Shown: positions 1 through 64,000 of the stretch, one piece after another | Layout of the letters: every line of letters begins with the position of its first letter | Numbering within the stretch: position 1 is the first letter of the stretch | NCBI RefSeq assembly: GCF_027924405.1 | Contig: NZ_AP026978.1 | Span: 6,510,001-6,574,000, forward strand | Length of the DNA stretch: 64,000 bases | Source: Nocardia sputorum | Lineage (GTDB): Bacteria; Actinomycetota; Actinomycetes; Mycobacteriales; Mycobacteriaceae | Direction: 5' to 3' | The notes under the pieces: model-generated | Databases searched by the model: none | What the model saw: the letters and a program-made list of their open reading frames with translations, nothing else | Told to the model about the DNA's origin: nothing | Made by a program: the position numbers and the translations under genes

Positions 1-1169
1 GCCCCGGAGCCGACCAACCGGATCCGGAACCATCCCCAGCCGCGCTCCGGGTCGCGCAACGCCGATTCGACGGTGAGGCACAGCACCGCGCCCGCCACCA
101 AGTCGACGCCGTAGTGGTAGCCGAAGCCGAGCGTGGCGGCGAGCGTGGCCAGCAGCCAGAACGCGCCGCCCCAGCGCAGCCAGCCCGGGGCGGGTTCGCC
201 GTCGCTGTCGCGGCGGGTGTGCAGGAACACCGACAGCGCCCACGCGGTGTGCATCGAGGGCATGCAGTTGCGCGGAACCGCCGCGTCGAACGGCAGCGGC
301 ATCGGGTTCCGGTCGATCGGCGGCACCACCCCGGGCCAGTAGTTGCCCAGTTGCAGCCCGTTGCCGTCCGGCCCGAACGCGAACATCGGCCCCACCACCG
401 GAAAGAGCACGTACACCAAGGGACCGATCAAGCCGAGCACCAGGAAGGTCCGCACCAGGTAGTGCGACGGCCACCGGCCCGACGACGTCACTCGGCGCAG
501 CTGCCACACCGCGACGACGATCGCCGCCACGGGCAGCTCGATGTAGACCCAGTGCAGCACCGCGTAGACCACCGGTCCCATCGCGTCGACCGCCCGGCCG
601 AGCACCCACGACGGATCGCCCAGCGCGTGGTCGGCCAGGATCACGTACTCGTCGAGCACGGTCGGCCTGCCGATCACGGTGACGTGCAGCCAGACGTCGC
701 CGACCTTGGTGGCCAGCACCAGCAGCGCGCCGAGCGCGGCCGCGTGCAGCGCGTCGCGCCGTTCGGCGCCGGACCAGCGCAGCCAGGCCACCAGCGCCAG
801 CCCGGTCAGCACGATCACCGGGCCGTTCCCGATCGCGAACGGCGCTCCCGCCACTAGGCGGACGCCCGCCCACACCACGTCGATGGCCGCCGCGACACCC
901 ACCACGACCAGCCTGCGGCGGGTCGAGATGCCCACCAGCGCGAGGACGAGCCCCGCCCAGGGCACCGACATCGATTTGGGTGTGCCGATGTAGTCCCGCC
1001 CCAAACTCTCCAGGGGGCCTTCGAATCCCTGCCAGAGGGCGACGCCCTGCAACACGATCAGCAGAACCGGCACCGCGGCCACCGCGGCGACGACCCCTAC
1101 CCGAGTTCGCGGCACGCGACGGCGCGATACCGCACTTCCTACTTCGGAACCCGGGTATTCGACAAGCAT
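1..1169 (-). CDS. PAP2-superfamily membrane phosphatase / transferase (3' end outside window)
   Basis: The frame reads through the left edge, so the C-terminus is missing; about 389 residues are visible. It is an integral membrane protein with several hydrophobic segments. The PAP2 signature is visible: RNCMPSMHTAWAL near residue 300 and FGYHYGVDLVAG near residue 350, which match the C2 and C3 catalytic motifs with their histidines and aspartate. The layout resembles the PAP2_3 / inositol-phosphotransferase-like actinobacterial proteins, so phosphatidate phosphatase or lipid head-group transfer are both possible. I chose the ATG at 1169; the Shine-Dalgarno sequence is weak. It lies downstream of the ligase and sodC on the same strand with a 76-bp gap and may be read with them. 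Confidence 0.8.
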   Translation of the reverse strand, partial: MLVEYPGSEVGSAVSRRRVPRTRVGVVAAVAAVPVLLIVLQGVALWQGFEGPLESLGRDYIGTPKSMSVPWAGLVLALVGISTRRRLVVVGVAAAIDVVWAGVRLVAGAPFAIGNGPVIVLTGLALVAWLRWSGAERRDALHAAALGALLVLATKVGDVWLHVTVIGRPTVLDEYVILADHALGDPSWVLGRAVDAMGPVVYAVLHWVYIELPVAAIVVAVWQLRRVTSSGRWPSHYLVRTFLVLGLIGPLVYVLFPVVGPMFAFGPDGNGLQLGNYWPGVVPPIDRNPMPLPFDAAVPRNCMPSMHTAWALSVFLHTRRDSDGEPAPGWLRWGGAFWLLATLAATLGFGYHYGVDLVAGAVLCLTVESALRDPERGWGWFRIRLVGSG

Positions 1170-1245
1170 CCGACCATAGTAAACGGGGGGTGAACGCCGT
1201 CCCCCTGACCAGCTGAACAGCAGCCGACCGCTATCCGGCCGGACG

Positions 1246-2391
1246 CTACTGCTTCAGCTCCTCGACCAGCGCGTCCACCACCGCGACCAGATCGCCCTGC
1301 GACGCCGCCGCGACGCGGCGCTGCCGCTGATAGGACGCCCCGCGCTTGGGGATCTCGGCGACCAGCGCGAGTTCGTCCGCGCAGCCCAGGCGCGCCGCCG
1401 TCGGCTCCAACCGGTTCAGCAGATCGTCCAGGTCGTCGGTGACCAAACGCTCGTTGCTGTCGGCGTCGGTGATGATGATCGCGTCCAGCCCGTAACGGGC
1501 GGCGCGCCACTTGTTCTCCTGCACGTGCCACGGCGGCAGGGTGGGCAGGTCCTCGCCGTTCTCGACGCGGTGATCGAGGTCGACGATCAGGCAATGGATG
1601 AGGGCGGCCAGCGCCGCCAGTTCGGTGCGCGTGGAGATGCCGTCGCAGACCCGCACCTCGATGGTGCCCCACTTGGGCGCCGGGCGGATGTCCCAGTGCA
1701 TGCCGCCCAGCTGCGTGAACACGCCCGTCTTGACCTCGTCGTGCACGAAATGCTCGAACTGGGTCCAGTTCTCGAACTGGAACGGCAGGCCCGCGGTCGG
1801 CAGCTGCTGGAACATCAGCGTCCGGTTGCTGGCATACCCGGTATCCGACCCGGACCACATCGGCGAACCCGCCGACAGCGCGAGCAGATGCGGATACGAC
1901 AGCAGCAAGGAGTTGAGGATCGGAAACACCTTGTCGCGGTGGGAGACCCCGACGTGCACGTGCACACCCCAGATCATCATCTGGCGGCCCCACCACTGCG
2001 TGCGCTCGATCAACTCGTCGTAGTGCTCCGACCGGGTCAGTTGCTGGGCCGACCACTGCGCGAACGGATGGGTTCCCGCGCAGAACAAGTCGACGCCCAA
2101 GGGGTCGGCCGCGCGCCGCACCGTGTTCATGGTGCCGGTCAGGTCCTCCACCGCCGCGCCGACGGTCTCGTGCACACCGGTGACGAGTTCGACGGTATTA
2201 CGCAGCAACTCCTTGGTGACCTGCGGCGTGCCGTCGTGGGCGCGCAGCTCACCGAGGGAATCGAACACCGCCGCAGCGGTATTCGACAGGTCGCGGGTCA
2301 CCTTGTCCACCAAGGCGATCTCCCATTCGACCCCGATGGTGGGCCGGGGCGAACCTTCGAAGGGAACGTGCTCGATTCCTGCCCCGGCCAT
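1246..2391 (-). CDS. carboxylate-amine ligase, YbdK/GCS2 family
   Basis: A 381-residue protein of the glutamate-cysteine ligase type 2 (YbdK) family, which makes ATP-dependent gamma-glutamyl amide bonds in the cytoplasm. Visible family features are TIGVEWEIALVD at residues 18-29 (metal/ATP-binding acidic residues), GVHVHVGV at 142-149, and RPAPKWGTIEVRVCD around 235-250. The length matches the family. Mycothiol producers do not depend on glutathione, so the true substrate is uncertain. It starts 12 bp after sodC on the same strand, the same pairing as in mycobacteria (Rv0432-Rv0433, from memory), so the two are probably co-transcribed. Confidence 0.9.
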   Translation of the reverse strand: MAGAGIEHVPFEGSPRPTIGVEWEIALVDKVTRDLSNTAAAVFDSLGELRAHDGTPQVTKELLRNTVELVTGVHETVGAAVEDLTGTMNTVRRAADPLGVDLFCAGTHPFAQWSAQQLTRSEHYDELIERTQWWGRQMMIWGVHVHVGVSHRDKVFPILNSLLLSYPHLLALSAGSPMWSGSDTGYASNRTLMFQQLPTAGLPFQFENWTQFEHFVHDEVKTGVFTQLGGMHWDIRPAPKWGTIEVRVCDGISTRTELAALAALIHCLIVDLDHRVENGEDLPTLPPWHVQENKWRAARYGLDAIIITDADSNERLVTDDLDDLLNRLEPTAARLGCADELALVAEIPKRGASYQRQRRVAAASQGDLVAVVDALVEELKQ

Positions 2392-2403
2392 ATGCCACCC
2401 GCG

Positions 2404-3087
2404 CTACTGGATCACGCCACAGGCGACACGGCCACCCGCGTCGCCCGTCGCTAGGGTCGACTCATCGGGACCCGCGACGCCGTCGGCGCGGGAATAACGG
2501 TTGGGGATGTTGCCGAAGTTGTCGGCGTCGGCGTGGATGATCAGGGCCTTGCCCTTGACGTCGTCCAGCGTCACCGCGTCGGTGGTGGTGACCAGCTTGG
2601 CCACGCCGTCGCCGCGCACCTCCAGCGAGGTCAGATCGCCGCTGGCCGGATGCGCGTTGGCGCTGCCGACCTGCAGATGGCCACCGGCGGACAAGAAGTC
2701 GCCCGCCGGGCCGCCGGTCGGCGCGACGGAGTTCGGCTCGCACTTGCCTACCTGGTGCACGTGCAGGCCGTGGAAGCCGGGACGCAGCCCGTGCGCCTCG
2801 ACGGTGATCTGCAGGTGGTTGCCGTCCTTGGCGAAGTTCGCGGTGCCGACCGACGCGCCCGAGGGGTCCTTCAACTGCACGTTCACCCCCTCCTCGGTGT
2901 GCGGGGTGCCGTGCTCGGTGCTCGACCGACCGGCCGGGGCGGGGGACCCGGTCCACACCGGCGGGGTGGTTCCCTGGACGTCACTCGACTCCTGGCTGTT
3001 CGAGCAGGCGGCGAGGCCGAACACCGCGACCGCGAGCACCGGGGTCACAGTCCGCCAGGACGGGCGTCGAGTTGTGGACGGGGCCAT
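2404..3087 (-). CDS. sodC: superoxide dismutase [Cu-Zn], lipoprotein
   Basis: A 227-residue exported Cu/Zn superoxide dismutase. Residues 1-28 form a lipoprotein signal ending in the lipobox LAAC (Cys28), so the enzyme should be anchored outside the membrane. It dismutates superoxide to peroxide and oxygen. Copper-ligand motifs are present: GFHGLHVHQVG at 104-114 and a later GGH with nearby His and Asp residues; the C-terminal stretch RVACGVI carries the second Cys of the conserved disulphide. A clean Shine-Dalgarno (AAGGAG) precedes the ATG. Two copies of a 10-bp direct repeat sit just upstream and may be an operator. The next gene in the unit is the YbdK-type ligase. Confidence 0.95.
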   Translation of the reverse strand: MAPSTTRRPSWRTVTPVLAVAVFGLAACSNSQESSDVQGTTPPVWTGSPAPAGRSSTEHGTPHTEEGVNVQLKDPSGASVGTANFAKDGNHLQITVEAHGLRPGFHGLHVHQVGKCEPNSVAPTGGPAGDFLSAGGHLQVGSANAHPASGDLTSLEVRGDGVAKLVTTTDAVTLDDVKGKALIIHADADNFGNIPNRYSRADGVAGPDESTLATGDAGGRVACGVIQ

Positions 3088-3098
3088 CGGGGAACTCC

Positions 3099-3123
3099 TT
3101 TACGAGTACCGAGTTTACGAGTA
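3099..3123 (-). promoter_or_regulatory. direct repeat upstream of sodC, possible operator
   Basis: TACTCGTAAA occurs twice on the minus strand, 15 bp apart start to start (3099-3108 and 3114-3123), immediately upstream of and touching the sodC ribosome-binding site. Spacing of about 1.5 helical turns would suit a tandem protein site. The identity of any regulator is unknown. Confidence 0.35.
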
Positions 3124-3248
3124 AAGCTGGGTGGACACGTTCGTTACCGGACAAGATGATGCCACGCCGCGCCGCCGCGCCCCCGACAGGGCGGCGTGCC
3201 CTCACCTCACGTTCGCCGGTCCGCGCGTACGAACAGCGGCTACACGGG

Positions 3249-3809
3249 TCAGTTACCCGTGACGATCACGGTTACACCCGGTCCGGTGTCCCCGATTGCG
3301 TCCGATTTGGGTGCCACCGCCGCGCCGAGATCGTCCGCGATGGCCTGTGCCGCTTCCTTGTCGCCAGCCGAATTGCCGTAGTAGACAGTGGTTTTCGCGA
3401 TATTCGAGCCGGGGTAGTTGCCCGTTTCCGCGATGGTCCACCCGTCCGCCGCGAGCTGACCGGCCGTCTTGGCCGCGAGCCCGGCCACCATACTGTTGTT
3501 GAGCACGCGAACCGGGACCGAACGGGCCGCCGCGGACGTGGTCGGCGCGGCCGTGGTGGTCGGCGTCACCGCGGCGGACGAGGCCGCTGCCGAGGTCGGC
3601 GCCTTGGGCGCGGTGGTGCTCGCCGGGACCTGCGGCGCGGCGGTCGCGCTGGAGGTCGGCGAATCGCTGGTTCCCGAGGCGTCGGTGTCGGCGTCGGAAC
3701 TCGACAGCGACATCGCGCCGAGACCGGCGAAGACGATGGCCAACGCGATCAGCACCATCGCCAGGGCGCGCAACGGTGGCCCACCGGAGGTGGGATTCGG
3801 GTAGCTCAC
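3249..3809 (-). CDS. LytR_C-domain membrane protein
   Basis: A 186-residue protein with a short cytoplasmic N-terminus, one transmembrane helix (about residues 14-36, AMVLIALAIVFAGLGAM), a Ser/Thr/Ala-rich extracytoplasmic linker, and a C-terminal LytR_C domain (about 95-185; VPVRVLNNSMVAGLAAKTA and later VTVIVTGN). LytR_C domains are found at the C-termini of LCP cell-wall glycopolymer ligases and as stand-alone proteins of unclear role in the envelope. Position matches the mycobacterial Rv0431 gene between the DUF3263 gene and sodC. The gap of 161 bp to sodC suggests a separate transcript or a readthrough. Confidence 0.8.
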   Translation of the reverse strand: MSYPNPTSGGPPLRALAMVLIALAIVFAGLGAMSLSSSDADTDASGTSDSPTSSATAAPQVPASTTAPKAPTSAAASSAAVTPTTTAAPTTSAAARSVPVRVLNNSMVAGLAAKTAGQLAADGWTIAETGNYPGSNIAKTTVYYGNSAGDKEAAQAIADDLGAAVAPKSDAIGDTGPGVTVIVTGN

Positions 3810-3857
3810 CCTCGCGAGCCTAGTCGCACCGAGCGGGTCCGGGTCCGCATCGCCGGG

Positions 3858-4211
3858 TCAGACCTGGAATCCCAGCCGGCGCGCCGCACGCGCCTTCTGC
3901 CTGCTCGCGCGCAGCCTGCGCAGCCGCTTCACCAGCATCGGATCGGCGGCCAGCGCCTCGGGCCGGTCGACCACCGCGTTCAGCACCTGGTAGTACCGCG
4001 TCGGTGACATGGCGAACAGCTCGCGGATCGCCTCTTCCTTCGCGCCCGCGTACTTCCACCACTGGCGCTCGAAGGCCAGGATGTCGAGTTCGCGGCGGCT
4101 CAGTCCGGCGTCGTCGGCCTGTCCGGCCGCGGCGTGTCCCGTCGTGACCTCTTCGCTCGCGGAAAGGCCGTCCTGGCTCTCGGAAAGATTCCGTGCCGCT
4201 GCGCCGTCCAT
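3858..4211 (-). CDS. DUF3263 protein
   Basis: A 117-residue protein. The last 80 residues match the DUF3263 family: SRRELDILAFERQWWKY, then AMSPTRYYQVLNAV and a basic tail (RLRRLRASRQKARAARR). The arrangement of short helices followed by Arg/Lys-rich sequence looks like a small nucleic-acid-binding protein, but the function is unknown. The ATG at 4211 is preceded by GAGGGAG, a good ribosome-binding site. It is divergent from def and has the same neighbours as mycobacterial Rv0430. Confidence 0.8.
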   Translation of the reverse strand: MDGAAARNLSESQDGLSASEEVTTGHAAAGQADDAGLSRRELDILAFERQWWKYAGAKEEAIRELFAMSPTRYYQVLNAVVDRPEALAADPMLVKRLRRLRASRQKARAARRLGFQV

Positions 4212-4370
4212 CTCGCTCCCTCGCCGAGTGACCACCAGACGAAAATGGTGCTTGTACGTCGCGGAACATTCAACCACGCGCGCCGGGAATCGCCCGGGCC
4301 GCGGCGCGGCGTGTTCCCTACCTGCCGGTAGTTCCCGGCACCCGGGGCGGGGTGACGTGGCGCGCACGGC

Positions 4371-4382
4371 AATAATTGGCGC
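4371..4382 (+). promoter_or_regulatory. predicted leaderless promoter of def
   Basis: AATAAT (4371-4376) differs from TATAAT at one base and lies exactly at -12 to -7 from the A of the def ATG. No Shine-Dalgarno sequence precedes the start. This geometry predicts transcription starting at the start codon. Confidence 0.55.
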
Positions 4383-4973
4383 ATGGCAATCCTCCCGATC
4401 GTGATCGTCGGCGACCCGGTTCTGCACAACCCGACCGAGCGGGTCACGCAATCGCCGGAGGAATTGGCTCCGCTCATCGCGGACATGTACGAGACGCTCG
4501 AGGCGGCGCACGGCGTGGGCCTCGCGGCCAACCAAGTCGGCGTTCCGCTGCGCCTGTTCGTCTACGACTGCCCCGACCTGGGCGCGGACGGCGCCGCCAC
4601 CCGCCGCCGCGGGGTGGTGGTCAACCCGGTGCTGGAGACCTCGGAGCTCCCGGAGACCATGCCCGACCCGGACGACGACGAGGAGGGTTGTCTGTCGGTT
4701 CCCGGCGAGCAGTTCCCCACCGGCCGCGCCGAGTGGGCGAAGGTGACCGGCACCGACGAGCGCGGCGAGCCGATCGAGGTGGAGGGCAAGGGCTTCTTCG
4801 CGCGCATGCTGCAGCACGAGGTCGGGCACCTGGACGGGTTCCTCTACGTGGACGTACTGATCGGCCGCAACGCGCGCGCCGCCAAGAAGGCGATCAAACG
4901 CAACGGCTGGGGCACACCGGGCCTGACCTGGCTGCCGGGCACCGATCCCGATCCGTTCGGGCATGACGACTGA
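4383..4973 (+). CDS. def: peptide deformylase
   Basis: A 196-residue peptide deformylase, the metalloenzyme that removes the formyl group from nascent N-terminal methionine. All three family motifs are present: [10 protein letters not shown] (44-53), EGCLSVPG with the metal-ligand Cys103, and QHEVGHLDG with HEVGH at 145-149 supplying two histidines and the catalytic Glu. The actinobacterial variant has Gly in place of the usual Asp in HExxH context. The downstream acetyltransferase overlaps its 3' end by 11 bp, so the two are translationally coupled. The start is probably leaderless (AATAAT at -12). Confidence 0.95.
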
Positions 4974-5970
4974 CCCCGCCGCCGGTCTGCCCGATATCCC
5001 GCTCGGCCGCCGCGTGGTGCTGCGCTATCAGCTGCCCGCGGGTTATCCCCAACCGCTGACCGACGTGATCGGCGAGCTCGTCTCCTTGGACCCGCCGACC
5101 GTGCGCGGCGCCGACGGCACGGTCGTCTCGGTGGCGCCGGAGCGCGTGGTCGCGCTGAAGGCCCTGGGCCCCAGGCCGATTCGCACGAAGGAGATCCGCG
5201 CGCTGGAGGCCGCGGCCGCCTATGGCTGGCCGGGCGTCGAGCACGCGTGGATCGACGGCTGGCTGGCACGCGCGGGTCACGGATACACGGGGCGCGCGAA
5301 TTCGGCTGTGCCGCTCGGCAGCTCGGACGGGCCCGCCGCCGTCTCCGCGGAGACGCTGCGCCGGATCGGCGAGTGGTACACCGCGCACGGCCTGCCCGTG
5401 CAGCTCGCGCTGCCCGATCGGCTGGCCCCCGTGCCGCCCGGCTGGCACAGCTGGCGGGAGACGCTGATGCTGGCCATCGATATCGACAATTTCGTTCTGC
5501 CGCAGGGCCCTTCGATGGTGCGGATCGCGCCCGCGCCGGACCACGACTGGCTGGGGATGCACCGCTACGGCGGCGAAGATCCTGCCGCTCGCCCGATTTC
5601 CGTTCCCGCGCCGGATCCCGAGGTGCTGACCGCGGTCCTGGACGGTGAACTGGGCTTCGCCTCGCTCGGCCTGCCGCGCCCCATCGCGATCGGCCGCGGC
5701 GCGCTCACCACCGCCCCGGACGGACGACGCTGGATCGGCCTCACCTGCGTGGCCGTCGCCGCCGCGCACCGCAGGCACGGGCTCGGTTCGCTGGTCTGCG
5801 CCGAGCTGGTGCGCTGGGGTCACGACCGCGGCGCGACGCACGCGTATCTCCAGGTGGAGGCGGCCAACGAGGCGGCCGTCGCGATGTACCGCGAACTGGG
5901 TTTCGTCGATCACCACGCCTACCGCTACGCCGCGCCCGAACCCCTCGCCGGGCCCGGCGGACTGCGGTAG
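4963..5970 (+). CDS. GNAT-family N-acetyltransferase
   Basis: A 335-residue protein. The C-terminal third holds a GNAT fold: [18 protein letters not shown] around residues 262-280 gives the acetyl-CoA-binding R/QxxGxG/A signature, followed by [20 protein letters not shown], the conserved last strand and helix. The N-terminal part begins with a short SH3-like segment ([11 protein letters not shown], residues 12-22) and then sequence of unknown function. The gene overlaps def by 11 bp and is followed by exonuclease III, the same order as Rv0429c-Rv0428c-Rv0427c in mycobacteria. Its acceptor is unknown. Confidence 0.85.
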
Positions 5971-6002
5971 AACAGACCTGTCACCCGCGAAGGAAGGCCG
6001 CA

Positions 6003-6833
6003 GTGCGTCTCGCCACCTGGAATGTCAACTCGATCCGCTCCCGGCTCGACCGTGTCGCGGACTGGCTCGATCGCCAGGACATCGACGTGCTGGCCATCCA
6101 GGAGACCAAGTGCCGTGACGACCAGTTCCCGTTCGAGCGCTTCGACGAGCTGGGCTACGAGGTCGCCCATCTGGGGATCAACCAGTGGAACGGGGTGGCG
6201 ATCGTCTCCCGGGTCGGTCTCGCCGATGTCGAGTTCGCCTTCCCGGACCAGCCCGGTTTCGACAAGGACGCGGGCGAGTCGCTGATCAGCACGCCGGTCG
6301 TCGAGTCCCGCGCGATCGGCGCCACCTGCGGTGGCGTGCGGGTGTGGAGCCTGTACGTGCCCAACGGCCGCACCCTGGGCGACCCGCACTACGCCTACAA
6401 GCTGGAATGGCTGGCCGCGCTGCGGGACAACGGCGCGCGCTGGCTGGCCGAGGACCCGCAGGCCAAGATCGCGCTGGTGGGCGACTGGAACATCGCCCCG
6501 ACCGACGACGATGTGTGGTCCGTGGAGTACTTCGCCGACAAGACGCACACGTCGCAGCCGGAACGCGCGGCCTTCCAGGCCGTCGTGGACGCCGGATACG
6601 CGGATGTCATGCGCCCGTTCGCGCCGGGACCGGGCGTTTACACCTATTGGGATTACACCCAGCTGCGCTTCCCGCGTAAAGAGGGGATGCGCATCGATTT
6701 CATCCTCGCTTCCCCCGCGCTCGCCGCCACCGTGACGGACGCCATGGTCGATCGTGAGGCGCGAAAGGGCAAGGGCGCCAGCGACCACGCTCCGGTGATC
6801 GCCGAATTCGCCGACGAACCCGGGCGCTCGTGA
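6003..6833 (+). CDS. xthA: exodeoxyribonuclease III / AP endonuclease
   Basis: A 276-residue exonuclease III of the EEP nuclease superfamily, acting in base-excision repair by cutting at abasic sites and trimming 3' ends. Key motifs: TWNVNSIRSRL at the N-terminus, LAIQETK (metal-binding Glu), GDWNIAPTDDDVW (catalytic Asp/Asn), and GASDHAPVIAEF (catalytic Asp-His) near the C-terminus. Translation starts at GTG 6003 after GAAGGAAGG. The stop codon overlaps the GTG of the following TetR gene by 4 bp, indicating coupling. Confidence 0.95.
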   Translation: MRLATWNVNSIRSRLDRVADWLDRQDIDVLAIQETKCRDDQFPFERFDELGYEVAHLGINQWNGVAIVSRVGLADVEFAFPDQPGFDKDAGESLISTPVVESRAIGATCGGVRVWSLYVPNGRTLGDPHYAYKLEWLAALRDNGARWLAEDPQAKIALVGDWNIAPTDDDVWSVEYFADKTHTSQPERAAFQAVVDAGYADVMRPFAPGPGVYTYWDYTQLRFPRKEGMRIDFILASPALAATVTDAMVDREARKGKGASDHAPVIAEFADEPGRS

Positions 6834-7522
6834 CGCGCCCGGCACAGCCGCCTTTCCCGCGCCGCAGCAGCGGAAACCGGCCGGCCGGCGCCCGGCTCGG
6901 CGTGAACGGCGACGCGGGACAACGGCAGCGGGCGCAGCATCTCGGCCCGGAGCGCCGCCGCCCGCAGGTGCTCGACGCCGCGCTCGCCATCGCCGTGGAG
7001 CACGGCATCGCCGCGGTCACCATGGCCGCGATCGCGGAGCGGATGAACGTGACCAGGCCGGTGGTCTACGCCTGCTTCGCCGATCGGGTCGAGCTGATCG
7101 AGGCGCTGATCCAGCGCGAGGAAGGCTACCTGGTCAGCGGCGTGCTGGAGGTGGTGACGCCGCGGGACGTGGACGCGGACGAGACCGTGTTCGTCGAGGG
7201 ATTCCGCGCGCTGCTGACGAAGGCCGCGAGCAGGCCCGACGCCTGGCGGCTGGTCTACGGGAACCCCGACCCCGCCGTGGCGAAGTCGTTCGGGCGCGGC
7301 CGCGCGCTCGTGGTCGAGCGCTGTGCCAAGCTCCTACGCCCGACGTTGCGCGCCTGGGGCACCGCCGACGCCGAGCGCAAGCTGCCGGTGCTGGTGGAGC
7401 AGTGGGTGTCCGCGGGCGAGGGCGCCGTGCGCGCGCTGCTCGCGGACCAGGACGGCTGGACACCGGCGGATCTCGGCGCGTTCGTCGGGGCCGCGGTCTA
7501 CCGCGCCCTGCGAAACGCCTGA
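6830..7522 (+). CDS. TetR-family transcriptional regulator
   Basis: A 230-residue regulator with a long basic N-terminal tail (about 40 residues) before the TetR helix-turn-helix (TMAAIAERMNVTRPVVYACF, about residues 64-83). The ligand-binding half is unremarkable. It starts with GTG overlapping the xthA stop codon (GTGA), so it is expressed with xthA, but it may control genes elsewhere or the hmgA-fahA unit that starts 65 bp downstream. No palindrome was obvious in that gap. Confidence 0.85.
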   Translation: MTRPAQPPFPRRSSGNRPAGARLGVNGDAGQRQRAQHLGPERRRPQVLDAALAIAVEHGIAAVTMAAIAERMNVTRPVVYACFADRVELIEALIQREEGYLVSGVLEVVTPRDVDADETVFVEGFRALLTKAASRPDAWRLVYGNPDPAVAKSFGRGRALVVERCAKLLRPTLRAWGTADAERKLPVLVEQWVSAGEGAVRALLADQDGWTPADLGAFVGAAVYRALRNA

Positions 7523-7587
7523 TAGACGATCCGGCCGCACTACGATGGTGATCAACTATCCGACCACGGGCTGGCGGAGGAACGGTC

Positions 7588-8784
7588 ATGGCGTTCTATC
7601 GGCAAGTGGGTGCGGTACCGCCGAAGCGGCACACCCAGCATCGTGACGAGCAAGGCCGGCTCTACTACGAGGAGCTGATGGGCGAGGAGGGCTTCTCCGG
7701 CGACTCCTCGCTGCTCTATCACCGCGGCCTGCCGCCCGCGCTGGTCGATTCGACGGTCTGGGAGTTGCCCGACCAGCGGACCACGCCGAATCATCCACTG
7801 CGCCACCGCCATCTGCGGCTGCACGCCCTGTTCCCCGGCGACACCCCGGCCGAGACCGATCCGGTCACCGGGCGGCGCCTGCTGCTCGGCAACGCGGATG
7901 TGCGCATCTCCTACGTCGTCGCCAAGGGCGGATCGCCGTTGTACCGCAACGCGATCGGCGACGAACTGGTGTACGTGGAGTCCGGCGCGGCGGTGGTGGA
8001 GACCGTGTTCGGCGCGCTGCCCGCGCGTCAGGGTGATCAGGTCCTCATTCCGCGTGCGACCACGCACCGCTGGCGGCCCACCGGACCGGATGCCCTGCGC
8101 GCGTATGTGATCGAGGCGACCGGGCACATCACGCCGCCGAAGCGCTACCTGTCGAAGTTCGGCCAGCTGCTCGAGCACGCCCCGTATTGCGAGCGCGACC
8201 TGCACGGACCGACCGAGCCGCTCACCACGACCGGCGCCGACGTGGAGGTGCTGGTCAAGCACCGGCCCGGCGGACAGGTCGTCGGCACCCGGATGGTCTA
8301 TGCCAGCCATCCGTTCGACGTGGTCGGCTGGGACGGCTGCCTGTACCCGTTGACCTTCAATATCGCCGACTTCGAGCCGATCACCGGCCGCATCCATCAG
8401 CCGCCGCCCGTCCATCAGGCATTCGAGGGCGGCAACTTCGTCGTCTGCAATTTCGTGCCGCGCAAAGTGGACTATCACCCGCTGTCGATCCCCGTGCCGT
8501 ACTACCACTCCAACGTCGACTCCGACGAAGTGATGTTCTATTGCGGCGGGAACTACGAGGCGCGCAAGGGCTCCGGGATCGCCCAGGGTTCGGTGTCGGT
8601 GCATCCCGGCGGCTACGCGCACGGCCCGCAACCCGGCGCCTACGAGAACAGCATCGGCATCGAGTACTTCGACGAGCTGGCCGTCATGGTGGACACCTTC
8701 CGCCCGCTGGAACTCGGCGAGGGTGCGCTGGCCTGCGAAGACACCACCTACGCGTGGACCTGGTCCGGGCGGGGCCCCGAGTGA
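7588..8784 (+). CDS. hmgA: homogentisate 1,2-dioxygenase
   Basis: A 398-residue iron(II) dioxygenase that opens the homogentisate ring to maleylacetoacetate in tyrosine and phenylalanine catabolism. Typical stretches are GNFVVCNFVPRKVDYHP, PYYHSNVDSDEVMFY (iron-ligand His and Glu) and HPGGYAHGPQPGAYE (second His). The start is well supported by GGAGG upstream. The next gene, fumarylacetoacetase, overlaps by 4 bp, so the pair forms an operon for the last steps of the pathway. No maleylacetoacetate isomerase gene is adjacent; mycothiol-based or other isomerases must act from elsewhere. Confidence 0.93.
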   Translation: MAFYRQVGAVPPKRHTQHRDEQGRLYYEELMGEEGFSGDSSLLYHRGLPPALVDSTVWELPDQRTTPNHPLRHRHLRLHALFPGDTPAETDPVTGRRLLLGNADVRISYVVAKGGSPLYRNAIGDELVYVESGAAVVETVFGALPARQGDQVLIPRATTHRWRPTGPDALRAYVIEATGHITPPKRYLSKFGQLLEHAPYCERDLHGPTEPLTTTGADVEVLVKHRPGGQVVGTRMVYASHPFDVVGWDGCLYPLTFNIADFEPITGRIHQPPPVHQAFEGGNFVVCNFVPRKVDYHPLSIPVPYYHSNVDSDEVMFYCGGNYEARKGSGIAQGSVSVHPGGYAHGPQPGAYENSIGIEYFDELAVMVDTFRPLELGEGALACEDTTYAWTWSGRGPE

Positions 8785-9986
8785 GGACGAGAGTCGAGGT
8801 ATCCCCGGAGTCCCTGTTCGGTCCGGACAACCTGCCGTACGGCGTGTTCGCGCCGACCGGCGGCAGTCCCCGGGTCGGCGTGCGGCTCGGCGAACACGTC
8901 ATCGATGTGGCTGCGCTCCTGGATGATCCGCTGTTCGCCCAACCGAGCCTGAACGCCTTCCTCGCGCAGGGTCCCGCACGCTGGCGCGCGGTGCGCGACC
9001 GAATCCGCGAGGCGGTCGAGGGGGAGGTGGACAGCGCCGCGGTACACCCCCTGTCCGACGTGGCACTGCGGCTGCCGGTGCGGATCGGCGACTACGTGGA
9101 CTTCTACGCGAGCATCGATCACGCGACGAATCTCGGCCGCCTGTTCCGGCCGGATGGTGACCCGCTGCTGCCGAACTGGCGGCACCTGCCGGTGGGCTAT
9201 CACGGGCGGGCGGGGACCGTGGTGGTGTCCGGCACCGACGTGGCGCGGCCGTGCGGGCAGCGCCGATCGGAATCCGGCGCGCCGGATTTCGGCCCGTCGC
9301 GGCGGCTGGACATCGAGGCGGAGCTCGGCTTCGTGATCGGCGTCGGCTCGCGGCTCGGCGCGCCGGTCGGCATCGACGAGTTCGCCGACCGGGTGTTCGG
9401 CGTCGCGCTGGTCAACGATTGGTCCGCCCGCGACATCCAGGCGTGGGAGTACCAGCCGCTCGGCCCGTTCCTCGGCAAGTCGTTCGCGACCTCCATGTCG
9501 CCGTGGATCACCCCGCTGGCCGCGCTCGAGTCCGCGCGGGTACCGCTGCCCGAGCAGTCGCCCGCGCCGCTGCCCTACCTGCGCGGGACGGAGCATTGGG
9601 GCCTGGACATCGAACTGACCGTGGCGTGGAACGGACAGCCGGTCGCGTACCCGCCCTACCGCCGGATGTACTGGTCACCGGCGCAGATGCTCGCCCATCT
9701 CACCTCGAACGGCGCCGCCACGCGACCCGGGGATCTGTACGCCTCAGGCACCGTCTCCGGCCCCGAACCGGACCAGCGCGGCTCCTTCATAGAGTTGTCC
9801 TGGGGCGGCAGCGAGCCCGTCCTGGTGAACGACCGGAAACGTACCTTCCTGGAGGACGGCGACGAAGTGACGATCACGGCCTCGGCTCCCGGGCCGGGTC
9901 CGGCCCGGATCGGATTGGGCGAGGTCACCGGGCGCATCGTTCCGGCACACTCGCCCGGTCGCGGCGCCCAGGAGCGACGACGATAG
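8781..9986 (+). CDS. fahA: fumarylacetoacetase
   Basis: A 401-residue fumarylacetoacetate hydrolase, which splits fumarylacetoacetate to fumarate and acetoacetate. Conserved stretches include DYVDFYASIDHATNLGRLF, LPVGYHGRAGTVVVSG (catalytic His region), LDIEAELGFVIG (metal-binding Glu pair), NDWSARDIQAWEYQPLGPF and GKSFATSMSPWI. The start is GTG 8781, placed so that it overlaps the hmgA TGA (GTGA); an open frame extends further upstream inside hmgA but lacks family similarity there. The length agrees with the family. Confidence 0.93.
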   Translation: MRTRVEVSPESLFGPDNLPYGVFAPTGGSPRVGVRLGEHVIDVAALLDDPLFAQPSLNAFLAQGPARWRAVRDRIREAVEGEVDSAAVHPLSDVALRLPVRIGDYVDFYASIDHATNLGRLFRPDGDPLLPNWRHLPVGYHGRAGTVVVSGTDVARPCGQRRSESGAPDFGPSRRLDIEAELGFVIGVGSRLGAPVGIDEFADRVFGVALVNDWSARDIQAWEYQPLGPFLGKSFATSMSPWITPLAALESARVPLPEQSPAPLPYLRGTEHWGLDIELTVAWNGQPVAYPPYRRMYWSPAQMLAHLTSNGAATRPGDLYASGTVSGPEPDQRGSFIELSWGGSEPVLVNDRKRTFLEDGDEVTITASAPGPGPARIGLGEVTGRIVPAHSPGRGAQERRR

Positions 9987-10079
9987 CCGCGCCGCAGCAG
10001 CAACCGGCTGGCGCTTGAGCGCGCCGGCATCCGGGTACGCCGCCGCTACGGCCCCATCCGCCTGACAAGGAGCGAGGTC

Positions 10080-10526
10080 ATGACCGATCGCCCGCACGCA
10101 GCGCACCGCCGCCCCGATGGCGTCGACGATGTCACCGTGGCCGCCACCGGCAAACTCTCCGAAGCCCTGGAGACCATCGAACGCGCACGCGGCCATCTGT
10201 ACGCCTTCCACCAGCTGACCGGCGGGGCTGATCTGGCGCTCGACGAGGCCGTGGAGCTGTTCCGCGAGGCCGGGCACGCGCACATCGCCGAGCGGATCTC
10301 CACCGAGTTGATCGGCCGCAACGTCCTGGCCGGGCGTTGGACATTCCAGGTCGTCGAGGAATACGACGACGGCTACTACGGCCTGTTCCGCGACGTCGAG
10401 CGGGCCGCCCGGGAGGAACTGCTCGGCGGACGCCGCCACCTCTACGAAGCCGAGATGAAAGAAGCCCGCCGTACTCATGGCGCACCGGGCCATTCGGCCA
10501 CGCCGGAGACAGCGGAAGACCCCTGA
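10080..10526 (+). CDS. hypothetical protein, acidic helical
   Basis: A 148-residue soluble protein I do not recognise by name. It is rich in charged residues and predicted mainly helical (KLSEALETIERARGHLYAFH; DEAVELFREAGHAHIAERI), with an aromatic patch EEYDDGYYGLFRDVERAA. AAGGAGCGAGG gives a clear ribosome-binding site. It lies between fahA and the thiC riboswitch and is probably its own unit. Function unknown. Confidence 0.75.
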   Translation: MTDRPHAAHRRPDGVDDVTVAATGKLSEALETIERARGHLYAFHQLTGGADLALDEAVELFREAGHAHIAERISTELIGRNVLAGRWTFQVVEEYDDGYYGLFRDVERAAREELLGGRRHLYEAEMKEARRTHGAPGHSATPETAEDP

Positions 10527-10631
10527 CCGGACAAGCGCCGATGCCGCTGCCTGGCCATTCGCTCCCGCTGCGCGAATCACCGGGCACGGGTCCGGGACGG
10601 CCGGGTATGGTCGGGCGGGAAAATTCCACAA

Positions 10632-12378
<1,747 letters not shown>

Positions 12379-12384
12379 CGACCA

Positions 12385-12415
12385 CCCGCCGCCCGCCACC
12401 GGGGCGGGCGGCGGG
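12385..12415 (+). terminator. terminator-like hairpin after thiC
   Basis: Perfect 13-bp arms (12385-12397 and 12403-12415, CCCGCCGCCCGCC / complement) with a 5-base loop, 7 bp after the thiC stop. There is no U-tract, which is usual for actinobacterial terminators. Confidence 0.7.
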
Positions 12416-12433
12416 ACGCCGGATCATCACTGG

Positions 12434-12655
12434 TCAGCGTTCGAGGTAGAGCCGTTCGCAGGGCAAGCGTGGGAGCCCGGTCGTGTCGCCGGGCAGCACA
12501 GTCGCCGCGCCGGGGCGGTGGTGGGCGTTCCATTCCCGCACGAACACCAGGGCGGCGGTCAGGCAGGCGGCGAAGTCCATCCGCTGATCGTGCAGGTACA
12601 CCGACAGGTGGACGTCGGGCTCCTCCGGGTGTGGAGACCCTCCCGGGCCGGTCAC
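12434..12655 (-). CDS. small hypothetical protein, XRE-locus A
   Basis: A possible 73-residue protein starting at GTG 12655, 28 bp after the preceding gene. Recognisable stretches are HPEEPDVHLSVYLHDQRMDF and AALVFVREWNAHHRPG. It is the last gene of a minus-strand series following the XRE-TPR regulator. An earlier in-frame ATG at 12733 would overlap the upstream gene by about 50 bp. Function unknown; reality moderately supported by strand and spacing. Confidence 0.5.
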   Translation of the reverse strand: MTGPGGSPHPEEPDVHLSVYLHDQRMDFAACLTAALVFVREWNAHHRPGAATVLPGDTTGLPRLPCERLYLER

Positions 12656-12683
12656 GGCACCACCCGCCACACCGCGTGCCGGC

Positions 12684-13172
12684 TCATCGACCCGCCCGAA
12701 CCGCTCGCGCGAGCAGGCACGCGCGCACCGCATCGACCACCACCCGGCCCGAAGGCCGGTAGGTGTCCCGCGGCGCTTCCATCCATGCCCGGTATCCGTT
12801 GGTGCTGTCGGCCGGGGACGGAAGCGCGATCAACGCGCCGTCGCGGATCACCTTCACTCGGTCGCGGAACAACCCCGCGAACGTGTGCGGGTCGTCGGGC
12901 AGATCAGGGCGGACAAGGAACGTCCAGGTCCGCGAGGACGGGTGCGAGATGATCGGGCCGAGACTGTTGCCACCGCTGCGCAACCGCTCCGCCACCGCGT
13001 GGCCCAGCGGTTCGGGCACCGACACACCCCACACCATCGACCCCGCCCGCACCACGATGCGGCCGAGGGCTTCCGGTTCCACCTCGGCCGGGAGCTGGCA
13101 CACCAGTTTGTAGAACGCGCACCGCCCGTGCGGGGTCGCCAGATCGAAACTCTCCGCGCCTGCCGCGCTCAC
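12684..13172 (-). CDS. hypothetical protein, XRE-locus A
   Basis: A 162-residue protein of unknown function. It begins at GTG 13172, which overlaps the TGA of the upstream ORF (GTGA), pointing to translational coupling; a further GTG at 13229 is possible but would overlap more. Well-formed globular stretches include GRCAFYKLVCQLPAEV, HPSSRTWTFLVRPDLPDD and GALIALPSPADSTNGYRAWM. I recall similar proteins near XRE regulators in Nocardia and Streptomyces but cannot name a family. No catalytic motif stands out. Confidence 0.6.
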   Translation of the reverse strand: MSAAGAESFDLATPHGRCAFYKLVCQLPAEVEPEALGRIVVRAGSMVWGVSVPEPLGHAVAERLRSGGNSLGPIISHPSSRTWTFLVRPDLPDDPHTFAGLFRDRVKVIRDGALIALPSPADSTNGYRAWMEAPRDTYRPSGRVVVDAVRACLLARAVRAGR

Positions 13173-13426
13173 CTCCGCACCCCCGTGTCGAGGTGGTCGC
13201 CGAACGATGAGCGCGCGGACGTGGGACACCGCGCCTCGATGGTGGCTTGATCACTCGCCGCCTCCGCACCCGCGACGGATGCGCACCGCAACCCGATCGC
13301 CGACGCGCCGGGCGGTTCCGCAGGTGAGCCGTGTAGCGGCATGGACTGGTCTCTCAGATACGCCGCCATCCGTTCCAGCTCGGCCACTCCCGCCGAATAC
13401 AATCCCCGCTCGCTGCTCGCATCCAT
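13169..13426 (-). CDS. small hypothetical protein, XRE-locus A
   Basis: An 85-residue ORF starting at ATG 13426 with GGGAGG about 9 bp upstream. The N-terminal half is helical (AGVAELERMAAYLRDQSM); the rest is Ala/Ser rich. Its stop overlaps the start of the next gene. It lies 191 bp downstream of the XRE-TPR regulator on the same strand. Function unknown. Confidence 0.5.
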   Translation of the reverse strand: MDASSERGLYSAGVAELERMAAYLRDQSMPLHGSPAEPPGASAIGLRCASVAGAEAASDQATIEARCPTSARSSFGDHLDTGVRR

Positions 13427-13617
13427 ACCCCTGCGCCTCCCTGCGATTCGAATGGAAGGCACCCGACGCCGAGGGCATCGACACCAGCCAGCGGCCATAG
13501 CTGTGCTGGCGCGGCCGAGATGAGGAATCGACCGGCTCACCCCGGCGTCGGGGCCGGGGACGACGTTATGAGCAGGGGCACAACGGATTTGCCCTCAAAG
13601 GACAAACACGAGTTCGA

Positions 13618-14847
13618 TCATCCATTCGGTCCCGGTTCGGGAGCAATGCCCAACCGCCAGGCCAGGCCGCGCAACTCCCGGCCGCCCGCATCTCGACGCG
13701 CAGCCCGTAACTGGTTCGCCACAGCCTCACGAACGAAGAAATCACTCCGAACCCTTTGTGGGGCCAGCTTTTCCGCCTTCAACAACAGCGCTAACCCACG
13801 GTCGCGATACTTCCGTTCGATCAATAGCGCCCGGCCCGCCTCTGCGTAGTAGTTGGCCTGCCGTACCGAGCTCGGGATCGCATGAACCGGGACATCGACA
13901 GCGCTGTCAACCGCCCGTGCCCCGTCGCCGAGCTCCAGCCCGATCGAGGAACGCCAGATATCGACATTGACTCTGCCGAAAAAGAACCCGCCAAAGCCGC
14001 CTACCGGCTGGTCCATACGCTTCGCCACTGCTGCGGCTTCGTCCAGATGTGTTTTGGCGGTCTCTCGATCCGCCTGTACGGCAGCAGCAAGCGCCGCATT
14101 CAGATGCAGCATCCCGTATACCTGCACAACCTCTGAATCATCCAGATGCTTCAGCAGTCGATCCGCCATATCCACCGATCGGTCGTATTGCTGGGTGCGG
14201 GACACCTCCCCGGCGACGCTGCCACGCAGCCACACTCCGAACCCTATCCGGGCCGGTGATTCGAGTTCTTCCGCGCACTGGCGCACCGCTTTGGCAGCCA
14301 GCAACGGCAGCCCGCGCCCGGCGAGTCGTTTCGTCGCCCACGCCATCGCGTCGTAGCAGGTGATCAGTCCGACCAGAATCTGCTGCCGAAGTTCGGGATG
14401 ACGGACGTAGGCCGCGTGCAATTCGGCAAGAAGTCTCGGCGTCAGATTGCCCTGCGCCGCGTAGTCTGCTGCCTGTCGGTGCTCGAACACGCGCTGGAGG
14501 TCGGCAGCGACTTCCGGCCACGGCCGTACCGGCACCCCGGAGTCCTCGCCCAGTTCACATACCTCTAATGCGTTCTCGAACGCGACCAGAGTCGCGTGAG
14601 ATTCCGACGAGGGTCCGTCTGTCATCTCCCATGGTCGGCCGTTGAATTCCGAAGGTGCCACGCGCAGTGCCCGCGCCAGCGCCTCGAGGGTGTGACGGTT
14701 GGTCAGCGCCTGTTCTCCGCGTTCCAGGCGACCGAGGTATCCAAAGCTGAGGCCAGCCAGGCCCGCCACGACCTGGAGGCTTAACCCCCGCCACGCGCGG
14801 ATCTCCCGCAGCCTGCGCCCGACTTCGTTCGGTGGAATGTCGTTCAT
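13618..14847 (-). CDS. XRE-family regulator with TPR-like C-terminal domain
   Basis: A 409-residue protein. Residues about 6-62 form a Cro/C1-type helix-turn-helix (LREIRAWRGLSLQVVAGLAG, then FGYLGRLERGEQALTNRHT). The remaining 330 residues are helical repeats resembling TPRs, including LNAALAAAVQADRETAKTHL and YYAEAGRALLIERKYRDRG. Such regulators are numerous in Nocardia and Streptomyces and often sit with small ORFs of unknown role. GGAGGAG six bases before the ATG is a strong ribosome-binding site. A second protein of the same layout is encoded at 43026-44186. Confidence 0.85.
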   Translation of the reverse strand: MNDIPPNEVGRRLREIRAWRGLSLQVVAGLAGLSFGYLGRLERGEQALTNRHTLEALARALRVAPSEFNGRPWEMTDGPSSESHATLVAFENALEVCELGEDSGVPVRPWPEVAADLQRVFEHRQAADYAAQGNLTPRLLAELHAAYVRHPELRQQILVGLITCYDAMAWATKRLAGRGLPLLAAKAVRQCAEELESPARIGFGVWLRGSVAGEVSRTQQYDRSVDMADRLLKHLDDSEVVQVYGMLHLNAALAAAVQADRETAKTHLDEAAAVAKRMDQPVGGFGGFFFGRVNVDIWRSSIGLELGDGARAVDSAVDVPVHAIPSSVRQANYYAEAGRALLIERKYRDRGLALLLKAEKLAPQRVRSDFFVREAVANQLRAARRDAGGRELRGLAWRLGIAPEPGPNG

Positions 14848-15047
14848 GGCGTACTCCTCCGCCGATGGCTACCACCTGCGACGGTACCTGTTGATCCCCA
14901 TCGTGCAGGCGGAGGAACGCGCCAGAAATCGATTGGCGGGGCCTGACTCCCGCGATGGGGGCGATCTCCGGACCGCTGTAGCGGGTTTTCGAAAGCGCTG
15001 GGTTACGCCGAGCGTGATGATCGCAGGACATCGATCCGAGGAGAATC

Positions 15048-15458
15048 ATGCGACGACATGTGGGGCGGGCCTTGCTGGCCGCCGCGGGGCTGCTCAATAC
15101 CGCGCCTGCGATCGGCGCGGCCGCGCCACAGGGAATGTACGCGGCCTACGGCATAGCTTCGGCAGACCGCGATCTCGAGGTGGTGCTGCGGCATCGGGCC
15201 GTGCTGTTCGCGGTCGTCGGTATCGGTTTGCTGCTGGCGATCCTTCGTCCCGCGCTGCACCCGATCGCGGTGTGCGCCAACGCCATCAGCTTCGGCGGCT
15301 TTCTCGTCCTGGTGATCGCCGGAGGGCCGGTCGGCCCTGGATTGATGCGCGTCGCTGCATTCGACGTCGTGGGACTGGTTGCACTCGGCGTCGGAGTCGC
15401 GTGCCTGCGGGGTGAGCGCCCTGTCGAGCGAGGCGCATGCCGACCCGCTGCCGCTTGA
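15048..15458 (+). CDS. small four-helix membrane protein
   Basis: A 136-residue integral membrane protein with about four hydrophobic helices (for example AVLFAVVGIGLLLAIL and AISFGGFLVLVIAG). GAGGAG precedes the ATG by 5 bases. I know actinobacterial proteins of this size and layout only as uncharacterised membrane proteins. It stands alone between the XRE regulator (divergent) and a TetR gene (convergent). Confidence 0.7.
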   Translation: MRRHVGRALLAAAGLLNTAPAIGAAAPQGMYAAYGIASADRDLEVVLRHRAVLFAVVGIGLLLAILRPALHPIAVCANAISFGGFLVLVIAGGPVGPGLMRVAAFDVVGLVALGVGVACLRGERPVERGACRPAAA

Positions 15459-15515
15459 CATGGGAGATGCGCCACCACCACACCCCGATGCTCCCCAGGG
15501 GACTTGGAAACACGG

Positions 15516-16073
15516 TCAGCGCACCGTCTGCTCGATCAGGCGGCGGGCCGCGCGATCGGTCCGCTCGACGTCGCCGGTGATCAACCGGTCTTGCAGGATG
15601 CCGCGCAGGCCCGCGATGAGAAGAGTGGCAACGACTTCCGGGTCATCGATGGTTCGGAGGTTGCGCAGCCCGTCGGCCAGCGCCGACACGAAGACGGCGA
15701 TGGCCGAGGTGGCGTAGTCACTGTATGGACTCCGTGGCGCGCAGGCCGCGCCGAGGACTTGGAGCATCACCCGGACGCTCGTGCGGCCGTCGCCCGAGGC
15801 GTTGGCGGTCCAGAAGCTCCACAGCCGGTCGCGCAGTTCGGACGCGTCATCGATGTCGGCGAATACGGCCGCGATATCGGGGCGCTGCGTCGCCAGCGCT
15901 TGGACGAGCAGTTCCTCTTTGGTCGAGAAGTAGTAGATCAGCATGCGCGAGCTGGTGCCGAGCTCGGCGGCCAGCGGGCGCAGCGACAGGTCCGCGAGGC
16001 CGTGCTCGGCGATGTAGCGCACGACGGCGGCGAGCAGTTCGGCGCGTTTGGCGTGGTCGAGGGGGCGGGCCAT
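15516..16073 (-). CDS. TetR-family regulator, divergent from ketosynthase
   Basis: A 185-residue TetR regulator. The helix-turn-helix is [20 protein letters not shown] near residues 29-48. I chose ATG 16073 rather than an ATG 33 bp upstream because TACAGT lies exactly at -12 to -7 and there is no ribosome-binding site, as expected for a leaderless start. Palindromic sites overlap this promoter and the start of the divergent ketosynthase gene, so it probably represses both itself and that gene. Ligand unknown, perhaps an acyl compound. Confidence 0.88.
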
Positions 16074-16079
16074 GAGTTG

Positions 16080-16134
16080 ACTGTAGCGATTGGTACAGGT
16101 ATTCATGACATCGTGACTGTAACAATCGCTTCAG
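16080..16134. promoter_or_regulatory. paired operator sites between tetR and ketosynthase
   Basis: Two sites share the form CTGTA-N8-TNCAG: 16081-16098 (CTGTA ... TACAG) and 16117-16134 (CTGTA ... TTCAG), centres 36 bp apart. Read across, GCGATTGGTACAG (16086-16098) and CTGTAACAATCGC (16117-16129) form a 12-of-13 inverted repeat. The left site covers the tetR -10 (16080-16085); the right site covers the first codons of the ketosynthase. Confidence 0.6.
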
Positions 16135-17357
16135 AAACTCGGGATTCGGTCGTGGTCACCGGATACGCGGCGACCACGTCGCTGGCCGACGACATGGACA
16201 CCACCTGGTCCCGATTGCTGGCGGGGCACAGCGGCATCGGCGCGCTCTCCGACGATTTCGTGGCCGAGTACGACCTGCCGGTCCGCATCGGCGGCAAGCT
16301 GAAGTCACAGCCGAGCGCCGAGCTGACCCGGGTCGAACAGCGCAGGCACTCCTACGTCGAGCAGATGGCGCTGGCGCTCGGCCGCCGGGTCTGGCGTTCG
16401 GCGGGCGCGCCCGAGGTGGACGGCGACCGGCTGGCGGTGTCCATCGGCACCGGGCTGGGCGGCGGTGACGCGCTGATCGAGGCGGTCGACGCGATGCGCG
16501 CCGGCGGCTACCGCAAGGTGTCGCCGATGTCGGTGCCGATGGTGATGCCGAACGGTCCCGCCGCCACCGTGGGACTCGAAATCGGGGCTAGAGCAGGCGT
16601 TTTCGCGCCGGTATCGGCGTGCTCCTCGGGTTCGGAGGCGATCGCGCACGCCTGGCGGCTGATCACCACCGGCGAAGCGGACGTGGTGGTGGCCGGTGGC
16701 GTCGAGGGACACATCGACGCCGTGCCCATCGCGAGCTTCGCCATGATGCGCGCCATGAGCACCCGCAACGACGACCCGGAACGCGCGTCGCGCCCGTTCG
16801 ACCGGGACCGCGACGGGTTCGTCTTCGGCGAGGCGGGCGCGCTGCTGGTGCTGGAATCCGAGCGGCACGCACGCGGGCGGGGCGCCACCGTGCACGGGCG
16901 GGTGCTCGGCGCGGGGATCACCTCCGACGCGTACCACATCGTCGCCTCCGAACCGGAAGGGATCGGGGCGGCCCGCGCGATGCGCAAGGCCATCGAGACC
17001 GCGGGTCTGCGGGCTTCCGATATCCAGCATGTGAACGCGCACGCCACGTCGACGTCCATCGGCGACGCCTCGGAGGCCAACGCGATCGCCTCCGTCGTGC
17101 CCGACGCATCGGTCTACGCGCCGAAATCCGCGCTGGGGCATTCGATCGGGGCGGTCGGCGCGCTGGAATCGCTGGTCACCATGCTCACCCTGCGCGATCA
17201 GGTCGTCCCGCCCACCCTGAATCTGGACAACCCTGATCCCTCGATCGACCTGGACATCGTCGCCGGCGCGCCGCGTACTCAGCGCATCGACTTCGCGCTG
17301 AACAATTCGTTCGGCTTCGGCGGGCACAACGTCGCGCTGGCGTTCGGCCGGGTCTGA
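16113..17357 (+). CDS. beta-ketoacyl-ACP synthase II (KasA/FabF type)
   Basis: A 414-residue condensing enzyme. The catalytic triad is in place: Cys near residue 170 in [16 protein letters not shown], His near 310 in [11 protein letters not shown], and Lys/His near 339-344 in [15 protein letters not shown]. This is the KasA/KasB subfamily that extends long acyl chains bound to ACP in FAS-II, including mycolic acid precursors. The GTG at 16113 gives the family length; the frame is open much further upstream but that sequence lies within the tetR gene. It stands away from the main kas operon, so it may serve a specialised acyl product together with the following thioesterase. Confidence 0.9.
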
Positions 17358-17491
17358 CGGCGGAGGACCGCACCGGCCGAGCTAACGTCGTGGGACATCC
17401 GACCACTCGGCCTGAGGGACATCGACGTGAGCGAGCGAGACAACCGAGGACACCGCGTGCGGTCGCGCACGAGGGTGGGCAGGGAACAGTC

Positions 17492-18286
17492 GTGAGTGAC
17501 GCCTTCTATCTCCCCGACCCCGCCCAGCCGGATCGCTTTCTTTCCACCGAGCTGACCCGCGGCCCATGGTCGCCGGACGCCCAGCACGCGGGTCCGCCCT
17601 CGGCGCTGCTCGGGCACGTGATCGAGCGGTGCGAGCCGCGTCCTGGGTTCCAGGTCGGCCGGGTGGCGGTCGATATTCTCGGTCCGGTGCCGCTGGCGCC
17701 GCTGACGGCGGCGGCGCGCGTCGTCCGTCCCGGACGCAGCGTCGAACTCATCGAGGCGACGCTGTCCACCGAGCGCGGGCCGGTGATGCGGGCGAACGCC
17801 TGGCGGTTCAAGCTGTCCGAACCGGAATTGCCGCTGCCGGAACGCTTCTTGCCGACCGGCACCCGCCCCGGTCCGGAGCAGGTGGAGGCCCCCGAGCCGT
17901 TCCCGTCCACCCAGCCGATCGGCTTCCACACCGCTATCGATTACCGCTTCGTCAGCGGGTCCTTCGCCGAACCCGGCCCGGCGATCTGCTGGATCCGGAT
18001 CAAGCACCCGATCGTCGCGGGCACCGAACCGAGCCCGCTGGAGCGCACCCTCGCGGCCGCGGATTCCGGCAACGGCGTCAGCGCGATCCTGGACTGGTCG
18101 AAGTACCTGTTCATCAACACCGACCTGACGGTCACCCTGCACCGCCAGCCCGCGGGCGAATGGGTCTGCCTCGACGCCGTCACCTACCCCCAACCCCATG
18201 GCATAGGTATGGCCGAATCGGCGCTCTACGACGAAAAGGGCCCCCTGGGCCGCAGCACGCAAACCCTCTTCCTCGGCACCCGATAA
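17492..18286 (+). CDS. acyl-CoA thioesterase-like protein (double hotdog)
   Basis: A 264-residue protein of the TesB-like thioesterase family. The N-terminal hotdog has LTRGPWSPDAQHAGPPSAL and VGRVAVDILGPVPL; the C-terminal half has AILDWSKYLFINTDLTVTLH and GIGMAESALYDEKGPLGRS, typical of the second hotdog. GTG 17492 follows GGGAACAG; longer frames upstream are not conserved in character. It may release acyl chains from CoA or ACP. The 134-bp gap from the ketosynthase leaves co-transcription open. Confidence 0.8.
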   Translation: MSDAFYLPDPAQPDRFLSTELTRGPWSPDAQHAGPPSALLGHVIERCEPRPGFQVGRVAVDILGPVPLAPLTAAARVVRPGRSVELIEATLSTERGPVMRANAWRFKLSEPELPLPERFLPTGTRPGPEQVEAPEPFPSTQPIGFHTAIDYRFVSGSFAEPGPAICWIRIKHPIVAGTEPSPLERTLAAADSGNGVSAILDWSKYLFINTDLTVTLHRQPAGEWVCLDAVTYPQPHGIGMAESALYDEKGPLGRSTQTLFLGTR

Positions 18287-18401
18287 CCGAGGCAGACCCA
18301 CTCGGCGTTCGTCGCCGACGCGCTCACGGACGGGTGGAGATCGACTGACCGCTCCAGTCGTCCACAGATCGGCCCGCTGAGTGCATGGCAGTGTGGGCAC
18401 C

Positions 18402-18944
18402 ATGTCACGTCGACTGCGAAACATCCGCAAGCGCTTTGCGATTCGGCCGTGTGGGGCGGCAACCGTTGCTCTGCTCGCCCTCGCCCTCGTAACGTCCGGC
18501 TGCAACGAACCGGGTGCGGTGGACATGAAAGTCGGCGAGTGCGGCTTTTTCACGCCGGGCCAAGCGAACCGTGCGTGGGAGGTACAGCGGCGCAGTTGCA
18601 CCGACCCCGAGGCTGCGCTGGTCGTCGTGCGAGGTGCCTCGACGGTTGATTGTGCTGACCTTTCGTTCAGCTGGTCCGGCCGGGGGAGCCAGAAGCTCAA
18701 CGTCTGCACCCACTTGAATGCCCAGGTCGGGGACTGCTTCAACAACCCGAAGAACCAGTATTCGCACCTCGTCCGTTTGCGGAAAGTGCCGTGCTCGACG
18801 CCCGAGGCGTACCAGGTGAATACCCGCGTCGAGGGCGACGATTACGGCGTCTGCAAAGCTACGAACAGCAAATACGGCCAGACCGCCGACATCGTGCACA
18901 AGCAGCCGCCGGTGTCGTTCTGCCTGCATCGCGTCGGATCCTGA
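18402..18944 (+). CDS. Cys-rich lipoprotein (LppU-like)
   Basis: A 180-residue exported lipoprotein. A basic N-terminus and hydrophobic stretch lead to the lipobox VTSGC. The mature part holds about eight cysteines in two similar halves: MKVGECGFF ... RSCTDPEAALVVV and AQVGDCFNN ... VPCSTPEAYQV, so the domain looks duplicated. The pattern V-G-[DE]-C followed by C-[ST]-x-P-[EH]-A resembles mycobacterial LppU-type and septum-associated extracytoplasmic domains. ATG 18402 is preferred over an upstream GTG because it gives a normal signal peptide. Function unknown. Confidence 0.7.
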   Translation: MSRRLRNIRKRFAIRPCGAATVALLALALVTSGCNEPGAVDMKVGECGFFTPGQANRAWEVQRRSCTDPEAALVVVRGASTVDCADLSFSWSGRGSQKLNVCTHLNAQVGDCFNNPKNQYSHLVRLRKVPCSTPEAYQVNTRVEGDDYGVCKATNSKYGQTADIVHKQPPVSFCLHRVGS

Positions 18945-18990
18945 CGACGCTGCCTGCGCAGCGGCTCATGTCCGGTGGCGCGCACCTCGC

Positions 18991-19398
18991 TCAAGGACGG
19001 GTCGAGATCTGCTGGACGCCCCAGCCGTTGCCGTCGGGGTCGGTGAAGAAGAAGAAACCGACGTTGTCCAGGGGGTCGGGCATGGGGGTCGGGTTTTCGC
19101 CGAGGACCTGGATTTCGGTGACTTCGACGCCACGGGAGGTCAGTTCCTCATGGGCCTTGCGCAGATCGTTGACCACGAGTTGCAGGCCCTGCTGGGAGCC
19201 GGGGGTCATGTCGGGTATCGCGCCCTTGCCGATCACGATCGAGCAGCCGGAGCCCGGCGGAGTGAGTTGCACGATGCGGACGTTGTCGTCGATCTTGGTG
19301 TCGTGGTCTACGGCGAAGTCCAGCTTCTCGGCGTAGAACCGCTTCGCGCGGTCGATATCCGACACAGGCACGATCACGACCTCGAGCGTCCAGTTCAC
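18991..19398 (-). CDS. VOC-family (glyoxalase/bleomycin-resistance fold) protein
   Basis: A 135-residue vicinal-oxygen-chelate fold protein. The family pattern is clear: an N-terminal strand WTLEVVIVPVSDIDRAKRFY, a central GCSIVIGKG, and a C-terminal FFFFTDPDGNGWGVQQ. It starts at GTG 19398 after AAAGGAAGC. It follows a TetR gene on the same strand by 73 bp and is probably in the same transcript. Substrate unknown; single-domain VOC proteins include isomerases, dioxygenases and binding proteins. Confidence 0.85.
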   Translation of the reverse strand: MNWTLEVVIVPVSDIDRAKRFYAEKLDFAVDHDTKIDDNVRIVQLTPPGSGCSIVIGKGAIPDMTPGSQQGLQLVVNDLRKAHEELTSRGVEVTEIQVLGENPTPMPDPLDNVGFFFFTDPDGNGWGVQQISTRP

Positions 19399-19471
19399 GG
19401 TGCTTCCTTTCGGCAGTCTGCGGTGTTCGTACCAGTGCGGACCGGTTACGGCGGGGAAATTCATCGGCGCG

Positions 19472-20116
19472 CTAGCGCCGCACCCAGCGCCAGGCGAACT
19501 CGTCCGGCGCGGGCGGAGGTCCCGGGAGTTCACCGTCCGCGCTCATTCCGGCCAGCAGCATGGCGAGTACCCGGCGGCGCAGCTGGGCGGTGCGCTCCGG
19601 GCTGGGCAGCGTGATGGCCGCGCAGGATTCCAAGATCAGGCCGAGGTCCTGCGGTGTGACGTCCGGGCGCAGCTTGCCGGAGGCATGCGCGCGGCGCACG
19701 ATCTCCGCGGTCGCCTCGCCGGAGCGGGTGACGTCGGGCAGCATCGATTCGTCAGGGGTGAAGGTGCCGGCGAGATGCACGGTGAGCGAGTGCACGTCGG
19801 CGTCGACCACCCGCTCCAGGAAGCCGACCAGGGCGCGCCAGCCGTCCGGGTCCTCCAGCGCCGCTTCGGCTTCCGCGTTGTACCGGCGCAGACCGTCGTG
19901 ACAGAGCGTACGTAGCAGCACTTCCTTGCTGGGATAGCGCCGGTAGAGCGCGCTGATCCCGACGCCGGCGCGTTCGGCGACGGCGGAGATCGGAGCCGTG
20001 GCGTCGGCGAGGAACACCGCGCGGGCGGCCTCCAGGATCAAGCCGTCGTTACGGGCGGCCTGCGCCTTGCGGCCGGGCAGGCCCTTCTGAGCTGGGGCAT
20101 CGGATGTCTTCGGCAT
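19472..20116 (-). CDS. TetR-family regulator, divergent from epoxide hydrolase
   Basis: A 214-residue TetR protein with the helix-turn-helix PISAVAERAGVGISALYRRY near residues 42-61 and a C-terminal domain of the kind that often regulates detoxification genes. TATTCT lies exactly at -12 to -7 from the ATG, so the start is probably leaderless. A perfect palindrome sits just upstream in the divergent intergenic region. It likely represses itself, the downstream VOC gene, and the divergent epoxide hydrolase. Confidence 0.9.
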   Translation of the reverse strand: MPKTSDAPAQKGLPGRKAQAARNDGLILEAARAVFLADATAPISAVAERAGVGISALYRRYPSKEVLLRTLCHDGLRRYNAEAEAALEDPDGWRALVGFLERVVDADVHSLTVHLAGTFTPDESMLPDVTRSGEATAEIVRRAHASGKLRPDVTPQDLGLILESCAAITLPSPERTAQLRRRVLAMLLAGMSADGELPGPPPAPDEFAWRWVRR

Positions 20117-20122
20117 GCTCCG

Positions 20123-20174
20123 AGAATAGCACTTGAACGGAATGATCCGTTCTGTTACTGTTCAAACAGAACAG
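20123..20174. promoter_or_regulatory. tetR promoter and operators, tetR / epoxide hydrolase divergon
   Basis: The tetR -10 TATTCT is at 20123-20128 (minus strand). GAACGGA-ATGA-TCCGTTC (20135-20152) is a perfect 7-bp-arm palindrome. A second inverted repeat CTGTTC-N5-GAACAG follows at 20158-20174. Both lie between the two start codons, as expected of operators for the adjacent TetR protein. Confidence 0.65.
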
Positions 20175-20201
20175 AGCATTCCGTTTCAAAGGAGCGAGCA
20201 C

Positions 20202-21284
20202 ATGACCGCCATCACCCCCTTCCGCATCGACATCGACCAGGCCGACCTGGACGACCTGCATGATCGCCTGGCCCGCACCCGCTGGGCGGAGCAGATCCCC
20301 GGCTCGGGCGACACCTACGGGGTGAGCGTCGATCGGGTGCGCCACCTGGTCGGCTACTGGCGCGACGGGTTCGACTGGCGCGCGGTCGAGCGGGCACTGA
20401 ACGCGTACCCGCAGTTCACCACCGAGATCGACGGCCAGAACATCCACTTCCTGCACGTGAAATCCGCTCGGGACAACGCGTTCCCGCTGATCCTCACGCA
20501 CGGCTGGCCGGGCACTTTCGTCGAATTCGTCGGCGTCATCGAGCCGCTCACCGCGGCCGGGTTCGATCTGGTGATCCCCTCCGTGCCCGGGTACGGGTTC
20601 TCCGGCCCCACCACCGAGGCGGGCTGGAACGACGCGCGGATCGCCCGCGCCTGGGCGGAGCTGATGCGGCGGCTCGGCTACACCCGCTACGGGGCGGTGG
20701 GCAACGACGGAGGGGCGCAGATCTCGCCGGAACTCGGGCGCGTGGCGCCGGAGCAGGTGGTCGGCGTGCACGTGACGCAGGTGTACTCCTTCCCCTCCGG
20801 CGATCCGGCGGAGCTGGCCGACCTCGACGAGGACGAGCAGCGGTCGCTGGCCACCCTGGACTGGTTCGTGAAGAACAAGATGGGCTTCAACGTGCTGCAA
20901 TCGCAGCAGCCGCAGACGCTGGCGCACGCGATCACCGATTCGCCCGCCGGGCTGGTCGGCTGGAACGGCCAGCTGCTGGGTCCGGATCTGGACGACGACT
21001 TCGTGCTGACCAACATCGCGATCCACTGGCTCACCGGCACCGCGGGTTCGGCGATCCGGCACTACTTCGAGAAGGACAAGGCCGAGCACCCTGCCACGCC
21101 GTCCACGGTTCCGCTCGCGCTGTGCGGCTCCACCGGCGATTTCCACGGCATCCGCCGCTTCGCCGAGCGCGACCACAACATCGTGTCGTGGCGCACGCAC
21201 GACGTGTTCACCCACTACCTGCACCACGTGGCGCCCGCGCTCATGGCGGAGGAGATCACGAAGTTCTTCGACCCGCTGCGCTGA
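20202..21284 (+). CDS. epoxide hydrolase (EHN type, alpha/beta hydrolase)
   Basis: A 360-residue epoxide hydrolase. Residues 5-90 form the EHN N-terminal domain (FRIDIDQADLDDLHDRLART ... YWRDGFDWRAVE). The alpha/beta core shows the oxyanion segment LTHGWPGTFVEF and the nucleophile elbow AVGNDGGAQISPE, whose Asp should attack the epoxide; most relatives have Gly-Asp-Trp-Gly here. The start ATG 20202 follows AAAGGAG. It is divergent from the TetR gene and behind two palindromes, so it is probably inducible. Confidence 0.88.
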   Translation: MTAITPFRIDIDQADLDDLHDRLARTRWAEQIPGSGDTYGVSVDRVRHLVGYWRDGFDWRAVERALNAYPQFTTEIDGQNIHFLHVKSARDNAFPLILTHGWPGTFVEFVGVIEPLTAAGFDLVIPSVPGYGFSGPTTEAGWNDARIARAWAELMRRLGYTRYGAVGNDGGAQISPELGRVAPEQVVGVHVTQVYSFPSGDPAELADLDEDEQRSLATLDWFVKNKMGFNVLQSQQPQTLAHAITDSPAGLVGWNGQLLGPDLDDDFVLTNIAIHWLTGTAGSAIRHYFEKDKAEHPATPSTVPLALCGSTGDFHGIRRFAERDHNIVSWRTHDVFTHYLHHVAPALMAEEITKFFDPLR

Positions 21285-21390
21285 GACAGTCTCTTATGGC
21301 ATCGAGACTCACGGCCATGGTTCGTCTCGTTCTCCGCTGATGTACTGAATCCACAAGAACACAACAGCTTTCGAACCAGAGGAGAAACCA

Positions 21391-22014
21391 TTGAAGATCG
21401 CGGTCTTCGGAGCCACCGGTACGGTCGGTCGTCTCGTCGTCGAGCGGGCGCTGCGGGAGGGGCACGAGGTGACGGCCTTCACCCGCAGCGCCGCGGGCGT
21501 CGCGCAGCGGCACGAGCGGCTGCGGGTCGTGGAAGGCGATGTGCTGGACACGCATTCCGTGCAGCGCGCGGTGGAGGGGCAGGACGCGGTGCTGATCTCG
21601 CTCGGCAACGGCCGCAAGGGCGTGGTCCGCGCGGAAGGCACCAAGGCGATCATCGCCGCGATGAACCGCACGGGTGTCGAGCGGCTGATCTGCCAGACGA
21701 CGCTCGGCGTGGGCGACAGCCGGGGCAACCTGAACTTCCTGTGGAAGTACGTGATGTTCGGGCTGCTGCTGCGGCCGGCCTACGCCGACCACGTCCAGCA
21801 GGAGAAGTACGTCGAGGCCAGCGATCTGGACTGGACGATCGTGCGGCCGAGCGCCTTCACCGACGGACCGGCCACCGGCAGCTACCGGCGCGGATTCCCG
21901 GCGGGCGAGCGCGGTCTCACCTTGAAGATCGCCCGTGCCGACATCGCCGACTTCATGGTCGAGCAACTGACCGACACCACTTACCTCCGCCAGGCGCCTG
22001 GCATCTCGAACTGA
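21391..22014 (+). CDS. NAD(P)-binding atypical SDR (NmrA / biliverdin-reductase-B-like)
   Basis: A 207-residue Rossmann protein: KIAVFGATGTVGRLVVERAL at the N-terminus holds the GxxGxxG dinucleotide motif, and DWTIVRPSAFTDGP is typical of atypical short-chain dehydrogenases that lack the YxxxK pair. It starts with TTG at 21391, preceded by GAGGAG. The role is probably NAD(P)H-dependent reduction or sensing. It follows the epoxide hydrolase by 106 bp; whether they share a transcript is unclear. Confidence 0.8.
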   Translation: MKIAVFGATGTVGRLVVERALREGHEVTAFTRSAAGVAQRHERLRVVEGDVLDTHSVQRAVEGQDAVLISLGNGRKGVVRAEGTKAIIAAMNRTGVERLICQTTLGVGDSRGNLNFLWKYVMFGLLLRPAYADHVQQEKYVEASDLDWTIVRPSAFTDGPATGSYRRGFPAGERGLTLKIARADIADFMVEQLTDTTYLRQAPGISN

Positions 22015-22043
22015 GCGCACCGTGCGGCGGCCGGGAAGCGGTC

Positions 22044-23180
22044 TCAGGCGTGCTCGTGCAGGTCGCCCCAGGCCGGGAAGGGATCGGGATACTCCGCCCA
22101 CGCGCCCGGCCCCTCGGCGAACTCCGCATCGGTGAGCAGCGCGCCGTCCAGCAACGCGCGCACGTTGTCGCAATCCAGTTTGATTCCGATGAACACGATC
22201 TCCTGCCCCGGCGGCACCTCCAGTGACGACCACCAGGCGGCGGGTTCGAAGACCAGGTTCGGCCCCGCTTGCGACCACACCGCGGCCAGCGTCGAGCGGC
22301 TCGCGATCCAGCAGAAACCTTTGCTGCGCAGCAGCCCGCGCAACTGTTCCAGCGCGGCGGACAGACGCAGCGGATGGAACGGCCGATCCGCGGTGTAGGT
22401 GAGACTGCGAATGCCGTACTCCTCGGTCTCCGGCGTATGCCCGCCCGCGAGTTCCTCCGCCCAGCCCTCGGCCTCGGCGGCGACCAGCGGGTTGTAGCGG
22501 CCGGTGTCGAGCACCTCGCGCAGGTCGACCACACCGTTGCTGGTGCGCAGCACGTGAGCGCGTGGATTGAGCCTGCGCACCGTCGCCTCCACCGCCCCCG
22601 CCGCGGCCGCGCCGACCAAGTCGGTCTTGTTGACCAGCAGGACGTCGGCGAACTCGACCTGATCCACCAGCAAGTCGGCGATGGTGCGCGCGTCGCCCTC
22701 GCCCGCTTGCAGGTTCCGCTCGGCCAGCGCCTGCCCGCGCGCCACCTCGGCGAGGAAGGTAGAGGCGTCGACCACGGTCACCATGGTGTCCAGCCGCGCG
22801 ACATCGCCGAGCCGGAAGCCGTCCTCGAACTCCCAGTCGAACGTCGCGGCCACCGGCATCGGCTCGGAGATGCCGGTCGATTCGATCACCAACTGATCGA
22901 ACCGCCCCTCGCGCGCCAGCCGCGCCACGGCTTCGATCAGGTCCTCGCGCAGCGTGCAACAGATGCAGCCGTTGGTCAGCTCGACCAGCTTCTCCTCGGT
23001 GCGATCCAGGTGGCCCTGTCCCGCGACCAGCGCGGCGTCGATGTTGACCTCGCTCATGTCGTTGACGATGACCGCCACCCGGCGGCCCTCCCGGTTGGCG
23101 AGGATGTGGTTGAGCAGCGTCGTCTTGCCCGCACCGAGGAAGCCGGACAGCACGGTGACGGGAAGCAGATCGGAGTCCAT
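22044..23180 (-). CDS. CobW/COG0523-family GTPase, putative zinc metallochaperone
   Basis: A 378-residue GTPase. Walker [10 protein letters not shown] is at residues 13-21, the metal-binding GCICC at 71-75, and VNKTDL provides guanine specificity. The C-terminal CobW_C domain follows. Proteins of this group deliver zinc to client enzymes when zinc is scarce. The promoter supports this: a Zur-type box overlaps the -10 TATCAT, itself exactly at -12 to -7 of the ATG, so the mRNA should be leaderless and repressed when zinc is plentiful. Confidence 0.9.
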
Positions 23181-23186
23181 GCATTA

Positions 23187-23202
23187 ATGATAACGATTTT
23201 CA
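23187..23202 (-). promoter_or_regulatory. Zur-type box overlapping leaderless -10
   Basis: The minus strand reads TGAAAATCGTTATCA (23188-23202), a 7-1-7 imperfect palindrome resembling the actinobacterial Zur site. It overlaps TATCAT (23187-23192), the predicted -10 of the CobW gene, so bound Zur would block polymerase. Confidence 0.75.
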
Positions 23203-23268
23203 TTTGCTGACCGCGGGCGGGTCCGGTTGCCCGAATCGCGCGAACCGGATCGCCGTAGGGTTTGTGTC

Positions 23269-24114
23269 GTGAAATTGCTGCCATTGCCCGCCGAGGGGCA
23301 GACCCCCGTCCGGGCGCTCACGATTGCCGGTACCGATTCCGGCGGAGGCGCCGGAATCCAAGCCGATACTCGCACCATGGCCCTGTGCGGCGTGCACGCG
23401 CTGGTGGCCGTCGCGGCGGTGACCGTGCAGAACACGGTGGGCGTCAGCGGATTTCACGAGATTCCACCGCAGGTCGTGGCCGCTCAGGTGCGCTCGGTCG
23501 CCGGGGACATCGGGGTCGGCGCCGCGAAGACCGGCATGCTGGCCTCCACCGCGATCATCGAGGCGGTGGCGGCGGTGTGCCGGGAGGTCGGCATCGGCCG
23601 TGACGGCGAAGTCCCGCTGGTCGTCGATCCGGTCGCGGCCTCTATGCACGGCGATCCGCTGCTGCACGCCGAGGCGCTCGACGCGCTGCGCTCCACCCTG
23701 ATCCCGCTCGCGACGGTGGTGACGCCGAACCTGGACGAGGTCCGGTTGCTCACCGGGATCGACGTCGAGGACGACGATTCGGCGCGCCGCGCCGCCGAGG
23801 CGCTGCACAAGCTGGGGCCGCGGTGGGCGATCGTGAAGGGCGGGCACCTGCGTTCCTCCGAGTACAGCACCGATCTGCTTTTCGACGGCGAGCAGTTCCT
23901 CGAGTTCACCGCACCGCGCATCGCCACCGGCAACGATCACGGTGGCGGCGACACCCTGGCCGCCGCCATCGCCTGCGCATTGGCGCACGGCTATTCGGTG
24001 CCCGAAGCGGTCGAGTTCGCCAAGGAGTGGACCTATCGCTGCCTGGCCGCGTCCTACGATCTCGGCGCGGGCCACGGGCCGGTGTCCCCGCTGTGGCGCT
24101 TGCATCGCAGCTGA
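23269..24114 (+). CDS. thiD: bifunctional HMP kinase / HMP-phosphate kinase
   Basis: A 281-residue kinase of the ribokinase superfamily that phosphorylates the thiamine pyrimidine twice. Motifs: TIAGTDSGGGAGIQAD at the N-terminus, VVDPVAASMHGDPLL, VTPNLDEVRLLTG, and the anion hole NDHGGGDTLAAAIA. In many ThiD proteins the last motif is GTGCT with a catalytic Cys; here the position is Asp, as in pyridoxal-kinase relatives. The start is GTG 23269; TAGGGT ends 7 bases before it and there is no ribosome-binding site, so the mRNA may be leaderless. It is separated from thiC by 11 kb of accessory genes. Confidence 0.92.
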   Translation: MKLLPLPAEGQTPVRALTIAGTDSGGGAGIQADTRTMALCGVHALVAVAAVTVQNTVGVSGFHEIPPQVVAAQVRSVAGDIGVGAAKTGMLASTAIIEAVAAVCREVGIGRDGEVPLVVDPVAASMHGDPLLHAEALDALRSTLIPLATVVTPNLDEVRLLTGIDVEDDDSARRAAEALHKLGPRWAIVKGGHLRSSEYSTDLLFDGEQFLEFTAPRIATGNDHGGGDTLAAAIACALAHGYSVPEAVEFAKEWTYRCLAASYDLGAGHGPVSPLWRLHRS

Positions 24115-24271
24115 GCGGCGACCGCCCGGCACACGCCATTTCTTGTCGGTGGTGGCTGCGATACTGAGAACGTCGCCGACACGGATGGCTTCAACGGCGA
24201 GGCGATCGGAACAACGAAGTTCGGCGTGAACGCGGCGGAGACCTCGGCGCCCGGCCCGGGGGGCGCTCCGG

Positions 24272-24997
24272 TCACATAGCGGAAAAAGCGAGGTGCAGCG
24301 GTTGATCCGCCGCCATCGCGATGCCGTGCAGTCGAGCGCTCGCGGCCACCAGCGCGAAGATGACCTCGCTCAGATAGTCGGCGAACTGCTCGACCGGCAT
24401 GGCCGGTGGCTCGGGCTGTTTCACCCCCAGCCACCAATCGGTGGCCGAGGCCACCGCGCCGAAGATCGAATAGATCACCAGCTCCACGCTCGCGACCTGC
24501 ACCGACTCGTCGTTCACCGCACCGGCGAACAGCTCGGCGGCGCGTTCGGCGGACTGCCTGGCCGACTGCAGGGCGCGGTCGGCGTCGCCGGACCGTCGCG
24601 TGAAGTGGCTGTGCAGCATGAACCGGAAGACGTTCGGCTGCCGCGACACCACCAGCGCGTATTCGGTCGCGGCGCGGCGCACCAGGTCACCGGCCGAGTC
24701 GCCGGTCAGGTCGAAGCTGGTCATGACTTGCTCCCAGAGCATGTCGCGCACCCGGTCGACGATCGCGTTGTAGAGGTCGCTCTTGTCCTCGAAATGGCGA
24801 TACAGCTTCGGCTTGGCCGCGCCCGCTTCCTTGGCGATGTCGCCCATGCTGACGGCGGGACCGAATTTGTCGAGCGCGCGGAACGCCGCGTCCACGAACT
24901 CCTCGCGCACCTTCCGGCGATGCTCACGCCAACGCTCGGTGCGCGCGTCCACACGTTTCGACGGCTGGTCGTCTTCCGTCCGGCCGCGCAGCATCAC
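24272..24997 (-). CDS. TetR-family transcriptional regulator
   Basis: A 241-residue TetR protein. The helix-turn-helix is SMGDIAKEAGAAKPKLYRHF near residues 50-69, preceded by a basic N-terminus. The C-terminal domain is long and hydrophobic (VELVIYSIFGAVASATDWWL), suggesting a lipophilic ligand. Start could be GTG 24997 or ATG 24994. It is convergent with thiD and has no obvious partner; the microprotein gene lies directly upstream on the same strand. Confidence 0.85.
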   Translation of the reverse strand: MMLRGRTEDDQPSKRVDARTERWREHRRKVREEFVDAAFRALDKFGPAVSMGDIAKEAGAAKPKLYRHFEDKSDLYNAIVDRVRDMLWEQVMTSFDLTGDSAGDLVRRAATEYALVVSRQPNVFRFMLHSHFTRRSGDADRALQSARQSAERAAELFAGAVNDESVQVASVELVIYSIFGAVASATDWWLGVKQPEPPAMPVEQFADYLSEVIFALVAASARLHGIAMAADQPLHLAFSAM

Positions 24998-25063
24998 GAA
25001 TCCGGATGCTACCTGCTAGCCCGGGTACCGAGACCCGGCCGTGCGCCGGGTCTCGTCCCCCGG

Positions 25064-25186
25064 TCAGTGTTTGCCGGAACCGGCGCCGCCGTCGCCCGCG
25101 GCCTTGGCCTTCTTCTCCGCTCGCTTTTCCTTGAGGGTCTTCCCGGATTTCTTGGACATCGAACTGCGCGGAGATTTGTCGGACAA
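25064..25186 (-). CDS. Lys-rich microprotein (40 aa)
   Basis: A 40-residue protein starting with TTG at 25186 after AAAGGAC. The sequence begins LSDKSPRSSM and continues SKKSGKTLKEKRAEKKAK, then a Gly-rich tail ending GSGKH. I recall short proteins with the same opening (SDKSPR) and the SKKSGKTLKEKR core across actinobacteria, which argues that this is a real gene and not chance. It is strongly basic and likely disordered; nucleic-acid or ribosome association is a guess. An internal ATG at codon 10 is possible but lacks a ribosome-binding site. Confidence 0.75.
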   Translation of the reverse strand: MSDKSPRSSMSKKSGKTLKEKRAEKKAKAAGDGGAGSGKH

Positions 25187-25342
25187 ACGTGGTCCTTTGC
25201 TCGGAGAACCTGAATGGTCCCGCTGGCATCGACCGTACGCTACGGCGGCTGCCGGGGACGCGAAACTCCTCGGGCGGCACCCCCAGGAACCTCACAGCTG
25301 AGCCCCAGCACCGTGGCAGCGTGGCCCTCGACTCTGGTTCGC

Positions 25343-26620
25343 ATGACCGAGACTTCGACCGTCGCGGCGACGGAACGGACCGAGACCACGGGCGCGCCCG
25401 TGCTGGACGTGGTGATACCCGTCTACAACGAAGAGACCGACCTCGGCGTGTGCGTCCGCAGACTGCACGCCTACCTGCGCGACGGATTCCCCTTCCCGGC
25501 GCGCATCACGGTCGCCGACAACGCGAGCACCGACGACACGCTGCAGGTCGCACAGCTGCTCGCCGAAGAACTGGACGACGTGCGCGTGGTGCACCTGTCC
25601 GCGAAGGGGCGCGGGCGGGCGCTGCGGGCGGTGTGGGAACGCTCCGACGCACAGGTGGTCGCCTACATGGACGTCGACCTGTCCACCGACCTGAACGCAC
25701 TGCTGCCCCTGGTCGCACCGCTGATCACCGGGCATTCCGACCTGGCCATCGGCACCCGGCTCGACGCCGCGTCCCGCGTGGTGCGCGGGCCCAAGCGCGA
25801 GATCATCTCGCGCTGCTACAACTTGTTGCTGAGGGCCTCGCTGCGCGCGCACTTCTCCGACGCCCAATGCGGCTTCAAGGCGATGCGCGCCGACGTGGCG
25901 CGCCGTCTGCTGCCGCTGGTGCACGACGGGGAGTGGTTCTTCGACACCGAATTGCTGGTGCTCGCCGAGCGGGCCGGTCTGCGCATCCACGAGGTTCCGG
26001 TGGACTGGATCGATGATCCGGACAGCCGCGTCGACATCGTCGACACCGCGCGCAAGGACCTGCTCGGCATCTGGCGGCTCGGGCGGGCGCTGGCCACCGG
26101 GGCGCTGCCGCTCGACGAGTTGCGGCGCTCGGTGGGCCGGGAACCGTTGGTGCCCGGGGTGCCGCTGGGCATGGTGGGACAACTGGTGCGGTTCGCGATC
26201 GTCGGCGTGCTGAGCACGCTGGCCTATCTGCTGCTCTACGTGGTGTTGCAGCCGCTGATCGGCGCGCAGGTGGCGAACTTCGCGGCGCTGCTGATCACGG
26301 CGGTGGGCAATACCGCGGCCAACCGGGCTTTCACCTTCGGCGTGCGCGGCTCGAACGGCGCGGTGTCGCACCAGTTCCAAGGACTGGTGATCTTCGGGAT
26401 CGGGTTGGCGCTCACCAGCGGGTCGCTGTTCGCGCTGCATCGGTGGGCGCCGGACGCCTCGGTGCATCTGGAGCTGTTCGTCCTGGTGGTGGCCAATCTG
26501 GTGGCTACGCTGTTGCGGTTCGTCGGGCTGCGCTGGGTGTTCCGCGACAGCGGCGGTGATCGCGCGCCGAGCGCACCGGCTCCCGCCGCCGTCGGACGCT
26601 CCGCCGAGGGAGACCGTTGA
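25343..26620 (+). CDS. GT2 glycosyltransferase fused to GtrA flippase domain
   Basis: A 425-residue fusion. Residues about 20-260 are a family-2 glycosyltransferase of the dolichyl/polyprenyl-phosphate sugar synthase type: LDVVIPVYNEETDLGV, ADNASTDDTL, and the metal-binding VAYMDVDLSTDL. Residues about 285-405 form a four-helix GtrA-like domain (VRFAIVGVLSTLAYLLLYVV ... NTAANRAFTFGVRG), which is thought to flip polyprenyl-phosphate-linked sugars. The protein would load a sugar on lipid phosphate inside the cell and move it outward. I chose ATG 25343; the frame is open for 129 bases upstream. It overlaps the GT-C gene by 4 bp. Confidence 0.85.
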   Translation: MTETSTVAATERTETTGAPVLDVVIPVYNEETDLGVCVRRLHAYLRDGFPFPARITVADNASTDDTLQVAQLLAEELDDVRVVHLSAKGRGRALRAVWERSDAQVVAYMDVDLSTDLNALLPLVAPLITGHSDLAIGTRLDAASRVVRGPKREIISRCYNLLLRASLRAHFSDAQCGFKAMRADVARRLLPLVHDGEWFFDTELLVLAERAGLRIHEVPVDWIDDPDSRVDIVDTARKDLLGIWRLGRALATGALPLDELRRSVGREPLVPGVPLGMVGQLVRFAIVGVLSTLAYLLLYVVLQPLIGAQVANFAALLITAVGNTAANRAFTFGVRGSNGAVSHQFQGLVIFGIGLALTSGSLFALHRWAPDASVHLELFVLVVANLVATLLRFVGLRWVFRDSGGDRAPSAPAPAAVGRSAEGDR

Positions 26621-28755
26621 TGACGGCGACTACGACCGCACCGCCGGTCGCGACCGAACCGCCGCCGAAAGGCCGCCGGAACTGGGAGTATCCGGCGCTG
26701 GCTGCGCTACTGTTCGGCACGGCCGTGGCATATCTGTGCAACCTGAGTGCCAACGGATGGGCGAATTCGTTCTACTCGGCCGCCGTACAGGCGGGTTCGG
26801 TCTCGTGGAAGGCGTTCTTCTTCGGGTCCTCCGACGCGGCGAACTCGATCACCGTGGACAAGCCGCCCGCCTCGCTGTGGCTGATGGAGCTGTCGGTGCG
26901 GGCTTTCGGGCTCAACAGTTGGAGCATCCTGGTGCCGGAGGTGCTGCTCGGCGTGGCGAGTGTGGCAGTCCTGTGGGCGACGGTGCGCAGGCCGTTCGGG
27001 CCCGCGGCCGGATTGCTCGCGGGGCTGGCGCTGGCGGTGACACCCGTCGCGGCGTTGATGTTCCGGTTCAACAATCCCGAAGCGCTGCTGGTGTTCTTGA
27101 TGATCGCCGCCGCATGGGCGATGACCCGCGCGGTGGAGGACGGCCGCTGGCGGTGGCTGATCCTCACCGGCGCGCTGATCGGATTCGGTTTCCTCACCAA
27201 GCAATTGCAGGTGCTGCTGGTGGTTCCGGCGCTCGCGCTGACCTACTTGCTCGCTGGTCCGCCGAAACTCGGCAAGCGCGTTCTGCAACTCTTCGCGGCC
27301 GCGGCCGCGATGGTGGCGGCCGCGGGCTGGTGGCTGCTGGCGGTGGAGCTGTGGCCGGCCTCGTCGCGGCCGTGGATCGGCGGCTCGCACGACAACTCGA
27401 TCCTGGAACTCACCCTCGGTTACAACGGGCTCGGCCGGCTCAACGGCAACGAGCGCGGCAGCGTCGGGCCGGGCGGCGACCTCCCGCCGGGCGGCAACGG
27501 CATGTGGGGATCCACCGGCATCACCCGGATGTTCGAACCGGCTCAGGGCGGTCAGATCGCGTGGTTGATCCCCGCGGCGCTGGTCGCGCTCGTGGCCGGA
27601 ATCCTGCTGCGCGGCAAAGCGGCTCGCACCGATCGACAGCGCGCTTCCCTCGTCCTCTGGGGCGGCTGGCTGCTGGTGACCGGGCTGGTGTTCAGCTACA
27701 TGGCTGGCATCTTCCACCAGTACTACACCGTGGCCCTGGCTCCGGCCGTCGCCGCGCTCGTCGGCGCGGGCACGGTGCAGGCGTGGCGGCAGCGGCAGCG
27801 GCTGTGGGTGCGGCTGGCCTCGGCGCTGGCAGTGGGCCTGACCACGGCGACCGCGTGGATGCTGTTGTCCCGCAGCCCGGAATGGCAGTCGTGGCTGCGC
27901 TGGACGGTGCTGGTCGTCGGCGTGCTCGCGACGCTCGCCGTGCTCGTCCCCGCGCCGCGCAAACTGGCCGTGGTGTCGGCGCTGGCGGTCGCGTTCACCT
28001 TCCTGGCCGGACCGGTCGCCTACGCCGTCGACACCATCGCGACGCCGCACGCCGGGTCCATCCCCTCCGCCGGACCGAACGTCGCGATGCGCAATCGGCC
28101 GCCGTGGGGCGAGGGCATGCCGGGAATGGGCCGTCGCATGCAGGACGGAACCGGAACCACCGGCCGCGACGGCACCGCGCAAGCCCCGGGCGGTACGCCA
28201 CCGGACGGCGGTGCGCCGGGAACGGGTCCGCAGGGCACGGCACCGGACGGCCGGATCCCGCAGCCGGGCAGCCAACTCCCAGGCACCCGGCCGCAGGGCA
28301 ACGCGCCCGGCGGGCAGGCACCGGACGGCGCGATGGCCCCGCAGGGGCAGGGCATGCCCGGAGACGACGGCCCCAATGGCGGCGGAATGGGCGGCTTCCT
28401 CGGGGCGAGCGAACCGAGCGCGCAAATCGTGGCCCTGCTCGAGCAGAACGGCGGCGACTACACCTGGGTCGCCGCGGCCATCGGCTCGAACAGCGCCGCG
28501 GGGCTGCAACTGGCCACCGAACTTCCGGTGATGCCGATCGGCGGCTTCAACGGCAGTGACCCCTCGCCGACGCTGGAACAGTTTCAGCGGTATGTCGCCG
28601 AAGGGAAGATCCACTACTTCGTCGGCGGCGGACGTGGCGGACCCGGTTCGTCCGAGTCCTCCCCCAGCGCGCGGATCACGCAGTGGGTCCAGGAGAACTT
28701 CACCGCCATTCAGGTGGACGGGGTCACCTTGTACGACCTGACCGCCACCCGCTGA
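26617..28755 (+). CDS. GT-C (ArnT/PMT-like, YkcB-type) membrane glycosyltransferase
   Basis: A 712-residue multi-pass protein. The N-terminal two thirds carry a PMT_2-type GT-C fold, with the catalytic-loop stretch SSDAANSITVDKPPASLWLM and many transmembrane helices. Residues about 490-600 are a low-complexity Gly/Pro/Gln linker, followed by a soluble C-terminal domain (GASEPSAQIVALLEQNGGDY ... HYFVGGGRGG) like the C-terminal domain of YkcB. It would transfer a sugar from lipid phosphate to an extracytoplasmic acceptor. The ATGA overlap with the GT2-GtrA gene shows that all three activities of a glycosylation system are made together. Confidence 0.85.
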   Translation: MMTATTTAPPVATEPPPKGRRNWEYPALAALLFGTAVAYLCNLSANGWANSFYSAAVQAGSVSWKAFFFGSSDAANSITVDKPPASLWLMELSVRAFGLNSWSILVPEVLLGVASVAVLWATVRRPFGPAAGLLAGLALAVTPVAALMFRFNNPEALLVFLMIAAAWAMTRAVEDGRWRWLILTGALIGFGFLTKQLQVLLVVPALALTYLLAGPPKLGKRVLQLFAAAAAMVAAAGWWLLAVELWPASSRPWIGGSHDNSILELTLGYNGLGRLNGNERGSVGPGGDLPPGGNGMWGSTGITRMFEPAQGGQIAWLIPAALVALVAGILLRGKAARTDRQRASLVLWGGWLLVTGLVFSYMAGIFHQYYTVALAPAVAALVGAGTVQAWRQRQRLWVRLASALAVGLTTATAWMLLSRSPEWQSWLRWTVLVVGVLATLAVLVPAPRKLAVVSALAVAFTFLAGPVAYAVDTIATPHAGSIPSAGPNVAMRNRPPWGEGMPGMGRRMQDGTGTTGRDGTAQAPGGTPPDGGAPGTGPQGTAPDGRIPQPGSQLPGTRPQGNAPGGQAPDGAMAPQGQGMPGDDGPNGGGMGGFLGASEPSAQIVALLEQNGGDYTWVAAAIGSNSAAGLQLATELPVMPIGGFNGSDPSPTLEQFQRYVAEGKIHYFVGGGRGGPGSSESSPSARITQWVQENFTAIQVDGVTLYDLTATR

Positions 28756-28761
28756 TACCAC

Positions 28762-28883
28762 GCGATGCGGTCCGGTCGCCCTGCATTCCCCCGGACCGCA
28801 TCGCCTCCCGTGTTCAGCGCTTCCCCCTGCGTCCGCTGAACACCGCATCCGCACCGGCGCCATACCTCGGCGCCGGTGCGGAT
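28762..28883 (+). terminator. three consecutive stem-loops after the GT-C gene
   Basis: Three perfect inverted repeats follow the stop codon: 28762-28775 / 28791-28804 (14-bp arms), 28812-28819 / 28834-28841 (8 bp) and 28847-28861 / 28869-28883 (15 bp, 7-base loop). They should terminate transcription strongly. The 288-bp gap 28756-29043 holds no gene that I can see. Confidence 0.75.
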
Positions 28884-29043
28884 CGCGTTCGCGCACCGGA
28901 TCCGCCACCGGCGTGCGGCCGGTTCGGCTTCCCGCTCTTGGCATCCCGCAAAACTCCAGCGATGATGATCGGACCTATGACGGCTCCCGGCCGGGAGCCG
29001 GGCCATCAGGTCCCGTGTCCACGCGAAACATGCAGGGAAACAG

Positions 29044-29409
29044 TTGAACGCTTTCATGAAGCTGGCCGTGACGGTGGTCAGCGCACTGGTCGCAACCGCG
29101 CTCACCGTCGGATTCGCCGCCACCGCGTCGGCCGCGCCCGCCGACCGCGCCGAACCGCTCGCCGCCGCGACCGGTGAGCCCCCGCAGGTGACCTACATCA
29201 AAGCGTGCCTGCCGCCCGGCGACACGATCGAACTGCGCACCGGAATCGGCGCGGCGATCGGGGCCGCGATCGGCGCGCTCGTCGGCCTGCCCGTCTTCTT
29301 CGTCGGCGCGATCCCCGGCGCGATCATCGTCGGCCTGATCGGCGCCGCCATCGGAGCCTCCTCCTACGCCATCGATTCGGGACGGCTCGAACAGCAAGGT
29401 CTGTGCTGA
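29044..29409 (+). CDS. secreted protein with glycine-zipper segment
   Basis: A 121-residue exported protein. A signal peptide (residues 1-35, cut after TASA) precedes a short mature part with PQVTYIKACLPPGDTIELRT, then a Gly/Ala/Ile hydrophobic segment with a glycine-zipper pattern (GIGAAIGAAIGALVGLPVFF, GAIIVGLIGAAIG) and a C-terminal Cys. Such segments insert into or span membranes. TTG 29044 follows AGGGA; ATG 29056 is an alternative. Similar small proteins are common in Nocardia; function unknown. Confidence 0.7.
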   Translation: MNAFMKLAVTVVSALVATALTVGFAATASAAPADRAEPLAAATGEPPQVTYIKACLPPGDTIELRTGIGAAIGAAIGALVGLPVFFVGAIPGAIIVGLIGAAIGASSYAIDSGRLEQQGLC

Positions 29410-29415
29410 GCGCCA

Positions 29416-29480
29416 CGGCGTGACGGCACGCCGAGCCCCGTAGGCGCTGACCGCCGTCACTCGCTCGCGGCGGTCAGCGC
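29416..29480. terminator. convergent terminator hairpins
   Basis: Two inverted repeats lie between the convergent genes: 29416-29422 / 29427-29433 and 29444-29456 / 29468-29480 (perfect 13-bp arms that include the end of the tetR gene). They can act on both strands. Confidence 0.6.
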
Positions 29481-30014
29481 GCGCACCAATCGGTCCAGCG
29501 CGGGGCGTGGATCGAAGTCCGCTTCCGGGTTCACCAGCTGATGCAGGATGATCCCGTCGAGCTGGTCGACCAGGGGCCGCGCCGCGGTCCGATCGGCGCC
29601 GACCCACGCCAGCAGCGTCGCGGCCCATTCGGTCAGGCGCAGGTGTCCGCGCCGGACGCTCTCGCGCAGCGCGGGAATGGACTGTCCTTCCAAGAACAGG
29701 GCGTAGCGGGCCAGCGTGCGCACCCGGTCGGCGCCCACCGCGCGCACCGCGAAAGCGGCCATGCCGTCGACGAGTTCGTCGATCGATCCGGGCGCTGGTC
29801 GCCGCAGGAGCGCCTCCCAATTCGCGTGGTCACGTGCCTCGAGGCGCTCGGTGATGCCGATCAGCAGCGCTTCCCGGGTGCGGAAGTAGTTGGAGGCCGA
29901 ACCGGCGGGCATCCCCGCGGCCTCGTCGACCGCGCGGTGGGTGAGCGCGCGGGTGCCGCGGGATCCCAGCAGGTCGATCGCCGCGTCCAACACGAGTTCG
30001 CGTTTGGTGGACAC
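29457..30014 (-). CDS. TetR-family transcriptional regulator
   Basis: A 185-residue TetR protein; helix-turn-helix LTHRAVDEAAGMPAGSASNYF near residues 24-44. The start is GTG 30014 with TAGTAT exactly at -12 to -7 and no ribosome-binding site, so it is probably leaderless. A palindrome overlaps this -10 and is likely its own operator. Its target genes are unclear: the next gene upstream is another TetR on the same strand. Confidence 0.87.
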   Translation of the reverse strand: MSTKRELVLDAAIDLLGSRGTRALTHRAVDEAAGMPAGSASNYFRTREALLIGITERLEARDHANWEALLRRPAPGSIDELVDGMAAFAVRAVGADRVRTLARYALFLEGQSIPALRESVRRGHLRLTEWAATLLAWVGADRTAARPLVDQLDGIILHQLVNPEADFDPRPALDRLVRALTAASE

Positions 30015-30020
30015 ATTTCG

Positions 30021-30036
30021 ATACTACGTAAGTAGT
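30021..30036 (-). promoter_or_regulatory. leaderless promoter and autoregulatory palindrome
   Basis: TAGTAT (30021-30026, minus strand) is the predicted -10. ACTAC-GTAA-GTAGT (30023-30036) is a 5-bp-arm palindrome overlapping it, suitable for the TetR protein encoded immediately downstream. Confidence 0.55.
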
Positions 30037-30132
30037 GGTACAGGTTACAGTCAGGTGGCGCTGAATTCGCCGCGCTCGCACGCTCAGCGAGCCTCGCTAT
30101 GCCACAGCTTCGCCCCGATGCCGAGCTCCGGT

Positions 30133-30747
30133 TCAGCGGGGTGCGTGCAAGGCGGCGTGCAGCGTGGCCGCCCATTGTTCGACTATTCGCTTGCGACGGG
30201 CCGAATCGTCGGTGAGGACATCGGCGAGGCCCAGACCACGCGCCATGTCCAGGGTCGCCTGGACCAGGTGATGGGCGACCGGGTCCGAGTCGTCGACGCC
30301 CAGGGCCTCGACCGCGCGGCGATGGGAGGCGCGCCCGAAGCGGGCCTCCAGCGGGACGATGCGTTCGCGCAGCGCCGGGTCCGCGGCGGCATGGGTCCAC
30401 ACCTGCAACGCCGCCTTGAACAACGGGCTGGTGTAGGACTCGACCAGCCCCGCCACCACCGCCTCGGTGCGGGCGATGCCGTCACCCAGTTCCGTCAGCG
30501 TCGCCGCCTCCTGCACCGCCTGCCCGCTGCGCGTGTCGAACATGTACTCCAGCGCGGCGGTGATCAGGTCCTCCCTGGTGGGAAAGTGATGCTGCGCCGC
30601 GCCACGCGACACCCCGGCCCGTTCGGCGACCACGGCGACCGTCGCTGCCGCCCAGCCCATCTCGGCCAGGCAGTCGATGGTCGCCTCGAGCAGGCGCTGC
30701 CGGGTGGCGCGGCTGCGGTCCTGCTTGGGTTCGTGGGGTGTCGCCAT
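30133..30747 (-). CDS. TetR-family regulator, last gene of the acyl-CoA catabolic operon
   Basis: A 204-residue TetR protein with helix-turn-helix TVAVVAERAGVSRGAAQHHF near residues 33-52. ATG 30747 lies 5 bp after the enoyl-CoA hydratase stop, so it belongs to the catabolic operon and probably controls it, perhaps responding to an acyl-CoA intermediate. The palindrome upstream of the first operon gene (39621-39636) is a candidate target. Confidence 0.88.
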   Translation of the reverse strand: MATPHEPKQDRSRATRQRLLEATIDCLAEMGWAAATVAVVAERAGVSRGAAQHHFPTREDLITAALEYMFDTRSGQAVQEAATLTELGDGIARTEAVVAGLVESYTSPLFKAALQVWTHAAADPALRERIVPLEARFGRASHRRAVEALGVDDSDPVAHHLVQATLDMARGLGLADVLTDDSARRKRIVEQWAATLHAALHAPR

Positions 30748-30752
30748 GGTCG

Positions 30753-31529
30753 TTATTCTGCCCAGCTCGGCGGACGGCGCTGCAAAAAGGCCAGCATGCC
30801 CTCGTGCACTTCGGGGGTGCCGAAGAAGCTCGCCGAACGCCGCGCGAGTTCTTCGGCGGAGGCGTCGAACTCGGCGAGGATGCCCGCGTTGACCAACCGC
30901 TTGGCCTCGGCCAGGCCCTGCGGGGAGCCCTTGCGCACCTCCCCGCACAGCCGTTCCACTTCGGCGGCCGGATCGTCGGCGGTCACCGTGACCAAGCCGA
31001 TCTCCCGAGCCACGGTCGCATCGAACTTCTCGCCCGTGAGGTAGTACCGGCTGGCCGCGCGCGGGTCGAGCCTGGGCAGCAGGGTCAGCGAGATCATGAA
31101 CGGCGCCAGCCCGATGCGCACCTCGGTGAGCGCGAAACTACTGCCCGGACCGGCCACGACGATGTCGCAGCCCGCCACGATGCCCATGCCGCCGGCCCGC
31201 ACATTGCCGTCGATCCGCGCGATCACCGGCTTCGGGATCTCCACCAGCCTGCGCAGCACGCCGATCATGACCCGGGTGCGCTCATCGGCGGCCACGGCCG
31301 GATCGGCGTCGCTCGCCTCGCTCAGATCCGCGCCCGCGCAGAAGGTGTTGCCGGTGTGCGCGAGCACGATGACGCGCACCTTCTCGTCGGCGGCCGCGTC
31401 GTCGAGCCCGCGCAGCAGTTCGGCGACCAGCTTGGACGACAGCGCGTTGCGGTTGTGCGGCGAATCGAACGTGAGCGTCGCGACGCCGCCGCTCACCTCG
31501 TAGCGGACGAACGGGCCCGTCTCGGTCAT
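30753..31529 (-). CDS. enoyl-CoA hydratase/isomerase family protein
   Basis: A 258-residue crotonase-fold enzyme. It shows the usual segments: TFDSPHNRNALSSKLVAEL, AHTGNTFCAGADLSE (oxyanion hole) and GGMGIVAGCDIVVA; the Glu of LTEVRIGLAP is one expected acid/base. In operons with a biotin carboxylase it usually hydrates the carboxylated enoyl-CoA (methylglutaconyl-CoA in leucine breakdown or the isohexenyl form in terpene breakdown). It follows the acyl-CoA dehydrogenase gene by 10 bp. The place matches echA7 in M. tuberculosis by operon order. Confidence 0.9.
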   Translation of the reverse strand: MTETGPFVRYEVSGGVATLTFDSPHNRNALSSKLVAELLRGLDDAAADEKVRVIVLAHTGNTFCAGADLSEASDADPAVAADERTRVMIGVLRRLVEIPKPVIARIDGNVRAGGMGIVAGCDIVVAGPGSSFALTEVRIGLAPFMISLTLLPRLDPRAASRYYLTGEKFDATVAREIGLVTVTADDPAAEVERLCGEVRKGSPQGLAEAKRLVNAGILAEFDASAEELARRSASFFGTPEVHEGMLAFLQRRPPSWAE

Positions 31530-31539
31530 GCGCGTCCTC

Positions 31540-32699
31540 TCAGTACGACTTCGGCAGGCCCAGCGAGTACTGGGCGACGAAGTTCAGGACCATCTCCCGG
31601 CTCACCGGCGCGATGCGGCCGATGCGCGCGGCGGCGAGCATGGCGGCCAACCCGACGTCCCTGGTCAGACCGGAACCGCCGTGGGTCTGGATGGCCTGGT
31701 CGAGGGCCTTGATGCTGGCTTCCGCCCCGGCGTACTTCGCCATGTTGGCCGCCTCGGCGGCGCCCATCTCGTCGCCCGCGTCGTAGAGGGCGGCGGCCTT
31801 CTGCATCATCAGCTTCGCCAGCTCCAGTTCGACCTTCACCTGGGCCAGCGGATGCGAAATGCCTTGATGCGCACCGATCGGGGTCTTCCACACCGTGCGC
31901 TCCTTGGCGTATTCCACGGCGCGTTCGATGGCGTAGCGGCCCATGCCGACGGCCATGGCCGCGCCCATGATCCGCTCCGGGTTCAGGCCCGCGAACAGCT
32001 GCATCAGCGCCGCGTCCTCCTTGCCGACCAGCGCGGTGGACGGCAGCCGGACGTCGTCGAGGAACAGGTTGTACTGGTGGTCGGGCTCGATGATGTCCAT
32101 CTCCTGCGCCGTCTTGGTGAAGCCTTCGGCGTCGGTCGGCACGATGAACAGGGCGGGCTTGAGCTTGCCGGTCTTGTGGTCGGAGGTCCTGGCCACGATC
32201 AGCACGGCCTCGGCCTGGTCCACGCCGGAGATGAAGATCTTGCGGCCGTTGAGGATCCAGTCGTCGCCGTCGCGGCGCGCGGTCGTGGTGATCTGGTGGG
32301 AGTTGGAGCCCGCGTCCGGCTCGGTGATGCCGAACACCATCTTGCCGGAGCCGTCGGCGAGCTTGGGCAGCCATTGCCGCTTCTGCTCGTCGGTGCCGTA
32401 CTTGGTGATGATGGTGCCGCAGATGGCCGGGGAGACGACCATCAGCAACAGGCCCGCGCCCTGCGCGGACAACTCCTCCATCACCAGCGACAGCTCGTAC
32501 ATGCCCGCGCCGCCGCCCCCGAACTCCTCGGGCAGGTTCACGCCGAGGAAACCGAGTTTGCCCGCCTCCTGCCACAATTCGTCCAGCGGCTCGTTCTTGC
32601 GCGCCTTCGGCAGCACGTAGTCGCGGTAGTTGTACTTCGCGGCCAGCGCGGCGACGGCGGCCCGCAGCGCCTTCTGCTCGTCGGTTTCGATGAACGACA

Positions 32700-32700
<1 letters not shown>
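31540..32700 (-). CDS. acyl-CoA dehydrogenase
   Basis: A 386-residue flavoprotein dehydrogenase. Family segments: FGITEPDAGSNSHQITTTAR (FAD binding), WILNGRKIFISG, and HGGSGLTRDVGLAAMLAA near the C-terminus. The ATG overlaps the stop of the carboxylase alpha-subunit gene by one base (TGATG), so translation is coupled. It oxidises an acyl-CoA at the alpha-beta bond. It holds the fadE12 position in the corresponding mycobacterial operon (recalled, not searched). Confidence 0.92.
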
Positions 32701-34757
<2,057 letters not shown>

Positions 34758-34762
34758 CGGCC

Positions 34763-36357
<1,595 letters not shown>

Positions 36358-36361
<4 letters not shown>

Positions 36362-37509
36362 GACTGGTACCCCAATCGCTTCGCCGCCAGTCCGGTCAGG
36401 ATCTCGGTCGTGCCGCCGCCGATGCCGAGGATGCGCATATCGCGGTACTGGCGTTCGATCTCGGATTCGCGCATGTAGCCGAGACCGCCGAACAGCTGCA
36501 CGGCCTGGTTGGCCACCCACTCGCCCGCTTCGACGGCGGTGTTCTTGGCGAAGCACACTTCGGCGATCAGGTCGGTCTCGCCTTCGGCGCTGCGCTGCAC
36601 CACGTCGCGGGTGTAGACGCGGGCGACGTCGATGCGCCGCGCCATCTCGGTGACCGTGTTCTGCACCGCCTGCCTGCTGATCAGCGGGCGGCCGAAGGTC
36701 TCGCGGTTGCGCACCCACTCCAGGGTCAGGTCCAGGCAGCGCTGCGCGCTGGAGTACGCCTGCACCGCGAGGCCGACGCGCTCGCTGACGAACGCGCCCG
36801 CGATCTGGAAGAAGCCGGAGTTCTCCGGGCCCACCAGGTTCTCCACCGGCACCCGCACGTCGACGTAGGACAACTCGGCGGTGTCGGAGGCCAGCCAGCC
36901 CATCTTGTCCAGCTTGCGGCTGACCGTGAAACCGGGCGTGTCCTTGTCGACGATGAGCAGCGAGATGCCGCCGGAGCCGGGGCCACCGGTGCGCACCGCG
37001 GTGACCACGAAGTCGGCGCGGACGCCGGAGGTGATGTAGGTCTTGGCCCCGTTGACGATGTAGTGGTCGCCGTCGCGGCGCGCCGTCGTGGTGAGGTGCC
37101 CGACGTCGGAGCCGCCGCCGGGCTCGGTGATCGCGAGCGAGCCGATCTTCTCCCCGGCCAGCGTCGGCTTCACCCAGCGCTCGATCTGCTCGGCGTTACC
37201 CGAGGCGATGATGTGCGGCACCGAGATGCCGCAGGTGAACAGGGAGGCGAACAGCCCGCCGGACGCACCGGCCTGGTGCATCTCCTCGCAGACGATCATC
37301 GCGTCCACGCCGTCGCCGCCGGAGCCGCCCGCGGATTCCGGGAACTGCACGCCCAGCAGACCGAGCGCGCCCGCCTTCTTGTGCAGTTCGCGCGGGATCT
37401 CCCCGGCGCGCTCCCAGCCGTCCAGGTACGGCAGGATCTCGCGTTCCACGAATCCGCGCACCGTGGAACGCAATTCGCGTCGTTCCGGCGTCTCCCAGAG
37501 TTTCGTCAT
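36358..37509 (-). CDS. acyl-CoA dehydrogenase
   Basis: A 383-residue acyl-CoA dehydrogenase. Characteristic segments: LGVQFPESAGGSGGDGVDAM, LAITEPGGGSDVGHLTTTAR and FGGLGYMRESEIERQYRDMR. It probably supplies the enoyl-CoA for the carboxylase (fadE13 position in mycobacteria). I chose ATG 37509, with AAAGGAC upstream. The ATG overlaps the stop of the fourth 25-aa mini-ORF in the tandem repeat, so ribosomes leaving that ORF can restart here. A longer frame to 37602 is open only because the repeat is open in that frame. Confidence 0.92.
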
Positions 37510-37805
37510 GCTGTGTCCTTTCTCGCATGACCGGTGGCCCTGCGTGGTGACGCGAGCTGCCGCCTCCGGGCCTGACCGGTCATACGGTGTCCTTTCTCGC
37601 ATGACCGGTGGCCCTGCGTGGTGACGCGAGCTGCCGCCTCCGGGCCTGACCGGTCATACGGTGTCCTTTCTCGCATGACCGGTGGCCCTGCGTGGTGACG
37701 CGAGCTGCCGCCTCCGGGCCTGACCGGTCATACGGTGTCCTTTCTCGCATGACCGGTGGCCCTGCGTGGTGACGCGAGCTGCCGCCTCCGGGCCTGACCG
37801 GTCAT
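37506..37805 (-). other. chain of four overlapping 25-aa mini-ORFs within the repeat
   Basis: On the minus strand four ORFs run 37805-37728, 37731-37654, 37657-37580 and 37583-37506. Each begins MTGQARRRQLASPRR and ends KDTV (KDTA in the last). Every junction is ATGA, including the entry from the AtuA-like stop codon (37802-37804) and the exit into the acyl-CoA dehydrogenase ATG (37509). An AAAGGA lies 6 bases before each ATG. The peptides are Arg-rich; whether they have a function beyond passing ribosomes along is unknown. Confidence 0.7.
37514..37805 (-). repeat. four tandem copies of a 74-bp unit (MIRU-like)
   Basis: Copies start at 37514, 37588, 37662 and 37736 on the plus strand. The first three are identical over 74 bp; the fourth matches for 70 bp, then enters the AtuA-like gene. 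Each unit holds the palindrome TGACCGGTCA, a ribosome-binding site AAAGGAC, and a 25-codon ORF. The unit length equals 26 codons minus the 4-bp ATGA overlap, so any copy number keeps the chain intact. This is the logic described for mycobacterial interspersed repetitive units. Identity of the copies suggests recent expansion and possible copy-number variation. Confidence 0.97.
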
Positions 37806-39517
37806 GCGAGCAGCTCCACTGGAATGTCGAGGTGACGAGACCGCAGCCATTCGCCGAGTCCCTTGGCCTGCGGATCGAAGCGGGCCTGATAAGCCACGCC
37901 CTGACCGAGCAGACCTTCGATGATGAAGTTCAGCGCCCGCAGATTGGGCAGGACGTGCCGGGTGACGGTCAGCGAAGCCGCTTCCGGCAGTAGTTCTTTG
38001 ACGCGGGCCACGGTGAGCGTGTGCGCCAGCCAGCGCCATTGCTCGTCGGTGCGCACCCACACGCCGATGTTCGCGTCACCGCCTTTGTCACCGCTGCGGG
38101 CCAGCGCGATCGTCCCCAACGGGACGCGGCGCGTGTCCCCGGCCGGCAGGGGCTCCGGGGCGGGCGGCTCCGCGACGTCGGCGAGTTCGGTCGTCTCCGT
38201 GGCCGGCGCGACGTCGACGCGAGTGCCGTCGGGCAGCACCGCCGTGTGCGGAACCTCCGCGGCGTCGACGAAACCGGGCGTGAACACGCCGTAGGGAGAT
38301 CCGTTGCCGGGGAGCGTCGTGAAACTGCATCCCGGATAGCTGGCCAGCGCCAGCTCCACGGCGACGTTGGAGAACGCGCGCCCGACCTTGTTCGGGTCCG
38401 GGTCGCGGACCACGCAGCGCAGCAGCGCGCTGGCCTGCTCCTCGGTCGCCGCGTCCGGCCGATCCAGACGGGCCAGCGTCCAGCTCAGCTCGGCGGGACG
38501 GGTCGGCAGCCAGGACTCCAGCTGGCGTTGCGCGAGTGCGGCTTTGGCCTCGATGTCCAGGCCGGTGAGCACGAACTCCATCTCGTTGCGGAAGCCGCCG
38601 AGCGTGTTCAGCGAGACCTTGAGCCGAGGCGGCGGGGCCTCACCGGTGACGCCGCTGATCCGCACCCGATCGGGACCGTCCTGGTCGAGCCGGATGGTGT
38701 CCAGGCGGGTCGTCACGTCGGGGCCCGCGTAGCGGGGACCCTGGATCTCGTACATCAGCTGGGCCTCGACCGTGTCGACGGTGACCGCGCCGCCGGTGCC
38801 CGCGTGCTTGGTGATGACGCTGCTGCCGTCGGCGCGGATCTCCGCGATCGGGAAGCCCGGCCTGCCCAGATCGGCGAGCTCGGTGAAGAAGGCGTAGTTG
38901 CCGCCGGTGGCCTGGGTGCCGCATTCGATCACGTGCCCCGCCACCACCGCACCGGCCAGCCGGTCGTAATCCTCGCGGTCCCAGCCGAAGTGCGCGGCGG
39001 CCGGGCCGACGATCACCGACGCGTCGGTGACCCGGCCGGTGACCACGATATCCGCGCCCGCGTTCAGGCATTCGACGATGCCCCACGCGCCGAGGTAGGC
39101 GTTGGCGGTCAGCGGCGCGCCGAAGCCGAGTTCACCGGCGCGCGCGAGCAGGTCGTCGCCCTCCACGTGCGCGATCTTCGCGTCCAGTCCGAGATCGGCG
39201 GCCACCTTGCGCAGTTTCCCCGCCAGGCCGGCCGGATTGAGGCCGCCCGCGTTGGCCACGATCCGCACGTTGCGTTCCAGCGCCAGCCCGAGGCAGTCCT
39301 CGATCTGCTTGACGAAGGTCTTGGCGTAGCCGAGGTCCGGGTCCTTCATGCGGTCCCGGCCGAGGATCAGCATGGTGAGTTCGGCGAGATAGTCGCCGGT
39401 GAGGACGTCGAGCTGTCCCCCTTCCAGCATCTCGCGCATGGCGCCGAGCCGATCACCGTAGAAGCCGGAACAGTTGCCGATCCGGAGCACATGCGGGTCG
39501 GCGGCCAGCATACTCAT
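37802..39517 (-). CDS. AtuA-like (DUF1446) acyclic terpene utilisation family protein
   Basis: A 571-residue protein of the DUF1446/AtuA family, first seen in the Pseudomonas acyclic terpene (citronellol) pathway. Characteristic stretches are IGNCSGFYGDRLGAMREML, VTGRVTDASVIVGPAA, YEIQGPRYAGPDVTTRLD and RSGDKGGDANIGVWVR. The catalytic role is not established. It is the first gene of the operon, equal in place to Rv0976c. AGGAGG lies 11 bases before ATG 39517. Its stop codon overlaps the first mini-ORF of the tandem repeat. Confidence 0.88.
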   Translation of the reverse strand: MSMLAADPHVLRIGNCSGFYGDRLGAMREMLEGGQLDVLTGDYLAELTMLILGRDRMKDPDLGYAKTFVKQIEDCLGLALERNVRIVANAGGLNPAGLAGKLRKVAADLGLDAKIAHVEGDDLLARAGELGFGAPLTANAYLGAWGIVECLNAGADIVVTGRVTDASVIVGPAAAHFGWDREDYDRLAGAVVAGHVIECGTQATGGNYAFFTELADLGRPGFPIAEIRADGSSVITKHAGTGGAVTVDTVEAQLMYEIQGPRYAGPDVTTRLDTIRLDQDGPDRVRISGVTGEAPPPRLKVSLNTLGGFRNEMEFVLTGLDIEAKAALAQRQLESWLPTRPAELSWTLARLDRPDAATEEQASALLRCVVRDPDPNKVGRAFSNVAVELALASYPGCSFTTLPGNGSPYGVFTPGFVDAAEVPHTAVLPDGTRVDVAPATETTELADVAEPPAPEPLPAGDTRRVPLGTIALARSGDKGGDANIGVWVRTDEQWRWLAHTLTVARVKELLPEAASLTVTRHVLPNLRALNFIIEGLLGQGVAYQARFDPQAKGLGEWLRSRHLDIPVELLA

Positions 39518-39620
39518 CAGCGGGAATGCCTCCTGTGCGGCGAACCGTCAGGATGAGCCGCATGCCGCACCCGTGAAGTCCGCGTTCCGCGACCAGCATC
39601 ACACCAGGGCCAGAAAAAAG

Positions 39621-39636
39621 CAAGCATGCGTGCTTG
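39621..39636 (-). promoter_or_regulatory. palindrome upstream of the catabolic operon
   Basis: CAAGCA-TGCG-TGCTTG is a perfect 6-bp-arm palindrome 104 bp upstream of the AtuA-like ATG. It is a candidate operator for the TetR protein encoded at the end of the operon. Confidence 0.45.
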
Positions 39637-39688
39637 TTACTTGCGGGAGGCGACCCACCCACCCGTCGGCCGCCGGGCGGCCTGGAGC

Positions 39689-39859
39689 ATGATGGGCACG
39701 GTGTCCAGCGACGTCACCGTGATCGTTCTGTTCGCCTTGGCAGGGTTCCTGCTCGGCGGCGCCTACACCACATGGAAGACGGCGCGGCCGCTGTCGATCG
39801 CGCTGGCCGTCTGCGCCGTTCTGGCGGCGGGCGGCGCGCTGGCCTGGTGGCTCGGCTAA
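39689..39859 (+). CDS. small membrane protein (two helices)
   Basis: A 56-residue membrane protein with two hydrophobic helices: VTVIVLFALAGFLLGGAY and LSIALAVCAVLAAGGALAWW. Starts at ATG 39689 or 39692 (GGAG upstream); GTG 39701 is also possible. It is divergent from the AtuA operon and overlaps the end of the cyclase gene by 4 bp on the opposite strand. Function unknown. Confidence 0.65.
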   Translation: MMGTVSSDVTVIVLFALAGFLLGGAYTTWKTARPLSIALAVCAVLAAGGALAWWLG

Positions 39860-40776
39860 CCCTTCGACAAACGGAAGATCCGCAGGTCATCGGGAACGCC
39901 GCTGAGCGGAGCGGCGAAGAGGCCGCGGCGATATGGCTTGGCCGCCAAGCCCAGTTCCGTCAGCGTCTCCGGCCGCAACCCCTGCAGCGTCACCTCCGAC
40001 AGCATGGTGTGGCCGTTGCCGCCCGCCTCCATGACCCGCGCCGCGATCGTGACGTCCACGCCGAGCCAATCGCCGCCGATCTCACGCGGGGAACCGGTGT
40101 GCAAACCGATGCGCATATGCGGCGTGTAGCCGCGCACCTGCACATCGGCCAGATTGCGCTTGGCGGTCACGGCCGCGCGCACCGCCCGGTCCGCCGAGGG
40201 GAACACCGCCATCACGCCGTCACCCATGCGCTTGACCACCTGCCCGCCGCGTTCGGCGATCGGCGGCTCGATGGCCTTGGCCACCTTGCGCAGCAGTTCG
40301 AGGGTGGCCTCGTCACCGGCCGAGAGCGACCAGCGCGAGAAGGCCACCAGGTCGGTGAACATGACGGTTACTTCTTGGCTACCTTTGCCACGGCCCATCC
40401 GCTCCAAGGCGGCCTGCCAGACCTGCAAGGCGCCGAAACCGATCTCGCGCGCGGCGCTGGGAGCATCGCCGACCAGCTTGTCCGCCGCCCGCGCGACCGC
40501 TCGCGCGCCACCGGGCCCGGACACCGACAGCGGGTCGCCGAAGGCAGGGTCACCGGGGAGCTGTTCGCGGGCCCTGCGCAGCACACCGATGAGATCCGCA
40601 CGCTGGTTCGCGGCGTTCATCAGCGCGGACAGCTGGCTGCGGCGCGATCCGCCGGAACGGCGGGAAGAATCGAACCCGTCGGACGGCTCCAACGGAATGA
40701 CCACCTCGGGCGGTTCGCCACCGGCGGCCTCGCGCCCCGACTCCGGCTCCGTACCGCCGGAAGGTCTTTCGTTCAC
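39856..40776 (-). CDS. class III adenylate/guanylate cyclase domain protein
   Basis: A 306-residue soluble protein. The C-terminal half is a class III cyclase catalytic domain: VMFTDLVAFSRWS (first metal-binding Asp), RMGDGVMAVF (second metal-binding Asp) and MRIGLHTGSPREIGGDWLGV, followed by TIAARVMEAGGNG with the transition-state Arg. The N-terminal 130 residues have no recognised sensor domain. GTG 40776 is the start because TACCCT lies exactly at -12 to -7, the leaderless pattern. It should make cAMP, though the substrate residues were not checked in detail. Confidence 0.85.
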   Translation of the reverse strand: MNERPSGGTEPESGREAAGGEPPEVVIPLEPSDGFDSSRRSGGSRRSQLSALMNAANQRADLIGVLRRAREQLPGDPAFGDPLSVSGPGGARAVARAADKLVGDAPSAAREIGFGALQVWQAALERMGRGKGSQEVTVMFTDLVAFSRWSLSAGDEATLELLRKVAKAIEPPIAERGGQVVKRMGDGVMAVFPSADRAVRAAVTAKRNLADVQVRGYTPHMRIGLHTGSPREIGGDWLGVDVTIAARVMEAGGNGHTMLSEVTLQGLRPETLTELGLAAKPYRRGLFAAPLSGVPDDLRIFRLSKG

Positions 40777-41119
40777 GCCCCGAGGGTATCTCAGCCGATC
40801 TGCCGTCGGCAGATTACCGATCATCGCCATCTCTCACCTCCGCGACGAACACAGCGAGCACGTCGGCGGGCTCCGCGTTGGATAACGAGCTGGTTGCTGA
40901 ACCGAGGCTACTCGGCACAGCGCAGGTCTCGGAACCGGCAAGCGGCATAGTTTCCTCGATGTTCACACGCACGATCGGCCCGGCGCGAGGAATCGCATCG
41001 GGCCGATCGCGGCACCGTCCGCCGGGCAGTGGCGACGGTGGGCGAAGCGCCGGACCTCCCGACAAGGTCGGCGCCCCACAACCCGAGTGGCGAGGGATGG
41101 CGACTCGGGTGGCTTCGCG
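40777..41119. other. intergenic region without a confident gene
   Basis: This 343-bp stretch lies between the divergent cyclase start and the permease stop. CCCGAGT / ACTCGGG (41082-41088, 41103-41109) is a weak hairpin that could end the ABC transporter transcript. A minus-strand frame (GTG near 40964 to 40814) is open but unsupported. Confidence 0.6.
40783..40788 (-). promoter_or_regulatory. predicted leaderless -10 of the cyclase gene
   Basis: TACCCT on the minus strand ends 6 bases before GTG 40776, with no ribosome-binding site between. Confidence 0.5.
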
Positions 41120-41881
41120 CTAAGCGTCGCGCTGGTTCACCACGACCAAGGCCGCGCCGAAGACGATCGCGACGAAGACGGTGAAGTACAGCAGGCTGCC
41201 CCACGGCCCCCAGTGCCAGTTGGCCGTGGACACGGAGGCGCTGAAGAAATGGTTCGCGTTCGCGAACGGCAGGAACGGCGTGACGTTGCGGCCGAAGCTG
41301 CCGAACGCGCCGAGCAGCCCCTCGATGAGCAGCGGCCACAGCACGATCAGGGAGATGGCCGCGGCGGACTGCCGCACCAGCACGCCGACGCCGATCGCCA
41401 GCAGCACGCACAGGAACGCGTAGATCGGGATGCCGTAGACCTCGCGCCAGTCCTCCGCGCTGGACAGCGTGAGGGCCGCGCCCGCGTCCGGGCCGCTGAT
41501 GGCCTTGGCCACCGCGTAGGCCAGGAACACCAGAACGAGGGTCAGCACCGCGCCGTACACGCCGACCAGCCCGGCCTTGGTCACGATCACCTTGGCCCGA
41601 TGCGGCGTCGCCTGGTACGTGGTCCGGATGATGCCGAAGCGATATTCGCTGGTCACCGTCAAGGTGGCCATGATCATCAAGACCATCACGCCGAAGCCGC
41701 TGATGCCGGCCACCGCGGTGGAGACGGTCAGGTCGATCGCGCCGTCCTTGCCGTAGGACGCGCGCGCCACCGAGGCGAGCAGCGCGGCCATGCCCAGCGC
41801 GAGGGCGATGACGATCGCCGAGCACCACCAGGGCGACCTGGTGGAGGTGAGCTTGATTCGTTCCGCTGCCAGCACGCCCAT
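41120..41881 (-). CDS. ABC-2-type transporter permease
   Basis: A 253-residue six-helix membrane protein. Opening GVLAAERIKLTSTRSPWW is typical of ABC-2 permeases that follow a NatA/CcmA-like ATPase, and MVLMIMATLTVTSEYRFGII fits the family. The start overlaps the ATPase stop by one base (TGATG). With the ATPase it forms an exporter, substrate unknown. Confidence 0.88.
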   Translation of the reverse strand: MGVLAAERIKLTSTRSPWWCSAIVIALALGMAALLASVARASYGKDGAIDLTVSTAVAGISGFGVMVLMIMATLTVTSEYRFGIIRTTYQATPHRAKVIVTKAGLVGVYGAVLTLVLVFLAYAVAKAISGPDAGAALTLSSAEDWREVYGIPIYAFLCVLLAIGVGVLVRQSAAAISLIVLWPLLIEGLLGAFGSFGRNVTPFLPFANANHFFSASVSTANWHWGPWGSLLYFTVFVAIVFGAALVVVNQRDA

Positions 41882-42825
41882 CAGAGCGCACCTCCCATAA
41901 CTTGATCGAAGCCTTCGCCGTGGTACTGCACGGCGCCGCCGGTCATCCGCATGAACGCCTCTTCCAGCGACGCGCGCTGGGGGGCCAGCTCGAACAGCGT
42001 GATGCTGTGCTCGCCGGCCAGCTTGCCGACCGCGTCACTGGACACGCCCGCCACCACCAGCGCGGGGCCGTCGGCTCCGGCCCCGTCCTCGCGGACTGTC
42101 ATGCCGTTCGAGGTGAGCACGCTGCGCAGCTGGTCGAGCTGCGGGCTGCGCACCCGCACCGACTGCTCGGAGGCGCGTTCGATGAATTCCTGGGTCGTCG
42201 AGTCCGAGATGAGCTTGCCGCGCCCGATCACCACCAGGTGCTCGGCGGTCTGGGCCATCTCCGACAGCAGATGGCTGGAGACCAGCACCGTGCGGCCTTC
42301 GGCGGCCAGCCGCTGCATGAACCGCCGGATCCACAGGATGCCCTCCGGGTCGAGGCCGTTCACCGGCTCGTCGAACAGCAGCACCTCCGGGTCGCCCAGC
42401 AGCGCGCCGGCCAGGCCGAGCCGCTGCGACATGCCCAGTGAGAAGCCGCCCGCGGTCTTGCCCGCCACCTCCGACAGGCCGACCAGCCGCAGCACCTCCT
42501 CCACCCGGGACTTGGCGATGTCGTTGGACGCGGCCATCCACTCCAGATGGGCGCGCGCCGACCGGTTCGGATGCACCCACTTGGCGTCCAGCAGCGCGCC
42601 GACGGTGCGCAGCGGATGGTCCAGCTCGTGATAGGACTTGCCCTTGATCAGGGCGGTCCCAGCGGTGGGCCGGTCCAATCCGAGGATCATCCGCATGGTG
42701 GTCGACTTGCCCGCGCCGTTCGGTCCGAGGAACCCCGTCACCTGCCCCGGTCGAACGGTGAAGGTCAGATCCTGCACCGCTACGGTCTGCCCGTAGTGCT
42801 TGGTCAGGCCTCTCAGCTCGATCAT
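41881..42825 (-). CDS. ABC transporter ATP-binding protein
   Basis: A 314-residue ATPase of the DrrA/CcmA-like exporter class. Walker A is GFLGPNGAGKSTT, the signature loop FSLGMSQRLGLAGALL, Walker B VLLFDEPVNGLDPEG, and the switch His is in LVSSHLLSEM. The C-terminal 90 residues are the regulatory tail common in this class. I chose ATG 42825; AATGCT lies at -12 to -7, so it may be leaderless. A perfect 16-bp palindrome lies 58 bp upstream. Confidence 0.92.
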   Translation of the reverse strand: MIELRGLTKHYGQTVAVQDLTFTVRPGQVTGFLGPNGAGKSTTMRMILGLDRPTAGTALIKGKSYHELDHPLRTVGALLDAKWVHPNRSARAHLEWMAASNDIAKSRVEEVLRLVGLSEVAGKTAGGFSLGMSQRLGLAGALLGDPEVLLFDEPVNGLDPEGILWIRRFMQRLAAEGRTVLVSSHLLSEMAQTAEHLVVIGRGKLISDSTTQEFIERASEQSVRVRSPQLDQLRSVLTSNGMTVREDGAGADGPALVVAGVSSDAVGKLAGEHSITLFELAPQRASLEEAFMRMTGGAVQYHGEGFDQVMGGAL

Positions 42826-42882
42826 GCGCCCAGCATTCCGCAAATCACGGCCGCGCGCGTCGGTAAATGGTGCCGAGTTGGA

Positions 42883-42898
42883 TCATCCTCGAGGATGA
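42883..42898. promoter_or_regulatory. perfect 16-bp palindrome upstream of the ABC operon
   Basis: TCATCCTC-GAGGATGA is a perfect palindrome without spacer, 58 bp before the ATPase start. It may be an operator; the cognate regulator is unknown. Confidence 0.4.
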
Positions 42899-42968
42899 GG
42901 GGCGAGGTGTCCGGGTGGGTGCAAGCCCGTACGGGGAAGTCGATACACGCTCACCAGCACACAGAAGA

Positions 42969-42995
42969 CCCGCGACCAGTCGAATCGGTCGCGGG
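42969..42995 (-). terminator. terminator hairpin after XRE regulator B
   Basis: CCCGCGACC (42969-42977) and GGTCGCGGG (42987-42995) form a 9-bp stem with a 9-base loop, followed on the minus strand by TCTTCTGTG. It lies 30 bp after the stop of the XRE-TPR gene. Confidence 0.65.
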
Positions 42996-43025
42996 CCTTC
43001 GTGGCCCTGCCAGGGGGTCAGGAAG

Positions 43026-44186
43026 TCACAGCGACGTACCCAGCCAGGATGCGAACCCGACCAGACCCTCACTCTGGCGTCGCTGCGCCGCTGCGATGCC
43101 GTGCACCGTCTCCCGCACTCCCGGGTGCAAACGGGTCTGCTGCGGTGCCGCTGCCCGTGCCTTGTTCAACGCAACCAGGGCCTTGTCCGGCTTGCCGGAC
43201 ATCAACCAGGCGCGTGCGTTGTCCTGCCAGTGATGCCCGATGCGGGTAGGTGGCGCTCCGGCGGAGTAGACCAGCTCGGCGCCTTCGATCGCGGCCCGGG
43301 TCGGGTCGCCGGATTCCAGCTCGATCGCGTGCGAATGGATCTCGGTGTTCAGCGGTCCGAAGTCGACCATGTACATGTCCGTCTCACCGGTCCGTGCCGC
43401 GATTTCACGTGCTGCGGCGATGTGGTCGACCGCGCCGGCGTGGTTCAGCTTCCGCGCTTCGTTCACCGCCCCGGCAAGGTGCGAGTAGCCGCCCAGGATC
43501 AGCCCGGATCGGGTTTCGTCGGCGGTCGATATCGCCGACTCGATGAGTTGACCAGCCACCTCCGACTCTCCGAAATGGGTGAGTACCCGCGCCCGTGCCA
43601 GGACGGAGAACGCACCCCAGTTGCGATCATCGGCCAGAGGCGCATACGTGTCGGCGAGGTCGAGCGCTGGCAGCGTGAGCGACAGGTGGCCGGTTCGCCG
43701 GGCAGACCACTCGGCGAGCACGTACGCGGCCGTCAGCAGCGTGTAGGCGCGTGCCTGCTCGTCGCCGGACAACTCCCGCACCGCACCGTGCAATCGGCGG
43801 ATGATACCCGGCAATACCTCGATGGTCTGCCGCGTCCGGTCGCGGCGATACAGCAGTTGCGCGGCGGACAGGTCCGCATCCAGCTGCGCCAGCGGCCCGG
43901 GGTCGACCGCTCGGGCGTATCGGCCCTCGGTCAGCAGCACCGATAGTTCATTCACCGCGTCGGACAACGGCTTTCCGTCGTCGTAGGGTGCGCCGGTCAA
44001 CTGCTCCGGGGTGACCCGTAGTGCCCGCGCTACCGCCGAGATGAAGCCGGGAGAGGCTGGCTCTCGTCCCTGCTCGACCGCCTTGACCATGCTCAGGCTG
44101 TAGGCCGCACGGGACGCGAGCGCCCGTTGACTGAGCCCGGCGATCTTGCGTTCCGATGCGATCCGCTGCCCCACGCTGTCGCTCAT
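43026..44186 (-). CDS. XRE-family regulator with TPR-like C-terminal domain
   Basis: A 386-residue protein. The N-terminal 65 residues are a Cro/C1 helix-turn-helix (IASERKIAGLSQRALASRAA, then LSMVKAVEQGREPASPGF). The rest is built of helical repeats (ARAYTLLTAAYVLAEWSARR; HIAAAREIAARTGETDMYMV; DNARAWLMSGKPDKALVALN) with TPR character. ATG 44186 is the start because TACCGT lies exactly at -12 to -7. Two small ORFs are encoded divergently from 44345. It resembles the regulator at 13618-14847 in layout, not in close sequence. Confidence 0.86.
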   Translation of the reverse strand: MSDSVGQRIASERKIAGLSQRALASRAAYSLSMVKAVEQGREPASPGFISAVARALRVTPEQLTGAPYDDGKPLSDAVNELSVLLTEGRYARAVDPGPLAQLDADLSAAQLLYRRDRTRQTIEVLPGIIRRLHGAVRELSGDEQARAYTLLTAAYVLAEWSARRTGHLSLTLPALDLADTYAPLADDRNWGAFSVLARARVLTHFGESEVAGQLIESAISTADETRSGLILGGYSHLAGAVNEARKLNHAGAVDHIAAAREIAARTGETDMYMVDFGPLNTEIHSHAIELESGDPTRAAIEGAELVYSAGAPPTRIGHHWQDNARAWLMSGKPDKALVALNKARAAAPQQTRLHPGVRETVHGIAAAQRRQSEGLVGFASWLGTSL

Positions 44187-44192
44187 GCCCCA

Positions 44193-44198
44193 ACGGTA
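44193..44198 (-). promoter_or_regulatory. predicted leaderless -10 of XRE regulator B
   Basis: TACCGT on the minus strand ends 6 bases before ATG 44186; no ribosome-binding site is present. Confidence 0.5.
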
Positions 44199-44344
44199 GA
44201 TCGATCGCGGCCGGCTGTCCCCGCACTGTCCCTCGGTGGCCTTGCCGTCCGCGAACGTTTTGGCAGGCCCCGGCGTCGGGTGAATCCCCGAATCCTCGGC
44301 GCCGGACGCCACCCAACTACACCACAATGCAAGGGGGTTTCGGA

Positions 44345-44509
44345 GTGACCGAACTCGCAGTCACCCTTACCGTTATGGCCGCTGTCGGCGGACTGCTGAT
44401 CATCGTGTTCTGGGTCCTGCCTTGGCTACTCGAGCTCGGCGGCGATCCCGACGAGCGGGTGCCGTTCCGCGAGGTCATGGACCGCATCGAACGCGAGGAA
44501 CAGCGATGA
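44345..44509 (+). CDS. small membrane-anchored protein, XRE-locus B
   Basis: A 54-residue protein: one transmembrane helix (LTVMAAVGGLLIIVFWVLPW) then a charged cytoplasmic tail (DPDERVPFREVMDRIEREEQ). GTG 44345 is six bases after AAGGGGGT. Its TGA overlaps the ATG of the next gene (ATGA). It is divergent from the XRE-TPR regulator and probably its target. Function unknown. Confidence 0.65.
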   Translation: MTELAVTLTVMAAVGGLLIIVFWVLPWLLELGGDPDERVPFREVMDRIEREEQR

Positions 44510-44697
44510 CGACGCGGGGCAGTTGGATCCAGGACTACTGCGAGGACAGCAACTGGCCCGTCGATGAGAAGCACGCGCAAGGCTTGCTGAAACTCCATGC
44601 CACATGTACGCCACCGTGCCCGCGCAAGCTGTCCGCCGAGCGGTGGCTCCAGGAGCGCGACATAGACGGACCGGATAGTACGACCAGCCAGGCGTAG
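44506..44697 (+). CDS. small Cys-containing protein, XRE-locus B
   Basis: A 63-residue soluble protein with three cysteines (SWIQDYCEDSNWPVDEKHA; HATCTPPCPRK), a spacing that might bind a metal. It is translationally coupled to the small membrane protein. I recall similar short ORFs next to XRE regulators in Nocardia. Function unknown. Confidence 0.65.
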   Translation: MTTRGSWIQDYCEDSNWPVDEKHAQGLLKLHATCTPPCPRKLSAERWLQERDIDGPDSTTSQA

Positions 44698-44795
44698 AAC
44701 TGGACGACCAGGTGCTACCGCGTCATTCGCCGCCAGGAGGCCAGAACTGGGCCGACTCTGCGGAGCTGCGAGGTCAGCGCAGTTCCGCCGAAGCC

Positions 44796-45524
44796 TCAGC
44801 GGCCCAGCGGCTCGGCGCCGTCCGCGAGCACGGCGGCGAGCGCGGCGGCCGCGTCGAGCAGGGCGTGGGAGCGAGCGGTGATGCTCGCGTCCCGGGCCGC
44901 CAGCGCCGCCTCGACGTCATCGGATCGGTGGCCGCGCGGCAGGTGGGGCATCAAGGTTTTCAGCGTGTCGACGCGGTATCCGGCCCTGCGGAGTTGATGG
45001 ACGATCCGGGCGTCGCGGACCTGGGCGGGCGAGTACCGTCGCGTGCCCTGCGCGGTCGCGCGATCCGGGACGACGAGTCCCTCGGCGTCCCAATGCCGCA
45101 GGGTCGACGGGCGCACGCCCAGCGCGGCGGCCAGTTCGGCGACGCTCATCGCATCCGACGGCCGCGCGTCGGCGATCGGCTCGGCGGCGATCACCTCCGC
45201 CGCCCGCTTGGCGAGCGCCAAGTCGGCGCGCTCTCGGTCCAGCCCGGCGTGTGCCGCATCGAGCAGGGCGAGCACCTGCGAAAACGGTCCCGTGTGGACG
45301 GCGCGAACGATGCGCTTGGCCTCGACGGGGCCGACGCCTGCCGCCAGCGCTCGATAGGCGAGCGCGGAACGCACGTGCACCTCGCCGTATCGGCGATAGC
45401 CCGTCGCGGTGCGGATCGCTGTCGGCAGAACGCCGTCGCTTTCGAGGTTGCGAATCTGCTGCACGGAGTACCCCGCCCGCCGCGCCACCTCGGCGGTGCG
45501 CAATGTGGAGTTGCGAGTTGTCAC
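44796..45524 (-). CDS. MerR-family regulator with two MerR DNA-binding domains
   Basis: A 242-residue protein with two MerR winged-helix domains. The first covers about residues 9-75 (LRTAEVARRAGYSVQQIRNL, wing TGYRRY); the second about 126-192 (MSVAELAAALGVRPSTLRHW, wing GTRRYS). Most MerR proteins have one such domain and work as dimers, so a tandem version may bind as a monomer or bridge sites. GTG 45524 follows GGGAG. It is divergent from the DUF6194 gene by 61 bp. Confidence 0.85.
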   Translation of the reverse strand: MTTRNSTLRTAEVARRAGYSVQQIRNLESDGVLPTAIRTATGYRRYGEVHVRSALAYRALAAGVGPVEAKRIVRAVHTGPFSQVLALLDAAHAGLDRERADLALAKRAAEVIAAEPIADARPSDAMSVAELAAALGVRPSTLRHWDAEGLVVPDRATAQGTRRYSPAQVRDARIVHQLRRAGYRVDTLKTLMPHLPRGHRSDDVEAALAARDASITARSHALLDAAAALAAVLADGAEPLGR

Positions 45525-45585
45525 CCTTACTCCCAGCATATCTCGCCCAAAGTCTCCACAAGCACCTTAATGAAACGCTGGAAGC

Positions 45586-46044
45586 ATGACCATCGACGAG
45601 ATCATCGACTTCGTCTCGGCCCTCGACGGAGTCCTGACGCTGCGCCCCGGCCCCGGGGACGGCTCACCCGAAATCAGTTGGGGCGACACGTTCTTCTACT
45701 ACTCGCCGGACGGCGTCGTGCCGAAGGCGACCCAGCCCTTCGCGACGATCGTGACGAAGAATTATCCCGGCGACGAAAGTTCCCGCCTGGACCGGCCTGA
45801 CACGTTCCGAGTCAACATCGCCGCCGGAAAAGAAGCCTTCACCTACTGGACCGGCCACACCCCCCGCGAATCATCCCCTCCCGACGATCCGAGCGCGGCG
45901 GACACGGTGATCGCCCACCCGGTCTACGCATCCGCAGGTTGGCTATCGATCATCAACCCAGGCCCCCGAACCGCCGAATCCACCCGCACCCTCCTCGGTA
46001 CCGCCCACGAACGCGCCCGCTCCCGCCGCGAACGTCGGACTTAA
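45586..46044 (+). CDS. DUF6194 family protein
   Basis: A 152-residue soluble protein matching the DUF6194 pattern: MTIDEIIDFVSAL at the N-terminus, SWGDTFFYYSPDG, TFRVNIAAGKEAFTYW and HPVYASAGWLSIINPG. These small actinobacterial proteins are predicted to fold like MmcQ/YjbR-type proteins; function unknown. It is divergent from the double-MerR regulator, which probably controls it. A long hairpin follows its stop. Confidence 0.8.
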   Translation: MTIDEIIDFVSALDGVLTLRPGPGDGSPEISWGDTFFYYSPDGVVPKATQPFATIVTKNYPGDESSRLDRPDTFRVNIAAGKEAFTYWTGHTPRESSPPDDPSAADTVIAHPVYASAGWLSIINPGPRTAESTRTLLGTAHERARSRRERRT

Positions 46045-46048
46045 CGAA

Positions 46049-46102
46049 CCGCGAGTGGCACATGGTTGCGGCGAAGCGCTCTCCACCATGTGCCACTCGC
46101 GG
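46049..46102. repeat. GAGTGGCACA hairpin element, copy 1
   Basis: Perfect 18-bp arms (46049-46066 and 46085-46102) with an 18-base loop, 4 bp after the DUF6194 stop. The stem has GAGTGGCACA and its complement. A related element lies at 60265-60325. It probably terminates transcription and looks like a dispersed repeat. Confidence 0.85.
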
Positions 46103-46119
46103 AAACGGTTTCCGGACTG

Positions 46120-46150
46120 TTGACATGGAGCGCACTCCAGCACCTAGCGT
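46120..46150 (+). promoter_or_regulatory. MerR-type promoter of the aldo/keto reductase gene
   Basis: TTGACA (46120-46125) and TAGCGT (46145-46150) are separated by 19 bp, too long for normal use. The spacer holds the palindrome TGGAG-CGCA-CTCCA (46126-46139). This is the MerR-activated promoter design, in which the regulator twists the DNA to realign the two boxes. Confidence 0.75.
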
Positions 46151-46185
46151 CGGGACCGACGGATTCGAGTGCAGGAGGTAGCAGC

Positions 46186-47172
46186 ATGACCGACATTCCC
46201 ACCCGGCAGCTCGGTGAACTGGCGGTTTCCGCGCAGGGCCTGGGGTGCATGGGCATGAGTCACGGATACGGCGCCGCGGACGACGAGCAGTCGATCGCGA
46301 CGCTGCACCACGCTCTCGACCTCGGAATCACCTTGCTGGACACAGCCGACTTCTACGGCGCCGGGCACAACGAGGAGCTGATCGGGCGCGCCGTCGCGGG
46401 GCGGCGTGATGACGTGGTGCTGGCGACGAAGTTCGGCTTCGCCAACCGGCTGGGCGAGCCGACCCGCATCCGCGGTGACGCCGCCTATGTGCGCGAAGCG
46501 TGCGAGGCTTCGCTGCGCAGGCTCGGGGTCGACCACATCGACCTCTACTACCTGCACCGGGTCGACCCGCAGGTGCCGATCGAGGAGACCGTCGGCGCGA
46601 TGGCCGAACTGGTACGGGCGGGAAAGGTCCGCCACCTGGGGCTTTCGGAAGCGAGCGCGGACACCGTCCGGCGCGCGCACGCGGTGCATCCGATCGCCGC
46701 GTTGCAAAGCGAGTGGTCGCTGTGGACCCGCGACCTGGAGGCGGAGATCCTTCCGGTCTGCCGTGAACTCGGCATCGGCCTGGTGCCGTTCTCCCCGCTC
46801 GGGCGCGGATTCCTGACCGGCAAGTACAGCTCGGTCGAGGGTCTGGCGGATAACGACGTGCGGCGCAGCCAGCCGCGTTTCGCCGAGGGCAACCTCGAAC
46901 GCAACCTCGCCATCGTCGCGAAGCTGAACGAGCTGGCCGCGGCGAAGGGTGTCACAGCGGGTCAGCTCGCCTTGGCCTGGGTGCAGCACCGCGGCGACGA
47001 TGTGGTCCCGATCCCCGGCACCCGGCGGCAGCGCTACCTGGAGGAGAACCTCGCCGCGCTGACCATCGAACTGTCCGCCGACGAGCTCGCCGCCATCGAG
47101 GCCGCCGCCCCGCCCGAGCAGGTCGCGGGCACCCGCTACGACGCGACGAACCTCACCTTCGTCAACGGCTGA
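46186..47172 (+). CDS. aldo/keto reductase
   Basis: A 328-residue NADPH-dependent aldo/keto reductase (TIM barrel, AKR13-like). Catalytic tetrad motifs are visible: Asp/Tyr in [18 protein letters not shown], Lys in LATKFGF and His in LYYLHRVDP. The C-terminal [14 protein letters not shown] binds NADPH. The start ATG 46186 follows GGAGGTAGCAGC. It is expressed from a MerR-type promoter, possibly in response to electrophiles. Confidence 0.92.
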
Positions 47173-47291
47173 GCCCGCACGGCCCACCGCCCCGGACTCA
47201 CCCACCAAGCGGTGACCTCCCCCGCCATGACGTGCAAGCCTCACGTCGTCAACGGCCGAGCCCGGCGCTCTATGCCCCGGACTCACCCACC
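47161..47291 (+). repeat. imperfect direct repeat after the aldo/keto reductase
   Basis: The segment 47161-47206, starting in the last codons of the reductase gene, recurs at 47248-47291 with changes. Both begin GTCAACGGC and end CCCCGGACTCACCCACC. It looks like a local duplication of the gene end. Confidence 0.6.
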
Positions 47292-47376
47292 GTTAGGTGT
47301 CGTCACACGCCGCGTGCCCGAGCGGCTCGAGGCTTCCGAGAGCGGTCACCGAACTACCGGACGCGGGCTCGGCCCC

Positions 47377-48369
<993 letters not shown>

Positions 48370-48373
<4 letters not shown>

Positions 48374-49443
48374 CTGACTCCTCCTACAGTCGTCGAAAAC
48401 CGTTGCGGGTCGGCGGCTTCCGCTTCGGGCAGCACTGCCCCGCCGAGCAGTTCGAGTACCGCGTCCACGGTGAGCGGCACGGTCAGCATGCCGTTGCGGC
48501 CATGCCCGGTGGCCGCGACGATCCGGTCGGTGAGCCGGCCGATCAGCGGCAGGTTGTCCGGGCTGCCCGGCCGCGAACCGGCGCTCGCCTCGGCGAACTC
48601 GTATTCGCCGATGCCGGGGAACACCGCTTCCGCGTCGGCGATCAGGTCGCGGACGCCCCCGACCGTGACCGCGGTGTCGAAACCCGCCTCGTACTGGGTG
48701 GCGCCCACGACGATCCCGTCGGCGCGCGGCACCAGATAGACCGACCGCCCGTGCACCCGGGCCCGGATGACCCGGCGCGGCGCGGGCGCGACGCCGGGGC
48801 GTCGCCGCAGGCGCAGGATCTCGCCCTTGACCGGGCGGACCGGCAGTTCCGGCCACAACGCGGCCGAGGCGGCCCCCGCGGCGAGAACGATCTGATCGTG
48901 CGGAAGTTCCGTCAGCGAGTCTACGGATTCGGCGCGCACCACGACGCCCGCCGCCTCGGCGGCCTGCCGCAACGCGGCGACCAGCTTGCGATTGTCGATC
49001 GCCGGTTCGGCGGGCGCCAGCAGCGCGGCGCGCACCGTCCTGGCCAGGCCAGGTTCCCGCTCGCGCACCGCGGCGCGGTCGAGCAGGTGCAGTTCGTGCC
49101 CGCGTCCGCCGACCCAGTCGGCCACGGTGCGCAGGTCGGCCGCGTCGGCCGCGTCCAGCGCGACGGTCATGGTCTCGTCGGCCACGAAGACCGAGACACC
49201 GGTCGCGGCCGCCACCCGGGCGGCGAACTCCGGCCAGCGGGCCAGCGACGCCGCCCCGAACTCGAGCACCCGGTCCTCGCCGGGCCAGCCCTCCGACAGC
49301 GGCGCGAGCATGCCCCCGGCCACCCACGACGCGCCCGAAGCCACGGCGGGATCGAGGAGCGTGACCGACCAACCGGTCTCGGCGGCGCGCCAGGCCACGG
49401 CCAGCCCGATGGCCCCGCCACCGACGACGGCCAGAGTCCGCAT
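48370..49443 (-). CDS. thiO: glycine oxidase
   Basis: A 357-residue FAD enzyme of the DAO family that oxidises glycine to dehydroglycine for thiazole synthesis. [20 protein letters not shown] is the FAD-binding fold; [20 protein letters not shown] and [19 protein letters not shown] are typical of ThiO. ATG 49443 is preceded by AGGTGG at 7 bases. It is divergent from thiE across 58 bp, a gap too short for a riboswitch on either side. Confidence 0.94.
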
Positions 49444-49501
49444 CCCGATCCACCTGCCTCCTGTTTCGCATCCCCACGGTAGCGCGGCTACGGTCGAAGG
49501 C

Positions 49502-50200
49502 GTGCAACCCTCCCACCCGAATCGACCCGCCTCGCCGCGGGAACGTCTGGCGAACGCGCGGCTGTATCTGTGCACCGACGCCCGCCGGGAGAAGGGCGAT
49601 CTGGCCAAGTTCGCCGAGGCCGCGTTCGCAGGCGGAGTCGACATCATCCAGCTCAGAGACAAAGGGTCACCGGGCGAGGCCAAGTTCGGCCCGCTGGAGG
49701 CCAGGGCCGAACTCGGCGCGCTCGCCGAACTCAAGGCCGCCGCGCGCAGGCACGGCGGGCTGGTCGCGGTCAACGACCGCGCCGACATCGCGCTGGCCGC
49801 GACCGCCGACGTGCTGCACCTCGGGCAAGGCGACCTGCCGCCCTGGTACGCGCGCCGGATCCTCGGACCCGACGTGGTGATCGGACGATCCACGCACAAT
49901 CGCGCCCAAGCCGGGCTCGCCGCGATCGATGAGCACATCGATTACTTCTGCACGGGCCCCATCTGGGCGACCCCGACCAAACCCGGCAGGCAGGCGGCGG
50001 GCCCCGAATTGATCCGCTCCACCGCGGACGCCCATCCCACCCGGCCCTGGTTCGCGATCGGCGGGATCAACGCCGACAACCTCGCGCAGGTGCTGGAAGC
50101 CGGAGCGAAGCGGGTCGTCGTGGTGCGCGCGATCACCGAGGCGCGCGATCCGGAAGCCGCGGCGCGAGAGCTGAAAACGGCACTGCTCGCGAACGCGTGA
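49502..50200 (+). CDS. thiE: thiamine phosphate synthase
   Basis: A 232-residue TIM-barrel enzyme that joins HMP-PP and thiazole phosphate to thiamine phosphate. Motifs: [26 protein letters not shown] (diphosphate binding), [19 protein letters not shown] and [16 protein letters not shown]. The family length puts the start at GTG 49502. TACGGT ends 7 bases before it and there is only a weak GAAGG, so the mRNA may be leaderless. The frame is open much further upstream, antisense to thiO, but that part is not ThiE-like. Confidence 0.94.
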
Positions 50201-50209
50201 GGACCGTGG

Positions 50210-50902
50210 TCAGGACAGCACCTGCCCGCGGGTGAACGACAGCGCGGTCTCCACCGCCGTGTTCCCGCTCGGCGCGGGCTCCGCGACCTGCGCGCCCGGC
50301 TCGTCGACGATCCTGGCGTAATCACCCGGCCCCGCCGGATCCGAATGCAGCCAGACGAAACCGAGATCGGCGAGGTCGAGTGTGCGCGGCAGCGCGGCGG
50401 CGACGGCGTGGTCGTCACCGATCTCGGCCAGCAGCACCCGTGCGGGGGCGGCGCGCAGGGCAGGCCAGGACGCGGCGAAGCCCGGATGCAGCGGACGGGC
50501 CTCGACCTCGTCCTCGGGGACCCAGACCAACTCGACGCTCTCGCGGTTGCCGGTGGTCGGGAGGGTCATCACCGCGTCGGCGACGACCGTGGTGTAGGTC
50601 CAGCCGCTCGAGGCCGAGGCCGTCACCCGCTCGCCGCGCACCCGGACGTCGGCGGGATCGATGCCCGCCTCCTCCCACGCCTCGCGGACCGCCGCGTGCA
50701 CGGGCGTCTCGTGACTGTCGCGCGCCCCGCCGGGCAAGGCCCAGGTCCCGCCTTGGTGACTCCACGGAGCGCGGTGTTGCAGCAGCACCGCCGAACCGCC
50801 TGCGGCCAGCGGAGCGCGCAGGAGCAGTCCGGCGGCGCCGAAGCGACCCCAGTGCCGCAGTCCGTCCGGGCCGCGCGACCAACCGTCACCGTCACCACGC
50901 AT
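50210..50902 (-). CDS. Nudix hydrolase (MutT3-like)
   Basis: A 230-residue Nudix protein. The Nudix box is GGARDSHETPVHAAVREAWE followed by EAGI, a complete Gx5Ex7REUxEExGU match. It occupies the place of mutT3 (Rv0413) between thiE and glnX. The likely role is hydrolysis of oxidised or surplus nucleotides; substrate not determinable here. AGGA lies 9 bases before ATG 50902. Confidence 0.88.
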   Translation of the reverse strand: MRGDGDGWSRGPDGLRHWGRFGAAGLLLRAPLAAGGSAVLLQHRAPWSHQGGTWALPGGARDSHETPVHAAVREAWEEAGIDPADVRVRGERVTASASSGWTYTTVVADAVMTLPTTGNRESVELVWVPEDEVEARPLHPGFAASWPALRAAPARVLLAEIGDDHAVAAALPRTLDLADLGFVWLHSDPAGPGDYARIVDEPGAQVAEPAPSGNTAVETALSFTRGQVLS

Positions 50903-51085
50903 CTCGTACCATCCTGTTCAGCTACGGGAGCACCCCACCGCCGTTTCCTCCCAACCGGGGGTGTTTCACACGCCGCGGCGCCCGTACGACCACAATAAAC
51001 TCCGCACCAACACGCACGGGTCGATCGGATATTCGGTCCAACCGTCGAGAAATCCGCGTACGCGGCCCAAACTGGGGAGGTGGAC

Positions 51086-52458
51086 ATGGCTAGCTCCGAG
51101 CCGACGACGGCCGAACTCCGGCCATCGTCCGCGCCCGAAGCCGCCGGCCGGGACGAACCGGGCGGGCTGAGCGTCGCGGTGGTGCGCGAACGTCTCGACC
51201 TGGCCAATCTGCGGTCGTTCGCCAATTCCTCACCAGGACGGCTGATCGCGCTCGGGCTGCTGCTGATCGGATTGTGCCTGGCCGCGGGCTCGGTGACCGC
51301 CGCGACCGTCGGTGACCGGCAGCAGAGCCTGGACGTCTTGCTCTACGACACCGAACCGGACGCGCATTCCGCCCACCGGCTCTACACCTCGCTGTCGATC
51401 GCCGACGCCGCCGCCAGCACCGCGTTCATCGCGGGCGGGCTGGAGCCGCAGGCGGTGCGGGACCGCTACACACAGGCGCTGGGCGAGGCGGCCGCGGAAT
51501 TGGTGACCCGATCCGACAGTCCCGTCGGGCCGAACGCGGACCCGGATGCCCGGCTGCGCACGGGCATAGTCACCGGCCTGCCGGTGTACTCCGGTCTGGT
51601 GGAAACCGCACGGACGAACAATCGCAGCGGATATCCGGTCGGCGCGGCGTATTTGAGCGAAGCGTCCAACCAGATGCAGACGACGCTGCTACCGATGGCC
51701 GAAGAGCTGCACAATCATCGCTCGGCGGCGGTGACCGACGCGCAGCGCAATCACGTGCGCCCGCCCTGGGCCGCGATCGGACTGCTGATCCTCACCCTCG
51801 GCGTGCTGGTCTGGGTGCAGCGGGATCTGGCGCAACGCTGGCGGCGCGTGCTCAATCCGGGCCTGCTGCTCGCGTCGGTGTCCATGCTGATCCTGCTGGC
51901 GTGGACGGTGATCGCGGGTTCGGTGTCGGCGACGTCGATGATCAGCGCCCGCGACGACGGCGCGGTGCCCTCCTCGCGCCTGACCGAGAGCCGGATCCTC
52001 GCGCAGCAGGCGCGCGCCGCGGAGACGTTGAAACTGGTGCGCCGGGACGCGACCGGCGACTACGACCGCACCTACGACGCGGACATCGAACGGCTGGCCG
52101 ATCTGATCGGCAACTACCCCTCCTCCGCGCCGGCGGCGGACGAGGTGCGCAACGCCGTTCCGGCGCTGGCGCGCTGGCGGGTGGCGCATCAGCGCATGAA
52201 CGACGCGCTGGCCAAGGGCGATTTCAACAGCGCGGCCGTGGTGGCGACCGGGCCCGGCTCGGCGGACGCCACCGTGCAGGTGGAGGCGCTGGATCGTTCG
52301 CTCGAGCAAGGCATCGCCGAGACCAGGGACACCCTGCGCGGCAAGATCTCCCAGGCCGCACGCGTCTTGGACTTCCTGGGCGCGGGAGCGATGGTGCTCG
52401 GCATTCTGGCGGCAGGCTATGTCGGACTGGGCATATGGCCCCGGCTTCGGGAGTACCG

Positions 52459-52462
<4 letters not shown>
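51086..52462 (+). CDS. glnX: GlnX-like transmembrane sensor protein
   Basis: A 458-residue membrane protein with helices near residues 55-75, 225-245, 260-280 and 430-450, and two extracytoplasmic helical domains between them. It equals Rv0412c, named GlnX, which in mycobacteria passes a signal from GlnH to PknG. GGGGAGG lies 5 bases before ATG 51086. Its stop overlaps the glnH start (ATGA). The helical outer domains resemble chemoreceptor-like sensor domains. Confidence 0.85.
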
Positions 52463-57504
<5,042 letters not shown>

Positions 57505-57595
57505 CGCGCCTCCTGTATCCCGTGGGCCCGCCGCACTCGCTCGGCAACCACGATCACGACGCGCTTGTTCCGCGCCGCGGCGGTGGGCGCGCGCA

Positions 57596-59668
57596 TCAGC
57601 TCTCCTGCGCCTGGATGGCGGTGATCGCCACGGTGTTGACGATGTCGGCCACCAGCGCGCCCCGCGACAGGTCGTTGACCGGCTTGCGCAGGCCCTGCAG
57701 CACCGGGCCGATCGCGATCGCGCCCGCGCTGCGCTGCACCGCCTTATAGGTGTTGTTGCCGGTATTGAGATCGGGAAACACGAACACCGTCGCGCGGCCC
57801 GCCACCTCGGAATCGGGCAGCTTGGCGTCGGCGACGGTCGGTTCGATCGCGGCGTCGTATTGGATCGGCCCCTCCACCGGCAATTCCGGCGCGCGTTCCC
57901 GCGCCAGCTTGGTCGCCACCCGCACTTTGTCCACGTCGGCCCCGCTGCCCGATTCACCGGTCGAATACGACAGCATCGCCACGCGGGGCTCGATGCCGAA
58001 GCGCCCGGCGGTCGCCGCCGAGGAGATCGCGATATCGGCCAGCTGTTGCGCCGTCGGATCCGGCACGACCGCGCAGTCGCCGTACGCGAGCACCCGGTCG
58101 GCCAAGCACATCAGGAACACGCTGGAGACCGTGGACACCCCTTCCACCGTCTTGATGATCTCCAGCGACGGCCGGATGGTGTGCGCCGTGGTGTGCGCCG
58201 CGCCGGAGACCATGCCGTCGGCGATCCCCTTGTACACCATCATGGTGCCGAAATACGAGATGTCAGCGACGGTCTCGCGGGCCCGCTCCAGCGTCATGCC
58301 CTTGTGTTTGCGCAGCTCGGCGTACTCGGCGGCGAACTCGTCCAGGTAGCCGGAGGTGCGTGGGTCGAGCACCTGCGCGGCGGAGACATCCACCCCGAGT
58401 TCGGCGGCCCTGGCCCGCACCGTCGTCTCGTCGCCCAGGATGACCAGGTCGGCGATCTTGCGCTGTAGCACCCGTCCCGCCGCGCGCAAGATGCGGTCGT
58501 CGTCGCCTTCCGGCAGCACGATCCGCTTGCGATCGGCTCGCGCGCGTTCGATGAGCTGATATTCGAACATCTGCGGCGTGACCACCGGGCTGGGCGGAAC
58601 GTCGATGCGCCGCAACAACTCGACGGCGTCCACGTGTTCTTCCATCAGCGCCAAGGCGGTGTCCACCTTGCGCGGGTTGCCCGCGGACATGCGGCCGCGG
58701 GTGCGGTAAGCGGCGCCCGCGGTGTCGTAGGTGCCGAGCTCGGTGGTGAGGATCGGCAGCTTCGGCTTCAAGCCGGTCATCAGCCGCGCCACCGCGGGGT
58801 GCGGCAGCAGGCCGCCGTTCATGATGATGCCCGACAGCGACGGAAAGCCCTCCGCCTCGTGCGCATTGACGACGCTGAGCAGCACGTCCGACCGATCGCC
58901 CGGCGCGATCACCACGACGCCCTCTTCCAGCCGTTCCAGGATGTGCTCGGCGGTCATGCCGCCGACCATGATCCGCAACGCCTCGCGGTGCAGCAATTCC
59001 GGGTCGCCGCTGTACATTTCGCCGCCGATGGCGGCGCACAGCTCGGCCATGGTGGGCGCGATCAGCAGCGGCACCTCGGGCAGCGTCCAGGAGGGGACCT
59101 CGAAGCCGCGCAGCGCCGCCGCGACCTCGTCCAGCCGCTGCGGGTCGCACCGATTGGCGACGATGGCGACCAGCTGCGCGTGCTCGTGGGCCAGCTCGGC
59201 CGCGCACAGCTCGGCCAGCTGCTCGACCTCCTCCGGGGTGCGTCCCGCGCCGCGGACCACCAGCAGCACCGGTGCGCCCAGGTTGACCGCGATCCTGGCG
59301 TTGAAGCGCAGCTCGCTGGGGCTGGCCACGTCGGTGTAGTCGCTGCCGACCACGACCACCGCGTCACACAGCTTGGCGACCTCGTGGAAGCGCAGGACTA
59401 TCTCGCTGATGGCCGCGTCCGGGTCGGCGTGCACCTGCTCGTAGGTGGTGCCGATGGCCTGCGCGTAGTCGATGTCGGCCGTGCTGTGCTCGAGCAGCAG
59501 TTCGAGGATGTAGTCGGGCTCGGTGGTCGAGCGCGTGATCGGCCGGAACACCCCGACCCGCGCGGTCGTCGCGCACAGCATCTGCAATACCCCGAGAGCC
59601 ACCGTCGACTTGCCGGTGTCGCCCTCGGGAGAGGCGATGTACACGGCGGATAGAGCGTTGTCGGCCAT
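57596..59668 (-). CDS. pta: phosphate acetyltransferase
   Basis: A 690-residue long-form Pta making acetyl phosphate from acetyl-CoA. The N-terminal part is a DRTGG/BioD-like P-loop domain ([20 protein letters not shown]); the catalytic C-terminal domain has [37 protein letters not shown] and [21 protein letters not shown] 59668 has TAAGCT ending 8 bases upstream (one base beyond the strict leaderless spacing) and no ribosome-binding site. It forms an operon with ackA. Confidence 0.96.
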
Positions 59669-59742
59669 GCCCGAGAGCTTAGTGAACCAGCGGCAACCGG
59701 GCCGCTCCGCGCGACGGTCGTCACCCCGGTTCCCCGCGCCGC

Positions 59743-59748
59743 TATAGT
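59743..59748 (+). promoter_or_regulatory. predicted leaderless -10 (F420-type reductase gene)
   Basis: TATAGT lies exactly at -12 to -7 from ATG 59755, a near-consensus -10 with no ribosome-binding site after it. Confidence 0.65.
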
Positions 59749-59754
59749 CCGGGC

Positions 59755-60261
59755 ATGGCTGAGCATTTTCCGGATCGGCAGTGGGGTTCGCGCACCAATC
59801 TGTTCGCCCGCGCGGCAAGCAGATTCGCCGCGACCAAGCCCGGCTCCCGGCTCGTCCGCGCCCTCACCCCGCTGGACCGCGCGGTACTGGAGCGCACCGG
59901 CGCCAAGTACACCGTGCTCGGCCCGATCGGCGCGCCGGTCGTCCTGCTCACCACCATCGGCCGCAAATCCGGCCGACCGCGCACCCAGCCGCTGCTGTAC
60001 GTGCACGACGGCGACACCCTCTACGTGATCGGCAGCAATTTCGGCCAGGCGCACCACCCCGCCTGGACCGCCAACCTCCTGGCGAACCCCACCGCGACGG
60101 TGGCGATCGCGGGCGAACGCATCCAGGTGACCGCCACCCCCATCCAAGACCCCGACAAAGACGCCATCTTCCAACGCTTCGTCGACATCACCGGCGCCTA
60201 CGCCGCCTACCGCACCCGCACCACCCGCGACCTCCGCATCTTCGCCCTCCGCCGGGCATAG
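59755..60261 (+). CDS. F420(H2)-dependent nitroreductase-fold protein (Ddn-like)
   Basis: A 168-residue split-barrel protein of the deazaflavin-dependent reductase family (Ddn/FDOR-A). The typical core is VVLLTTIGRKSGRPRTQPLL, then GSNFGQAHHPAWTANLLANP. These enzymes use reduced F420 to reduce quinones or other compounds. The convergent neighbour, fgd, regenerates reduced F420, which supports the assignment. Leaderless start at ATG 59755. A hairpin element separates the two genes. Confidence 0.88.
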   Translation: MAEHFPDRQWGSRTNLFARAASRFAATKPGSRLVRALTPLDRAVLERTGAKYTVLGPIGAPVVLLTTIGRKSGRPRTQPLLYVHDGDTLYVIGSNFGQAHHPAWTANLLANPTATVAIAGERIQVTATPIQDPDKDAIFQRFVDITGAYAAYRTRTTRDLRIFALRRA

Positions 60262-60264
60262 CCG

Positions 60265-60325
60265 CACGAGTGGCACACCACTGCGGCATCGGCCGAGAAG
60301 ACCTCGCCGTGGTGTGCCACTCGTG
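60265..60325. repeat. GAGTGGCACA hairpin element, copy 2
   Basis: Perfect 17-bp arms (60265-60281 and 60309-60325) with a 27-base loop, lying between convergent genes. It shares GAGTGGCACA, an adjoining TGCGGC and the closing GTGCCACTC with the element at 46049-46102. It should stop transcription from both sides. Confidence 0.85.
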
Positions 60326-60329
60326 AAGG

Positions 60330-61340
60330 TCAGGCCAGGGCGCGGAGGCGGGGGGCGAGGTCGCGCTGGAAGAGGTCGAGGAAACGGCGCTGGTCGTGGC
60401 CGGGGGCGTGGAACACGAGGTGGTTGAGACCGGCGTCGAGGTAGGGCTTGATCTGCTCGACCGCCTGGTCGGGGTCGCCCGCGACGATCCAGCGCTTGGC
60501 GATCTGTTCGATGGGCAGCGCGTCGGCGGCGGCCTCCATCTCGATCGGGTCGGTGATGCTGTGCTTCTGCTCCGCGGTGAGCGAGAGCGGCGCCCAGAAC
60601 CGGGTGTTCTCCCTGGCCAGCTCCGGATCGGTGTCGTAGGACAGCTTGATCTCGATCATCCGGTCGATGGTGTCGACGCTGCGCCCGGCCTTCGCCGCGC
60701 CCTCGGCGACGGCGGGCAGCAACTTCTCGGTGTAGAGGTCCATGCCCTTGCCCGAGGTGCAGATGAAGCCGTCGCCCGCGCGTCCGGCGTACCGCGCGAC
60801 CAGCGGGCCGCCCGCGGCGATGTAGATCGGGATGCCGCCCTTGGGCACGTCGTAGATGGAGGCGCCGACGGTCTTGTAGTACTCGCCGTCGTAGTCGACG
60901 CGGTCGCCGGTCCACAGGGCGCGCATCAGGTCGACCGATTCCCGCAGGCGCGCGAAACGCTCCTTGAATTCCGGCCACTCGCCGGTGTATCCGGTGGCGA
61001 TCTCGTTGAGCGCCTCACCGGTGCCGACACCGAGCATGACGCGATCCGGGTACAGGCAGCCCATGGTGGCGAACGCCTGCGCGATCACCGCGGGGTTGTA
61101 GCGGAATGTCGGGGTGAGCACCGAGGTGCCGAGCTGGATGCGCTGGGTGCGCTCGCCCACCGCGGCCATCCAGGCCAGCGAGAAGGGCGCGTGCCCGCCC
61201 TTGTGCCGCCAGGGCTGGAAATGGTCGCTCACGGTGGCGCTGTCCAAGCCGTGTTCTTCGGCCAGCACCGCGATCTCGACGAGTTCACGGGGGCCGAACT
61301 GCTCCGCCGATGCCTTGTATCCGAGCTTGAGTCCGCTCAT
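60330..61340 (-). CDS. fgd: F420-dependent glucose-6-phosphate dehydrogenase
   Basis: A 336-residue luciferase-like TIM-barrel enzyme that oxidises glucose-6-phosphate and reduces coenzyme F420. Signature stretches: [60 protein letters not shown] and [19 protein letters not shown] lies 9 bases before ATG 61340. Equals Rv0407 (fgd1). It is the main source of reduced F420 for enzymes such as the neighbouring Ddn-like protein. Confidence 0.96.
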
Positions 61341-61531
61341 CTGCCACGCTCCTCGCGTTTTGTTTCGCCGCCATCGCGATCCGTCCTCGACAGTAGTCAA
61401 CCCTGCCGCCTCCGCGCCGACGGCATGGCGCGGATGATCTTCCCAGCGAGAGAACGCCGCGTCGGGGGCGAAATGTTTCTGCGCCGGATGCCGCGACCGG
61501 TCGGCGGCGTTTCCGTCGCGCGGCGATAGCG

Positions 61532-61537
61532 GATAAT
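61532..61537 (+). promoter_or_regulatory. predicted leaderless -10 of the HAD hydrolase gene
   Basis: GATAAT (one mismatch from TATAAT) ends 7 bases before GTG 61545. An in-frame ATG at 61536 overlaps this hexamer, which argues against that ATG being the start. Confidence 0.5.
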
Positions 61538-61544
61538 GGCCCGC

Positions 61545-62345
61545 GTGACCGCAGACGACGAGCCGATCCTGTCCTACCTGACCGATATGGACGGCGTGCT
61601 GGTGCACGAGGACCACCTCATCCCGGGCGCCGACAAGTTCCTCGCCGAACTGCGCGCCAACGAGACGCCGTTCCTGGTGCTGACGAACAACTCGATCCGA
61701 ACCCCGCGTGACCTGCAGGCACGACTGCGGCACACCGGGCTCGACATCCCGGAAGAAGCGATCTGGACCTCGGCCCTGGCCACCGCCACCTTCCTCAACG
61801 AACAGCGTCCGAACGGCACCGCCTACGTGGTGGGCGAATCCGGGCTCACCACCGCGCTGCACGAGATCGGCTACGTGCTGACCGACAGCGATCCGGACTA
61901 CGTCGTCCTCGGCGAGACCCGCACGTACTCCTTCGAAGCGATCACCACCGCGATCCGGCTGGTGGAGCGCGGCGCCCGTTTCATCGCGACCAACCCGGAC
62001 CCGACCGGGCCGTCCCGCGAGGGTTCGCTGCCCGCGACCGGGTCGGTGGCCGCGCTGATCACCCGTGCCACCGGACGCGACCCGTACTACGTCGGCAAGC
62101 CGAACCCGCTGATGATGCGCTCCGCGCTGCGCCGCATCGGCGCGCATTCCCAGTCGACGGTGATGATCGGCGACCGGATGGACACCGATGTCATCTCGGG
62201 CTTGGAAGCGGGCATGCGCACCATCTTGGTCACCTCGGGCATCTCCACCCGCGCGTCGTACGAGGCCTACCCCTACCGCCCCACCATGGTGGTGGACTCC
62301 GTCGCCGACCTGATCGGGAAGACCAGGTCCCCGTTCACCGAATGA
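61545..62345 (+). CDS. HAD-IIA family hydrolase (NagD-like)
   Basis: A 266-residue sugar/nucleotide phosphatase of the HAD-IIA subfamily. Motif I is [12 protein letters not shown], motif [14 protein letters not shown], motif III Lys in [10 protein letters not shown], motif [13 protein letters not shown]. NagD-type enzymes dephosphorylate small phosphates such as UMP or phosphosugars. I prefer GTG 61545 over ATG 61536 because of the promoter position. It is divergent from fgd. Confidence 0.88.
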
Positions 62346-62609
62346 GCGGATCGTCCGGCTGACACGGCTATCGACGAGAGAAACGCATGCCGCCAACCAC
62401 TGCTTGCGACGAGATCCGCCAGTTCGCCGCCTGGTTACCTACTACACCCCTCGGAAGTCGCCCAACGCAGCCGGACAGACGCCAATCCGCGGCAACCCTT
62501 GTCGAGCGGACGGCGAGCCGGGCTCGAACGGCCTTCCGTGCCCCCGCCTGCTGCGCCACACGAACGGGCGATGTGCGCTGCCGCTGCACGCGATTCGCCG
62601 TTGCCGCGG
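62346..62609. other. intergenic region without a recognisable gene
   Basis: A 264-bp gap between convergent genes (HAD hydrolase and MarR). I see no coding pattern, clear hairpin or RNA gene. It is longer than most convergent gaps in this window and may hold a decayed gene. Confidence 0.5.
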
Positions 62610-63059
62610 CTAGTCGCCGTCCGTGGTGATCGCATCGATCGCGGCGGACAGCGCGGTGAGCGCCTCGACCGCGCGCGCGAGGTGCTCCCGGCCGAGCTCG
62701 TCCACGAGCCGTTCGGCCAGCACCTTGTGTTCTGGATTGATGCGGCGTACCGCGGCCAGGCCCCCGTCGGTGATCGCGACGAGTTTCGCGCGCCGGTGGG
62801 CGGGATTGGGACGGTATTCGGCGAGTCCCTTGTCCACCAGCAGATCCGCGATGCGCTGGACGCTCTGGCGGGTGATGCCCATCTCGCGGGCGATGCCCGC
62901 GACGGGCAGCGGCGCGCGCGTCACCGCACCCAGCACCTGCCACCAAGCGGCGGTCAGGCCCGCCGGGCGCGCCAGTTCCTCGGCCACCGCGAGGAACTGA
63001 CCGTTCAAACGGAACGAGGTGATCGCCGCCGCGGCGAACAGTTCCTGTTCAGGGGTCAT
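62610..63059 (-). CDS. MarR-family transcriptional regulator
   Basis: A 149-residue MarR protein. The winged helix covers about residues 35-100: WWQVLGAVTRAPLPVAGIAR, EMGITRQSVQRIADLLVDKG, then the wing NPAHRRAKLVAITDGG. GGAGG lies 7 bases before ATG 63059. It follows the DJ-1 gene by 51 bp on the same strand, so it is probably transcribed from the DJ-1 promoter, which carries two palindromes that suit a MarR dimer. It should be autoregulated. Confidence 0.9.
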   Translation of the reverse strand: MTPEQELFAAAAITSFRLNGQFLAVAEELARPAGLTAAWWQVLGAVTRAPLPVAGIAREMGITRQSVQRIADLLVDKGLAEYRPNPAHRRAKLVAITDGGLAAVRRINPEHKVLAERLVDELGREHLARAVEALTALSAAIDAITTDGD

Positions 63060-63110
63060 GCGTCCGCCTCCCGCTGCCGGTGATCCGGCCGGATCACCGG
63101 CGATTATCGC

Positions 63111-63740
63111 TTACGCGTGCTGCGCGTCGTACTCCGCGAGCACCGCCCAGCCGGCCGGATCGGCGTGCGCGAACAATCGGTACCAGCCGTCCAGCACGTG
63201 CGGCTCGTACACGCCGAGCCTGCCGAGCACCTCACGCGCGAATTCGAACGGCGCGCTCGCACTGGCGGTGATCACGTCGCCGTCGGTGACGGCAGGGGCC
63301 TCGACGTAATGGTCCGCACCCGAATATCCGCTGTAGGCGAGGAATTCCGCGACGTTGCTCGTGTGCTTGCGAGTATCCAGCAGACCCGCCTTGGCCAGCC
63401 CGAAGGTCGCGCCGCAGATCGCGGCGACCGGAACGCCCGCGCCGACGAATTCGCGCGCCTTGCGCGTGAACGGATCCAGTTCCGGCCCCTCCCAGGTCTC
63501 CGCGCCCGGCAGGATCAGCATCGCGCTGTCCGCGGGCGTGAGGTCGGCGAGCGCGACGTCCGGCACGATGCGCAGGCCACCCATCGTGGTGATCGGCTCC
63601 GCGGTCGGGCCGACCGTCCGCACCCGCCACGTTCCCGGCTCCCGATGCCAGCTGGGCTTGTTGATGTGCGCGGTGGCCGCGCCCACCTCCCAATCGGCGA
63701 GCGTGTCGTAAACGGCCATGTGCACTGTCTTCATTGCCAT
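63111..63740 (-). CDS. DJ-1/PfpI-family protein (type 1 glutamine amidotransferase-like)
   Basis: A 209-residue DJ-1/PfpI protein. The nucleophile elbow AICGATFGLA places Cys109, and ILPGAETWEG is the typical preceding loop. Family members are glyoxalases, isonitrile hydratases or chaperones; the role here is open. ATG 63740 lies within the first operator palindrome; ATG 63734 (MKTV) is an alternative. It is the first gene of a unit with the MarR regulator, suggesting a stress-inducible detoxification function. Confidence 0.88.
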   Translation of the reverse strand: MAMKTVHMAVYDTLADWEVGAATAHINKPSWHREPGTWRVRTVGPTAEPITTMGGLRIVPDVALADLTPADSAMLILPGAETWEGPELDPFTRKAREFVGAGVPVAAICGATFGLAKAGLLDTRKHTSNVAEFLAYSGYSGADHYVEAPAVTDGDVITASASAPFEFAREVLGRLGVYEPHVLDGWYRLFAHADPAGWAVLAEYDAQHA

Positions 63741-63776
63741 GACAGTATGCTGTCATATTTGACAGTATACTGTCAA
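63739..63776. promoter_or_regulatory. twin MarR-type operators
   Basis: TTGACAGTATACTGTCAA (63759-63776) is a perfect 18-bp palindrome. ATGACAG-TATG-CTGTCAT (63739-63756) is a second, overlapping the DJ-1 start codon. The centres are 20 bp apart, on the same face of the helix. The first contains TATACT on the minus strand, a near-consensus -10, so binding would block transcription of DJ-1 and marR. Confidence 0.8.
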
Positions 63777-63825
63777 TAATTTGGCGGTCGGGCCGACTCG
63801 CCGAACCGGCAACTACGCTGAGGGC

Positions 63826-64000
63826 ATGCGGATTTCGGTGGCGGCGGACGAGCGGGTGGGAATAGCCGCGGAACTGGTCGATGAACTGGGCAAGCGCGGC
63901 CACGACCTCGTGCTGCACGGGGCGCTGTCCGCCGAGGAGCGCGACGACTGGGCGTGGGCCAGCGAGGCGGCGGCCCGCGACGTCGCGTCCGGACACGCCG
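63826..64000 (+). CDS. RpiB/LacAB-family isomerase (5' part only)
   Basis: The first 58 residues of a protein that runs off the right edge. MRISVAADERVGIAAELVDE resembles the opening strand and helix of ribose-5-phosphate isomerase B / LacAB proteins, and the following GKRGHDLVLHGAL fits. The specific activity cannot be told from this part. TACGCT lies exactly at -12 to -7 (63814-63819) from the ATG with no ribosome-binding site, so the start is probably leaderless. Confidence 0.65.
   Translation, partial: MRISVAADERVGIAAELVDELGKRGHDLVLHGALSAEERDDWAWASEAAARDVASGHA

Follow-up and report, generated by a model that had tools for sequence, protein, structure and literature searches.

Nocardia genomes carry tens of short hairpin repeats, many of which lie at the stop/start junctions of operons. 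One array of these repeats separates two genes in the window, that is, the whole stretch of 64,000 nucleotides of Nocardia sputorum DNA that was analysed. On the sequence evidence presented below, we propose that they are translationally transparent hairpin elements, found almost only in Nocardia, that would relay ribosomes at DTGA overlaps, a reading to which we give a probability of about 0.78; the element is also probably mobile. According to the proposed mechanism, a copy sitting in a DTGA overlap would supply the stop of the upstream gene, an open structured core, a Shine-Dalgarno sequence and a downstream DTGA. A ribosome finishing the upstream gene would restart on the mini-ORF and open the hairpin by reading through it. 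A unit length of 2 mod 3 would then lead to a stop and a restart, and a length of 0 mod 3 would let translation continue in frame; since the length is 2 or 0 mod 3, translation is proposed to reach the next gene at any copy number. In other words, the peptide would be a by-product, fold and phase being what is kept.

The preliminary description of this DNA had placed four 74-bp units between an AtuA-like gene and an acyl-CoA dehydrogenase gene, each unit encoding a 25-residue ORF with its own AAAGGA, and ATGA overlaps coupling the series from the AtuA stop to the dehydrogenase start. This layout was confirmed. Specifically, Tandem Repeats Finder delimits a repeat at 37505-37805 (period 74, 4.1 copies, 99% matches, score 588) and, read on the minus strand, the gap between the two genes is filled by four 74-bp units at 37510-37805 (Table 1). 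Nothing in the earlier account was wrong, although it was incomplete: the hairpin was absent from it and was found here by folding and covariation. An ATGA marks every boundary of the array, so that stop/start overlaps run throughout; the first of them contributes its TGA (37804-37802) as the AtuA stop, and the ATG of the dehydrogenase (37509-37507) lies inside the last one. Unit 4 is the same as units 1-3 through its first 71 bases, with mismatches at bases 72 and 74. In each unit the AAAGGA stands six bases ahead of the next ATG, and the encoded peptide is MTGQARRRQLASPRRATGHARKDT(V/A) followed by the stop. The longest ORF of the dehydrogenase, at 36358-37602, starts inside the repeat array; automatic annotation may thus misplace the start of this gene, an example of how the mini-ORFs can mislead annotation. 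A search of Rfam with the window stretch and six other loci gave no family close to the gathering score.

Table 1. Repeat units, mini-ORFs, Shine-Dalgarno sequences, hairpin and neighbouring genes of the array (positions in the window)
Feature	Positions	Strand	Remarks
Repeat unit 1	37732..37805	-	74 bp; AtuA stop codon within its first ATGA
Repeat unit 2	37658..37731	-	74 bp; identical to unit 1
Repeat unit 3	37584..37657	-	74 bp; identical to unit 1
Repeat unit 4	37510..37583	-	74 bp; 72/74 bases as in unit 1; next comes the ATGA with the dehydrogenase start
Mini-ORF 1	37728..37805	-	25 codons and stop; start in AtuA stop, stop in start of mini-ORF 2
Mini-ORF 2	37654..37731	-	
Mini-ORF 3	37580..37657	-	
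Mini-ORF 4	37506..37583	-	stop overlaps dehydrogenase start
AAAGGA Shine-Dalgarno, unit 1	37738..37743	-	from sequence and duplex energies
AAAGGA, unit 2	37664..37669	-	from sequence and duplex energies
AAAGGA, unit 3	37590..37595	-	from sequence and duplex energies
AAAGGA, unit 4	37516..37521	-	placed for the dehydrogenase start; from sequence and duplex energies
Hairpin of unit 1	37744..37810	-	from folding; stem backed by covariation; flank pairing
Upstream gene, AtuA family (PF07287 and PF23544)	37802..39517	-	571 aa
Downstream gene, acyl-CoA dehydrogenase	36358..37509	-	383 aa from the ATG at 37509

The array is one member of a dispersed family. Queries with the array detect further repeats of this kind in many locations of the 7.43-Mb N. 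sputorum genome, in which the covariance model R1 finds 52 units at E<=0.001 and 65 at E<=10 when 150 of the 14,871 loose candidates are scored. Matches were also returned by DNA search in 34 of the 36 genomes of the same genus, N. sputorum included, so that the related elements anticipated elsewhere do exist; in five relatives the units at E<=0.01 number 65, 43, 27, 16 and, in genome G111, 107. Four copies of the N. sputorum genome (L033, L163, L164 and L166) have the same core outside stop/start overlaps, and their outer arms differ, for example GGCGGCGC with GGGAGCGCCGCC. Outside the genus, the DNA search gave weak matches in 2 of 24 genomes (G037 and G052, both of other families). A scan of the order with R1 yielded 8 of 298 genomes at E<=0.001, namely seven of the same genus and one of another family (G363), and just 1 of the 76 genera other than Nocardia has a match; R1 found none in same-family genomes outside the genus, with 17 candidates scored per genome, a depth at which weak relatives may be missed. 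The copy in G363 (L185, 1501-1564) likewise lies at an ATGA in which an upstream reading frame stops. In the plasmid collection the sole match is a 2.66-Mb Nocardia farcinica record, with 23 places (best 477935-478075), and phages gave no match to a two-unit query. Among the PMC papers listed by a literature search on Nocardia repeats, none describes such elements in this genus in its title or abstract.

The fold of the element is backed by covariation. Unit 1 of the window folds into a 14-bp perfect stem of -44 kcal/mol (z -4.8), whose 5' arm takes in the last five AtuA bases before the ATGA, CTCGC pairing with GCGAG. Covariation was assessed on an alignment, A1, of 62 units (full-length hits, one per locus, identical ones taken once; L145 was omitted for its long internal insert). 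In its stem, 95.1% of the cells are paired, versus 88.1% when shuffled and at most 47% when slid, and 60 cells carry double changes, versus 8.6 in shuffles, with double changes in 13 of the 19 pairs. In 58 loci outside A1, 94% of the cells are paired against 85% shuffled, and 82 cells are doubly changed against 14; this set was aligned to the model and therefore leans towards it, and some of its loci are orthologs of A1 loci. The inner four pairs have no double change in alignments A1 and A2, and hence are not supported by covariation. G-U cells exceed A-C cells by 47 to 10 in the 58 other loci and by 35 to 10 in A1, an excess that favours the sense strand, i.e. the mRNA. This points to a covarying fold that would form in the mRNA, single-stranded DNA of the sense strand being also possible. 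In repeated arrays, folding indicates that the 3' arm can also pair with the 5' arm of the next unit, with the Shine-Dalgarno sequence in the loop.

Inside the hairpin, GGAGG and GCGT-N-ACCACG form a nearly invariant core. Subfamilies read it in different frames, as RRRQRSVTTQG, PEAAAQRNHAG or GGGSLRNHVGP, and consequently the peptide is not the conserved object; judged from these nucleotide comparisons, the conserved object is the hairpin. That the Arg-rich 25-mer should be the functional product of a small-peptide family is accordingly very improbable. Such a family would agree with the length of the first mini-ORF, which reaches 18 codons or more in every one of the 105 junction arrays (in L172 only just), as against 26 of the 36 other copies with a start codon; the three readings of the core and the short frames in the remaining 10 of these 36 non-junction copies speak against it. 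Conservation of the peptide as such is ruled out by the different frames in which the core is read, and is strongly disfavoured as an explanation of the repeats.

The participation of the upstream gene in the stem is not peculiar to the window. Compared locus by locus, the 3' arm (TCAY and 3-4 further bases) complements its own site NNNNDTGA. When the 3' arm was located blind to the flank in 71 distinct junctions, and flanks and arms were shuffled among loci as a control, Watson-Crick pairing of host positions -1, -2, -3 and -4 with the four bases that follow the arm was 93, 94, 82 and 52%, respectively, against 71, 84, 50 and 38% in the shuffled sets; no excess was seen at -5 and -6 in the same 71 loci. 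Where the two bases before the DTGA are not GC, positions -1 and -2 both still pair in 16 of 17 loci. At the qcrC-like junction considered below, some species show a complete match between arm and flank, others a mismatch at -2. A rather doubtful possibility is that base pairing with the end of the upstream gene lets the element pick or recognise the place where it inserts, or else that each resident copy is remade to fold with the host gene. If either were true, the end of a protein-coding gene would be part of a guide or regulatory hairpin and, in the case of site choice by pairing, a mobile element would be guided to sites of translational coupling.

The lengths of the repeats follow a phase rule. 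The best-scoring places of the searched genomes provided 180 arrays, which are not a random sample; in 105 of them the upstream gene takes its stop codon from the first DTGA, the upstream coding frame being judged by third-position GC. These 105 junction arrays collapse to 72 distinct loci, and the downstream frame could be set at 64 of them (8 omitted), as well as at 46 of the 65 other, non-junction loci (19 omitted). At the last joint, the 64 distinct junctions comprise 44 of phase 2 (stop/restart), 20 of phase 0 (in frame) and none of phase 1, as against 23, 12 and 11, respectively, of the 46 non-junction copies. For phase 1 (0/64 versus 11/46) Fisher's test gives 3e-5, a probability which, as the arrays are related by descent, is overstated even after the collapse to distinct loci. 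Internal joints of the distinct junction loci obey the same restriction, with 26 of phase 2, 48 of phase 0 and none of phase 1. Before the collapse, the last joints of the 105 junction arrays are 73 coupled, 17 fused in frame and 13 with an 'other' walk, while 1 ran off and 1 had none. One joint of phase 1, of 76 bp, does occur in the junction array L172 (an ortholog of L011), where the mini-ORF is only 18 codons long and ends within the first unit. The chain of coupled 25-residue ORFs emphasised in the preliminary description is thus one of two modes: among 46 distinct multi-unit junction arrays it holds for 18, whereas the other 28 fuse their mini-ORFs in frame; an in-frame period of 75 bp is seen in many sister arrays.

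The strength of the Shine-Dalgarno sequence goes along with the phase. It was called strong when its duplex energy with the 16S tail was -5 kcal/mol or better, and orthologs were not collapsed. Strong sequences occur at 15% of 62 in-frame internal joints versus 83% of 29 stop/restart ones, and at 85% of 73 coupled last joints versus 41% of 17 in-frame ones. In 22 arrays that combine in-frame internal joints with a coupled last joint, the last Shine-Dalgarno sequence is stronger in 19, equal in 2 and weaker in 1. This is the pattern to be expected if ribosomes restarted at only one of the two kinds of joint, in a test that is weakened by the shared descent of linker types. The host bases ahead of the first DTGA also resemble a Shine-Dalgarno sequence, a strong one in 68% of the 105 junction arrays.

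It might be objected that the arrays are neutral tandem duplications without a role, and that the phase rule is a founder effect of 74- and 75-bp units. A few lengths do dominate, since 24 of the 120 joints in the 180 arrays are of 74 bp and 75 of 75 bp. Nevertheless, the periods 71, 72, 74, 75, 77, 78 and 150 that occur are all 0 or 2 mod 3, compared with 2 of 120 joints of 76 bp; moreover, non-junction copies are less restricted at the last joint, and Shine-Dalgarno strength tracks the phase. The objection appears therefore quite improbable. Under the relay reading, nature has provided variants at defined junctions, differing in phase (0 or 2), in the presence of a Shine-Dalgarno sequence, in copy number (from 1 to 5) and in the hairpin; with so many of them at gene junctions, the question of how ribosomes restart, by unfolding of the RNA or by carry-over, becomes directly testable.

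Filled and empty sites can be compared at the junction of the window. The AtuA-dehydrogenase junction is readable in 95 of the 98 genomes of the genus, the exceptions being G009, which has only a 48% relative of AtuA, and G015 and G073, in which the match falls at a contig end. The element is absent from 77 of the 95, 69 of which have an AtuA TGA overlapping the start of the dehydrogenase. The other 18 carry it, with one unit in 15, two in 2 and four in N. sputorum alone, in agreement with the variable copy number foreseen earlier, here as a difference between species. On a quick tree of 94 genomes (1 of the 95 rows, without anchor, was omitted) the junction requires 14 gain or loss steps, of which starred branches force at least 6; with shuffled labels the average is 16.7 changes, so that presence is only weakly clustered on the tree. 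In close relatives the bases before the ATGA are CTCGC or TTCGC at filled sites and CTGTC or CTGAC at most empty ones, and G111 is filled although its flank is TTGTC. Given this difference in the flanks, some of the presence and absence may reflect allele exchange between species, which fits the data of this junction as well as transposition does.

Two decayed copies at the AtuA junction, L131 (G025) and L138 (G093), have no DTGA at the first position, and the AtuA frame runs through the element; these are apparently the 2 of the 18 filled junctions in which the AtuA frame ends at the dehydrogenase start. At the same junction, L085, L105, L106 and L143 (G117, G083, G008 and G028) hold another insert of about 54 bases, which starts with ATGARTTCAGTATCGCG or nearly so, is in frame with the dehydrogenase start and is common to several species; it is perhaps a second repeat family at this place.

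Two other junctions were read in 30 genomes each. At the first, whose downstream gene reads like HemA, the element occurs in N. sputorum alone (1/30, three units); the close relatives G076, G007 and G063 have GGCATGAGCG without interruption, and G013 shows a weak single match 293 bases upstream. At the second, presumably qcrC-qcrA, 8 of the 30 genomes have the element. A ninth genome (G007) has in the same position a sequence, L469, that has lost most of the core, with an ATGA at both ends and an AAAGGA before the last. More generally, unit number differs in 14 of 21 groups of orthologous arrays, in a comparison between species with one genome per species (1 of 22 groups, lying all within one genome, was omitted). 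Loci with such interspecies differences in copy number may serve for the typing of Nocardia.

Patchy presence and many dispersed copies raise the possibility of a purely selfish hairpin, similar to MITEs or REPs, in which the fold would serve mobilisation only, while mini-ORF and Shine-Dalgarno sequence would make insertions harmless. This possibility, to which we give somewhat less than even odds, is compatible with the relay and denies only a role of the fold in cis. It is favoured also by the inverted arms, by the DTGA on either side and by the four copies outside junctions that keep the core. Against it, paired changes are found between orthologs of one locus (in G005, GATCGG/CCGATC versus GACCGG/CCGGTC) and in flank and arm together (G106/G107), both of which gene conversion could also explain; furthermore, the N. 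sputorum genome has no match to the Y1 transposase. REPs lie outside genes and are associated with a Y1 enzyme. The Nocardia element shares with REPs and IS200-IS605 (Y1) elements a short dispersed hairpin beside a fixed tetranucleotide, but many of its copies occupy gene overlaps and contain a reading frame, and the Y1 (HUH) family PF01797, the one family sought as a mobilising enzyme, has 0 matches in the N. sputorum genome and is present in 5 of 14 controls. With MITEs it has in common a short length and inverted ends, and perhaps also a brief duplication of the target, the DTGA; unlike in MITEs, the arm sequences vary while pairing is kept. A longer target duplication was considered and is weak at best: beyond the flanking DTGA, 53 distinct loci match above shuffled only at -3 (36% versus 22%) and +5 (66% versus 49%), and neither position shows an excess in 25 single-unit arrays.

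A close known parallel to the relay proposed here is offered by the MIRUs of mycobacteria. PMC12548453 presents MIRUs as apparently mobile elements whose insertion sites are start codons and whose coupling has a -4 nt spacing, and according to PMC4213456 the senX3-regX3 intergene holds 77- and 53-bp MIRUs. The design is alike: both kinds of repeat insert at DTGA stop/start overlaps, form tandem arrays and bring a small ORF, coupled to the next gene at -4 nt, with bases resembling a Shine-Dalgarno sequence ahead of the 3' DTGA; the Nocardia element is likewise both dispersed and tandem, with a copy number that varies between species. The MIRU-like architecture originally suggested for the window is in this sense well founded, whereas a relation in sequence was not detected. 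Specifically, a 24-base motif located the mycobacterial repeat in at least 117 stretches, 80 loci of which were compared; among the matches listed, 79 of the 80 are titled as mycobacteria, and R1 finds nothing at E<=1 in the 609,388 bases of these loci. Among the same matches, where two copies of the motif lie close together their spacing is 53 bp in 13 of 24 pairs and 52 bp in 6, and most of 30 loci looked at in detail (L309, L315 and L318 excepted) have a DTGA near both ends and GGAGGAG before the next start.

Consequently, it is unlikely that the repeats are true MIRUs that diverged in Nocardia. The layout of DTGA site, mini-ORF and Shine-Dalgarno sequence, the same as in the 53-bp mycobacterial repeats, would be accounted for, but, besides the negative R1 result in the 80 loci, none of the same-family genomes outside the genus matched with 17 candidates scored in each, and length and core differ, the Nocardia unit being of 74/75 bp and the mycobacterial repeat mostly of 53 bp. 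A further difference may lie in the covarying arms that reach into the upstream gene; others are a second, in-frame mode of 75 bp, and the host, Nocardia instead of mycobacteria. We infer that the element would work like a MIRU and is not a MIRU by any detectable sequence relation. It may be regarded as a Nocardia counterpart of these repeats, with a covarying hairpin, a strict phase rule and a putative relay function, which suggests more than one origin for the design of a repeat that enters a stop/start overlap and leaves translation unbroken. Among the mycobacterial copies, the gene after L331 and L335 reads like RegX3, and the array L305 of Mycobacterium sp. E2479 has a 52-bp spacing that breaks the 53-bp coupling phase.
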